Assembly (NCBI GenBank): GCA_010093515.1
Contig: MU001675.1
Span: 949,371 to 1,013,370, forward strand
DNA from: Lineolata rhizophorae
Lineage: Eukaryota > Ascomycota > Dothideomycetes > Lineolatales > Lineolataceae
Reading direction: 5' to 3'
Length of the DNA stretch: 64,000 bases
The notes below the pieces were generated by a model, which had not been told where the DNA came from, ran no database searches, and saw only the letters and a program-made list of their open reading frames with translations. The position numbers were made by a program, and so were the translations under genes. Below, in pieces: positions 1-64,000 of the stretch (within the stretch, counting starts at the first letter, position 1; the number at the start of each line of letters is the position of its first letter).

Positions 1-3000
1 TTAGTTCCCCATTAGCCACACCCAACAGACCAACTCTGCGTAGTGCATGGTATGTGCGCAAGCTCGCTCGCTCCAGAAATATCGCCGAAAAGATAGCGGC
101 CCATTTCCCATGCGTCCCGCTAATGCAGCGCACTGACAAGGTGACAACGCTCCTAGCGGCAAGCACATAGATTTGGAGGGGGGGGGGTCCGCGGCAAATG
201 GCTAAACTCCCGCAGGCTCACACAAGACTAAGATTCTGCATGTGTGCCGTCATGGACGATCTTCGTTCTCCGCGCAAAAAAAAAGGCCGATCATACAGTA
301 GGTAGGTATTCCGTCCATCTATTCCCTGTTCCTTTGCGCCTCCCCTTTGCTCCGACATCCGGCCCGTGCATCCATATTGCGCCCCGGAGCTTCCTACGTA
401 GTACGGGTAGTAGCAAGAAATGTGTGATGGAAGGAGAAGCACATTCTGTTGCCGAGGGAAGAGCTGCTGCTCAATTCGTAGGAGCAAGCGATGGATTTCA
501 CAAAAAGGGCCCCGGACTTTTCCGGCAACGACAAACGTCGACGGCGCCCACTCAGTCCCTCGGGGTCTCGGGAACCAGCTCGGGACCTCACAGTCTCTGG
601 GACACGGGTCAAGTGGTCCCACGGACGGAGCTCACTCATTGAAGTCTGGTTTCCAAGGCGGCCCGAGCCAAGCTTATCCACCACCACGACCATCATCCTC
701 AATCCATGGATCCCATAGCGAAAAGGCCTAGCGGACTTCCGGGGGCCCGAGGACCATTAGAGTTGGTCAACCTCAGGGCCCACCCGGGATAGGGTTAAGG
801 GCCAGAAAAGGGCAAAAAAGGGCACCAGCCACTCAACTTTGCTCCCACGTCAAATCTCCGTCGCCTGCGCGCCAGGACGCCCATCGTTTCCGCAAGCGGC
901 CGTAGCGCCGCCTGATTCGGCAGGGATATGAATGGCCGATGCGCCACACGCTTGCTTTTGCCTCTAGCTTACCTGAGCCGTTGTTCAGCGTTTCCGTACG
1001 TATTGATACACCGGGAGGATTCTACGTAGTACATACACCCTCTTACCACCCCCGGCCTCCCCCCTAAACCACACAAATCCCATTGACCAACCAACCGGCA
1101 CTCAGCTCCCCTCCCCATCCTGTGAACCCGGGGAATCCCAGCACCCGCCAAGCGCCACCCCAATCTCGCACCAACCCCGCCATCCCCCGTCCGCCTAGCG
1201 CGTCTCATGTTCGACGCGTCCGGGCGCGTAAAAAGGGCCAAGTTGCTTGCGCATTTTCCCCTCGGCGACCCCCCTCCCCGCCTCTCCGGGCGACGCGTCG
1301 CGGGCAAACCGGGCAAGCCGAGGGAACGGCACACGAACGGAGGTGGGAAAGCTGGAAAATAGGCGGGAAGATTCATGTGGCTAGCTGGGTGCGTGCGGGG
1401 AGGGGCTTCGAATACATACCTATGTGTGTGTGTGTGAGAGGGCTTACCTAGGTTTCTTATCTTTTGCGGGCGTGGGGCTGGATTTTGATTGACTGGTCGA
1501 ACTGATGAGCGCATCTCCTCCTATGTACTGCAGGCACTTTGCCAAAGGAGCAAAAGGCCACGGTTGGGAAGGGACAACCCAAGACAATCCTTTCCACCCA
1601 GCTCAATGCTAGCCCTTAACTGGCGCCACTTTGTATTTGCGGAGTCTCGTCCGGCACATATAGCGCCCAAGCGCGGCGAAGCATTCCACCTAGCAAAGCT
1701 GCCACCCGTTCGTGCTCCTGTATGCACCGCAACAGGCGCGCGCTTTTTCCTCGCCGCAGAGAGTAAAGGGGGTTCTCCCCCAACACCGCCGCCGACGGCA
1801 AAGAATGGCGGAAAGCCAAAAAGAACGAAGGAATGGATGGCTAAATGGGTGGATGAACTTTCGGGAGCACGGAATGCCCAATTATAATTATCATTGTCGA
1901 TATAAGCCAAGCTCCAGCGAGACGGTGCTACTTATATTATGTATGACCAGTCTTGTATGGCTGGCTGACCCGGCCCCCAAGCGGCGGCGGCGACACCCGA
2001 AAAAGCGGGGGGCACCCAGAGGCCCTTGTACGACCATCCATCGGACACGGTTGCGGGTCTGACTCCCTAGGTTTGCAAAAAACAAAAACACCGTCTATGG
2101 AAGCCTTCGCTGTTGCCACCTGTTAAGGCACTTAAGAACGTTCCCTTGGAGGGCAATACCTTCACACGTGCTTTAAATGCTTAAAGACGGGTAAGCAACG
2201 AGGGTTCAAACCAGGCAACCGGGCGACGCAAATGAAGTCCACCAGGAATTTCTTCCCAAGCAATAGACAAGCTATTTGTTCATAATAATATTCGTTCGTT
2301 TAGTTCTTTCTGAGTGATGCTACCTAAAATACGGATAGTCGGTGAAAAACAGGTTGGCTCGAATCGCTTTGCTTTCGGCTGCGCACAGAGTGCCGCCTCT
2401 TGTTCCACAGGAGTCTCGATGATGATAACAAAGAAAAAGGATAAGGAGAAATTACTCTGCATGTTCAATTGAACACAATGATTGGAGGCGTATGTGAAAT
2501 GCCTCGATATGCTGCCCTGCCATTCTCTCTGTTCGCTCAAATACAGAATACAATATGTTAAGAAAAAGACATCGAAAGTGACAATGATGGCGTGCCATCA
2601 ACGCACGCAAGGTATCTTCGCACGGCCGCGCAAAAGGGGAGAAAATTGGAAAAGAATACGACTACAAGTTACAACAGTAGACATTTGCCGCCGCTTACAG
2701 AGAGGTATGAAAACAAGCACACAGTGCACAGAAAGCTACTAGCACGTATCCAACAATAATAGTTGTGGACGTGGTATCGGCTAGTAGAAGACGTAAGGAA
2801 AGCTCCTCACACGAAAGTCGGAAAAGAAACTACAATAGGAAAGGGAAAAAGAAAATGCTGAAGGAGAGACTCCGAAAAGGTGATAATGCGCATGCAGTAG
2901 AACCGTCGCTGCAGATGGCACTGCGCGAACAGGTTCGGTTTTTCTGATCATGTCTAGTTCATCAAAGAAGTCATGAACTTCATTAGTAGCGCCGGCGTGA

Positions 3001-3040
3001 GAAAGGCAATAGGAGCTTTGAACATTCTGGCCCCTGGCCA
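1..3040. other. Gene-free stretch left of the Whi5-type gene
   Basis: I see no supportable gene here. The open frames are short, overlap on both strands, are rich in Pro/Arg/Ser as expected of unselected GC-rich DNA, and show no recognisable domain or consistent splice structure. The stretch holds an 11-12 G run near 176-187 and two copies of the palindrome TACGTA (395-400 and 1023-1028) that recur through the window. The last few hundred bases are probably the 3' untranslated region of the next gene, which reads leftward. Confidence 0.6.
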
Positions 3041-4569
3041 TCATGATACAAGCTCGCCACCTAGCTCCATCCCCAACCCGGTCTCCTTCTTCGTGCTCCC
3101 CGTGCTAGTCTTACTCTCAAAGCTTCCACTCCCACCCACATTCGGACTCCCGCCAGAGGCAGACGACGACGGTAACAAGCCATCAAAATTCAGCCTCCGT
3201 CTCGCGGCCTCCTTCCCCCCGGCGAGCGGTGTCTTGGCGGCCGCCACAGGCGTCTTCCACACTGCCTGACCCGGGCTCGGCGTAAAATTGAGGAAATCGG
3301 TGTAGTTGAAGGCCGCGGCAGAGGGAGTGTTAGGTCCGAAGCCAGGAAAAGAGGACATGCCGCCGCCGGGCGTCGACATCATGGACGAAGGGAGCGGCGT
3401 GCTCTTGGGTGGCGGGGTCGACGGCGCAAAGAGACGTTGCTTAGCGGTCGTCGGGGTCTTCGAAGCCGAGGAGGGGTTGTTGCCGCCGTCGTTATTAGCA
3501 TTACGGTTGTGGTGGGCGGGCGACGGCGAAGTAGCTAGATAGAGCAGCAGATCGGCGCCCTCCTCGCCGGACTGGCCGTTGCGCTGCTGACCGTGGGCGT
3601 TGAACGCCCTGCTGGCACTGCGTGCACCAGCCGATCTCCCGGAGCGAGAGCCTGGGGGCGGCGTGCGTGGCGTGCGCGGTGGGGACGAGCAGAAGTGTGG
3701 GGCATCTGCTTGGAACGAGTGCACGGGTAGCTCGACGTCCTCATCATCGGTCGTGACGGGAGAAACGGGGTCGTCCGGAACGGTGGACGCTTCGGAGACG
3801 AAGGATAGGCTAGGAACGTGGGACGAGTGAGGATAGCGAGCTCGCCGCGCGTGGTATGCGGGTGAAGATTCCGGGAGACGGTATGCACTCTTCCAGGAGC
3901 CGCGGCCATTGTGGTGGTGACGGACCTTGGCCCGGGCGTGCGAGCTCGAGGCGGGTTGTCTAGCGGCCGCCGCCGCCGCATGAGAGTAGTACTTCGTACG
4001 CTTGGAGCCGTGATGGCCGTTGGCGCGAGCGACGTCGTCGGAAAAGATTGGTGGGGCGAGTGGGGACGATTCGAGCACGCCGACAGGGTAGAGGCGGTCC
4101 GAGATACAGCTCGAGGATGTGTCGGACATTGTCTCGTTGCTGGAGCCCGGACGCTTGCGTTTGAGCTCCATCTCGACCCGAGGCTCGATGGTTTCCAGGC
4201 TCAGATTCTGCCAGCCATGCTTGATCTTAACGTTGGCGAGGGCAAGGCGGTTTTGCAGGGCCCGCGTCATCTGCATATGGGGGTTTCGAAATGTCAGTCA
4301 TGCTCTGCGAGTATAGAGAGCTAGGGGCATCCGAGGGTCTACGTATGCCGGCAATATAGCGGCATGGACTACGTATAGCCAACGACTAGCATAGCTGAGG
4401 GATGGAGCGGTCAAGGTGAAGGGAGGTATGACCGGCTTAGGATAGCTGAAGAAGCACTTGAGCGGAAGGATGGGGAGCGGTAAGGACGAACCTTGGACAC
4501 TTGAGCCCTGCGCAGCACTTTGCTGGCGACTTCGGCCGGCTGGTCCTGCGACTTCGCAGACGAAGCCAT
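3041..4569 (-). CDS. Whi5/Nrm1-type G1/S transcription repressor
   Basis: Model: complement(3041..4270, 4492..4569), 435 aa, one 221-nt intron (donor AAG|GTTCGT, acceptor GCAG|ATG). The start at 4569 is chosen because exon 1 (26 codons) joins in phase to the conserved block TRALQNRLALANVKIKHGW, residues 28-46, which is the N-terminal signature of the Whi5-like family. A second hallmark, GADLLLYLATSPSPA (264-278), matches the G1/S-factor-binding motif of Whi5/Nrm1 proteins. A third conserved patch, FNYTDFLNFTPSP, starts near 347. The rest is low-complexity Ser/Pro/Gly with many SP/TP sites, as expected for a CDK-inactivated repressor. By family knowledge such proteins bind SBF/MBF and restrain Start, or repress G1/S genes after S phase; Whi5 and Nrm1 roles cannot be told apart here. 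The donor is slightly off consensus, so the first exon is less certain than the second. Confidence 0.85.
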
Positions 4570-6787
4570 GACTGCTGGGTGGCACCGCACGCAGGGCGGG
4601 CGAGAAGCCGGGCGCGCAGAGTGGCAGCAGTCTCGGAGTGCGTGAGGGAGAGAGAGAGAAAGAGGAGACGGGAGGCGAGAAGGGCGCACGAGGCTCGAGC
4701 CGAGGGAGTTCAGGCGTGGTTTCAGGCCGGCGTGGAGAGGGCGAGGGTGGAATTGAAGAGCGGGAACGGGACCGAAGTCAAAGGCCCGGCGCCAGAAGGG
4801 AAACGGATAAAGGCGCGGCTGCTGGTGCCGAGTACGAGTTTGGGTGCGGACCGCACTTTCTCTCTGCGAAGCGACGGGCGGGCCGGGGTCTGGTCAGCCG
4901 CGAGCTTGGGCTGGGTTGCAGCGAGCCACCGCAGCCAGCGGCCGTGGAGGTGTCGGACGGCGCAACGAGGCCAGGGTCGGCGACGGTTGCAGGCCGGGAA
5001 TGGGGGATGTGCGTGCAGTAGAGGTACGTGTGTAAGGCCAGGGCCGGGCAGCCTCAGGAACGAGATTAGCAGCAGTTCTGCAGCAGCAGTAGGGCTGTGG
5101 CATGGGAGCGGCGTGTGGTGATCGCATGTATGAGTACGCGGTAAGGCTCCGCTGCTAGCACAGTGGGTAAGCTGCGGCGCGGCGGCCGGACGAGCACTGG
5201 CTTGTTCTTTCCCATCCACGCCGGCGGCAGGCGCCACGCGATTGCTGCTTTCCCGTGCAAATCGCCTTGCCGGCCGAGCCAGTCAGGAGCAGCCTGCGTC
5301 GTGCCTGCCCCCGCGAACGGCGGGCTCGCCGCAGCTGCGAACTGGAACTTCCGCTCCTTCCCAGGCCCGAAGGGCGCCCGGCAGAGGCTCCGTGGATCGA
5401 ACCTCGAGACCCCGGCCAATCGCCGTCATTGGCCCGCCGCACGCGAGACGGCTGGGCTCGGCCGGGCCTCTGGGTTCGGGACGAGAACGGTACTCGGAAG
5501 GGATGGCGGGGGTTGGCGTACCGTATACGGAGTACCGTGGCGCGCATTGTTACGCCCCACTACGGAACGATAAGTACAACGCGCCCCAGCCGCCCAGCCA
5601 CCATGGCAACGGCCTCCTCGAAAGCTGGTCCAGGGGCAGCCCGCCAAACAGGGTTTCGCATCTACGCCGGTACGCACGGCTGCTCGAAGCTCCGGACGTA
5701 CTCCGTAGGCGACCCAGGAAAGCGACACCACTCTACACTATCTCTCGCGACACCAAATCCTAGATATCCATCTTATCTCAACAAGCTCCCGGGAGCCCGC
5801 CCTGTGCCGTCTATAGCACGGAGGAACTGAACTTGCTATGCTCTCCCGAGTTCCTCTGACTGGCTGTCATCGCCACAGCATCTAAGGCCACGCAATACTC
5901 GGGCCCTGCAGCATGCCGGCTGCTACGCTGACTGCCACGCTGACTGCCTACATACCCGCTGCATTCTTCCGTGTTGTCAATGACGCGCAGTGACCGCAGC
6001 GCAGTGCCCCCGAAGCTGAAACGGTGCGCCTGTGCTTGAGCCGCATGTCCGCGGGCGGGCATTTCCCCACGCCTCTCCTTTGCTGCACTACCGCCCTCGC
6101 GGCCGCATATAGGGCAGGGTCGGGGGCGGCCAGCGCGGGAAAAGAAAAGGGTCCACTGGAGTTCCTCGGGGTTTCCCCGCTACGTGGGCAGCAGCAATCA
6201 ATCTGTAGGTAGTTCCGCACGCCAAATAGCTGTCAGTTGCGTGGTATAACCTGACGGCATATAGAGGATCACGTTACTGGTACATCGAGACAAAGTCCGG
6301 GTCTGACCGTCAGAATGACCAAACGGTTCCTCCTACAACATGTAGTCACAAGAGCATGGTACGGGCCCAAAGCGTATCTGTGCTCTCCATGCTGGCATAT
6401 TTACACGTTTCCCCGTGATGCTCATAAACTCGAGTAATAGCTGGAAAGCAGCAAAAAAGAAGCCAACCACCAAAAGTTGACATAGATGAATGAATACACG
6501 AAACGCCACCAAGAATCGCATTACCTTGCCCAGACTTGCCCTGTGCCAGCTTTGCTCGTACACTCTCGACGCCCATTCAAGAGACAAATCCCAATGCAAC
6601 AAGTGGAATGCCTTGGCAAAAATTAGAACGAACCTCACAATTTTCCACCTCATCTAGCACATGTACAAATAGTGCTATTACGTCTAGCAGAAGGCGAAAG
6701 CTCACACGATCCGATGCGTAAGTCAATACTCCGCGTTGGTATGGAACGTTGCACGCAGACAGTCCAGCTGTTTGACCAATCGTCCCA
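4570..6787. other. Intergenic: Whi5-type promoter and 3' side of the membrane protein gene
   Basis: About 2.2 kb without a supportable gene. Long open frames at 4500-5830 appear on both strands at once and are Arg/Pro/Ala-rich, which is typical of GC-rich noncoding DNA. It probably carries the promoter and leader of the leftward Whi5-type gene and the 3' UTR of the gene ending at 6788. No further sites could be assigned. Confidence 0.5.
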
Positions 6788-7578
6788 TTACTCGTAGAAG
6801 CCGCGGCTCACTTGGGACGCCATGATCATCATCCAGATCAGGAAGACGTCGCCAATGATCCAGAACGCAAACGCAGCCAGCCAGCATTGGCCTAAGAAAC
6901 AAAGAACCAAATCAGTCACACAGTTCCTTCAGTACTCCGAATTCGCTCATTTGGTCACTTACAGATGTTATTCTGCTCCAGCCACGCCAGCGTGTTCATT
7001 GTGGGTCCCGTCGATTGGTTCCCGAAGACGTAGTTTTGGCAGTTCGAGTTGACGTTGGCGTCGGGCCCGAAGAGCTGGATGGCTGTCTCGATCAGACCCG
7101 TCAGGAAGAGGACGAAGAGGATGAAGGCCGAGATCATCATGAAGGCGGGGAGCAGCCGCCGCTGCATGATGAGGAGCAACTCGGCGATGATGAGCGCGAC
7201 CGTTAGAGCGCCGGTCGTGACGCCGAAGGGGAAAAGCCTAAGTTTTAAGACCAACCGTCAACTTCGCTCTCTTCCTCTGTCTTGCACGGTAGGAATTCCT
7301 CCCTCTTCATGGTATTGTCGCTGCGAATTTGCATGCACCAGCACAACAGTGCCACAGCAACCAGAAGACGGTTCTTCTTCTTCCTCCCTCACGCTCTTTC
7401 TCTTTACTCACCATGGCGTCCCAATCCCCATCTGACTCTGAATCTGCATAAACTCGGCGAAGACGCCCAGCAGCAGCGACCCCGTCACCAGCATGATAAG
7501 CGTCCAGACGTTGAGCTGCCCGTCCGGCCACACGAAGCGATCGCGCGTCGTCCGCACGTACACGACGGAGCGAGCCAT
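6788..7578 (-). CDS. Small four-helix membrane protein (MARVEL-like)
   Basis: Model: complement(6788..6891, 6963..7237, 7412..7578), 181 aa, three exons. Donors CATG|GTGAGT and ATCT|GTAAGT and acceptors CTTAG|G keep the frame throughout. The start at 7578 gives MARSVVYVRTTRD followed by the first membrane segment. Four hydrophobic helices are visible: about 26-45 (WTLIMLVTGSLLLGVFAEF), 59-80 (GVTTGALTVALIIAELLLIM), 82-110 and 149-173 (LAAFAFWIIGDVFLIWMMIM). A hydrophilic loop with two Cys lies between helices 3 and 4. The layout resembles fungal MARVEL-domain plasma-membrane proteins of 150-200 aa, but no diagnostic motif secures the family, so the role is unknown. The gene reads in the same direction as LCB1 upstream, with about 1.3 kb between them. 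Confidence 0.8.
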
Positions 7579-8863
7579 GGCGAAGCGGCGGCGGCGTCGG
7601 GTTGGGCGGCGGGGAGCGAGTAGTTGTTCTCTTCAAAATGCCGAATCGGCCCTTGAGTCGCGGGTGACCTCAATTGTCGAAGGCGAGGCGAGCTTGTCGT
7701 CTGCTCTCGTCGTCCTCGCCGCTCCGGCCCTTCCGCCGGTCGTCGGCGGCGTGCGATGACGCGACTCGCCCAGCACCCGCGCTCAACCGCGCACCCGGAG
7801 TGGCGCTATTGTGGGCAATCTAGCTCAGACACGCGCCGTCTGGCGGACCGATCGCTCGCGAACTGTATGCGCGGCGCTCGCGCTTCTTCTGCGGCTCGTC
7901 CGCCGCGCGTGGAGCGACCTCGGTGCCAGGATACCCAGGTAGGTAGGCAGCGCAAGCCGCCGCGGGAACAAAAGCAGAACGAGCGCACGATGGAAGTCGC
8001 GAGGACCAGAGAGAGCACAAGTGCCCTTTTAGTTCTCCCCTTCCGACCCGACGAAAGCTTGTAAAAAGCAGAAGGACGTGGCGCAGACGGAGGGGCGCAA
8101 TCCGGACGTGCCACGCAGCGCGTGCGAGGGGAAGGGAAAGAGGGTTTGGGGCAGGCGGATGCGCGCGTCGTGCTTTGGCGAGCTGGTGATGACGCCAGTC
8201 CGTTGGCCCAGCCACCAAGCAGGCAGCTCAGTCACGAGCAACCCGGATAGACAATGTGGGACGGGTTCCGCGAGGATAGACGCAGCATCTTGCCAGCTGC
8301 TTAATCTTCTCCTCTTCCAATCCCAAGAAACGTAGCCCGTATGCTCCGCACACGGCTTGTGAAGCCGCTGCGTTTTACTTGTTCCTGTGCCGCCGACCAA
8401 GCTTTTTCCTTGCAGCCCCAGTTGGCAGGCTCGTAGCCAACCATCCATCCAGGAACTGCGCAACTTGCAACCCACCGGAAAGCTTCTTTGCATGCTGAAG
8501 TTCCTTGCCTCTACTGCCCGAGTGTGACTCACAACGTGAGTTCCTTCCGCCCTATACTGCTATGAATTGCATGGGTTATTCTTCTGAAACGCTCGAGTCC
8601 GAGAGAGCCGCCAAGCTAACAGCGTGAGATGTCATTAGTTATTACGGTACACTGAGATAGCTACGTGCTACATAGCAGTCTCGACCTCTCCGGTTCCCAT
8701 ATTGGCTACAAGGCCTCTGCAATAGCGAGACCCATCCAACAGGCGAGTCTACCTCACGACTGCCCAAAACGCCATATATAAAAAGAAGCTCCTCCAACTG
8801 TGACAACTACCTCTATCAATGTACACCAATGCCCCACCAGACTCCACTGCGCTCCCCGCAGGC
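7579..8863. other. Intergenic between the membrane protein gene and LCB1
   Basis: About 1.3 kb with no supportable gene. It should hold the promoter of the leftward membrane protein gene and the LCB1 3' UTR. Short open frames overlap each other on both strands without conserved motifs. Confidence 0.5.
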
Positions 8864-10789
8864 TCAAGACGGCGTCTCAGCCCTCCCTTGCTTCTTCCGC
8901 GTCACCACTTTCGTGATGGCGTGCCTAATGATGATGCCCGCCTTTTCGACCTCCTTCTTAGACAGGCCGGTGGTAACGCACACCTTGAGCGCCGGCTGCG
9001 GCTGCCACGTCCTGTCGCGCGGGCCCTGGCCGAGCGGCGCAGGCATGTTCTTCAGTCGAGTGATGAGTACGCCGTTGGCAAGACACTGTTCGGACATTAG
9101 CACGCGACTTCCAAGACATGCGAGGAATCAAGCAAGATTGGAAAAGAGAGCCCAACGCACCTCGTCAACCACGTCCTGCAGCAGATATTCCTGATCCTCC
9201 CTGCTATACTTCTTCTGCGCGACCACCTCGGCTTTGAGCACCAGAAGCAGCACCGGATTCTCCGGCGCGCTCGTGCACCTGACCCAATCGCTGCGCGGAT
9301 CCAGCTGCGCCCGCATCGCCTTAACGTTCTCGCGTAGCGCTTGCAGGATCTCGGGCGACTCCTGCAAGATGCGCAGCGTCTCGCTGGCCGTCGTGGCCAG
9401 CATCGCTGGCAGTGCGGCCGAGAAGGTGTAGGCCGCCGCCGTGATGCGCTGGTGGTCGACTACCTCCCGCGAGCCGGCGCAGAAGCCGCCGCCGGCAATG
9501 AGGGGCCCCGACAGGGACCCGATGATCATGTCTACCTCGTGCGGGTCAACGTTTTGGTGCTCTGTCAGGCCACGGCCAGTGCGGCCAAGGACGCCGTAGG
9601 AATAGGACTCGTCGAGAATGATGCGGAACTTGTAGCGGAGCTTGAGTTCAACCTAAATAGAAAGCAATTGTTAGGATCAACGTCACCACACCCAGGCTGA
9701 AAATTTAAATGGAGAGCCATACCAGCTTTGGCAAGTTGGTGACCTCGCCAGTGTTCTCGAACAAGCCTTCTGTGATAATAAAGCGCCTCGTGAGGGGCTT
9801 CTTCGCGTTCTCCTTGACGATCTGCGCAAGCACGCGCTCCAGGTCTGCCATGTCGTTGTGCTCAAACCACCGTATCGTACTCCTAGAAATCTGCAGCCCT
9901 TTCCGAATCGGATAGTTCACGGCCTTGTCCGCCACGATGATGTCCCCCCTCTTCGAGAAGGCAGGAATGACGCTGGAGATGGTCGAGAAGGCCTGCGCAT
10001 ACACAATGCATGCGGCGGTGCCAAGATGTGATGCGATATTGGCCTCGGTGCGCATGTGCACATCCTGAGTGCCATAGAAGTTCGGTGGACCGCAAGGGCC
10101 GACGCCATAGGTGCGGAGCGTGTCAATGGCCTTTTCCCTGATGGTTTCATCCGCGACGAAATTGTAGAAGTTGTATGAACCGAGGTTGGTAACGGTGCGA
10201 CCATTCGTGAGCTTGACCTTCGGGCCAGTGGGCCTGCAGAGATCACGGAGTTAGTTAGTTACCATCTCAATTTTTGCGTCTAGGCTTGTGATGTTCGAGT
10301 GCGAGACCTATACGCACCCTGTGATGATGGGACTCTTCTCGTTGTCCAGCTCCTCAAGCTGAGTCGGCTTTCCGACCAGGGGCTCTGGAGTCCAATCTTC
10401 CACGAGCTCGTCGACTTCCTACGCCATCACAGCCAAAGTCAGCACAATCCACACGCAATCCAACCTCCTCCACCGTTTTCTCCTAAGCTCCCAACCAATT
10501 CTCTACCTCCTACCCAAATACCACCCCTAAACTATCACCACAAACCAGGCAAACGTACCTCCTCGGTCAACTTAATCCGATCCGGCTTCTGCGTCGAATA
10601 CTTGGGCGCCAGCATGTACCGCAGCGCGAACAGGAACAGCAGCAACTCGACAACAGACCGCATCGGGTCGTTCTGGTAGCTCGACTTGATGTACCGCAGC
10701 ACGATGGCCGACCCCGGCACCTTCTGGAACTGCATCCACCCTTCGTCAAGCAACCGTAGCACCCCGGCTTGCAGCTCGTGGAGGTCCAT
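8864..10789 (-). CDS. LCB1: Serine palmitoyltransferase subunit 1
   Basis: Model: complement(8864..9085, 9161..9652, 9723..10233, 10318..10418, 10559..10789), 518 aa, five exons, all joins in phase. It is one half of the ER enzyme that condenses serine with palmitoyl-CoA, the first step of sphingolipid synthesis. A single N-terminal membrane segment lies at about 45-61 (SVVELLLFLFALRYMLA), followed by the alpha-oxoamine synthase fold. LCB1 identity rather than LCB2 comes from the loop GSLSGPLIAGGGFC near 326-339, which has no lysine where LCB2 carries the PLP-binding Lys. The stretch PCGPPNFYGTQDVH holds Cys158, which aligns with Cys133 of human SPTLC1, the site mutated in hereditary neuropathy HSAN1. 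ILDESYSYG (from 292) contains the conserved Asp. Length fits the family. An LCB2 partner is needed for activity and is not in this window. Confidence 0.95.
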
Positions 10790-12056
10790 ATTTCCCTTCC
10801 TTCTTTCGTTTTCTTTTGTTTTCCTTCCAAGATCTCGTACTTGGGCCGTGGGCTGCCCATGCAATGATGGCGAGGGGTTCGGGCCGAGAAGGCGCGGAGG
10901 GAGCGACGTTGTCTGCGGTAGTGTCTAATGCAGGGTGCAGGATAGCGCGGATGGAATCGAACGCAAGAGTCGAATCTGGGACGGGCGCTTTTTGTTGTGC
11001 GCCAATTGCAGCGTTCGCGAACAGCTGATAACCGGGCAAAGGAGGGGCAAGAACGTTTCCCGTTTGGAGAGCTGGTGTGGCGACAGGTCGAGAAAAAAAC
11101 AGTTCCTCGAGTCTAGAGAGCATGGAAAAGGAGGTGCTCAGGCGGCCCTTCGCGGATCGCGCCGAGTCCCGCAGCGTAAGGGTTAGGCGCACGTGGCACC
11201 GCTCGCAGTCCCCAAATTTACTCCGAAAATCAATCTCTAAGGAACGACCCGACCAAATAAGGCGAAACAAAAGCCACATCCAAGCCATGTAGGTCTTCAC
11301 GACCTATGGAACACCAAAATGGCGTACAATGGTTCCATATCTCCGCCCTAAAACCTAGAATTATAGAACTTTAGCAGAGTTCAACCGTGGTTGAAACGTC
11401 CAGTCAGCAAAGAACAGGCCATAACCGGCCACTAAAGTTACCACACCCAGCACAGCTCAGACGACACGCTTCAATGATTACGGGTTTTTAATTATTCCCA
11501 ATGCATTCACTATCTAACAAGCAATTGACCAAAACCCCCGCCAGAACAGAAGGAAACCGATGCTTGTAAGATTTGTATGTGCAGGCACAACCCAGATACA
11601 CATTCGGGCGGTCGGCCTTCAAAGGAAAAGAAAAACTGAACAAAAAGGAACACGGCAGGAGCAGCAGTCAAAGACAACAGAACAGAAAGGAAACCAATCA
11701 CACAAAAAGGAGTTGTGCGCCAACAAGCGGCCACATTAACAGCAGCGGCAGTCTATCCTGTCCGAAACCCATATAAGAAAGCAGGAGCAGCAAAAAGCAG
11801 CTTTGTCCGACAAGGAAAGAGGGTTTTTTGCTGGATTTCTGAGGTGCGGTCCCGGACGGCAGAAGAGAAGGGAAAATTATAATCATTACGTTAGGCTTCG
11901 ACGTGTTTCCGCTGCGTAACCATACTCTCGCCCGTTCTGATGTTATACATTTAGAATCAAGGGACACAGGGGAATAATGAGATTTGATGCTTTGATGACT
12001 GAATGGCACGCTTCTTCCACCTTCTTCTCACCCCAATTTTCTTTTAAGACTTCCAA
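10790..12056. other. Intergenic: LCB1 promoter and FKS1 3' region
   Basis: About 1.27 kb with no supportable gene. Both neighbours read leftward, so it should contain the LCB1 promoter on its left and the FKS1 3' UTR on its right. Purine-rich tracts (11600-11700) occur, but no RNA gene or repeat was recognised. Confidence 0.5.
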
Positions 12057-15000
12057 TTAGAAGTGCATAAACATCCTCTTCGAGTCAGACGAGTCAGACG
12101 AGTCACTCGTCTCCTGCGCTGCAGCACCACCAGCAGCTGTGCCGGTCGGGCTATTGCTCGTGTCATTGTTGTTGAGGCCGGTAGGCTGCAAAAGATCCAT
12201 AGGGATGGACGGCAATTCCGGTAGGTAACTGCTAGCAACCAAAGGCCCAGCAATCAGAGCAACGAACACGGCCAGCATGACAAAATAGAGAATGGCGTAG
12301 CGTATGACACGACGCTTCCGCAGCTTCGTCTGCTTCAGAGAGTAGATCGGAGGACGGATTTGGCGGCTAGAAACAATTAGCTTAATGCAACGGACTGCGG
12401 ACAAGGCAACAAAAAACGTACCTAGGGCGAAGCCAGAAAAGCATAACCGAGTGGAATTTGTCCACATACGGAACAAGCAGGGCCGGCAACATGAGGAAGA
12501 GCAGGAAGTGCCCAAGGATGAAGTCGGCAGCAAACATGCCAAGCTCAGTAATCTTGCAGAGGAACTCACGGCCGGGCTGCGATATCGTGTGCCACCCCAT
12601 AGTGTACCACTTGCCCGTCCACCAAGCAATATTGGCCGTGTCAGCCTTGAATTCACGGGTAAGGGCCAAGGCAACGATGAGCTTGAAAACAAAGCGCTGC
12701 AGAGCGACGACGGCGACCATGCCCAGAAGGGCTTTCGAAAAGCTCCAGCCTTCAAGGAACAGCATGACTTCGAAGAACGCAAAGAGCATGACAACAGCCA
12801 CACCGTGAGCAATGGCAGCCAAAACTGCACCAAACTTCTTGCAGCACATGCTAAGGACCGGACCCATGCAACAAGCCATAGCGAAGAGACCACCGAGTAC
12901 ACCAGCATTGACCGCGATAGGACCAAAGGCGACGACAGCGACACGGATCAGCGAATTGGTCGCCTTGACATCTCCGTCATCGTTCTCTGGGTTCCTAGCC
13001 GTCCTGACACCAGTTTGCGCGTTGATAAACAGGTAAGGGATCAGGGTGATGGCGACGAGTACAAGAGGCCCAACGATCTCGCTGAAAAAGATGTTCGTAA
13101 CATGGGCGCGCGGAACGTCCCCAGAAAGCTTGGACGATGGATCACCAAGTTCCTTGCGCTTGTAACCCGTGATACGCGTACGAGACAGGCGGCAGTAACC
13201 GATCCAAGACGCGCCATGAGACCGAGTGTTGCCCCTAGACAGCCACCGCAGAAACTCACGGTAGTCGATGAAGAAGTCATTCCAGGCGAACTGATGCGGG
13301 TTGAACAGGAAGGGCGAAATGCAGAGCGCCAGAAGGGAGACCCAGAAGTAAATGAGGACAGCACCCCAAACAGTCATGGTCGCAAACAACAGCATCATCA
13401 GCAGGCGAGCGCCCATGTAGATGGACGGACCAGCGAATCGAGAGTAGAGAATGCCGAAGGGAATGCGAGCGGTGGCAAAGCCACGACCGGTACCAATGTA
13501 TCGCGCTCCACCAAACGACAAATCCTGATGAAGGGAGCTGGCATAAATCTGACAGACGAACACCTCGAAGAGCGGGGACAAAGACGAGATGTGCTTAGCC
13601 AGACGAGTAGCCGCACGCCAGAAGCCACGCTCCGTCAATTCCTGAACGACCAGAGGGACGAACGAGATGAACAAGACGATGAAGATCGAGACGACGCAAC
13701 GCTCAACCCAATCAAAAATCGGGCTAAGGTTAGCGCAGCCGGTTGGGAGCAGGGGATCTGTGATCGGGACGTCTTTGTTGTAGTCGCAGAGAATCGTCTC
13801 ATGCCTTAGAGCGCCCAGGTTGATGAGAACGAACATGAACAACTGCACCGAGAGAATGATGAACAAGTTGTTGATGTGAAAACCAGGATGCGCATAGTAG
13901 AAGGACAGGAACCGATCCAGCGGAAGCTGCGTGCCGAGATAATAGTACTCGCGGGACAACATCTGTTCACCCATACCAGTACCGATCTTCGTAGTAAAGT
14001 TCAAGATAGAGCCGAATCCAAGATCACGACCCTTGCCGCACTGGTAGTATTCGCAGTGCTTGATGCGGCCACCACGCAGGAGCGCGTTCATACCCGCGTA
14101 GATATCCTCGTTCAGATGAAGACCTTTCTGGGCCTTGGAGACACCGCCACGGGTAGTCATGAAGATACCGTTCAGGAAATCAGGATGTCCGTAGTGGAGT
14201 TTGCCACCAATTTGAGCCAGAGTTCGAGCAAACAGGGTACCGAATGTCTGCTCCTTGCCTGCAGCGACGTCGCCCAGAATACCAATGTTCTCCGAGAAGA
14301 TGTACTCGCGAGCACCAAGAATGGCAACCGGGTTGGTCTTGGGTGCGGACATACCGGGAGTGTACGGAGAGACATTGTCTGTGGACATTTCCTCGAATTC
14401 AGCAAGAACGCTGCGAATCTTCAAGCACTCCTCGAGGTAATTGTCCTGATTGGCGTCGATCAACTGAATGTACTCGCCGCGGTAGAAGACAATGCAGTGG
14501 TTCTGGTTATCCGACTTGCCGTCACCTAGAATCGGGTTGCCAGACAACTGGACGCGGAACTTCGGACGACGCATACCATTATCCATCAGCTCAGAGTGCC
14601 CATCAATCAAGGCAGAGTAGATACGCGGGTCCTCTCCCTCGTTCAAAGGCGGCTCCTCGTCCAAGTAGGCGATCTGCAAGTCCGGATAGGCGCGGAGAAG
14701 GAATTCCGTGTTCTCACGCTCTTCCTTCGAGAACTTTGCGTAACGCTGCATGGAGACAATGATCTTGTACTTGCGACGAGCCATCCGCTCTAATTCACGC
14801 TCAAGCTTGTCCGAGTTCCCACCAAACATCTGCACAACTTCCGGGTTCTCAACGCGGTACAGCAGCTTGATCGCACGGCTGTAGTTCATAAAACCGGATA
14901 TCGTGCGGTACAGCGTCTGAGAGCGTAGAGAAGCCCAGATACGAGTGCGGAGAGTGTACTCAGGAGCCGCAGACTTGAAACCAATGCAGTAGAAGGGGAG

Positions 15001-18000
15001 ATCATCGATTTTGCTCTTGGCAGTATCCTTCTCACTCTTCTCGTAGTCGCCATTAAACTGAGAAGTCTCGTCGGCCAAAATTTTCGTGTCCTTGACGAAG
15101 CAGTCCCACTCGTGAGGATGGAGTTGCTTGAGGTATTCCAGGAGTGTAACGCGCGAATAGGGCTCGTCTTCACGAATGATCTCACGCAAAGACAGGAGAA
15201 TCTTCTCGCTGTAGTGCGGGATCATGACAGTGAACGTAGGCATGTTGTCAACTGGAAGCGGTTCCGGAATTGGCGTTGAAAGGGACTGGGCAAAAAACGA
15301 GATACGGCGCTCAGCTTCACTCTGCGCCGGGAAGAACTCGGTTTTGAACGAATGATCTTCCTGGGACACGAAGAAAGTTGGCGCGCGAAGAGTCCTCTTG
15401 CCTTCCTGCTCCGAAGGAACCTGGTGGTACAGAAGCTTCTGGACATGGTCGATGGCCAAAAGATGCTCACGGTACATGGAGATGACGATGGCGTTCCAGA
15501 TCTGAGAGATCAGAACCTTCGGCTTATACTTGATCTCCATGTCGGTGGTGGCGAGGATCTTCGAGTAAATACGCTTCGGCAGGCGAGAGAAGATATTCCT
15601 CCAAGGAGTCCAAATTGAGACACCAAGGTAGAATGACCTAGCGACCGAGAAGACCGTGTTCCAGACAATGTACCACAAGTACGTATCGAGGAAGAAAAGG
15701 ATCAAATCCGTAAAGAACATAAGAGCAAGGAGAATCTGCGGCTGGTAGTTGCAGAGTACGTCTCCAATTATCGCATCTCCCAAGCAAGATCCGAGTTCCA
15801 TGATCGACAGAATACGGATCGAGTCACGGAACGACAGTGTCAGCCAGAAGTATGACTCGCCAAGCTTCGCGCCGAAGACCAGAAACCACAAGCCATAAGA
15901 CATCCAGAAGTCATTCCCCGAAAGGCGCGGGTAGCTAGCGGTGAACGTCTGACTAGCAACGTAGCGCCGCGAGTTCTTGGTCAGGTAGCTACCAAATAGA
16001 CCACCAAGGGGCATGACCGCAAAGAAGATGAATGTTGCAATCGCAATCAGGAACTGCACGATACTCAAAATGAGCGCGATCTTGTCTTCCCGATTTATCA
16101 GGAAGATGTAAACGCTAGGCGCGATGTTGATGGCGAAAACGGCCAGAATGAATAGCAGCCTCTTCGTAAGATGCTGCGCACCCGCCCATTTCCTCGGTAC
16201 ATAGGCCCATTCAACCAGAGTAGCAAAGATCATGATAAGTGAGGCGACCGTTCCACCGAGTGCAGTAGCTGAAAGCAGAGCCGGCGTCGCAGGCGACTGA
16301 TTGAGCTGCTGCTGGTAATTCTCCGTGTAGAAGGTCGGCGAGTTGGGAGCAGTGTAGAACCAGAACGAGCTCACATGGATAACCCAAATGCGGTTGAAGT
16401 TGACGAGCATATGGAACCATGATCGTGTCTCCTTATATGTCTTGAAGAAAGCCTTCTTCCAATTGACTTCCTTGAGTTTCTCATATCGCTCCGGCGGTTG
16501 TAGGTCCACAAGTCTCGACTTATCCTCCAGAACGATTCGCTCAATACCCTCAGGATACCAGAACAGCTGGTTGATGTCGTCATATCCGATGATCGATGCA
16601 TGATCACGCTCACGACGAATGTATTTGCCATCCTGAATTTCGTAGCCTTGGTCTCGGCAATACTGGTAGAGCGGAGTGATGACGTCGTTCAAATAGGTAA
16701 ACTCGTCCACTGGTTCGACCTTGTTCTGGCACTGGGGCGAGTGGAGATAGTCGTCCGCACACTTGAAAATGAAGCAAAGTACCTCGGGCATGAAGCGAAC
16801 CTGGTTTGCTTCGCCCCAGCAAAGGAGGTAAAGTGCGATCTGGCGAACGCGATCGTGCTGAGACATACGGTTCATGCGGGTCTTCCACCGATATTCCGCA
16901 GCCTCCAAGCTGTTGTCGCCCTCGAGGGCCTCGAGGGTTTGCTCCTCATTCTGCGGGTCCTGTTCTGCCCGCTTCTTTGCGGCCTTTCTTGCCTTCCGGG
17001 TCTTCCGATCCGCCTTTCCTAGCTTCATGTTGGCAAACCCAACCGCATCATCGAGATCAAGGTGAGCAGCGAAGTACCAGCGGCGGTAGTTGGCATTTTC
17101 GCCGCCAATATAGTCCGCGTGCAGAGAAAGGAGGGCTTGGTTCGGAGTCATGCGCGAAGCACGAGAATCGAGAAGGGTCATTAGATGGTCGTACATGTTG
17201 CGCATGCTGTCGCGCTGGAATCCGAACTTGGCGGTGAGCTCCAAGAAGATGTCCTCGATTTCCTCCTTGGACAAAGGGATCTGAGCATCGGAAGTCCACG
17301 CAGGGTAAGGTTCACGTGAACGCTGGCCAGCAGGAAGAGCGTTTCCATAATCCATACCATAGATGGGGGTCGAGGCACCAGATGACCGGTTAGCACCGTA
17401 GGAGATCTGAGATGACGCCGGCCTGTAACCGCGTCCCCCGCCAGGTGCATCGGCATAGCTATTGTAACGCTCGTCGCCCCGCCCATAATAGTCCATCTCA
17501 GCTGCACGAGCCATGTCGGACCTCATTGTGAAATCGCTGAATGTCTCCGAGTCCTCCTCCGAATCGTGACCCCGACGTCGAGGTCTTGCCCTAAGTCAAT
17601 CATCAGCAGAGAACGTGGTAGGATGGGAAGACAATCCGTTCACATACCCATAGCCATTGTGACCATATTGTTGCTGGCCGGCAGCCGCCACACCCTGATC
17701 GTAGTACTGATTATCGTACTCATCATACTGGTAGCCTTGGGCGTTGGCGTCGTAGTAGCCATCTTGGGCATAAGGACCCTGGTTGCCATAATGGTCGTAG
17801 CCACTGCTGGGCGAATTAGCCTGCATCGCGACTTGAAGAGTTGCTCTGGTCGTGGGCGAGATCAGACTTACGCTTCGTCGTAATAGGCGTCGCCGCCCTG
17901 CTGGTGGTAGTCCTGATTGTGATCATAATAGCCCTGATTATGGTCGTCGTAATAGGCCTCTTGGCCCTGGGCCGAATGGCCGTAGCCGTCGTCGTAATGG

Positions 18001-18023
18001 CCTCCCTGCGGATGTCCCGACAT
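12057..18023 (-). CDS. FKS1: 1,3-beta-glucan synthase catalytic subunit
   Basis: Model: complement(12057..12366, 12422..17590, 17648..17806, 17872..18023), 1929 aa, four exons; introns 55, 57 and 65 nt. The enzyme polymerises UDP-glucose into beta-1,3-glucan at the plasma membrane and is the echinocandin target. The start at 18023 gives [16 protein letters not shown], matching the Tyr/Gly/Asp/Gln-rich N-terminus of Aspergillus Fks1. Next come the conserved [19 protein letters not shown] block, N-terminal membrane helices, the large cytosolic glucan-synthase domain and a second membrane bundle. The last join restores [13 protein letters not shown], a near-invariant Fks motif. Hot spot 1 reads WLTLSFRDS (686-694) instead of the usual F..LTLSF.RDP pattern; hot spot 2 reads DWVERCVV (from 1397). 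The second intron from the 5' end is canonical; the first has a tandem CAG-CAG acceptor (17809-17804). The C-terminus is Asp/Ser-rich. Confidence 0.97.
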
Positions 18024-21000
18024 GCTGAGATGTGACCAGGACGTAATGCGGACTAGGAGGAGTGTTAGTCGGCGAAGAGGACCTGGTGGGTTGTTGCAGA
18101 GCCAACGAGGATGGAGTAGAGGCAAGACGCGCGACCGGCGACGGGGGTGGGGTACCGTGACCGGGAACCTGAAACAGGCTCGGCGTCGGGGATGTAACAA
18201 GCGGGAAGGCACTCACGCTCAAACAATTGTCATCACCGACGATCGGGTGCGAGGGATTGCGAGCGCAGGAATTAAAGGGCTCGAGGGCGAGCGGTCTCAG
18301 GCGAGGCGGGCGCAGGCTCGCTGGGCGAAACGAAGGTAGGGCCGGTCGGAGGGCAGCGAGCGTGCGTGCGCGTCTTGGAAGGCAGGCAAAAAGCCAGGAG
18401 TATTAACTGGGGAAGAAATTGCGATCGTGCACGACGAAGGACGGGCCTGAAACGCAAACGCAAGTGCGCGGCCCCGGGGAGTTTCTTGTTGACGGGGAAC
18501 GAGAGGAAGCGGTGGTGGTGAATCCGCAGTTGCTTGGGGCGACGTGGTTGGGCGGGTGGCAGGACAAGCTGCGCCGTGCAGGCAGCGTGGCCGGGTGATT
18601 GGCGGCTCCTCAGCCCGACACGCGCTAGGCGAGCGAAAGCTGGCGGCAGCTGCGGGCGAGTGATGCTGCCGCTCGGGAGCGCTCCTGCAGCTCGGTGCGA
18701 GCGAACGACACGGGAGCTAAGCGGGCAGACGGAAAGAGGAATTGAGGGAAGAAAACGACAGAAAGTGCAGCGGGAAGAGAAAAGGAAAAGGGTACAAGAG
18801 CGAAGGTCGAAGGATGGAAGTTCACCGGCAGCGGACGACGGGGGCTGAGGCAGGAAAAGGGGAAGCTGGAATGGGGAATGCGTTTTGAGATCGGGGAGGG
18901 GGGAGCCACGGGGGGAGGGGGGAGGGGGGCGAGCGCGCCTGCTGCGGCCGGGCAGGGAGCCGGGGGCCAGGCAGGTTTTGCGGCGCGGCCGGGGGTTGCT
19001 CCTGAGCGGGCCCCGCCCAGCCCGCACGGCCGTGGCCTGCCCGCCGGGGAGGTCAGCCACCCGCGGCCTCTGACTGGCCTGCCGGCAAAATTGTTCGGGG
19101 CGACATCCATGCCGTGCCAGCCCGGCTCCCGCCGTACATTGGTACTACTACGTAGTGCACGCGGCTCCCGCCCCCTCTCTCTTTCTTTTCTTGTGGCCCA
19201 GCAACGAGCTCAAAAGCCGCGAGGGAAAGCCGTTGGCTTTGCACGCCCTGCCCGTACAGCACCCCCCCTTCCTTCCTCGCCACAGTTGCGCCTCCCATGT
19301 CCCCAGCAAGGAACTCGGCAACGAACGATGACGGCAGCCGCGGCCATCGTCCGCTTCGCGCCAGTGTGTCAGTCCGGCTCCCCCCCCTGACCCGCCAGCC
19401 GCCCCGTCGTGCCCGCCGCCGCCGCCGTCGCCCTTACCCCATCCGCCTGCGTCCGCCTGCCGCTAGTCGCTCGCGTCGCGCGCTCCCGTGCTGTGGCAAC
19501 GACAATCGCCGGATCTCTTGATCGCCGGCGTCCCCGCCATGCTATGTAATTGCAGGACGCCGAGGCCGCAACTCGCCTTTCGCTGATTATCACTTCCAGA
19601 AGCCGCCAAGCTCCTCCCCTTGGCACGCAGACGGGCTCCGCCACAGCTTGAAAGCCGCTCCCTGTTGCTACTACGATGTTGATGCCACCTGCCCGCCCTT
19701 CCTGCGCTCCGAACGCCCATTAGCATGTACAGCACGCAATCTCGCATTAATTGGCCGCCGCCACCCTATCGTCAGGTGTGCATACACCGCTGCTTCGCCC
19801 AATCACATCGCCACTTGCAAAGTAGGACCATTCCTCCCCTCTACCCTCCTTCTCTCCCTTGCTCTATCTCTTTCCCGCACAGCACCAGGGGTGCCCGAGC
19901 CTCTCACCCCCCGCCTCTCCTGCCCGGCGTAGCGTGCTACAAGCTATCGCCATCGGAAGAAAGCTTCCCTCGTCAATGCGTCTGTAGTGGCATTCACACG
20001 ATTGAGAGTTTCCTCCGGCGCCACTCAAGTAATAGTGCAAGGCAAATTATGTAGCCAACCGTGCCAACGCAGACCCAATATCCTTGGTTTTGCGTCGTTT
20101 CACCCTCGAGACATGCGGTCGCTTCCGCCCAATCCGCCTGCGCGTCACGACGGCGGCGCTGCCCGCATGCCTACCTGCATGCGGTGTCTTGGCCAAGGTT
20201 CGACGACGGCTACATACGGCCATGCTCGTTACGGATTTCGGTCGTCCGCCGGAGGTTTAGGCCGTCCCCAACCACGGCGATAAGCTGCAGCTCGTCTTAT
20301 CGACTGTCGACAGAAACGGGAGTAGCAGGATTCGACACCCCTGTCGGCAACAGCTTAGCTTCGTACCTCCTCAATCTGCAAATTAATTGTTGAAAACTCC
20401 GTGGCTTGATTGATACACGCTGGCACCCTTGGAGCCAAGGACGGTGGAAAAGGCCCGCGAATTTGTTTTTAGCAGAAACCTCAATCGAAGACCTTGCCGA
20501 TTCGTCTTTCCCGGGAGCCAACTGCGGCCGCGGCTTCCCGGCGCCGCAAAACACCAGAGACGTGTGCCAATGTTTGGTCGTAAGGGCCGCACATTCTCTG
20601 GTGCCAAAACGGCCGGTTCGCACAGCGTTTCGGCCAATGGGCTCCGGCGCGGCGCCAGTGGCTGCTGGGCCGAGGAGCTGGTCTACATAGTTACAGCATC
20701 GTCACAATACAAAAGCATGACTGAATTTAAGCTTCAACTTGTTGACAGCCTCCAGACAATCGTCAGGAGATCTGACGGCCCGTCTTAGACACAGCGGTTC
20801 CAGAAAATAACCATATTACTGGACTCTTGTTCCTGCGTCCACGCGGGCCGTGGTACGCAGAAGCAATCCAAACCACATGTCGCCCGACCTGGGGTCCAGT
20901 ACGGTTTGGGTGCCACCCACGGCGCAGTCATCCAACGAGAGCCCATATAATTCACACAGAATTTTCTATGAAGAATAAGATCCAGAGTGGTGTCAAGGGC

Positions 21001-22270
21001 CCATTGCTCGCCCCTTTTACTTTGATTGCTTCGCACATGGAGCAATTTGACGATGCAAGACAGCGATCCTCCCCACCAACGTACCCCCGCGACAACTCAC
21101 GGAGTGTTGTTTCTATTCCGGGCCAGAGTCTCGATCTTGCAGTCCGCTTTCCAATCGAGCCTCTTAGTTGTACCTAGGTACGTACTACGTAGTAGGTATG
21201 TACATAGGACACAGGGACTTCGCGCCCTACACGCGAAGGATGTACATTTCAAGCCCTCGGTAGGCCAAGCTTGAGCTTGTCTGGACTTCGCAGCAAAAAG
21301 AGTTAAAAAAAAATGACGCGCACCCTCTGTCGCGTTCCGGGGTTTTGGCCAACTGCCGCGGCGCACCGTATTGGGAGTACCTACCTACCTACCTAAGTGT
21401 AGGTACTCCACAAAGGGGTGGCGGTCTCAGGGGTAGGCCAGGTCTTACTACCGGTATACGTGGACCGCCAAGGGTTCGGCGGCCACCTCGACGCAAGTAT
21501 AACATCAGGACTGCCGCCGGACCGGTTTGCTAGCGCATGTCCGCCAAATGCGCAGTGCAAGTAGTGGTAATTATAGAAATCTTCTCCAGGCAGCGCGAGA
21601 GGCAAACATGTTTGCCCGGGGATGAATTCAACAAACTTCTTCCGCAAAACGTTCGGGATCATCGCCCGCCCTGCGGTGCGAAGCGTGCGTGGTACATCGT
21701 CCGTAAAAGGGGTCCCCGAAGGGTCTCGTCGAGCAGCGCGCGCGCCAATTTCGCCCTGCAATCCGTGACTTGACCCGCGCTTCCGGGGTCTCTCGCGAGC
21801 CACTAGCCTGGTGCGTTACGCGTCCGAGAGGCTGTGGCCGCTCCACATAGGCTAGGCCCGGGAGCCGGGTGGCCCAACCGCCGTTTAGTCAGACGCGATC
21901 CGCGTCCCCTGAGTGCCTGAGCTCATGTCCCTTCACGGCCGCCGGCTCCCGCTCTTTCCAAGCTTTCACTCCGGCCTCGTCCGCCGCTTCCTGCTTTCTG
22001 AGTTTTGCTTTCACGTTTTCAACGCCCGTACTTTAATTCTTCTATCGCTTTCTCGACGCTCTTTTGCCCGGCGCGTGCGGCACTCACTCCCCCGCACCGG
22101 TGCGACGCACATTTTGTTTAGGCATACAATAGCAGTGCCCCGGCGTACTACTATTGCTACAGCACACTTTTCCTCAGCCCACCGCATCTCACATCACGCT
22201 CCTATTTCTTGGCCGTTCCACACCGCAATATTGTACGGCATCTTTATCGCGTCCTAAACCCAACGTTGCC
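18024..22270. other. Shared 4.2 kb upstream region of FKS1 and the GH72 gene
   Basis: No supportable gene. FKS1 leaves to the left and the glucanosyltransferase to the right, so this is a divergent regulatory and leader region. The FKS1 side (18.0-19.1 kb) is pyrimidine-rich on the minus strand, as is common for long fungal 5' leaders; a 262-codon Pro/Arg/Ser-rich open frame there has no domain and is rejected. The right side has a perfect 11-bp hairpin (21374-21384 with 21399-21409) whose loop is built of CTAC repeats, and two TACGTA palindromes (19149-19154, 21186-21191). The last 300 bases before 22271 are CT-rich. Confidence 0.5.
21374..21409. repeat. Perfect 11-bp inverted repeat with CTAC-repeat loop
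   Basis: GGAGTACCTAC at 21374-21384 is the exact reverse complement of GTAGGTACTCC at 21399-21409; the 14-nt loop continues the CTAC tandem repeat. It lies about 860 bp upstream of the GH72 start codon. It could form a hairpin in RNA or be a chance product of the microsatellite; no function is claimed. Confidence 0.6.
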
Positions 22271-24131
22271 ATGAAGGGTGCGCTGTCCGCTGCATTCGGC
22301 GCGGTTGCGCTCCTTGCGTCATCCGTGTTAGCGCAAACGGAGCTCGACCCGATTGTCATCAAGGTACCGCCTTACAATCGCCCGGCGGAGACGAGAATTG
22401 CCGCGTTGGACTTGGGCCGCTGATGCGTGTTTAGGGTTCGAAATTTTTCTTCAAGACCAACGGAACACAATTGTGAGTCCGTTTCCTTGTATGGCCACCG
22501 CGTGCGATTATTAACCGGCAAACAGTTACATGAGGGGTGTCGCGTATCAACGTAAGCCTGAAAACCCATGTCCCGTCGCGTCGCGAAATCACGCTTGGAA
22601 GAGTGCTCTAACACTACGTAGAGGAAGTCGGTACCAATGGCACGATTGGAGACGATGACAGCAGCGACTACTCCGACCCGCTGGCCGACCCCGCCGGTTG
22701 CCGCCGTGACATTCCTCTCCTCCAGGAGCTCCGCACCAACATCATCCGTGTGTACGCCATTGATCCTGAGCAGGACCATTCCGAATGCATGGGCATGCTT
22801 GCAGATGCCGGCATCTACCTGATCGCCGACTTGTCCCAGCCAAAGGAGTCGATCAACCGCGATGACCCTTCCTGGGATGACGATCTATACACTCGCTACA
22901 CCAGTGTCGTTGATTCGCTCGCCAACTACACCAACGTCCTTGGTTTCTTCGCCGGTAATGAGGTCCCCAACCAGCCCAATAACACAGCCTCGAGCGCTTT
23001 CGTTAAGGCTGCCGTCCGCGACACCAAGGCGTACATAAGGCAGCAAGGTTACAGGGAGATGGGTGTCGGCTATGCAACCAATGATGATGCTGAGATTCGC
23101 GAGAACTTGGCCGACTACTTCAATTGTGGCACGGAGGATGATTCCATCGACTTCTGGGGCTACAACATCTACTCGTGGTGCGGTGATTCATCATTTAGTG
23201 GCTCCGGGTACGAGGACCGCACCGATGAGTTCGAGTCTTACTCTGTCCCTGTCTTCTTTGCCGAGTATGGTTGCAACGAGGTCCAGCCTCGTGAATTCAC
23301 CGATGTCCCTGTCCTCTATGGCCCTCAGATGAACGATGTCTGGTCTGGTGGTATCATCTACATGTACTTCCAGGAGGAGAACGACTTTGGTAAATCATCT
23401 GTCTCAACCTATACCCGACTATAACTAACACTGTTTTAGGCCTTGTCAGGGTTGACGGTGATGATGTTGAGAAGCTTGATGACTTCGACAACCTCTCCAG
23501 CCAGCTCGCTGACATTGACCCCACCGGGGTCAACATGGATGACTACAACCCGACAAACACCCAGCTGGCCGCCTGCCCAACTGTTGACAGCGACTGGGGG
23601 GCGGCTTCGTCTCCTCTCCCACCGCAGCCTAATCCCGAGCTTTGCCAGTGCATGATGCGTTCGCTCAGCTGCACCGTGGACTCATCCGTCGACGAGGAGG
23701 ACTACGGTGACCTTTTCGGCTTCGTCTGCGGCGCCAACGAGGACTACTGCGCCGGCATTGCCCACAACGGCACCACCGCCGAGTACGGCGCCTATTCCAT
23801 GTGCAACGCCACCGAGCAGCTCGCCTTCGTCTTCAACCAGTACGCCTCGGATCAGGGCGGCAACTCGGACGCGTGCTCCTTCGACGGCGCCGGCGCGACT
23901 CAGGATGCTGAGGACCCGTCCGGTACGTGCGAGGAGCTCATGGACCAGGCCGGTGCCGCCGGTACCGGCACCGTCACCTCAGCGCCGACGAACGGTGGCA
24001 GTGCGCCCGGCGCCACGAGCTCGGGTGCCTCGAGTGCCCTCACCATCCCAACCTTCAACGCTGGCTTCCTGTATATCGCCTTGTACGCTTTTGGTGCCGT
24101 GTTCGTGGGTGCGGGTATGATCTTCTTGTAA
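22271..24131 (+). CDS. GPI-anchored beta-1,3-glucanosyltransferase (GH72 with X8)
   Basis: Model: 22271..22363, 22435..22472, 22526..22551, 22622..23389, 23440..24131; 538 aa, five exons, two of them only 38 and 26 nt. The product cuts an internal beta-1,3-glucan bond and transfers the new end to another chain, elongating wall glucan outside the plasma membrane. A signal peptide covers about 1-21, ending VLAQ. The GH72 catalytic pair is present: acid/base Glu166 in FFAGNEV and nucleophile Glu267 in FFAEYGC. A Cys-rich X8/CBM43 module spans about 377-455 (six or more Cys), then a Ser/Thr/Gly/Ala tract and a hydrophobic tail (510-538), the layout of a GPI signal. X8 presence and length (about 540) place it with Gas1/Gel4/Phr rather than the shorter Gel1 group. 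It lies head to head with FKS1. Exon joins all preserve frame; the third acceptor reads CTACGTAG|AG. Confidence 0.94.
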
Positions 24132-25252
24132 GTGCGGTAGTAAAGTAGTAGGATGAAAAGGGCGAGTTTTTAGATAGCTGGTGTGTAAACCCCTTTTTGC
24201 GTGTGCGTTTTGGTCATCTTGTCTGTTTACCGGTGATCTTTTTTTTTTTGTGCGAAACGTGTTCTAGGCGTGTGATGGGATCAAACCTTCCTAGCCGACG
24301 ACTACCTTTTCTAGCATCAGCGTGCCTTACTAAATCGCTCGCTCAAATTCAGCCTCTAATCCCTCTATCTAATCAACCCCTCCTGCTTTGGAAAGTTTGA
24401 AGAACATGAAGGCGGCTGTCGTGATAGCGGTAGTGTCAGGTTCAGCTTCACAAGCTCATGTAGAGTTAAACTTTCACACCAGTCCGAACTTGGTTTGGCG
24501 GGTTGATAGGCTAACTCAAAATGTATTTCATAAGTTAATTATGTGTACGTCTCGTGTTCGAACTTTTGACTAGTAGAGAATATTAGTCAATTTTATAATT
24601 ATCACGCGATATACTCTAGCGCTTCATGCTACTTGTCCTAGTCTTTTAGCAACCCAAGTTTCGCGTCACCATATTGCATAACAATCATCCGGGCGACTGC
24701 CCCAAACTTAGTGGACGTCATCACCTTGCTTCCGCATGCTTAACAAGTTATAGCTTGGATGGGCGTGTTAGCATAATAATATATATCTTGTTCTAGTGCC
24801 TCCTACATAATACTCCCTAGCTCTAAATAATCTACCCAGTCTAGGCCCCAACTATCTGCTGAAATCCTACTACCCGTTAGAACTGAAATGGGGCAGAGTT
24901 ACGTGTCTATTAGCATATGCATGGCTCTTAGTCTATGCAGTTAGTAAGGTACGATACTATACCGCCTTTTTTTTTTTTGGTCAATTAGTGTAAGTGAGCT
25001 AGGGCTTGCATTCCAACGGTGTCTTGTAACTGTGGTCCACCGGGGGTTAGGTTGAGTTTTTTTTTAACTTGGGTTTATGTAGTGTGGTCCCACTACAGTG
25101 AGCGGCGTGGGGTTTTGGGATTATTAGACACCAGACGCCAAGACATCAAACTCCAATGAAATCTCGCCCCACCCAATAAACCCCACCCTATCCCACTGTA
25201 CACCCACAATTGCAACGCCTATGTTCTGTAATAGTATTACCGTTCATTATAT
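24132..25252. other. AT-rich spacer after the GH72 gene
   Basis: The first 200-300 bases are probably the GH72 3' UTR (poly-T at 24239-24250). Beyond about 24.5 kb the DNA becomes AT-rich with many stops in all frames. It includes the palindromic stretch TGTAGTG...CACTACA (25077-25096) and phrases such as GGTCAATTAGTGT (near 24980) that recur in the 37-42 kb repeat island (near 40690). I see no gene. It looks like degraded repeat DNA, possibly affected by repeat-induced point mutation. Confidence 0.5.
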
Positions 25253-25256
25253 ATAT

Positions 25257-25614
25257 TGTAGCAGGGTAGAGCACTTCACCTAAGATCAACGCTTAAAGAA
25301 CAGAAGAGGAGGATCACGTCGTCACTGCTTCACGGCATTATGCGTTCGTATATAGAGGGGCACTGTTGCTTGCTAACTAACTTTTGGTAATGAGAGAGGG
25401 GAAGATAGGAAAAAGGGGCAAAGAAAGCTTTTTGTGATGTATGTATAATTGGCAAGGGCAACTTGACTTGTATGTGTGTTAAATGAGTGAATTGAGTGAG
25501 TGTGGTTGAAGGAGAAAACCCAACCTACTTAAAAGGAAAAGAAAGCACGTGAAAAAAAGAGGAAGCAACTACCAAAAAGGGGTATTAGGGTCGGCGCCGC
25601 CCTACTCTACTACA
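25257..25614 (-). mobile_element. TG...CA repeat copy 1 (solo-LTR-like or MITE)
   Basis: A 358-bp copy of the family described in the findings. It begins TGTAGCAGGGTAGAGC and ends GGCGCCGCCCTACTCTACTACA-type sequence, giving TG...CA termini and an imperfect 16-bp terminal inverted repeat. It is flanked by a perfect 4-bp duplication, ATAT at 25253-25256 and 25615-25618. Orientation is given so that the CACGTGA box lies near the start; this copy is therefore on the minus strand. No coding sequence. The intact flanking duplication suggests one simple insertion. Confidence 0.85.
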
Positions 25615-25618
25615 ATAT

Positions 25619-26136
25619 GCATCTTATTCGAGTAGACACGGTCGAAGAGTCACGAATAAATATCAATTTAAGGGGAAATTTATGGCCCTATCAAAATAGA
25701 TGGGAAATATTTCACTTAATTCTTGGGTGGGTATACTAACGTTCTACAGTACTACGGTGGGGGTTTTTCAATTTTAAGTTAAGGACATTAGATAGCTCTC
25801 CTTAATTTTAGTGTGGAGTCTTGTGAGTGCCAAGACTTGACAATGCAAGTAAAGTCAATCATTGCCATGTCTTGGTATATAAAGGACGATGTTTCCCTGC
25901 ATCTCCACTCTGCAGGTGAGATAGCTATATGCTGTTCATTAATTTGGAGGAGTACAAGCTAGCAGCACAGAGCACGTGGCATCGAGCCTGCGAGATGATG
26001 TGGTCGGGATTTGGTGATACATAATACCGTATGACACGCGAGGCCTGCAGTCCCACACAGCGCAGCTTAAGGGTCAAGCTGGGTTCAGATCTCAAGAGCC
26101 TAGTCTATCTAGATCAAAGGAAGTTGAGATAGTTTT
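25619..26136. other. AT-rich spacer 3' of SQS1
   Basis: No gene seen. It includes an imperfect inverted repeat: CCAAGACTTGACAATG near 25837 pairs with CATTGCCATGTCTTGG near 25863 (14 of 16), followed at once by TATATAAAGG near 25879. This may be the promoter-like part of another small repeat. The last bases should be the SQS1 3' UTR. Confidence 0.45.
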
Positions 26137-28404
26137 CTAACCTAGACCCGCTTTTGAAGTCTTGACAACGTGTGTGATCGGCTCCATGATGCCCTTGTTA
26201 TTGAGCGCACCAAGCGCGGTCCCTTTACTCCACCCCATTTTCTCAAGCATAGCCCGACCTCGATTCTCTGACCCAATTTCAGGGGCCGCGTGTCCAACGA
26301 TCTCCCCTTCCATGTAAGTGGCCGCGGAAGTGCCACCGCCTCGCTTGGTCCTAGCAGCCTTCCTAGGCCGAGGCATGAATCCTTGGTGGTAACGCCCTTG
26401 AAGGCGAGTAAAAACAACGTCGTCAAATTCGGCAGTGAGAGTAGTCTTAATCAGCGTGGGGCATCTGTTATTCCCCTTTCCGCTTGACTTTGACTTTAAC
26501 CCGAAGCCCGCGGCGAGAGCGTGTACAAACGCGCGGTCATTCTTCTCTAATGGCGGGAAGGTACGACTATAAATGAACGACGCGTTAGGACCTTCATATA
26601 ATGGAATAAAGGGATACGTAAAAAGCAGAGCATATAAAGGCACATACCTATCTAGTGTTGAGGTCAAAAATAACTTGAATTCCTCTTTGATGTCCAAGAT
26701 ACTCATTCCCTCGTGGTACTTGACGGATAGGTCAGCGATCCCTTTGTTCTTTCTGCCCAGAAGGCCTTGCGCACGAAGCTGTTCCCTTTCCGCCTTCTTC
26801 AGTCGTTTCTTATTTCGGTCAAGTTCCCATTGGGCCTTCATAGCTGACTCCAGTTCGTTATCGGAGAGTTCAAACGGCGTTGGATTTCTGCGACCTTTTG
26901 CTTTGTTCTTCAAGCTCGGCCTCTCGTAGTCCATGACATCGAAGCCACCATATGGGTCCTGCTCTAGTACGTCGGCCATCACAGTTGCAGAAGGGAAGTG
27001 TTGTTCCCTGTCATTGCCTCTATGCTGAGAGGGACGTGATGGTCTCTTCAACTTCGTAGAGGGCCCTCCAAAATCACCGGCATCATCCGCACCGAAGATG
27101 AGGAGCTCTTCAGAGCCCATGCCGTAGAAGTTTTGCTTGGCTAGAAGCTCTGCAATGCGCTCGTCGTCAAGTTGATCCATCCTTCTCTTGATTATATCCT
27201 TCTCGTCCTCGAAACTCTCATCCGTGTTGCTATTCTCGTTATCGCCATCTTCCTCTTCATCATTGAGAGCATCATCGTCGGAACCGGCGCCAAAGCCGTC
27301 ATCACTGGTACTATCCCGGCTTTCTAGTTCGGGATATTGATCCGAGCTAGACCGGCTGGTAGCTAGAAGGTTTTCCGGCGCGAGGGACGTGGGAAAGACG
27401 GTATGCCGGCCCGGACGGTCTTGATATGCCTCGGGATATTTTTCGACGTCCAGAAGATATTTTTCGAGTTCATTCGAGGTAGCGCCATCCATAGGACGGA
27501 GTAGAGTAGAATCGTTCAAGAACCCGTGTTCTCCAAGGTTGAACACGTAATCGCGATGGGCCTCACCATCTTCAATGTTTTGTTCTGCTCGAGTGGCGGC
27601 AGCAGCTCTGCGGAAGCGTTTCGTCGGCTTTTGCCGTCGAAACTTGTCCTTCGAGGGCTTCTCGTTCGACGTAGCTCCTTGAGGCGGCCCACAGCCCGGA
27701 GTCTGCTTCCCGCAATTAGACGAGGCGGTTTGCTTGGAGTCATTAAGAGCTTTTGCCGAAGAGGTCGGTGGAGGATCAGCCACGCGAGGGTGCAAAACCG
27801 ATCCCGGGGGGTTACGACCTCGGAAAAGCACAATCTCTTCGGTCGACGACGAAGGCGTCGGCGAAGCCGTACGAAGGGGCGACCCCGACGTGTTGGTCTG
27901 CGAGGTCACGCCTCGGAACTGATCGGAGTCTTGCACGTGATCATTCTCTGACCGAGGGACGACTGGAGGCTTGTCATCCTCGAGGGTCAAATTAGCCAGA
28001 GATTCCTGGGGCTCCACAGGACTCGGACTCGAGTTGCTAGATGGCCGAGCAGAATCGGGGGCGACGTCTGCCTGCTTGTCTGGTCCGTTCCCGGCAAGTC
28101 TCCCCGCTGAGACGAACGAAACTGGTAAATTTCGAAGCTTTGTTCCGTGCAACCAATGCTTGTCATGGCCAGAGGTCAGGCGCGCTTCGTCGGCAAGAGA
28201 AAAGGGCAGAGAGCGAGGAACTGACACTGGCCATGAGTCTGGTCCCAAGTCGCGGGGAGAGTGTCTCCGGTACTTACCATTGGAGGAACCGGGGCCGTTG
28301 TTGCGAGCTCTCCCGGCGGAGGAATCGTACGAAGCATTTCCATGGCCCTTCGGCGGCGCTTGAAAGCGCTTGGGCGGGAAGCGCTTCTTCTTGCCTCTTG
28401 CCAT
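26137..28404 (-). CDS. SQS1: R3H and G-patch protein, Prp43 helicase cofactor (Sqs1/Pfa1 type)
   Basis: Model: complement(26137..26566, 26648..28220, 28278..28404), 709 aa. The start at 28404 gives MARGKKKRFPPKRF, like other Sqs1 N-termini; an open frame extends further upstream but lacks similarity to the family. The protein is long, acidic and low-complexity in the middle (DDEEEDGDNENSN-type tract), then has an R3H-like domain from about 568 (TFPPLEKNDRAFVHALAAG) and a C-terminal G-patch at 664-709 (GRAMLEKMGWSKGTALG). By family knowledge it activates the DEAH helicase Prp43 in spliceosome disassembly and ribosome synthesis. Both introns are multiples of three without stops (57 and 81 nt). 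The 81-nt one has clear GTATGT, CTAAC and TATAG signals and removes a hydrophobic insert from the R3H core. The 57-nt one (GTAAGT...TCAG) is less certain; kept, the protein would be 728 aa. Confidence 0.88.
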   Translation of the reverse strand: MARGKKKRFPPKRFQAPPKGHGNASYDSSAGRARNNGPGSSNGKYRRHSPRDLGPDSWPVSVPRSLPFSLADEARLTSGHDKHWLHGTKLRNLPVSFVSAGRLAGNGPDKQADVAPDSARPSSNSSPSPVEPQESLANLTLEDDKPPVVPRSENDHVQDSDQFRGVTSQTNTSGSPLRTASPTPSSSTEEIVLFRGRNPPGSVLHPRVADPPPTSSAKALNDSKQTASSNCGKQTPGCGPPQGATSNEKPSKDKFRRQKPTKRFRRAAAATRAEQNIEDGEAHRDYVFNLGEHGFLNDSTLLRPMDGATSNELEKYLLDVEKYPEAYQDRPGRHTVFPTSLAPENLLATSRSSSDQYPELESRDSTSDDGFGAGSDDDALNDEEEDGDNENSNTDESFEDEKDIIKRRMDQLDDERIAELLAKQNFYGMGSEELLIFGADDAGDFGGPSTKLKRPSRPSQHRGNDREQHFPSATVMADVLEQDPYGGFDVMDYERPSLKNKAKGRRNPTPFELSDNELESAMKAQWELDRNKKRLKKAEREQLRAQGLLGRKNKGIADLSVKYHEGMSILDIKEEFKLFLTSTLDRYVPLYALLFTYPFIPLYEGPNASFIYSRTFPPLEKNDRAFVHALAAGFGLKSKSSGKGNNRCPTLIKTTLTAEFDDVVFTRLQGRYHQGFMPRPRKAARTKRGGGTSAATYMEGEIVGHAAPEIGSENRGRAMLEKMGWSKGTALGALNNKGIMEPITHVVKTSKAGLG

Positions 28405-29319
28405 AGCTTTGCTTGAGACGAAAGGGTTGGCTTTGGAACGGTGGGAGGCTTCGAAGGGAGGGATGGAGGGGGTGCGGTGAAATGCGGAGGCGACGGCGGT
28501 GACTTGGGGTTGGATGCTTGGGTAAGGCGGCGCTTTGTGCCCGCATACCACGTAGACCAGTAGCCGTTTGGCGTGACTGCCCTGGGGCTCTGGGCGGAAG
28601 TAGCGACCGTTGTTACATATGTACAAGTACATATCCCCGCGGTTCGTGGCGTCATAGGTGCCACCGTCCCCTGCGCCGGGCGGCTTCTCAGCCAGTCGTT
28701 TGCAGGCGCTTGCGAGCGCCTGTTCCTTCGCTTTGACGCAGCAGGAGGCCTGAGGCACCGGGAAACGTCCAGCAAATACGTGCTACGTACATACTGTACG
28801 GAGCACAACTTCGTGTCCAAAATGCCTTCGGGCCGCGGATGCGCCACAGATCCATCCCGCTTGCGCGCCGAGCCCGGATGCGTGCCTTGCGTTCCAACGG
28901 AGCATCGCAAGCCCACCGTCGTAGGTACCGATGTGCATAGGTCCGTTGCGCCCCGGACGACGCCCTTCTCTGGCTTGTGCATTGCTACCTCCCTCTTGAG
29001 GCTGAACACCCCCTACGCAAACCTCCTCGTCGTAGGTCTTTGCTAGGCCTTGGCCGCTTTCTCGGGACTGCGTTGTAGCTGTGGTTGGTCAAGAGCGGTG
29101 GCCGCCAGCCCCCCCTCCCCCGCCCACGTTGGAAAGCTACCCGGCCTCCCGATGCAGCTGACTCCCGCCAGTGCGCCGCCTCTTGTGAGCCGACCTCCAG
29201 GCAGCACGGCCACGAGATCATCCCCCCCATCGTCGCCGTCCAACTGCTCCGCGCTCCTTGCTTGCGCTCCTCTTCACCTCAAAAAGGCCCTGGCCCTTTG
29301 AGCTCCCCGTCGCCCGACC
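28405..29319. other. Divergent promoter of SQS1 and ATG4
   Basis: A 915-bp intergenic stretch between two genes that read away from each other. No gene, repeat or RNA was recognised. The last 250 bases before ATG4 are CT-rich, as often near fungal start sites. Confidence 0.5.
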
Positions 29320-30746
29320 ATGAGCAATGTCGACATCGGGCGCTACAGCAAGCGCATCGTCCAGTACTTTTGGGACCCGCCTCCGCGCAACGACGATGTT
29401 TCTGGCGAGCCCATCTGGTGCCTAGGCATGCGCTACGACAGCAGCCCGAAGCCCCGACCCGCGGATACGGAGCCGTCGACCAGTTCCGCCCAGGCTCAGC
29501 CGCCGCCGAGCCTGTCCATATCCCAGGATTCCGTGTCTTCGGCCTCGCCCGACCAGAGCGGAAGTAGCAGCATGGAGGACACATCCATCGTGAACGCCGA
29601 AGATGCCGTGCAAGCTGGTGGTGACGGCTCGTGGCCCACAGACTTCTTGGACGACTTTGAATCGCGGATTTGGCTAACGTATCGTTGCAACTTCCCGCTC
29701 ATACCCAAGTCGCAGGACCCTAACGCCGGTGCCGCCATGAGCCTCTCGGTGCGGTTTAAGCAGCTGGGCAACCAAGCGGGATTTACGTCAGATTCCGGGT
29801 GGGGATGCATGATAAGGTCAGGACAGTCACTTTTGGCAAACGCCATGCAAATTCTGCGCTTAGGTAGAGACTGGAGACGAGGCCAGAGTGTTTTGGAAGA
29901 GAGGCGGCTACTGTCACTCTTCGCGGACGATCCAAGGGCCCCATTTTCTATACATAGGTTTGTTGAACATGGTGCTTCAGCGTGCGGGAAGCATCCAGGC
30001 GAGTGGTTCGGGCCGTCCGCGACTGCAAGGTGCATACAGTAAGATTTCTTCGTCCCCATCCTCAAAAATGCTTCGGTCTAAACACCCTAGGGCCTTGACA
30101 AATGAACAAAACAATCTCGGTCTACGCGTCTACATCACAGGTGACGGGTCGGACGTGTACGAGGATAGCTTCTTCAGGGTTGCAAAGACTGAGCAGGGCA
30201 CCTTCCAGCCGACTCTGGTCCTTGTGGGCATCCGGTTGGGCATCGATCGAGTGACTCCAGTCTATTGGGAAGCTCTCAAATCATCGCTACAAATGCCTCA
30301 ATCCATCGGCATTGCTGGGTAAGAGTTGCCTGCACGTTTCAGATGTTGTTGAGCTCGCTAACGCCGGGATACGTAGTGGCCGACCGTCCTCATCACACTA
30401 CTTTGTTGGCACCCAAGGACCGTATTTTTTCTACCTCGACCCCCATCAAACGCGACCTGTGCTCCCGCTCTTTGATAATATGTCCGAGTACTCCGATGAG
30501 GACGTATGTTCTTGCCACACACGACGTTTGCGCCGGATACGTATCCGTGAAATGGATCCAAGTATGCTCATCGCGTTTCTCATCAAATCTGAGGATGACT
30601 GGCGAGACTGGCGGCGCAGAATATTGGAAACCCACGGAAAGCCAATCGTCCACGTAGCCGATCACGAACCGACGCTGCATGGACACGATTCGGAACGGGA
30701 GGGCGCAATTGATGAGGTCGAGGCATTTGACGATGATACGGAGTAA
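29320..30746 (+). CDS. ATG4: Autophagy cysteine protease Atg4
   Basis: Model: 29320..30038, 30091..30318, 30377..30746; 438 aa, three exons. The enzyme cleaves the C-terminus of Atg8 to expose its Gly for lipidation and later frees it from phosphatidylethanolamine on autophagic membranes. The catalytic Cys163 is in [13 protein letters not shown]; the Asp337/His339 pair is in [11 protein letters not shown]. Further family blocks are [43 protein letters not shown] and [11 protein letters not shown], the last restored exactly across the second intron. Residues about 42-100 form a Ser/Pro-rich insert typical of filamentous ascomycetes. The tail after 400 is acidic. It starts 915 bp from SQS1 (divergent) and runs toward H2B (convergent, 436 bp between stops). 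Confidence 0.96.
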
Positions 30747-31182
30747 AGGCAAATTTGTACATGATACCACGGATAATTCGAGATTCTCTGAATATTGTAT
30801 GTAACAGACATACTATACGTACCAATTTAGGCGTTCGATGCGAGTGTCCCATGAAGCCAACAGGCCGCAAGGTGAACAAGGATACCGGTCTAGGTGCAGA
30901 TTAATGTGGGATTTTGCTTCAGACCCAAGCATCACAGGCAAGGAACTATTCAGGGCGACGGGATTTAATCGAGGGAAAAACCTAGATTTCTTCCCGTAAA
31001 ATGTATTGTACAACCACTAATGCCCTGGAAAAAGGTGAACCGTAGAAGCCATTTGGGCCCAGAACAAGCCATCCCGCTAACATTAAGAAACCGTTAACAC
31101 CGCCCAGAAACCCCGTATGCTCATCCTAGCGGCCCAGACCGCCAGCTCCACCGAAACCCGTTAGAAACCAAACAGGACCCAT
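30747..31182. other. Convergent 3' spacer between ATG4 and H2B
   Basis: A 436-bp stretch where two genes end toward each other. It should hold both 3' untranslated regions. I see no gene or repeat. Confidence 0.5.
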
Positions 31183-31778
31183 TTACTTGGTGGACGAAGA
31201 GTACTTGGTGACGGCCTTGGTGCCCTCAGACACGGCGTGCTTGGCAAGTTCGCCTGGCAAGATCAGCCGGACACTGCAAACATGGTTAGCGAGGTTTGCG
31301 TAACAGAATACGCCGGGCCGGGAAAAACGCACGATGTTTGAATCTCGCGAGAGGAAATGGTAGACTTCTTGTTGTAGGCCGCAAGCTTCGACGCCTCGGT
31401 GGCGACGCGCTCGAAGATGTCGTTGACGAAAGAGTTTAGAATCGACATGGCACGGTTCGAGATACCAGTGTCAGGGTGGACCTGCTTGAGAACTGAAGAG
31501 CGCATTAGCGAGGTTGTCGCGATCGGATTTGGGCGTCATGCGCGAAAGCACGCGGGTCACATTGCGCGTCTCGAAGACGCGTCGCAGACGCCCGAATTTG
31601 CTGGAAAATTACCTTTATAGATGTAGGAGGAGTAGGTCTCCTTCCTGGACTTGGTGCGCTTCTTCTTTTCGCCAGAGGGAGCGGCGGTCTTCTTGCCGGC
31701 CTCCTTCTTCTCAGCGGGAGCCTTACCAGCCGGGGCCTTACCCGCGGTGGTGGGAGTCTTGGTGGCTTTCGGAGGCAT
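31183..31778 (-). CDS. Histone H2B
   Basis: Model: complement(31183..31273, 31333..31492, 31613..31778), 138 aa, three exons. It pairs with H2A in the nucleosome. The N-terminal tail is Lys/Ala/Pro-rich ([18 protein letters not shown]), followed by the histone fold [20 protein letters not shown], with [19 protein letters not shown] and a C-terminal helix that ends AVTKYSSTK. Both introns lie in the fold region and all joins restore the invariant sequence. It is divergently arranged with H2A; a TTAAAA box on its strand at 31933-31928 lies about 150 bp upstream of the start codon and may serve as TATA element. Confidence 0.98.
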
Positions 31779-33041
31779 TTTTTACTAAAGTCGGAGATTG
31801 GAGCCGAAAAAAAGAGACTTGGGCGTGGTGCGTGGTGATGGAACTGAGATGCAGCGGAGAGACCTGGGTTTGGCGTGGATGGAAGAATGATGGGAACGAG
31901 CGAAAGGTTGGAGGGGGGCGGGCGGGCTTTTAAGAGCGAAGCAGCTACGCAGTTGATCGCGCGGGCACCAAAACGCGGTGATTTGCGCTTTGGGCGCGAC
32001 TGCCCACCCGGATTGTTAAGCGACTCCAAAACACACGCTTCGGGACTAGCCCTACCGCCCCTCACCCTTGGGTATCGACCAATCGCGTCCGGTCGCGCAG
32101 TGCCGCCACGGCCCTTGTCCGTTGTCCGCCAGGCACCTATTTTGCGAGAACGCGAGAGAAAGCGGCTGTGCTGCCTTACACGCAACAAGTGCCTCATTTT
32201 ATTTATTTATTTTAATAGAAAATATCTAGGTTTTTAGCGGAGACTAGCGTCCGTTGGAGTACGGGGGCTACTTACTAGCTAGGTACGTACTACCTATTCT
32301 CATGCCCAGCATTATCGGCTCAAGATGTTGCGACCGAACCATCTCTCATGTCCACCGCGTCTGTAAGAAGGGGCACTGGGACGGTTTCATAGTTCGCTAT
32401 GGCTCGAGTGCTACGGAGACCTATACTAAGCGGGCAGGATCTGAAGAATATCCGTGCAAAGAATAGTTGCAATTCCCCCAAGTATCGTGGCCTTTGCGCG
32501 TCCGCGATGAGACCCTAGCGTATAGTGAAAACGCAAATTCCTAGGTACTCGAGCCGTCCTTGCGGTTGAGTCGCGCGAACGAATTTCTCTGGTTGAGGAA
32601 AAGTCCGATTGTAAGTGTTGCAAAATTAGTTAAATCCGAAAAAAAAAAGCCCCCGTAACTGCGGCCGAAAGGGAAATGGTTTACCCTCTGTTAATGCTTG
32701 AGCATCGGAGAAGTGGGCTTATAGAACAGGTCATATTCGGGGTAGCGCTCCAGGCACCGGTTGCTGCTGCTCCGGGATGAGGGGCGAAGGCTCGCTGCTT
32801 TGATGTTGTGGCCGAAATCGGTATAGTCACTAGGCTTGGCAAACGCGGGTCGCGCATCGGTGATATCGCTCGCAGCGTGCGCAGGGCTCGGCTGCTATAA
32901 AGTCTACCGCCCGCCCGCACTCCACTTGCCTAGCTTCCCCAACTCTCATCCATCGACAACTGCTGCCGCATCAACACCACCGCGTCTTTGACACCCGCCA
33001 CACCAACCCAAACCACCTCTACTTCCTAAAACCCACCCAAA
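31779..33041. promoter_or_regulatory. Shared divergent promoter of H2B and H2A
   Basis: This 1263-bp region separates the two core histone genes. On the H2A side a TATAAA box sits at 32896-32901, about 140 bp before the ATG. On the H2B side TTAAAA at 31933-31928 is placed similarly. One CCAAT box is seen at 32079-32083. The ends are CT-rich leaders. Divergent H2A/H2B pairs are standard in fungi and allow coordinated S-phase expression; the individual boxes are inferred from sequence only. Confidence 0.65.
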
Positions 33042-35304
<2,263 letters not shown>

Positions 35305-37312
35305 ATGCCCGGCCAGCAGTGTCTTCGTCGCCTGGCCGCAACCGGCTCGCCGTTGCGCGCCGCTGGTCGTGTCCGCCCTACCACCCTTGGGCTGCGTATG
35401 TCGTCACGCCCGTCTCAAGCTGTTCGAGCTCTCGGCACCAGGTCAAAGGCCCCGCTAACAACGTCCACCTCCACGTACGTCCAAATGCCCCTGTTGGAAA
35501 CAGCTGCTTTGATTTTGCGCTCTATCTGACGTTGCCCTAGACCTTTTTGCGCCAGGCCGTCCGGATTCAACTTGTCGTCGATTCCTCGTCGTCACTATGG
35601 TCAGTATGGATGCTTCCGGCCATGTACTATCAAATGCTAACTTGTCGATGTGCGACAGCCGACAAGATTGTCAAGGTTCCTGACATGGCCGAATCCATCA
35701 CCGAGGGAACCTTGAAGCAATTCTCAAAACGTATGCTGCTAGCTCCTATTGCGCGATTTTCACTCAAGCTACGACATTGAGTTATTTTCTAACATCTGCT
35801 CAGAGGTCGGCGATTACGTTGAGCAGGATGAAGAAATTGCGACCATCGAAACCGACAAGGTATTATAGCTACCCGTTAGACTGCGAAGGATAGTGGACAT
35901 GCGCTAACAGACAATCACCTCCACAGATTGATGTCTCTGTCAACGCCCCCGAAGCTGGTACAATCAAGGAATTCCTCGTCAAGGAAGAAGATACTGTCAC
36001 GGTCGGCCAGGACTTGGTTAAGCTTGAGCTCGGTGGTGAACCATCGGGTGGCCAGGAGGAAACTGCGAAGGAGGAGCCGAAGGAACCCGCACCAAAAGAG
36101 CAGGAGGCGCCCTCGGGAAAAACGGAAGAGAAGCCCGAGTCCGTGAAGGAAGAGAAGAAACCGGAACCACCTAGGGAGGAGAAGAAGCCGGGACCAACCA
36201 ATGATGAAAAGCCTGCGAAAAAGCCCGAGCCTTCGAAGAAGGAAGTCGAGGAACCTAAGAAGACCGAGACTCCATATGGTAGCAGGGAGGAACGCCGGGT
36301 ATGCAACTTCTTCCAGCGCGCGGCCTTCTGAAGCTGACGTGGGTGATAGGTGAAAATGAATCGCATGCGATTGCGCATTGCGGAGCGCCTAAAGCAGTCG
36401 CAGAACACAGCTGCCTCTCTTACCACCTTCAACGAGGTCGACATGTCCTCTTTGATGGAGTTCAGGAAGCTCTATAAGGATGAGGTTCTAAAAAAGACCG
36501 GTATTAAGCTGGGTTTCATGAGCGCTTTCTCTCGCGCCTGTGTACTTGCCATGAAGGACATCTCTGCGGTCAATGCGTCCATCGAGGGTCCCAACGGCGG
36601 TGACACCATTGTCTATAGGGATTATGTCGATATCAGCGTGGCCGTGGCCACGGAAAAGGGTCTTGTCACTCCCGTTGTGCGGAATGCCGAGTCTATGGAT
36701 ATGGTCGGCATTGAGAAGGCTATCGCCGACTTAGGCAAGAAGGTGCCCCAATATTCCCGGAAATCCCGTCGAGACTAGTGTTGTGCTAAAAGATTTTCAG
36801 GCACGTGACAACAAGCTCACAATCGAAGATATGGCTGGTGGCACGTTTACTATCAGCAACGTAAGTAATCCGACGTGTTCTCCGTGAGTTGTTCTAACTT
36901 TTAATAGGGTGGCGTTTTCGGTTCTCTTATGGGGACTCCCATCATCAACCTTCCTCAAACCGGTAAGCATGGATTTCCAATAGTGATCACCCTTTGCCTG
37001 AACTAATATCTTTGTACAGCTGTGCTTGGGCTGCACGCAATTAAGGACAAGGCTGTTGTTGTAAATGGACAGATTGTCGTTCGCCCGGTATGTTTCGCCT
37101 TCAAGTCCACAACAGAGTCGCAGCTAACGTGTCCAAGATGATGTACCTCGCTCTCACTTACGACCACCGCCTCTTAGATGGCAGAGAAGCGGTGACGTTT
37201 TTGGTCAGGGTACGTAACGTCGCTAATCAAACGTCACGAGCAATACTAACCATTTCTAAACCAATAGGTCAAGGATTACATTGAGGACCCGAGGCGCATG
37301 CTCCTTGGATAA
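35305..37312 (+). CDS. KGD2: 2-oxoglutarate dehydrogenase E2 (dihydrolipoyl succinyltransferase)
   Basis: Model: 35305..35474, 35541..35599, 35659..35730, 35805..35860, 35927..36298, 36350..36742, 36801..36860, 36908..36962, 37020..37087, 37138..37209, 37268..37312; 473 aa, eleven exons, all in phase. This mitochondrial TCA-cycle enzyme transfers succinyl from lipoamide to CoA and forms the core of the complex. An Arg-rich presequence (1-about 75) precedes [19 protein letters not shown]; the lipoyl Lys119 lies in ATIETDKIDV. A Lys/Glu/Pro-rich linker (about 165-240) has no E1/E3-binding domain, as in yeast Kgd2. The catalytic core carries His445 and Asp449 in TYDHRLLDG. Two splice sites are unusual: donor AAG|GTGCCC after exon 6 and acceptor CCAAG before exon 10, both backed by exact family sequence across the join. 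Retaining intron 6 would end translation at 36776-36778. Confidence 0.95.
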
Positions 37313-37930
37313 ATGCTGGCCACTAACCAAGTCTTGCGGGCTTTTGTTGGGATTGCATAGTGCTGTTTTTGTTAATACAGATGTGGGCTGTTAATGCTAT
37401 TCCTTTGCACGACATTAATTGTCGCCCGGTTCTAAGCAACGCCTGTACGATACCAAGTATTTTAACCTGCATAATAGCTCAATCGTAACTTGTCGGGTTA
37501 CCCGCGCGCCTGTATAGCACCTAGGTCACAAGTCGCTTTAAGTATGCGCATGGCGCTTATGATGGAACATCTCGGTTTCGACTTTCCACTTTGTATAATG
37601 TTCTAACCATAGGGTCCCGAATCAACAGCATTGAAGCAGTTCGCTTCCATCGTATAATCAATACGATAACTACTCGTGCAGATTAACCAGGATATGCGAT
37701 ATACGCGTCAGCTTTATGGCTCATCGAGCAGTTCAACCTAGCAGGTTTGCATATATATGTGTGTGTATGTGTGTGTGTGTGTGTGAAAAGAGAAAAACCT
37801 ATGGGGATAGGTAGAGTAAGTAGATAAGCCGTTGAGTTCTAGTAGTGGGAGGTCTTGGCGTTGGGCTCAACTGGGGTCTGATTGGTCATCAGAATTACTA
37901 CTACCAACCGAAAAAAAAGGGTTGGCAGTA
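37313..37930. other. Transition from KGD2 3' region into the repeat island
   Basis: KGD2 3' UTR followed by increasingly AT-rich DNA without genes. A GT microsatellite runs from about 37759 to 37785. No gene seen. Confidence 0.5.
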
Positions 37931-37937
37931 ATATAGC

Positions 37938-38477
37938 TATATTTAAGTTTTTAGAAGGGGTTTGTCCCTATTAGTACTAGGATCCCTATTACATAAATCG
38001 AAAATCCTACTAGAGTTTTCAGCTCCTAGTCTACCCTACCCCAATGGGATTACGCTAAACCTAAAGCGGAACCAGACCTAATGTAAAATAGTATCAATAC
38101 TGCCCCATTATAGAACATGGTTAGTCGTTCCAATATTCCGTAAACCTGTTTCTTGAATATAAGTAGGTGTAGGGGTTTGAAATTGTCTAAATGTGCTACT
38201 GCTATTAATTCGGCTATTACAGTTATTGTCGAGTTGCGTAAAACCCTTTGTCTAAATGTACAATTGGCAAAGCGCAACGTCACTTAACCCTATTACCACT
38301 AGGATTATGGGATTAGGGTTTTGGGACCCCGTGTTAGGTCTAGTTCCACTTTAAATTCAGCGTAGTCCCATTGGGGTAGGGCAGGCCAGGAGCTGAAAAC
38401 TCTAGTAGGATTTTCGATTTATGTAATAGGGATCCTAGTACTAATAGGGACAAACCCCTTCTAAAAACTTAAATATA
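37938..38477. repeat. 540-bp foldback element with about 140-bp inverted arms
   Basis: The left arm, from about 37938 (TATATTTAAGTTTTTAGAAG) to 38083, is repeated in inverse orientation from about 38335 to 38477. The arms match almost base for base over the outer 100-120 bp and diverge inward, mostly by transitions. Parts of the inner arm, such as TTTAGGTTTAGCGTAAT on the minus strand, recur at about 41680-41700 and, more loosely, at 40330-40440, so the arms are ends of a family present several times in this island. No target duplication is evident. It is best explained as a non-autonomous DNA transposon or two repeat ends joined head to head. Confidence 0.7.
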
Positions 38478-38888
38478 ACATGACTCCCTACCCCCCGGAA
38501 AATGTATTTAGTCTACTCTTACCTCTTTTTTTTTCCCTTTCACAATATGTTACTAGATGCACTATTAATTTTGCCTTACTAACTTTACAATATCCTTACG
38601 ATAAGTAACCTCTTACGCCCTGCATACAGTAGTAACTTCGATGACTAATTGGACCCTAATTGACCCTAATGCTAAGACCCTAAACCCCAATAAAAATATC
38701 GCCTTAATAGAAATCTAAACCTTGGTTTCATAGACCCTCCCTATTGTACAATATAATAGTGTTACATTTCATTAATAGCTGCTAATTTGTTACTTCCGAG
38801 CTAAAGCTTGCTAACCATGTGGTGGAAAAAAATAGACTGTAATGGGTAAGCGGAATGCCCAACAGACCCTCTATATAGAGACCCTAAG
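38478..38888. other. AT-rich repeat debris
   Basis: No gene. Stops in all frames and A/T homopolymer runs. The phrase ATTGACCCTAATGC near 38655 recurs inverted near 40680, so this is probably degraded transposon sequence. Confidence 0.45.
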
Positions 38889-39597
38889 TCTCCCAGTGTA
38901 GAGCACTTTACCTAGGACCAACACCTAAATAACAAAAGAAGCGTCACGTCTTTACTACTTCACGGCATCATGCGTTCGAGTTCAAAGAGGCACCGTTGCT
39001 TGCTAACTAACTTTTGGTAATAAGAATAGACAAGAAAGGGGCAAAGAAAAGCTTTTATGTATGTGTTGTAGTAGAGTAGGGCGGCGCCGACCCTAATACC
39101 CCTTTTTGGCAATTGCCTCTTCTTTCTTTCACGTGATTTCTTTTCCTTTTAAGTAGGTTGGGTTTTCTCCCTCAACAACACTCACTCAATTCACTCATTC
39201 AACACACACAAGTCAAGTTGCCTTTGCCTTCCATACAATCGCAAAAGTTTCCTTTGCTCTTTTTCTTGTCTTCCCTTCTCTCCTTATTACCAAAAGTTGG
39301 TTAGCAAGCAGCAGTGCTCCTCCGAACTCAAACGCATGATGCCGTGAAGCAGTGAGGACGTGACTCCTGCTCGCTTGTTCTTTAAGTGTGGGTCTTAGGC
39401 TAAGTGCTTTACCCTGCTACAGTGTGTATATATAGCAAAGGCAACATGACTTGTATGTATTTGAATAAATGAGTGAATTATCGTTTGTAGTGGAGGAGAA
39501 AACCCCAACCTACTTAAAAGGGGAAGAAGTCACGTGCAACTGAGAAAACAAACTGCCAGAAGGGGTGTTAGCGGTGGCGCCGCCCTACTCTACTACA
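38889..39597 (-). mobile_element. TG...CA repeat copy 2, interrupted by copy 3
   Basis: A copy of the 270-360 bp family split by a second copy. Its outer halves are about 38889-39066 and 39422-39597. The right terminus is clear (…CTCTACTACA at 39597); the left terminus has diverged from the family end, so its start is approximate and no clean flanking duplication is seen. The two halves join naturally at the GTGT target of copy 3. Being the host of a nested insertion it must be older than copy 3. Non-coding. Confidence 0.75.
39067..39421 (+). mobile_element. TG...CA repeat copy 3, nested in copy 2
   Basis: A 355-bp family member starting TGTAGTAGAGTAGGGC and ending TACCCTGCTACA. It is flanked by a perfect 4-bp duplication GTGT (39063-39066 and 39422-39425) and lies in opposite orientation within copy 2. 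It includes GGCGCC next to the start, a CACGTGA box, a TTTTAAG box and CT-rich sequence, in the order expected of a promoter. Non-coding; relatively young because both ends and the duplication are intact. Confidence 0.85.
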
Positions 39598-39832
39598 CTA
39601 GGGGAGGGCCAATAAGGGCCTTACCTATACCGTAGGGGTCCTAAGTAGGTTTTGGGAGTTTTCCCTGGTAGGGCGGGTTGGTAGGGGTAGGGGTTGGTTA
39701 ATACATATCGGCGGAACAGGCAAGGCGTAGTGTATTCAATAGCGTATGATTCTAATCTTGGAACTAGGGATTTACCTGATATGTAGCTCTTTCTTCCGTC
39801 AGGCTAAAGACCGGAGGTTTCTAGTAAAGTAG

Positions 39833-40102
39833 TGTAGAAGAACCCCCGTTCTTTTCCCCCAGCACGTGAGTTTCACAAACCTCCTTGATTGTATTTGACT
39901 CTCATCTTAGTTCTCTTTACACACACAACCTTCTCACTGCCACCAAAACCACTTGTTACACCCTCACCCTCTTACCTTCCTTTTAAAAAACCCAGTTGTT
40001 GCGTCCCAAAACCAAGACACGACGATGCTGTTAGAACGTGACGACGTGGTTACATGATGTCCCTTTGTGCTATTACCAGGTAGAGTGTTCTACCCCGCTA
40101 CA
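39833..40102 (+). mobile_element. TG...CA repeat copy 7, diverged short subfamily
   Basis: A 270-bp relative of the other copies. It starts TGTAGAAGAACC and ends CTACCCCGCTACA, and is flanked by a perfect GTAG duplication (39829-39832 and 40103-40106). It shares the CACGTGA box, an ACGACGTG phrase and the subterminal inverted repeat GGTAGAGTGTTCTACC, but is otherwise strongly diverged and shorter. It therefore represents an older or separate subfamily with the same terminal structure and duplication length. Non-coding. Confidence 0.75.
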
Positions 40103-40106
40103 GTAG

Positions 40107-41274
40107 GCAGCGGCAAGTGATGAAGTAAACTTTCTGTCTTACTCCATATACGCGAATCAATGATAACCCCTACTTAGTGGCACGGATGTCACGTGGCTAT
40201 AGGGCGGTAGACATAGCGGATAAACAAAATAAATCTAGGGGTAATATTAATTTTATGACCTCGTTCGCCGCACGAAATATAAGGGGTATATTTCGATTTT
40301 CCAACTATATAGCTAGGAATATAGTCTATAATATGGTGGGGTTTACCCTCTTAGGGCTTGGACAGGGTTTTCTTTTTAGATTTTGCGCAATTTTATCGGG
40401 GGAGGACAGGGTAGGAGGAACCTTCAAAAACCTGTTATAAATACTCGGCATCTACCGGCTAAAGGTTTATAAGAGATTCCCTCCTTAGTCGAAGTAAGGT
40501 CGGGGTTGGATCACGTGCTGCGTACGTGCCTCCCTATAGGGTGGAGTTTTGGGATCATAGTTAAGATACTAATAATGAGGTGGAGTGGGGCCGGGGTGTA
40601 GTCGACACCCCCCGAACCCTTTTGGGTCAGGGTTTAAGATTTCTACTAGAGCGAGATCTTTGGATGGGTTTGGGTTTTGGCATTAGGGTCAATTAGTGTC
40701 ATCTAAATTGCTATCATCAACCCCTTTTTTTGGTGGGTAGTAGTATGGCCATACAGGGCGGTCGATGATTATGTCGATAGCAACTAATAAATACTTAGCA
40801 TCTATCGGTATCTATCGATTGTATTATCAATATTTCCGGCTCCGCAGCATTTAAATACTCTACTATCTCAACATATAATATATGCTGTTTATACTTCAAA
40901 GAATTATCTTGCTTCATTTTTCGTACAAAAATTTGGGCTTGTAATTAAGTATATATATATTTCCTAGCTAGTAGCATCGTACTAAGGTACGATACCATGC
41001 TAGTCTTTTTAGCCAAGTCGGAACAATAATATTAATTAGTTCGTATATATATATATATATGGCTCGGCTGTCCCCTACTAGTATCATACTAGTAGCTAGG
41101 AACTATATATACTAACACTAATATTATAGGAGTAAGAATTTTATATGCTTAAGCAGGGTAGTCGACAACTATTGATTAGCTAATCAATAACTATTGATAT
41201 CTATTGGTCAAAGTATCGATCGGCTATCTATCGCCTTACGTAATACTATTGGTTTCATCGCCAGCGCTATGGCC
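40107..41274. other. AT-rich repeat debris with palindromes
   Basis: No gene supported; an 87-codon open frame at 40177-40440 has no domain and overlaps a repeated segment. Three strong palindromes lie close together: ATCGTAC/GTACGAT at 40976-40993, CTACTAGTAT/ATACTAGTAG at 41075-41095 and a perfect 20-bp palindrome at 41170-41189. An AT microsatellite sits at 41045-41060. Phrases at 40330-40440 resemble the arms of the foldback element. Confidence 0.45.
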
Positions 41275-41278
41275 ATAC

Positions 41279-41595
41279 TGTAACAGGGTAGAGCACTTTA
41301 CCTAGGAAGAGCACAAAAGAACAGAGGAGTCACGTCTTCACTGCTTCACGGCATCGTGTTTTCTAGATCGGAGAAGCAACTTTTGTATGCTAACTAACTC
41401 TTGAGTGATAGAAGAAGAAAGCAAAAGAAAAGGGAAAGAAAAGCTTTTGAATGAGAAAAAATTGAAGTGTGAATGTTGTGTTGTGAGAGGGAAAGAAAAC
41501 CTAGCATACATAAAAGGCGCAATCAAATCACGTGCAGTTATCCCAAAAAAAAAAAAAAGGGGGTGTTGAGGGTGACGCCGCCCTGCTCTACTACA
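41279..41595 (-). mobile_element. TG...CA repeat copy 4
   Basis: A 317-bp copy beginning TGTAACAGGGTAGAGC and ending CTCTACTACA, flanked by a perfect ATAC duplication (41275-41278 and 41596-41599). It contains an A14-like run near 41550 and is somewhat shorter than copies 1, 3 and 5. Orientation is the reverse of copies 5 and 6 to its right. Non-coding. Confidence 0.85.
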
Positions 41596-41599
41596 ATAC

Positions 41600-41743
41600 A
41601 TTATACAATTCCAAAATCCCATCCTAAGGGGGGGGGGGGGGGTTTAAAGAAAATAAAAAGCTCCTTTTATCCCACCCCAATAAAATTACGCTAAACCTAA
41701 AGGGGGAACCCGACCCAACCCCAAATAGGGTCAACCCCACCTC
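41600..41743. repeat. Repeat fragment with a 15-G run
   Basis: A run of 15 G at 41628-41642 is followed by sequence that, on the minus strand, carries the same phrase (CTTTAGGTTTAGCGTAAT) as the arms of the foldback element at 37938-38477. It is a fragment of that other repeat family, cut off on the right by copy 6 of the TG...CA family. Confidence 0.55.
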
Positions 41744-41747
41744 ATAG

Positions 41748-42446
41748 TGTAGTGTAGTAGAGTAGGGCGGCGCCAGCCCTAATACCCCTTTTTGGCAATT
41801 GCTTCCTCTTTCTTGCACGTGACTTCTTTTCCTTTTAAGTAGGTTAGGTTTTTCTCCTTCTACGCACACAAGACGCTCATTCAACAACACACACAAGTCA
41901 AATTGCCTTTGCCAATCAAATATATATACACAAAAGCCTTTCTCTCCCCTCCCCTTCTCTTGTCCTTCTCTCTTCTTATTACCAAAAGTTAGTTAGCAAG
42001 CAGCAGTGCTCCTCTATACGCGAGCGCGTGATGCCGTGAAGCAATGACGACGTGACCCTCTTCTTTTGTTCTTTAGGTGTTGGTCCTAGGTAAAGTGCTC
42101 TACCCTGCTACAGTAGTGGAGCAGGGCGGCGCCACCCCTAATACCCCTTTTGGCAGTTTCTTTCCCCAGTTGCACGTGACTTCATTCCCCTTTAAGTATG
42201 TTAGGTTTTTCTTCTCTACATACATATACACACAAGTCAAGTTGCCTTTGCTATGCATACACACACACGCAAAAGCTTTTCTTTGCCCCTTTTCTTGTCT
42301 TTTTCTTTTCTTATTACTTAAAAGTTAGTTAGCAAACAACGGTGCCTTTCTGAACCCGAACGCATGATGCCGTGAAGCAGTGAAGACGTGCCTCTTCCTT
42401 TGTTCTTTAAGTGTTGGTCCTAGGTAAAGTGCTCTACCCTGCTACA
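41748..42446 (+). mobile_element. TG...CA repeat copy 6, interrupted at its first bases by copy 5
   Basis: Copy 6 begins with TGTAG at 41748-41752, is interrupted by copy 5, and continues from 42113 to 42446, where it ends CCCTGCTACA. Its own flanking duplication is ATAG (41744-41747 and 42447-42450), intact despite the later insertion. Removing copy 5 and one GTAG leaves an element of about 335 bp with a normal start. Non-coding. Confidence 0.85.
41753..42112 (+). mobile_element. TG...CA repeat copy 5, nested in the terminus of copy 6
   Basis: A 360-bp copy starting TGTAGTAGAGTAGGGC and ending CTACCCTGCTACA. It inserted after the fifth base of copy 6, duplicating that element's own terminal GTAG (41749-41752 and 42113-42116). 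Both lie in the same orientation. It must be younger than copy 6. It carries the full set of shared marks: GGCGCC, GCACGTGAC, CCTTTTAAGTAGG and the subterminal inverted repeat. Non-coding. Confidence 0.88.
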
Positions 42447-42450
42447 ATAG

Positions 42451-42945
42451 TCCATATACGGAAGGATCGCTACTAGGCGGGCGGTTTGGCTTAGCGGCCG
42501 ATCGGGGACTGGAAAGGGCCTGCAAGGGGCGCTGCGGTAGCATCTGCATTGCGCGAGCGCGATGGCGACCCCCGATCGGTCTAGACATTCTGCACGGTTG
42601 GTACCGCTTACGCTGCGCATTTCTGAAAAGCACCTAGCTGCTCGGCAGGATACTTCATTATTGTGCGGTAGAACTCTCCTGCATGGACGCCCCAGGAAGT
42701 CAGACGAGTTTATCCCTCGAGAGCGCGTGCAAAAGTTTGTCTTACCTCCCCAGAAATGCGACTCGTCTTTCCAGCACGCTGCTCAACTGCTAAGTGGATA
42801 TGCGAAAAACCTTTTTACCTGCTTTTAATTGGGCTAGCTGGACGGGCTCAGGGGTGGTGCACTCGACCATGCAGCTTCCTTCTGCCCTCGTCTTGGTCTC
42901 AGAAAAGGATTCAGCAGGCATACCATACATTGTGCAATACGTGGT
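42451..42945. other. Spacer between the repeat island and the P450 relic
   Basis: Composition returns to about the level of the gene-bearing DNA. I see no intact gene; the short open frames show no domain. The right end may include the decayed N-terminal region of the P450 relic. Confidence 0.4.
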
Positions 42946-42949
42946 GCCA

Positions 42950-44508
42950 ATCAATCTACTATGGCTTCTATTCGGCAATACCATCGTCGACTACTGTCAG
43001 AATATCCCCTTCTGCTCAGGCTTCTTTACCCTTCTTATACTTCAAAGGATGGGAGCTACAGAGAGTCACCTCGTCTACTTGGAGTTAGGGGATGTATTCA
43101 TGCTTGTCACCCCTAGTGGCAATGGCTGTGCGTGTCTAATGCGGAAGCTATTCACGAGATTGTCCAGGGGCGGAATGATATCCGAAGAGAGTTGGAACAA
43201 ATGAAATTCCTTGACGTGTTATGGGAGACCTTGCAACCACGGATGGCGAGGAATGGCAGACGCATCGAAAAGTTACTGCTGCCACTTTCGCGGAGAAGAA
43301 CCATGAACTGGTCTGGAAAGGGCCACTAGAGCAAGCGTACAGCATGCCTAGGTAGATATTGGACCGGGCGAGCGTCTAAGCCTATACGGTCGACTCTCCG
43401 AAGACGCGAGAACATTCACCTTGAACGTTCTCGCGGCCCCCTTGTTTTCGAAGTCGTATCTTTTCAAAGTCCATGAGGAGGTCCGCCAGGATTTTTCGGG
43501 ATCAGACAAGAACATTGCAACTACGTACAGGAATTCTCTGTCGATGATGATTAGTTATTTCATCCCAATCATCGTCTTCGGAGGCAAGCCGTTATAGTGG
43601 TGGTAGTTACCTAAATCCTGACAAATCGCTGGCCATGCGGATGATGATTTCAGAGATTATGTCTCTGAACTGATTAAAGAGGAGAGAAACCGTATTGCTC
43701 ATGGAGAGCAGAGTTCATCGAATTTCGTGACTGCATTGGTTCAAGCATGTGATCAGGCTCAAAGAGAAGGCGCGAAGGGGCGAGATCTAAGAAGCCGGCC
43801 TTGACAGAGCAAGAAATCCTCAGCGACTTGTAGGTCTACGCGTTTGCCGGGAACGACGCCACTGCCATCACACTGGCACACATGCTGGTCTTCTTAGCCG
43901 TAGAACCCGCCACTCAGTAATGGATGGTGGAAGAGATTCGTCGCTACATCCCGTCTGACGATGTCTCCATCTGAAGCTACGAGTGTCTCCACAAATTGAA
44001 GAGATGTCGGGCAACATTTGTAGTTTCAAAACGGTGCCTATCTAAACGCGCCCCTTGGATAATCCCAGTTCAGATGGAAACCTTGCTTCACTGCCACTAG
44101 GCCAGCTCGTCAAGACATCCGACGACTCAACCAAGCCTCTTGAGGTCGGCGCCAAAAATTACGTTGTTCCGCCCCATACCACAGTTCACGCCAACGTCGG
44201 TATTGGGCCAAGGATCTCCTTCGAATCGGATCCTAAGTGCTTCGTATCGTTTCCCGAAGGAAGTGCGAGAAACATTGAGGATGAGCTTATGCTCCCGGAT
44301 ACGGATAAAGCGTATCTTCCCTAGCCGTTCGGCCAGCGCATTTGCCCGGGCATGAGTTGCTCTCAAGTCGAGCTGGTGGCCGTGCCGGTGGCCTTGTTCT
44401 GGAATAATAGAGTGGAACCGGAGCTAGAGAAAGGGGAGGACAGTGGAGACGGCGAGGAAATGACTCCTGTTTATTGCGCAGGGCACGGAGATAGGACCTT
44501 TGAATGAG
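42950..44508 (+). pseudogene. Decayed cytochrome P450 gene
   Basis: Pieces of one P450 appear in order but in different frames. They are an N-terminal block (LELGDVFMLVTPSGN), NAEAIHEIVQGRND, the C-helix region THRKVTAATFAEKNHELVW, the I-helix YAFAGNDATAITLAHML near 43850, a later block (LEVGAKNYVVPPHTTVHANV from about 44127) and the haem loop region GQRICPGMSCSQVE near 44330. The K-helix region is poorly preserved. Several frame changes and in-frame stops separate these blocks and the haem loop is shortened before the Cys, so no functional enzyme can be made. Similarity is to fungal class II microsomal monooxygenases; the subfamily cannot be told. It lies beside the repeat island, a common setting for gene loss in filamentous fungi. 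Confidence 0.85.
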
Positions 44509-45388
44509 ATGAGGGAAGCGTCTCAGGCGTTAGGTGGTCTGCCATTTGCTGGCGTCAAACGTTAGTTGCTACCACAACGGCTCATTGGTCGCCCGTATTC
44601 TATTAGTTTATTCTCGATGCCTACGAGCTGCGCCTCATTTTGCCTGCTAGATTCGAGCGAGCCTCGCTCACCTTCTACCCCCTCCATTAAACGGATCATA
44701 TCGTACGTAATCGTTTTAAGACGCAACTCCTGCAGACCTTTGTTATTCAATCATTTGAATTTCTGGTGTGATTACATCCAACAAAGTCAATAGATGTAGA
44801 TATATTGATAACTTGTCAATGAGCATATTGTGCTAGTTGTAGTCACTCGTAAAATTTCTTCAGTTATATATGCTTACAAGCTGTCCTTGTAATATACAAT
44901 TAATTAAGGATGCCAATTGTTATATCTGCTGTAGGTATATCGTGCCTCTTGTTCGTGAACTAACGAGGTTGATGACGTGATTGGATGCCACTTCTCCTGA
45001 TATCCGTAGAAAATTCTAGTGGTCTAGTGTACCTACGTAGTAAGTACCTGGCAAGCTTAACACAATAAAGCTTGGCTGTGCGGGGATCTAGCGCGGACCG
45101 GCGCGAATCATCAGTCTTTTGCGCCGTCGCTTGGACTTCCCTTTGACAATACTTTGAGACCTGCGCGCCGCCAAAAGCGCGGCTTTCACCACTCTCGTCA
45201 ACGTAAGTCCTGACAAAACGACCTTTACCTCCATTATACCCCCTACTTCTCACCAGCACGCATCCTCCTCCCCTGCTCATCACACCAACCGTACGCACTG
45301 CGCGTGGCGTCACGTGCGACGACGCGTCCTGCTCGTCTGGCGCGGTCGCTGTGTTTCCCTCTTGCGCATCACGAGCTACTAGAGCGAC
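44509..45388. other. Intergenic between the P450 relic and NUP42
   Basis: No gene seen. The part to 44.95 kb is AT-rich; the last 300 bases are GC-richer and should hold the NUP42 promoter. A TACGTA palindrome is at 45034-45039. Confidence 0.45.
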
Positions 45389-47054
45389 ATGGTCGTATGC
45401 AAGTTCTTCCTCCAAGGCAACTGCAAATTTGGCAGTCAGTTCACCAGGCACACTTTAAACGCTAGGAAACTAACCACGGCACGCAGAGAACTGCAGGTTT
45501 GACCATCCCACTGGCGGCGGCGCCCAGAACTGGGCCCCAAATCAGAACGCCCCACGCGGTCCGCCCCAGGGCCAAAGCCGAAGCCAAAACCAAAGCCAGA
45601 CTCAGACCCGTTTTGGTCAGCCCCAACCTCAACACGATGTATTCCGCGGCCCTCAGAGTATGTTTTGGCTATCTTGCCTTCTACGCGCTCATATACAAAG
45701 CCTTGGTACTTCATTAACCCGAGTTGTTTCCCTGCCTAGGTCGTAACCAGCCCCGCGGGGGGAATAGGCGGGATGCAAGAGACCTCCCGCTTGACAACCT
45801 TCCGTAAGTGTTTCTACCTTTCCGACCATTTCGCTGAGCCAGTTGAACTGATCACGCAAAGCAGTTATCTCATTGTTCCCGACGCTATTGAGACCGACTT
45901 GAGATTTGAACGCCCGCTTTGGCCGTGTTCTGCCTATGGGCCAGGCCGCGATGCTCCTCGCCAGCTCTTTGGTGGCTATCCGATCGAACTCAGCCCCGAA
46001 GAGCTTCGTGCTATGTTCTACAAGGGCATGAGCCAGGGGGACACAGCCCAAGCCGTGAGAAACCTGTTGCCTTCAGCTCGACGTTTTCGCTAACAACCCT
46101 CAGATCCAATTGGAAAAAGAGGCGGATGACAGAGTCCAACAGCACATTCACAGCGTGCTAAGAGACATCCCCGGAGCCTGCCGATATATAATTGACGGTG
46201 AGCACGAACACCCAAACCGCATCGATATCTGCAAGGCCACCACTTCCGGGCGCCAGCAATCCAACATTCCAGGTGGTGATGCAGCTTTCATGAGATCCAC
46301 TCCCACAGCTTCTCCTGGCACTTCGAATCTTGGAGTGGCTAGGTCAGGTTGGCCTGCTCCGATTGGTGGTACTCAGCAGCAAGGTGGCGTAGTTGGGTTT
46401 GGGCATCCCTCGCTGGTTCAAGCAGGACCTGCTAGTGGCGGAGGATTTGGCGCACCCTCGTTCCCGACCTCTCAACCCAATCAGCAACAGCAGACTAGCT
46501 TCCTCCCTCAAGGCCAGACTCTTGGCACATTTCAATCCTCTTCCCCTTTCGATACGGAACAATCCGCGTTTCAAGTGCCTTCTGGTCCTACCAGTTTCGG
46601 TGTTCTGAGCGGGCCGAACGCTACCGCCGTCGGACCTTCACCATTCAGCCGACCGGCTCAGCCCGGCACCTTTGGGCCCAATCCGTTTGCAAATGGATTC
46701 TCGCAACCGTCGGCCCCAATCGGCCCTTTGCCTGCACAGAATGCGGCCGCCCCGATGACTAACGGCGCTACCGGGGGCGAAACGACGAGGGACGCTAGGA
46801 CTGGGAAGTTATCCACTTGGCACGGAGAGCCAGTGCAGTATATTGATGGGAAGCCGTGTCGTCGCGAGGGCAATGACTGGAAGCGCATTTTGTTCCCGGA
46901 TGGACCTCCTTCGCCCGTCCAGGGCGCTTATGGATCCAACCACACCGAGGAGGAAAAAGCTGCTTATGAGGCTGCGCGGGCCGCGGGCTCATTTCCTAAT
47001 GGTATCATTCCACTGGAACCGCCGTCGTGGGATATGCTGACTTGGGACATGTGA
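45389..47054 (+). CDS. CCCH-finger FG nucleoporin (NUP42/Amo1 type)
   Basis: Model: 45389..45434, 45487..45657, 45740..45803, 45865..46054, 46104..47054; 473 aa, five exons. The first 22 residues form a CX7CX5CX3H zinc finger (C4, C12, C18, H22), which is restored exactly by the first splice. Then follow a Gln/Asn/Arg-rich stretch and the conserved block SAYGPGRDAPRQLFGG with EELRAMFYKGMSQG and YIIDGEHEHPNRIDICK. A Gly/Pro/Phe-rich region with scattered FG and similar pairs (VGFGHPS, GGFGAPSFP, TFGPNPF) comes next. The C-terminus has GKLSTWHGEPVQYIDGKPC. The order of parts matches yeast Nup42 and fission-yeast Amo1, which sit on the cytoplasmic face of the nuclear pore and help mRNA export or organise microtubules at the nuclear rim. 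The acceptor before exon 4 is inferred from phase and similarity. Confidence 0.88.
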
Positions 47055-47495
47055 GGTCTACACCTGCCTGGGGACTATTATATCTCGGTGGTTAGACACT
47101 TGAAGCGTAGGAAATGTAATGAGTGGTTGGAAGGCCGCGCCGGGTTGCATATTGTATTTCTAGGTGGCCGTCCGTTCCTTCGTGGGCTTTCTCTGGTGAG
47201 AGGGAAAGTTTCGCTGGAGAGATAGTCGGCTAGGCCGTACTTAAACATAACTAATCGAAGACTACGTTTCGATGTGAACAATGTCCCCCTTACATCATTA
47301 CTATGAATGTATCGGCTTCATGCATTTGGAATTGCAGCAGCCTATTGCTACCCCCAAAGGTGTGCATATGAACAAGAAAAAGATCTTTAGAGCACGCGCC
47401 CCGCCTTTTAAAAACAAACGTCTAGTTTCCAGCGTATGCAATAAAAGCAATCCGGTCCGTTCACCAAATAGCCCCTTACAATGGGACAGACTAAT
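47055..47495. other. Convergent 3' spacer between NUP42 and the ApsB/Mto1 gene
   Basis: A 441-bp stretch with the 3' ends of two converging genes. No gene or repeat recognised. Confidence 0.5.
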
Positions 47496-50400
47496 TCACC
47501 GATTCAGCGCGGACACTGCATTTCGCCTTGACACTCTCCTCATTGACTCGAGCTTCTTAACAAGTGCCTCGTGTAGCTTCTTGTTGCTAGCCCACTCCTC
47601 GCGCATCTTGCGCATGCGCACCGCGGCTAGGACCATAGTGCTGACAGTGCGGAGCGACGGCCGCGATTCGCGGAGCGAGCGGTCCGGTACAATACCCATG
47701 TCGGACAGCAGACGGAGGTCTGCCTTGTTGCTATTTTAGGGACTTACGTTAGCGACTTGTGGACAGCGTGCGATACGTAAACTTTGACTAGGGAGTGAAA
47801 AGTGTCACCAAGAACATACCAAGCGGTGAATGTCTCAACCTGCAGCACGAACCACCTCTTCTCCCACGCGAGCGCCTGTCTGAACCCTTCCTCCCTAACC
47901 ACTTTCGCCCTGAGATACTGAATCTGCCTTGCGAGGCCCTTGATCTCGGCGGCATGCCGCCGTTCCAACTCTATGATGTCGTGGCCTAGCTCCTCCGCGC
48001 GGGTCCGCGCCAGTTTGGCGGCCTTGTCCTTGTCATGCAGTTGCTCGCGCGCATCGCGGCGCAGCTTGCACAGCTCATCGTCCTTCTCGGAGAGCCGTAG
48101 CGCGAGGTCCTGCGCTTCGAGCTTGGTCGTGCGCAGCATGTTGTAAAGCTCCTTCAGGCGGCCGCTCTCGGTGGCTGTGGAGTTCGTAGCGTTCCGCTCC
48201 ATGGCCTGGATGTCGTGCTTGAGTGAGGCTGCCTGCTTACGCAGGGCGTCGCGATCACGGGCGCCGCGCTCGAGGTTATCGCGAAGATGGTCTAGGTCAG
48301 CGCGCAGTTTGCACGCATCAGAGGCAGAGCTCTCCAGGGACGAGATGCGGGAAAGCAGCGATGACCTCTCGACCTCGAGGTTGTCGATGCTCATCTCGAG
48401 GATGCGCACTTCGTCGTCATGGTCGTGGGCCGAGGCGTCGAGCGCCTTCTGCAACTCCTGGACGCGCTTGCGATGGTCCTCCGCCTCGCGCTGCAGCAAA
48501 TCGACCTCGGCGTTGCGCGAGTCCAGCGAGGCACGCAAGCTGCTTAATTGGTAATCGCGCTCCTGCACCAGCATGTCGATCTCGGCATCTTTGCCACTGA
48601 GGGACTTGCGTAGGTTCTCGAGCTCCTGGTCGCGCTGCCCGACGAGCATTTGCAAGGGCTCGAGCTGAGAGTCCGGCTCGTCGAGGGACTGGCGTAGGAC
48701 ATGCAGCTCATCGTTCTTCTCCCCTAGTGTCTTCCGTAGGTTCTTGACCTCGCGGTCGCGGTCCCCAATGGTGGCTTTTAACTGGGTCAATTCCGATAGC
48801 GACGCCTTGTAAGAGGCGACCGACTTCTTTAGCGGCGAGAGCTGCCTGTTGTGTTCTTCTAGAGAGGCCCGCAGCTTCTCAACTTCGCGCAGAGCAGCGT
48901 CGCGCTCATGACCGTAGTTTTTCATGGGCGACATTTGGCGGTCGCGCTCCCTGAGGGCGGATCGAAGTTGCTCCACCTGCTCGTCGGCGGTCGCAAAGCG
49001 CGTCTGGTCTGTCGCTTTGAGCGTCTCGATCTCGGCCTCGCGCTCGTGTAGCATGCTCCGAACATTGTTCAATTGATCTTCAAGGTCGTCCTGCAGCGAG
49101 GTCGCCGTATCAAGCCGAGCTTGTAGAGCCTCCACTTCCGCATCCTTCTCCCTCGTTACACGGCGTAGCTGTTCGTGCGTCTCCCGGGCTGCCTGTTGCG
49201 CTAACTGGGCTTGATTATCGCCGTTGGATTCTGCAAGGTGTAGACGATCCTCTAGTGACCTGATGTCTTCCTGTTTCTCTCGATTGCTGGCTTCCAGCCT
49301 ACGTTGAAGGCTTCGAATCTCGTTCTCTAAGTCACGCTGGACGGAGCGGAAGACTTGTTCGCGTTCTTCGAGAGCAGCTGACTTCTCAATCTCAAGGACA
49401 TCAAGATGCTGTTGAAAATTGCGAGATTCGGCTTTAACGGCCTCTTCAGAGTCGAGAGCAGCTTCGAGATCCTGCTGGAGATGCTCGTAATCCTCACGAT
49501 ATTGCGACTCGGAGCTTCGAAGAACGTCGACTTGCTGCTGAATCTGGTCGAGCTCCTCGCGTTTACTCCGTCGGATCTGATCGAGCTCTTCGCGCTGCTC
49601 TTTGTGTAGTTGGTCGAGCTCATCGGACTTCTCTTTCCGTAGCTGCTCGAGGTCTTTGTGTCTCTGCATCTTAGTCTCGCGAAGTTCTTGTTGTAAGGCA
49701 GCTATTTGGTCCTGTTGTTCGCCAATGAGTTGATTTTTCTCGTCGTCATCTCGTCCTTTTGTCTCAGCAGTTTGAACTTTCTCCTGCAGCTCCTGAATCA
49801 GGTCGTCCCTTTCTTGAATGGTATGATCTTTGTCTCTCAAGTCGGCTTCCAAGTCTGCGATATCATCGTGCAGTTTCTCGACGGCCTCAAGTTTGCCCTC
49901 TAATGCCTGAATCTGCCCCTCCTTCTCTTCAAGAGCATGCTTTTTACTCTGGAGCTCCGCCTTATACTCCCCGACATCATTGCACTGTCTTTCGGCAGCT
50001 TCGAGCTTGTCTTGCATCTCCTGGGCGTGTTCATCCCGCTCTTCGAGGGCACGATCCTTGTCCCGAAGCTCAGCCTCTAGGTCTGCAACATCATCGCGCA
50101 ACTTCTCTACCTCGTCGAGATCTTTCTCCGAATTTACGAGGCGTTCGCGCAGCTCGTTGATCTCGGCGTCGCGCTCCTCGGCAAGCCTTCGCAACTCGTC
50201 CATCTCCTCGCGCATGCCCTCGTCTGCGTGCCTCCGCTTCACCTTCTCTGCATACTCCTTCAGATGCTGCCTATATTGCTCGAGATCATCCTCAGCGCGC
50301 GTGAGATTCTTCCGATAGCGCTTAACTTCTTGTTGCAATTTCATGCGGTCCACTTTGAGCTCTGTATTCTCCTTGATCGCCGTATTGTTAAGCTCTGGCC

Positions 50401-51112
50401 CCTGGCGTCTCAAGTTCTCCTCCAAGAAATGGATCTTCAGCTTCAGCCCGAAGTTCTCCTTGTCAATCTGCTCCAGCCGCGCCTCCTGCTCACGCAGCGT
50501 GAGAACATTCCCACCGTCGAGCACACCATCTCCGCCACCGCGCCGGTCAGGGAGCGCTAACATGGGCGTCGACACAGCAGAGCTGCTTGGCGCCGGCGGG
50601 CCGGGCGTCGTGCCGCCGTCGTTGTCGATGGAGCTCGAGTTGGGGTCTCCCGACATATAGCTACTAGCCTCGGGGAGCGCTGAGCTATCCGCCAGGACGG
50701 TGCCATTAGAGCGACGCCGGCCGCCGCGTGGTACGCCTGATTGTCGTCGCCAGCCGGACCCACCATTGCGCGCGCTGCCCGTCGTGTAGTCATTTGCAGC
50801 GCTAAAGTCGGTGAAGGAGACGTCGCCGCCACGCTCCATGATGCGGTTCTTGGTCGCGCTGCGAAGTAGTGGTGTGAATTCATTCTTGGGTTGCGCCGCA
50901 GCGGGCATGTTGGCGCGACGGACAGCGAGAGGATTGCGCGGCGTAGCAAAGCCCGCACCGGCTTGCACGCCGCGCATGTGTGCGAGTAGGTCGTTCCCTT
51001 TGTCTGCGGGCGAGTGGAACGAGGGCTCCATCGAGAGCTCGAATTGGCCGTCGTGGGCGACCGTCATGTCCCCCACTTCTGTGCGCGGCGTGTCGAGGAA
51101 GCGGTCCGCCAT
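47496..51112 (-). CDS. ApsB/Mto1-type microtubule-organising coiled-coil protein
   Basis: Model: complement(47496..47730, 47820..51112), 1175 aa, two exons; the 89-nt intron has GTATGT, GCTAAC and ATAG signals. The start at 51112 (MADRFLDTPRTEVGD) is the first ATG of the conserved frame. An N-terminal disordered region contains FTPLLRSATKNR, then at about 205-245 comes a centrosomin motif 1 (LREQEARLEQIDKENFGLKL), the gamma-tubulin-complex activating segment. Some 800 residues of heptad coiled coil rich in Glu/Lys/Arg/Leu follow. The C-terminus has QYLRAKVVREEGFRQALAWE with KADLRLLSDMGI, which matches the Mto2-binding region. By family knowledge it recruits gamma-tubulin to septal or nuclear-envelope sites and spindle pole bodies in hyphae (Aspergillus ApsB). 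Pcp1-type pericentrin relatives share motif 1, but the C-terminus favours Mto1. Confidence 0.88.
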
Positions 51113-51658
51113 GGTGTGCAGGTCGTAGTGTCGAATGAATTTATTGGAGGCGAGATACAATCATGAGCAAATAATTAATGTACACACGAAGAGAAACCTT
51201 TCGCTAGATTCTGTGGTGGAGGGTGGTTTTGCGAATAGCGTGTGGGTGGTGGGAGCGTGTTTGTTTACCATAGCGCGCCTTTGCTCGGCTCTGCCTGCAA
51301 GGTGCGGGTAGCTCGCGGCTCGGCGGACGAGATGGGCCAACTCCGCCAATTTTTTGAAATCACATGACTATGCCACCGCCACAAGATCTTATCCGTCGTC
51401 ACTTCGCCATCATACAATCAGCAGGTCTGATATTGAATCTCAAATGCGGAATAGCCTTAAGACCGGGCGAGCTTGCGAAAGACAAATGTGTAGCTGGAAG
51501 AAATAATATTTGCGCACTAAATTATACCGGACATTGACATCCGGCCGCGGCTATCGAAATCCGTGGGCTGCGGCAGCTTGAGTATCAAAATCTCCAAAAC
51601 TTCTGGAATCACCGTACAACTCTTAGCGAGGTCCGTGTCGTTACGGAATTAAATTACT
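51113..51658. promoter_or_regulatory. Divergent promoter of the ApsB/Mto1 and Ecdysoneless-type genes
   Basis: A 546-bp stretch between two genes that read apart. It presumably carries both promoters; no individual box was assigned and no gene is seen. Confidence 0.5.
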
Positions 51659-53683
51659 ATGGAGGTGCCACCTGGCGCCGCACCAGACGACGGCCTAAAG
51701 TGGTTCGACGAGGGGTTTGAAGGGTTCCCAAAGAGGCTCCCAGACGACACGGTGGAATACCTTGTTTATATGGTCGACGACAAGCTATCTCCGCTGGAAT
51801 CTCGGACCAAACTTACAGAATTTAGGAGAGCCGCCGAAGGCCTGACGGAACGTCTGTTGAAGGATTACATCTGGCAACGAGATGCGTTCAAACTTGAACT
51901 CGTGAGAGAACGAGGTAAGCTGCAAGCCAATTCTACATTAAATTGTCGTGGAATAGATCAAGAACTAACTCATGGGATATAGACTCTGCCTTCCTCCGTG
52001 GGAGTACAAACTTTGGTGATTCTATTGCAGATGAGTGGTTGATAGTGTACCTCTTACGAGAAACAAGCAAGCAATTTTTAAAAGCATGGGTGCGCATATT
52101 CGACATGGACGGCGAATTTCTCCTCATAGAGGCCGCCAACGTCCTCCCGACATGGCTCAATCCGGAAATCGCCGAGAATAGAGTAAGCCCACTACGGTAG
52201 GCACCTTTCCACTAGACCCCACTACTAACTATAATCATAGGTCTGGCTCAACGCCGGCTCTTTGCACATCATTCCACGCGTCTCTCCCTTTCAGACCTGC
52301 CATCCGACCCTCCTCGAAGCTCTCGCCTTCATCCATAAGTCGCCCTCGTCTCTAGTAACCTCCCCCCTCATCGAATCCGAGGCTTTCTTCCGTTTGCGTA
52401 ACTATCCCGACGAGATTCGCAACTCCCTGCATACAGCACTCGTCACCCTCCCGCTCAAACTCGCCGCTCTCCTGCGTAACAATCCGGCCTACGTCTCGCC
52501 GGCAATTGAGGCCTTCTACCTACGTGACCCAGTCGCTCTACGGCCGCTGTTCAGCGGAGGAGGAAAGACACCGAGCCTCATTTTCGACACGTCTGATCTC
52601 GTCACGGCCAGCGTGCGCTTCACTAAAGTAGGGTATGCCCAGCTGCGCGGCCAAGTCTTCTCCGCGCCGCTAGCGTGGGAAGGCGCCGTGGCCGCGGCGG
52701 CTGCCGAAGCCGAAGCCAAAAAAGACGTCAAAGTGCTAACGCGCGCTGAAATGGGCATGAAACTGGCGTGCGGGTTCGAGATGCTGCTGGGGGACCCGGC
52801 GCACCGGGATAGGCGGTGCGTGCACGAGATTGGACTGTTGCTGGAAGATATGGACGAGGGTGGGGAGCATGTGCCAGCGCATGAGGAGATGGAAGGGTGG
52901 GAGAAGGTGGACGAGGATGAGGGGTGGTTGGATATTGATTTTGAGGAATTTGAGGCGGAATTGTCAGGGAAGAGGAAGGGAAAGGGTAAGACGGGAGTTC
53001 ATGGGGGATTTGGAGACAAGGCAGCACAGGAGACGTTGAGGAAGACCGTCGAGAGGTTTGAGGCATTTCTTAACGATGAGTCGGCGGGTATGGAGGGCGC
53101 GGATGGAGAGTGGGAGAGGAATGAAGTGGATGAGGACGAGGAGGACGAAGAGGCTGCGAGTGAGTCGAATAGTGAAGACAAGGCTGTGTCGTTTGATGAG
53201 GAGGAGTTTGATAGGATGATGCGGGAGATGATGGGCATTAGCCCAAAAGAACTTGACCAGCAAGAGAAGCATTCATCGCCAGCAGAAAAATCAAACCCCA
53301 CGGCCTCTGGCCATATCTCCAAGGTCGAGGAACTCGACGGCGACTCCCATGCTAGAGACGATATGGAAGAGGACGAAAAAATTCAGGAAGAAATGATGGC
53401 CATCCAGTCAGAACTTGCATCTACAGGCGTTTTAAACCTGGACTCGAAGAGCAATGCTGCTGGAAAATCGAAAGCAATAGCTGAAGCGGCAGGTGACTCC
53501 GATGAGGAGAGCACCGGCGAGCTCGATATTGATGCCAACCTTGCGAAAAACATCCTCGAGAGCTTCAAGAGTCAGGCGGGCATGGCTGGTCCTACTGGAA
53601 ACATGCTGGGGTTAATGGGGTTGCGTTTACCGAGAGATGGATCCGAGGACAACGCGGGGCCTAGTAGTAGCAGGAAAGCGTGA
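51659..53683 (+). CDS. Ecdysoneless/SGT1-type protein
   Basis: Model: 51659..51914, 51983..52182, 52241..53683; 632 aa, three exons, joins restore IAENRVWLNAGSLHIIP. The N-terminal half carries the blocks typical of the Ecdysoneless family: DDTVEYLVYMV, DEWLIVYLLRETSKQF and DMDGEFLLIEAANVLPTWL, with a helical region following. The C-terminal half is strongly acidic (DEDEEDEEAASESNSED tract) with WLDIDFEEFEAEL and FDRMMREMMG. Family members in animals act in splicing factor stability (with PRPF8 and the R2TP complex) and transcription; the fission-yeast relative is called Sgt1, unrelated to the Hsp90 co-chaperone of that name. Its stop is only 82 bp from the DOP1 stop on the other strand, so the 3' UTRs very likely overlap. 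Confidence 0.9.
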
Positions 53684-53765
53684 ACATAGACTTCACGAAT
53701 AAAATAAAGGCGGGCGGAATAGAAATTATTAATGTCGTTTCAGTCTATTTGGTTCCCTAAGTCTA

Positions 53766-56700
53766 TTAGAGCCCACCTATGTCAAATAGATCCTTCACTA
53801 GGCCTTCCATACACGCTTTTCTGTCAGGTTTGCTCGCGCTATACGTAGCTTCGAAGGCGGAAATGCTTAACTGCCCCATGTATGGCCTGAGAACTCGGAG
53901 AGTCAACTCTTGCTTAGGCATAGCTTTCACATCTGCAGCATCCAAATCTTGCATGAACCGGTCTAGTAGCGGGCGACGAGACGGTTCGCTACTTTCTGCC
54001 GTTGAGGCGGGCTGAGCCGGCAGAGCAAAAGCGTGAGACTCGAGCGGACTTGTGGTTGCATTACTCAGCGCTTCGGCAAGATCGTCCACGATAGCTGTAG
54101 GCTGCCAATTAGGAGGTCGGTAGACAGCGTCGATAGTGTCGGTGATGAAGACCCATTCGTGTAGCTGGAACTCATCTGGCTCGAGAGCAACGAGAACGTC
54201 AAGCATCTTCGAGGCGTGAACCACGGCCGAACTGTTGTAAACCTCGCCTGCGTCGTCATCTGGGAGGAGCGAGAGAAGGGCTAGTCGTAGCTCATTATCT
54301 ATGATCGGCCATAGCGCAGCAAGATGGACGGGCTCGAGCTTAATGACGAGGGCGCGGAGGAGTAGAAACACTTCCGCTCTTGTCGCTGATGATGGCGATG
54401 TTGATGTTGTGGCTGTCAGGAGCTCGGCTAGCTTCTCGGTGATGCCGCTAAGGTTCGGGATTACGGCTTCATCTGGAGCAGCCACAACAAGTAGGGCCGT
54501 TCTTCGCAGGTTGAGTTGGGTTCGGCGATCTGCGTCTGTACGCGCGGAGGTCGCACCTACGCCGAACATAATTCCAGCCGTCGTCGGTGGCGACAGACGT
54601 GAAAGCAGCTCAGGAATCCGATCTCTATCGTTGAGGATCCACTCGTGTAGGATAGCTATCCAGTAGTCCTTGACCAAATCTAAAGGGGTAGAGAAGAACC
54701 TAGCATCACTAAACGCTTCTGAGATGTCCCTTTTCCATATCTTCGATGCTTGCGGGATGTGCGATAACTTCGAAAGAAGATCTAGTAACGGCGAGGACAC
54801 GTTCTCTGGGAACACCTTCGCTCTCATCGCCGGCCCAAGAATGCTTGTCGAGATGCCAGCAACGGCATTAGCAACACGGTCATTGTCTCCGAGCACAAGA
54901 GGAATGGTCGGAGCGACTGTGGCGAGGCTAGGGAGAATGTCAAAATTACCATCCCTCGACGCCTTCTCACTCAGCTTTGAGTTACCACTGTTGTGATGCA
55001 CCGACGGTTCCTGAAGGAAGCTAAGTGAGCGGGAAGTAAATGATGCAGCCAGCAACCGTAAAAAGATGTCCTAGAATACTGTAAGCTACTTTCGCGCACT
55101 TAGGAAAACCGAGATATCTATACTCACCCCAAGCTCTTTTCGCAACTTCCGCTGGTCCCCGAAATTCGTATTGTCGACCTTTTCCGCCAACGTAGCTGTG
55201 AATTCAATTAACACTGGGAGGACCTGACGATGCGGCATGGGGTTCGCGAGCACGTCTCGCAAGAACGCGATGCAGTCTGCCCAAATCTCGTCCATTGCAT
55301 CGTCTTCCAAGGAGCGGGTGTACTCGACAAGGAAGAGCGCTAGGTTAGAGTCCGTTAGATCGGATGTGAGCGTCGACACCCTAAGTGCATCCAGAGAGCC
55401 GGGATGGGTCCGGCCATATATCGCGTTGAAAATCGTTGGAATGGTATTCTTTGGACGGGAGCCATTGAGAACGTTCAGAAGACCAAATATCGCTGCGTGC
55501 TCGCCTTTCCTATCACCTAAGTCGCGCCAGCGTGATACGAGAGTCTCGAGGCATTCGAGTGTTTCTGCTGCGAATAGGTGCTCTAGTATTCGTCTTGCTC
55601 TGTTACGCATTCTTAAGGCCGTGTGGTTGAAGGATGCAAAGGACGTCGGGTCAGGGGGAAGATGGTCTCTACCATAGCCGCCCCAAGACCATATCTCGAA
55701 ACACATGCGGACGGTGTCTTGAAAGCAAAGAAGCACACTCAATCTGCTATTTGCAGTTGCCGAGCGAGTTTGTTGGACATCCGACGAGAAGACGCCAGAG
55801 ACCATGTTGCCAAAAAATCCCTGGGGCTGTTCGGGTGATTTGGACGCTGCACTTTTAGCTTCATCTTGCAAGAGTCGTTCATGCGCCCTGGCTAATGTTT
55901 GCTCGAGTCCGTTCATCAACGATATTAGTGTCGACTCTGGTGCTTCATGCTTGGGGATGGTTGCCTCTTGAAATGTTGCTTGTAGCTGCCCGAACGCGAG
56001 TTTGATCTGAGCGCAGAAACATTCTATGAGAGGCAGCAGATTTTGAAACATGGTCTCAGGAAATACTGGGAAGACTTCGGAAAGGAAGTTTACCCAGTCA
56101 TCCAGAACAACCCGATTCGAGGGACTGGAGAATCCCACACGAAGACAATCAACGAGTTGTGAAGGAGGTTTCTGGGAGGAGAGAGGCGAATCAACGCCAT
56201 CACTATCTTTTGTGATCGATGACCGTCCAGTTGAGGCGCTAAGTCCGTCTCTTGAAGAAAGCCGTCCCTCCGGTGTAGACGCTGCAGGCTGGTTTTGTGC
56301 CCGGGCATGAAATGCTGCTAATATTACTTGCAGTAAGGAGCTTTGAAGGGCTGGGTTAAACTTGTCCACTGACTTGATCAAGATGCTAATAAACCGATCG
56401 TCTAAATGTAGGGCTCCTAAAGTTTCTGCGCACGGGCTGAGAAGTATTTGACGAATAATGGCTAGAGCACTTCGTTGCAAAGAGATCTCAATGGGATTTC
56501 CACTGAAGGACCCTAGTAGTGAGAGCTCGAAAGCTTGCACGCAAACGCGCGCAAAGAATATGGGTAGTGGCAGCTCCGGATTGTCCGTTTCGGCGCCATT
56601 TCGAACCCCGAATACATTTGAGGCAATAGTAGCCCAAGTATAGTCGGATGCCCACTTAAGAATTCTCGAAAGGGTCTGCATCCAATATAGGTAATCTTTG

Positions 56701-59539
56701 GAGGCACGTTGCCATTGGCGCCGTTTTATCGAGGTAGTTGTTGAGTCTTTCGTCGAGCTTGATTTTTCCGTTTCGGATTCAGATTGATGTTGTAACAGCG
56801 GGCTCAAATGCACTGCCACAACCCAAAACACTCTGTTCAGGCTCGGCAGATCTCTAAGCCAGGTCTTCACGAAAGCAAACAGCTCTGTCTCTTCTTCTGC
56901 AAGAGCGTCAAGTGTTCGCACAAGAGGCCGAGTCAACATCAGTTGGTAAATGTTGATAGAGCCGGCGAGCATCGTCAGCGCGGTGTTAGCTGCAGAGCGC
57001 CGACGAGAATTGCGACCACTTTTTTCTGCATATGCTTCTTGTTCGTGCATAGTATGGCTCCATATAACGGCAAAGCGGCGTCCAGCTTCGGCGGATACTT
57101 CCGGGCCATTTTTTTCTAGTAGCACCGAAGTGGACATCAACGCCGTAATGGATGCTTCCACGTGTCGCTCTGCCGGAGTAAGAGCTTGTAACTGCCACAG
57201 GACACGGACTGTCTCGACATGATACTTGGGCATAACAGGGGAGAGATATCTCCAAAGGCATGATACCATTGAGTGAATCAGTGGCGGCATCTCAGAAGGG
57301 GGAACTACCGGGTTGGCGGCTCCAGTTTCTTGGAATGCAGCCAAGGTAGTGGCGACGGCTGAAATGACAGGGAAGGATACGTCTCTCTGGTCATTTCCTG
57401 GCTCTTCATCGGCTCCCAAGACCTCGAGGAAAATTGGTAGAAGCTCGACCTTGCCGGCAAGAATCGAGCCAGGAAGCTTATGTACCAAAGAACAAAGAGT
57501 CTTTGTTGCATGCTCCAGGATGCCACGAGGAGCATTAGAACATAGTGCATCGCTAAAAAGCCCAGTGCATTCGCGTAACAACAGTAGACTGAGGACCTGT
57601 GGCTCAAAAGGCTGCGGGGAGGCCTCGAGGTTTCCATCGTGCTTGACATAGAAGTCGCTTATTCTGGTGAGGACAGTTTGCTGTACAACTTTATCCAAGC
57701 CAGCTGGTGTTTCAGCGGACTCTTTAGTCTGGCGGAAAGCTCTCTCATGAAGAAGTTGGATGAGGGAGTCTGCAATTGAAAAGGCCAACTCGATTGCAGC
57801 ATTGTCTATATTTGCAGCCCTTCTCTTTGATGTGGCGCATCCGGAGAGCATCGATAATATGGTAAGTGCAGCAAGCGGTATATGACACAAGAGCATTTCT
57901 TCTTCTCTGAGATTGAAATTGGTTATGATGAACCGTACCAATTTTAGCCTCTTTAATCTGTCCGATGGGTTCTCTGCGCCTGGCCGAAGAGATGTGGTCA
58001 TTAACTCGACAACCTTGCCCCAGATTAAACCACTCTCAACCCCATCAAAGAAGTTGCTCGTACTACGCAAAACCTCATCTAGCTGAGATTTCGTGCTGAT
58101 CTCACCATATTGGTAGACGCTCTCAAGAGCGGGGATAAAAATTTCCGGGACGAGGAGTCCACCAACCTCCCATCGATCCATGAGAGAAAGGCAGATTCGA
58201 AGTGGCCTTGCTCGCTGAGGCGCAGAGGAGCTAGGTTTATTGATCATAGCCAATATACTCCTCGTCAACGGGTGGCAGCCAAAGCGGGCGAAATATGCAG
58301 CGTGATAGGAGCCAAGGTCACCTGCGCGGGCATTTTGACCGCTGGCTGGTGATTTCAATTGCCCGTTTTCTTCATCAGCTGGCGGATCAGGTCCAAGAAA
58401 CCATGTCCAGAGTCTCCTGTTCAGACTCATGTCCCTTCTGGCCACAACACCAGCAGCTGCTCCGACAAGGCGTTGCAGATCCTCTGCACGTATGCGTTTC
58501 TGGAGCACAGGCGAATCCAACGGTAGGTGGGTAACGAGCAAGTCAAGAAACCCTCTCTGAATCAGAAGGTTTTGATCTTCAAGACCGGCAGTAAATGCTC
58601 GAACGAGAAGCCCAGGTTCGGGCGAGATCACTCCTTCAGCGGGGGGCGGTAGATTTGGTTCGTCTTCAGAGCCGCCTGCACTAGATTGCCGACGTGCTAG
58701 AGGGCCAAGCTTAGGAAGAGACCGCATAAGGAATGCCAGGGCTCCTGGCCTGCGTGATTGATTGGTAATAGCTGCGAGGAAAAAACATTGCCAAAATGTA
58801 GAGTCCCCTTGCTCGATTTTCGAAGACCCAATCTCCCGGTTCTCTCGGACCGCCTCTTTGAGCTTTACCAGGATCTTGAAGACACGATCAAAATCTTCAG
58901 CCGACTCTTCTTCTAGAGCGGGCAGAAGGCTTAATATGATGCTTTTCAAGGCCGGCCGTAACACCCAGAAATCCAGGGGCAAGACGAAGTCCTCAAACAA
59001 AGAGAGGAAAGCGGGGCGGACAGACAAGGATGCAAAAGATAACGTCGGAGCCAGGCCTGGAAAGAATAGGTGGAGATCTTTGGCAAGGTTGTCCTTCCCC
59101 ATCATGGAGAACAAGAACCCATAGACCTCTAGTGCCTTTTGGTGAACACCGGATGGTAGAGAAGGATTGAGACATTGGGCGAGTCTCTGTGAAACGAGGG
59201 CCTTGTGTGGTACAGGTCCGATGTTGGTCGTTGTGCGGGCTTGGAGTGCCTTCAAAAGGCGGCCTAGAAACGAAATGTAATCTGCCCATTCCTGTTCCGT
59301 CGTGTCAAATAACAACAGGGCTCGTTCAACTCCAGAAGCGTATCTCCGAAAGGTTTTATCCTTTCTATAGAGTTCTATTTCATTCAATAGTTAACTTCGA
59401 TTTTATTATGTTGGCGTTGGAAGCTCCTATGATACACACCATATTCCGGACCACGGCGAAGCTGTCTGGCTACCGGCGATGCTCGTCCGGAGCTGGCCGG
59501 CGAAATTGCTGGACGCTGCGCCAAAGGATCAAGCGACAT
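53766..59539 (-). CDS. DOP1: Dopey family trafficking protein Dop1
   Basis: Model: complement(53766..55070, 55128..59374, 59440..59539), 1883 aa, three exons. The long frame has no ATG near its 5' end; a 33-codon first exon (MSLDPLAQRPAISPAS...) with donor TATG|GTGTGT and acceptor AATAG joins in phase to YELYRKDKTFRRYASGVERA. The Dopey N-terminal block LFDTTEQEWADYISFLGRLLKALQ follows, then VPHKALVSQRLAQCLNPSLPSG and VHQKALEVYGFLFSMMG. The remainder is alpha-helical with Leu-rich segments; the C-terminus, RVLRPYMGQLSISAFEATY, is also conserved. By family knowledge Dop1 works with Mon2 and a flippase (Neo1) at Golgi and endosomes; Aspergillus DopA is needed for development. Length fits (about 1700-1900 aa). 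The 57-nt second intron (GGG|GTGAGT) is in phase. Confidence 0.93.
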
Positions 59540-60755
59540 ATTTCCGCCACATTTCAGCTATTCGACTTGGGATTTCCCTGATCGAAGGAGACCAAGGCGA
59601 CAATAATTGACACGGTGTTTGAACTCGGCATGGAAGACCAAAGAGACGCCTCCGCGCTACAGAGAAGTGGACGGGTCGACAGGCGCCAGTGAAGGTCAGA
59701 TGGCGCATCCCGCGAGGCTGTGGCGCGAAGCGAGCGAGGCGCGCTACACGTGACCGTGGAGACCCTACCTCTCAGCCACGTATGTGACAGGACTAGGTTT
59801 GTGCAACACAGTGAAATATTACGCCGCAAAAGGAGGTGACTGCTTAATACGCAGCTATTAGAACCTGACAGTTTGCTCCTTACTGTATCATCAAAGATAT
59901 GCGATCCATTGCCTCGAGGTTCCCGATCATATTTGGTAGGTGGCCTTGGCTTACCTAATTGTCGATATCGTGCCCGATTCGTTGGCACGCGGGCGGCCGG
60001 GTCCACGGGTGCAAGGCCAGGGCTGATTGGCACGATTGGCTGCGGTTCAGTAGACACTCAAACCCTCCTCAGACTTTTCGTCGTCTTGCCCGCATCGCGT
60101 TTCACGCTGATCAAGCCGCCAGAGATCTCTTCTTGTCGACTGAAAGTCACGCGGTCCTTTCTGGTTGCGTCTTAGAGCGCATGCGGCGCAGCTGGCTGAA
60201 CGGAAAGTTCCGATCTCTGCGTCTGTCACCCGCGCGTCGCTTGTCCGGCGGGCCCTCGCTCGTTCCCGAACCAGCCTGACTCTGCCTCTCCCGACCGCAG
60301 CACAACCCAGCATCTCTCGCGCGCCCAAACGGGCCCAAACGCTAGGTAGCACCTGCCCGTTCGGCCCGCGAAAGGCACTGGTAGTTGCCGCGGCGCGTCT
60401 ACGCTCGACCCTTTCACCGCAACAAAGACAGCAACACGCCGTTTCCCCTGTCCCCGTTGCCAGCCGGACGCGCTCTGCGCTCGGCGTTCGCGCTGCCCTC
60501 GTGCCGGTCTAGGAAGGAGCCCTTGGGCACGCCCTTGCCTTGAACGTACAGCCGACGCTTCTCCCAGGCACGCTTCTCGGCCCCGTTAGGGTAGGCACGT
60601 CCCGCAGCGCCACCACTGGCGACGCCGACCCGCCAACGCCGACTCGCAGCAGGGACACGGCGCGCGTCTGCCACTTGCGCATACCTACGAACACGCTTCC
60701 TTGTTTTCGACTCGCCTCCGAACACTCTTCCCCGAGCAACACCGCCATCTTCCCC
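59540..60755. promoter_or_regulatory. Divergent upstream region of DOP1 and the unknown gene
   Basis: A 1.2-kb stretch between two genes that read apart. The right half is CT-rich leader-like sequence. Arg/Pro-rich open frames on both strands have no domains and are rejected. No RNA gene seen. Confidence 0.5.
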
Positions 60756-63700
60756 ATGGCGGCTATCACCGCCAACGGAGCCGCCATGCCGCCCGCTGCG
60801 CAGGAAAATGCGACTCCGCTTGCGGCTCCAGCGACGACGCCCGCCACTGCGAAGCGGAAACGTTCCGAGAGCATAGACGACGCCAAAGCCAACGGCGCGT
60901 CGCCGCCGCATTCCGGCAGCGAGGGTGCCGTTATGCCCAACAATACCTCTTTCCAGTCCTTGCTAGCTGATATTATCCTGGTGTTGAAAAGGTCTGTGGC
61001 CCTGCGTCTTACGATCCGTGACAGTTTGTTGCACCATCGTTGTCATCCTCATCAACCAGATGAACTCATTGACTGCTCTCTGTGTACCCAAGCACATTGT
61101 CGCGAGCTCAACTGACATCGTTCTAGCTACGACATCAAACCTTCTATCCTTGATCATACCATACCCGCTGTCAAAGACCGGTCCCCTTCCGGCGAGCCCT
61201 CTGCAAAGCGCAAGAAGCTACCGCAGCAAGCCGGCAACACATCCATTTCGCAAAGAGCTCGCGGGCAGGAATATACGTCATTGGACGAGCTATTGCAAGA
61301 CGTTGAAGCCGTGGCGTCGCAAATACTTGCGCCAATCAAAGCGAAAGAATCCTCGCCGACCGGCACCGGCCAGATATTGCCTCTAGTACAGGCGGAGACA
61401 GAGCTCTTGGCCGGCGTCCTTGGGTTCCAGGACGTCTTGAAGGACATTATAGAGAGGGAGAGCAGCAACGCAAAGCCGAATCAAGACGGGAATGGCGCAG
61501 GCAAACAAAGATCTAAGAACCAAGGCCGACCAGACATGAACGGTGTGGGCGAGGTTGTCATCAAACCAGCAGAAGAGGACGATGCCTCGCAGGAGCGTAG
61601 GACCGTGCTTACGATATTTGCAAACGCAGGCCATCCTAGGCAGCTCTTTTCGAGCTTCCAGCAGCCGGTGCGAGTTCCAGCAAAGAACACAGTGGGTCAT
61701 ATGGACACTTCAGTCGAGGTCTTGCTGCCCTTGCGCGAGGAGTTGCTTCACCAGTCTTTCCAAACAACTAAGATCGTTCCCCTGGCTTCCGAAGAGGCTC
61801 CCACCGACAAGAAGAAACACCTAACTTTCGGGGAGGTGTTCGCACCGCCTCCAAATCTGCCCTCGCTCAACCCGCCTAAGCCAGCGAAGCAGTCTGTCAC
61901 CCGCGGCAACGTGATTTCCTTCGTTCAAAATGGTCCCGCTATTAAGTCCACCCGACATCACACCTACTTTGGACAGCCTCTAGAGGCAGGAAAGTGGTTG
62001 GGCTACGGTGGCGTGGAGCCTGTGCAGGAGCCCACCACCCCCGGAGAACGGAGGAAGCAGCGTGACCGTGCGCTTAGCATGGGAGAGGCGAATCCACCCA
62101 TGTCGGCGGCGACGAAAGCCTCTATATTTCAAGCTAAGGAGGATGCCTTGTTTCGTAGCGCCTACTCTGGATTTGCTCCTAGCGGAGACAACTCGAATGC
62201 CATAGTGCCGGAAGAGACCAAGAGTCGCATCTGGTGGCAAAAGTCGGGAGAACAACAATTCCTCGACACGACGGTTATCGATCCCGCTCTCCTAGAAGGA
62301 GAGCAGAATGGAACGACTGTTGAATCTGAAACGGACTTGGATGAAGAAGAGAAAATGTTTGCGAAAGCCGTCGAAGAATACGAGCCAGAACCACTCAAGA
62401 TTGCGCAGCCCCTCGATCCCGAAGAGGCTGCGAAAGAAAAAGAAATCGAGGAGCTCCTTGACGAAGTTTCTGAAGCTCTCGAGACTATATACTCCATGCA
62501 GCGCATCCGCACGTCATCCATTGCCTCTAATTCACGCACTCCTGTTGGCCAGAGCTCGTCGCTCACAGGTCTGACTGGCAGCCCGACCACACCTTCTCAA
62601 GCCGAAACTGACATATATGAGATGCTAAAGTCGCAGCTCTCCATCCTGATCTCGATGTTACCTCCTTATGCCGTCGCTAAGCTGAACGGAGACAAGTTGG
62701 AACGTCTTAATCTTTCTCAGAAAGTCGTTACCCGTACGCCTAACTACCACGGTGTAATGGAGGAAGACCAAATTTCCCGTATGGCAAAGCAGTCTGCACT
62801 GAGTGCTGCAGCCGGCTCTTCTGCATCCGTTCCGCCACGTATGGGTGCCGGACCTGGACCTGCTGGAGCACCTCATCAGTATCCGACCCTAGCGGGACAG
62901 TATGGCGCTCGACCGGTTTCGACCCCTGCGCATTCTACCACACAGCAAGTCCCGCCACACCTTCGCGGACCTCAACCACAATCCTACTATCCGCAGCAGC
63001 AAGCACCAAACGTGCCTCGTAGCAACAACGCAAGCTATGCGCGACCAGCGTCCGGTAGCGGCGGTGCCACCCACCCGCAGGCTTACCAGGCCTCCCCCAT
63101 GAACTACCAACAGCAGCGTCCTGGAGTAGGTGGCCACCCAACCCCGCACTATCAAACCCCGCAGCAGCAATACCACGGACACCAGCATCGGCCCCCTCAT
63201 CCTCCCTCGTCCGCCGGCTATCCGTCTCACCACCAGCAGGTGCAACAGCACTACAACCACCCTGCGTCCGCCTACGGTGCACGTCCGGCTTCGCAGCAGT
63301 ACGCCAGCAATGGCGCCCCCGTCGCATCCGCGCTGTCGCCGTCGCCGCAACCCCCGCGGCCCCGCACCGTCTCACCGCTCAAGCCGGCCACGACGGCCAC
63401 GGCGGGATCCGCCCAGCCGAGCGCCTCCGGCTACGCCCAGGGGGGGGGCGGCCAAGCGCGCAGCATGTACTTCCCGCCGGGCCAGCAGACGGCAGCGGTC
63501 GCTGCAGAGGGCTCGGCGGCTGCGGTGCCGACGTCGACGCCGACGCCTACCCTTACGACCGAGCACCAGCTGCTACGAGAGAGGCAGCGGGCGCAGCAGT
63601 TGGCGGCGCAGCCGCAGGCTAGAGTCGCGGCGCAACAGCAGGTTGGCGCGGGTCCACGAGCGATGGGTGCTTCCAGGCAGGGACAGCAGCAACAGCAGGG

Positions 63701-63791
63701 AGGAGCGGAAAGGAGAACAGGTGGCGCGGGGCCGGGTGTTGGTGGTGGGGTCAATGGAAGCACGGAGAATTGGGTGAGGTTCAAGACGTGA
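60756..63791 (+). CDS. Conserved fungal protein of unknown function, Q/P-rich tail
   Basis: Model: 60756..60991, 61127..63791; 966 aa, two exons. The join AAAAG|GTCTGT...TTCTAG|C gives LLADIILVLKSYDIKPSILDH, a well-formed amphipathic block, which supports it. I do not recognise the family with certainty. Visible parts are an Ala/Pro-rich lead with a basic KRKRSES patch (possible nuclear signal) and a helical region with TSLDELLQDVEAVASQILAP. A middle block looks conserved and ordered (HLTFGEVFAPPPNLPSL; TYFGQPLEAGKWLGYGG; ERRKQRDRALSMGE; KSRIWWQKSGEQQF). An acidic helical segment follows (EEAAKEKEIEELLDEVSEAL). The last 270 residues are low-complexity Gln/Pro/Ala/Ser/Tyr with His and Gly, prion-like in composition. 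Basic patch plus Q-rich tail suggest a chromatin or transcription role, which is inference only. It is divergent from DOP1. Confidence 0.85.
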
Positions 63792-64000
63792 GGCAAGTTG
63801 AATTGTAGGGGCTTTGAAGTGGTGTTGAAAGTGAAAGGCTGAAGAGGGGTTCGATATTGGATTGGCTAGGATGGAAGTGAAAAGGTGATGGGAGAGTACG
63901 GAGTTTCTCTAGCTGGGAAAGGGTATATGCAATCAGTAAGGCCGCATGAAAGGCTTGTGCAAGTTCTTATCACTTTTTAGTTTTGCTTTCTCCGGGTCCT

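Follow-up and report, generated by a model that had tools for sequence, protein, structure and literature searches.

The mangrove fungus Lineolata rhizophorae carries a dispersed repeat family that is real, genome-wide and was mobile in the past, and which is probably a non-autonomous, MITE-like DNA transposon family. Seven copies of it lie in the window, by which is meant the whole stretch of 64,000 nucleotides analysed here, within contig C6 of a searched assembly of 30,968,845 bases and 48 contigs. The initial annotation of the window left both a solo LTR and a MITE open as explanations, and of the two the MITE is now favoured because the target duplications recur, neither LTR pairs nor internal sequence are found, the duplications possess a TA core and the LTRs of a control family in the same genome differ. 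A short length (285-369 bp), a 16-bp terminal inverted repeat (TIR) and a target duplication of fixed length are the features of a MITE that the family presents.

All seven TGTAG...CTACA copies claimed for the window are there (Table 1), and a search of the window with the family profile yields no copy beyond them. The coordinates first given are right for six; outer copy 2 had been placed from 38889, which reads TCTCCC, and it starts instead at 38897 (TGTAGAGCAC), where the usual terminus is short by about 9 bp. Exact 4-bp duplications are found at the six copies for which they were claimed, and the window copies show the promoter-like order of CACGTGA, TTTTAAG and a CT-rich tract. Two of the seven, copies 2 and 6, serve as hosts, each split by a guest (copy 3 and copy 7 respectively), with the insertion site of copy 7 falling within the TGTAG terminus of copy 6. 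Taking guest copy 3 and one GTGT out of copy 2 leaves a continuous 342 bp that follows profile positions 1 to 343 unbroken, and so the rejoined copy is an empty site by paralogy. Copy 6 without its guest and one duplication measures 335 bp from its coordinates, and with both guests removed the claimed range of 270-360 bp holds. Copy 4 is the divergent one: four of its eight other genome matches span only about the last 110 bp, and the others cover 80-170 bp of the 3' part.

Table 1. Copies of the repeat family in the window, with their flanking duplications (positions are those of the window).
Feature	Position	Strand	Description
Copy 1	25257..25614	-	Full length, 358 bp; duplication ATAT 25253-25256 / 25615-25618
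Outer copy 2, first piece	38897..39066	-	3' half of element; shortened end TGTAGAGC
Outer copy 2, duplication	38893-38896 / 39598-39601		CCAG / CTAG, one mismatch
Copy 3	39067..39421	+	355 bp, inside copy 2; duplication GTGT 39063-39066 / 39422-39425
Outer copy 2, second piece	39426..39597	-	5' half of element
Copy 4	39833..40102	+	270 bp, divergent subfamily; duplication GTAG 39829-39832 / 40103-40106
Copy 5	41279..41595	-	317 bp; duplication ATAC (as listed on the + strand) 41275-41278 / 41596-41599
Outer copy 6, first five bases TGTAG	41748..41752	+	Duplication ATAG 41744-41747 / 42447-42450
Copy 7	41753..42112	+	360 bp; duplication GTAG 41749-41752 / 42113-42116
Outer copy 6, remainder	42117..42446	+	335 bp together with 41748-41752

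Nucleotide searches of the assembly with three family copies gave at least 51, at least 9 and at least 51 matches, and with a divergent copy at least 45, the four match lists overlapping and the counts being lower bounds. A family profile built from 52 matches, run over the stretches around known copies, gave 110 matches, 60 of them full length (285-369 bp). Together with 15 places from the divergent-copy search these give 120 places, spread over 29 contigs. At 92 of the 120 another place lies no more than 15 kb away, against a mean of 13.3 under random placement, a clustering figure that is inflated by the counting apart of nested pieces and by a re-search confined to the surroundings of known copies. 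The flanks have a median GC of 0.43 and are AT-richer than most of the window. Given a median pairwise identity among full-length copies of 0.71, with the best pair at 0.94, the family looks old. C to T is the commonest change (CA 0.105, CT 0.108), and repeat-induced point mutation is not claimed because these changes are not concentrated in CpA.

The imperfect 16-bp TIR proposed from the window is borne out across the family, with a mean of 11.5 of 16 positions matching and the next 24 bases falling to a background of 26%. Conservation is highest in the last 80 or so and the first 40 or so columns, several inner blocks being equally strong. The shortened 3' end of window copy 2 recurs in two further copies (C16:690053 and C17:578103), and because the duplications of all three match or nearly match at the new end, the outer 9 bp of the 3' end seem, judging from these three copies, to be dispensable or to have been lost before those insertions. 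Two other copies, C16:691896-692158 and C13:51554-51789, are without different middle parts, and their flanks, CTAC and GTAT, match by eye.

Across the 60 full-length copies the two flanking 4-bp sequences agree without mismatch in 35, with one mismatch in 10, two in five, three in seven and four in three. Shuffling the pairing of the flanks gave a mean of 5.0 exact duplications and a maximum of 14 in 2,000 shuffles, and shifted ends or a duplication length of 5 or 6 gave only 0-3 exact matches; other lengths and offsets stand far below 4 bp, save for parts contained in the 4-bp repeat. The boundaries and duplications, which the initial annotation allowed might fail at other loci, are thus found genome-wide, at 35 of 60 copies exactly. 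The 15 copies with two or more mismatches include outer copy 6, whose flanks were misread owing to the guest nested in it, and a pair whose duplications are swapped: the inverted copies C27:339182-339542 and C27:342697-343060 have theirs reciprocally exchanged (GTAT/CTAC and CTAC/GTAT), for which an inversion caused by the two copies recombining is the best explanation.

At the centre of the 35 exact duplications stands TA in 34 and TG in one (copy 3, GTGT). Their first base is T once and their last base A once, GTAC, CTAG, GTAG and similar sequences account for a good part of them, and the bases outside the duplication display no strong preference. Among intact ends taken singly, TA is central in 49 of 52 at the 5' side and in 58 of 66 at the 3' side, on a background of TA dinucleotides of 4.2% in the window and 7.2% at the other loci. 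Since both outer bases are duplicated too, the duplicated unit spans 4 bp around a TA core and is not a 2-bp TA. Integrases of the retroviral type prefer a flexible pyrimidine-purine step in the middle of their cut, a preference that the single TG-centred duplication would fit.

On the MITE-like reading the element was most likely mobilised as DNA by a DDE-type transposase, supplied in trans, that bound the 16-bp ends TGTAGYAGRGTAGRGC. Strand transfer would have used cuts with a 4-nt stagger around the TA step, gap repair at these cuts would have yielded the NTAN duplication, and the transposase would later have been lost or have decayed.

The copies could instead be solo LTRs left by an LTR retrotransposon lineage that has since disappeared, its integrase having made the 4-bp TA duplications and LTR-LTR recombination having removed the internal regions, a reading we consider unlikely though it has to be taken seriously. 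TG...CA ends together with a duplication of 4-6 bp, as in solo LTRs, are present in the family, the length is near 350 bp, and the conserved terminal and inner blocks with their promoter-like motif order could reflect LTR function, against the MITE. The 3' part is the region most widely common to the subfamilies, which would resemble what is expected of R-U5 in an LTR and likewise speaks against the MITE. TGTAG also fits the TGTNR start ascribed to most Gypsy LTR elements in PMC2836005. A 4-bp duplication alone does not exclude LTRs in this fungal class, because an LTR element with a 4-bp duplication is on record from Mycosphaerella graminicola.

Against the solo LTR are the surroundings of the copies. 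An LTR family is expected to leave pairs that flank internal sequence, and an LTR-type pattern of outer duplications occurs in 0 of the 30 same-orientation neighbour pairs (0.5-15 kb apart) among the 60 full-length copies; the search for LTR pairs around an internal region that the initial annotation proposed thereby moderately disfavours the solo LTR. The annotation had claimed that an internal domain is absent from the window, and none is seen there or in the other copies examined. When up to 600 bp of each flank were compared with family copies masked, 477 flank-versus-flank matches were obtained, mostly other repeats of the islands, and 14 of them begin no more than 20 bp from two element ends. 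Eleven of these 14 are the same DNA between neighbouring copies, and the remaining three are rows of two short cross-locus matches (37 and 57 bp) that look like chance, so that this comparison reveals no common internal sequence adjoining the ends of family copies. The pair C1:816436/812161, about 4 kb apart and in the same orientation, was rejected as an LTR pair, having an identity of only 0.81 and each member being nearer to other copies; at this single inspected pair no primer-binding site or purine tract was recognised by eye. A match between left and right flanks on C4 is not an LTR pair, as the copies there lie in opposite orientation.

A longer family form with an internal region was also considered for C15:761408-762767 and C17:578103-578885 and rejected. 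In both places one common other repeat interrupts a family copy near the middle. This repeat is truncated to varying extents at its 5' side, always ends alike at the 3' side, in a tail of ATA repeats, lies in an AT-rich spot between duplications of roughly 10 bp, and is probably a non-LTR retrotransposon. Pieces of it also match stretches on C4, C16, C27, C14, C11 and C25.

How LTRs do behave in this genome could be read from a Ty3/gypsy control. A genome-wide search with the integrase core (PF00665, rve) matched at three loci, all of which carry reverse transcriptase and/or RNase H of Ty3/gypsy type and are Ty3/gypsy by Pfam scans of their open reading frames, two with a chromodomain and one truncated at a contig end. 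At C33:169376-175446 a Ty3/gypsy chromovirus has a 1213-codon open frame (reverse transcriptase, RNase H, integrase and chromodomain) and a direct LTR pair. Its LTR of about 250-320 bp, with ends TGTCACGG...CCGTGACA, has 26 genome matches, of which at least three adjoin an internal region (the C33 pair and one on C41), as against 0 of the 60 full-length family copies in an LTR-type pair. Duplications were read for 10 of the 26: eight have an exact 5-bp duplication and the other two lack an exact one, and no exact duplication of 4 bp occurs among the ten; the 5-bp duplications are without a common core and without TA, and the target of the family, TA-centred in 34 of 35, is far stricter. The three integrase-core loci have LTRs other than the family, no match of the family profile to them being better than E 5.5. 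The real LTRs of the genome thus have ends, a duplication length and a choice of target unlike those of the family. The control LTRs nevertheless resemble the family in their TGT...ACA ends, in length and in the many single copies, and because at least eight of them (eight of the ten tested) likewise stand alone, each between a duplication of its own, the missing pairs count as moderate evidence only against the solo LTR.

The MITE-like reading is favoured but not proven, because the transposase-bearing partner that the initial annotation had suggested looking for was not found: no element joining the family ends to a transposase came from the end pattern, the rve and H2C2 searches or two DDE_1 loci. 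The end pattern with up to two mismatches gave 229 matches against 138 for a reversed control pattern, and the exact matches, among the matches listed, are mostly at known copies. The integrase zinc-finger (H2C2) search added two open frames, L092 2952-3782 (-) and L093 2702-3694 (-), neither with an integrase-core match and both without nearby terminal repeats, which are possibly domesticated genes. DDE_1 of the pogo/Fot1 type has 21 matches genome-wide, including several open frames of more than 400 codons and some adjoining family copies. These elements were rejected as the autonomous partner at the two places inspected: on C2 the transposon starts with ACGTAATC behind a run of TA within a disrupted family copy, and on C42 it lies outside a nearly complete one, so that they appear as neighbours or intruders and do not support partnership. 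Searches of the genome with DDE_Tnp_4 (Harbinger-type), which in control matched in 1 of 14 genomes, and with DDE_Tnp_1_7 (piggyBac-type), which matched in no control genome, gave no match. The partner may have disappeared or decayed, may belong to another type, or may have escaped these searches.

Within the MITE-like reading a narrower form would name the mobiliser as a Ginger2/Tdd-type or similar Gypsy-integrase-like DNA transposon, which we think quite improbable. By the Ginger description (PMC2836005), Ginger2/Tdd shares with the family a TGTNR start, 4-bp duplications (in animals) and a preference for TA-rich targets, and a Ginger2-type protein has been reported from the fungus Malassezia globosa. 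The same description gives a 6-bp RTATAY target, TIRs of about 50-180 bp and a known transposase, in contrast to the NTAN without flank preference and the 16-bp TIR of the family (PMC2836005). Further, the integrase-core and zinc-finger searches returned only the three Ty3/gypsy loci and the two genes without an integrase core, and none of the three rve loci encodes an integrase-like transposase without reverse transcriptase, as in Ginger2/Tdd.

Other superfamilies resemble the family in part. IS481EU (PMC10045372) has TGT...ACA or TNT..AYA ends, TIRs that mostly stay below 50 bp, several families with 4-bp duplications and non-autonomous families without a known partner; it differs in being reported from parabasalids and in also making duplications of about 15 and 25 bp, whereas in the present family longer duplications, looked for at 5 and 6 bp, were not seen. 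Sola2 (PMC3627910) has a short imperfect TIR and 4-bp AT-rich duplications, but these follow AWWT, which is seen in one of the 35 exact duplications here (ATAT). PHIS/Harbinger (PMC4482050) uses TA- or TNA-type targets and short TIRs, but its duplications are typically of 3 bp and DDE_Tnp_4 is without a match here (control 1/14 genomes). By these descriptions no superfamily among Ginger, IS481EU, Sola2 and PHIS agrees in ends, TIR length, duplication length and target together; Ginger2 and IS481EU are the nearest, as candidates only. The pogo/Fot1 group makes 2-bp TA duplications, unlike the 35 exact 4-bp ones here, and piggyBac targets TTAA, a sequence found in 0 of the 35. Searches of the open-licence PMC literature listed no paper whose title or abstract describes the family, and as far as could be seen it is new and unusual in its combination of features.

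A SINE-type element or a non-mobile dispersed repeat is very improbable indeed. What suggests a SINE is one arm, TGTAGCAGGGTAGAGCACTT, which is reminiscent of a tRNA D-arm. ARAGORN finds no tRNA in the window, Rfam finds no tRNA family over 38700-42600 and only one sub-threshold match, outside the copies, and fixed 4-bp duplications with inverted ends are not SINE-like, the fixed duplications by themselves already contradicting this reading.

TG...CA ends with a 4-bp duplication suit retroviral-type integrases, and the family might, on what would be a distinctly long shot, be the footprint of an undescribed group of eukaryotic DNA transposons with a retroviral-integrase-like enzyme (TG...CA, 4-nt stagger) that requires a central TA. 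If so, such a group would be a link between the integrases of LTR elements and the TA-specific transposases.

The enzyme that mobilises an element leaves its fingerprints in the ends, the duplication length and the target core. Because the set of TGTAG...CTACA ends, a 16-bp TIR, strict NTAN and 4 bp matches none of the superfamily descriptions compared, the family is a lead to an as yet unmatched transposase. Genome annotation could easily misfile it as solo LTRs. MITEs and solo LTRs can be alike in ends and duplication lengths, and the family is a clean test case for telling them apart, for which the LTR control from the same genome provides a cheap means.
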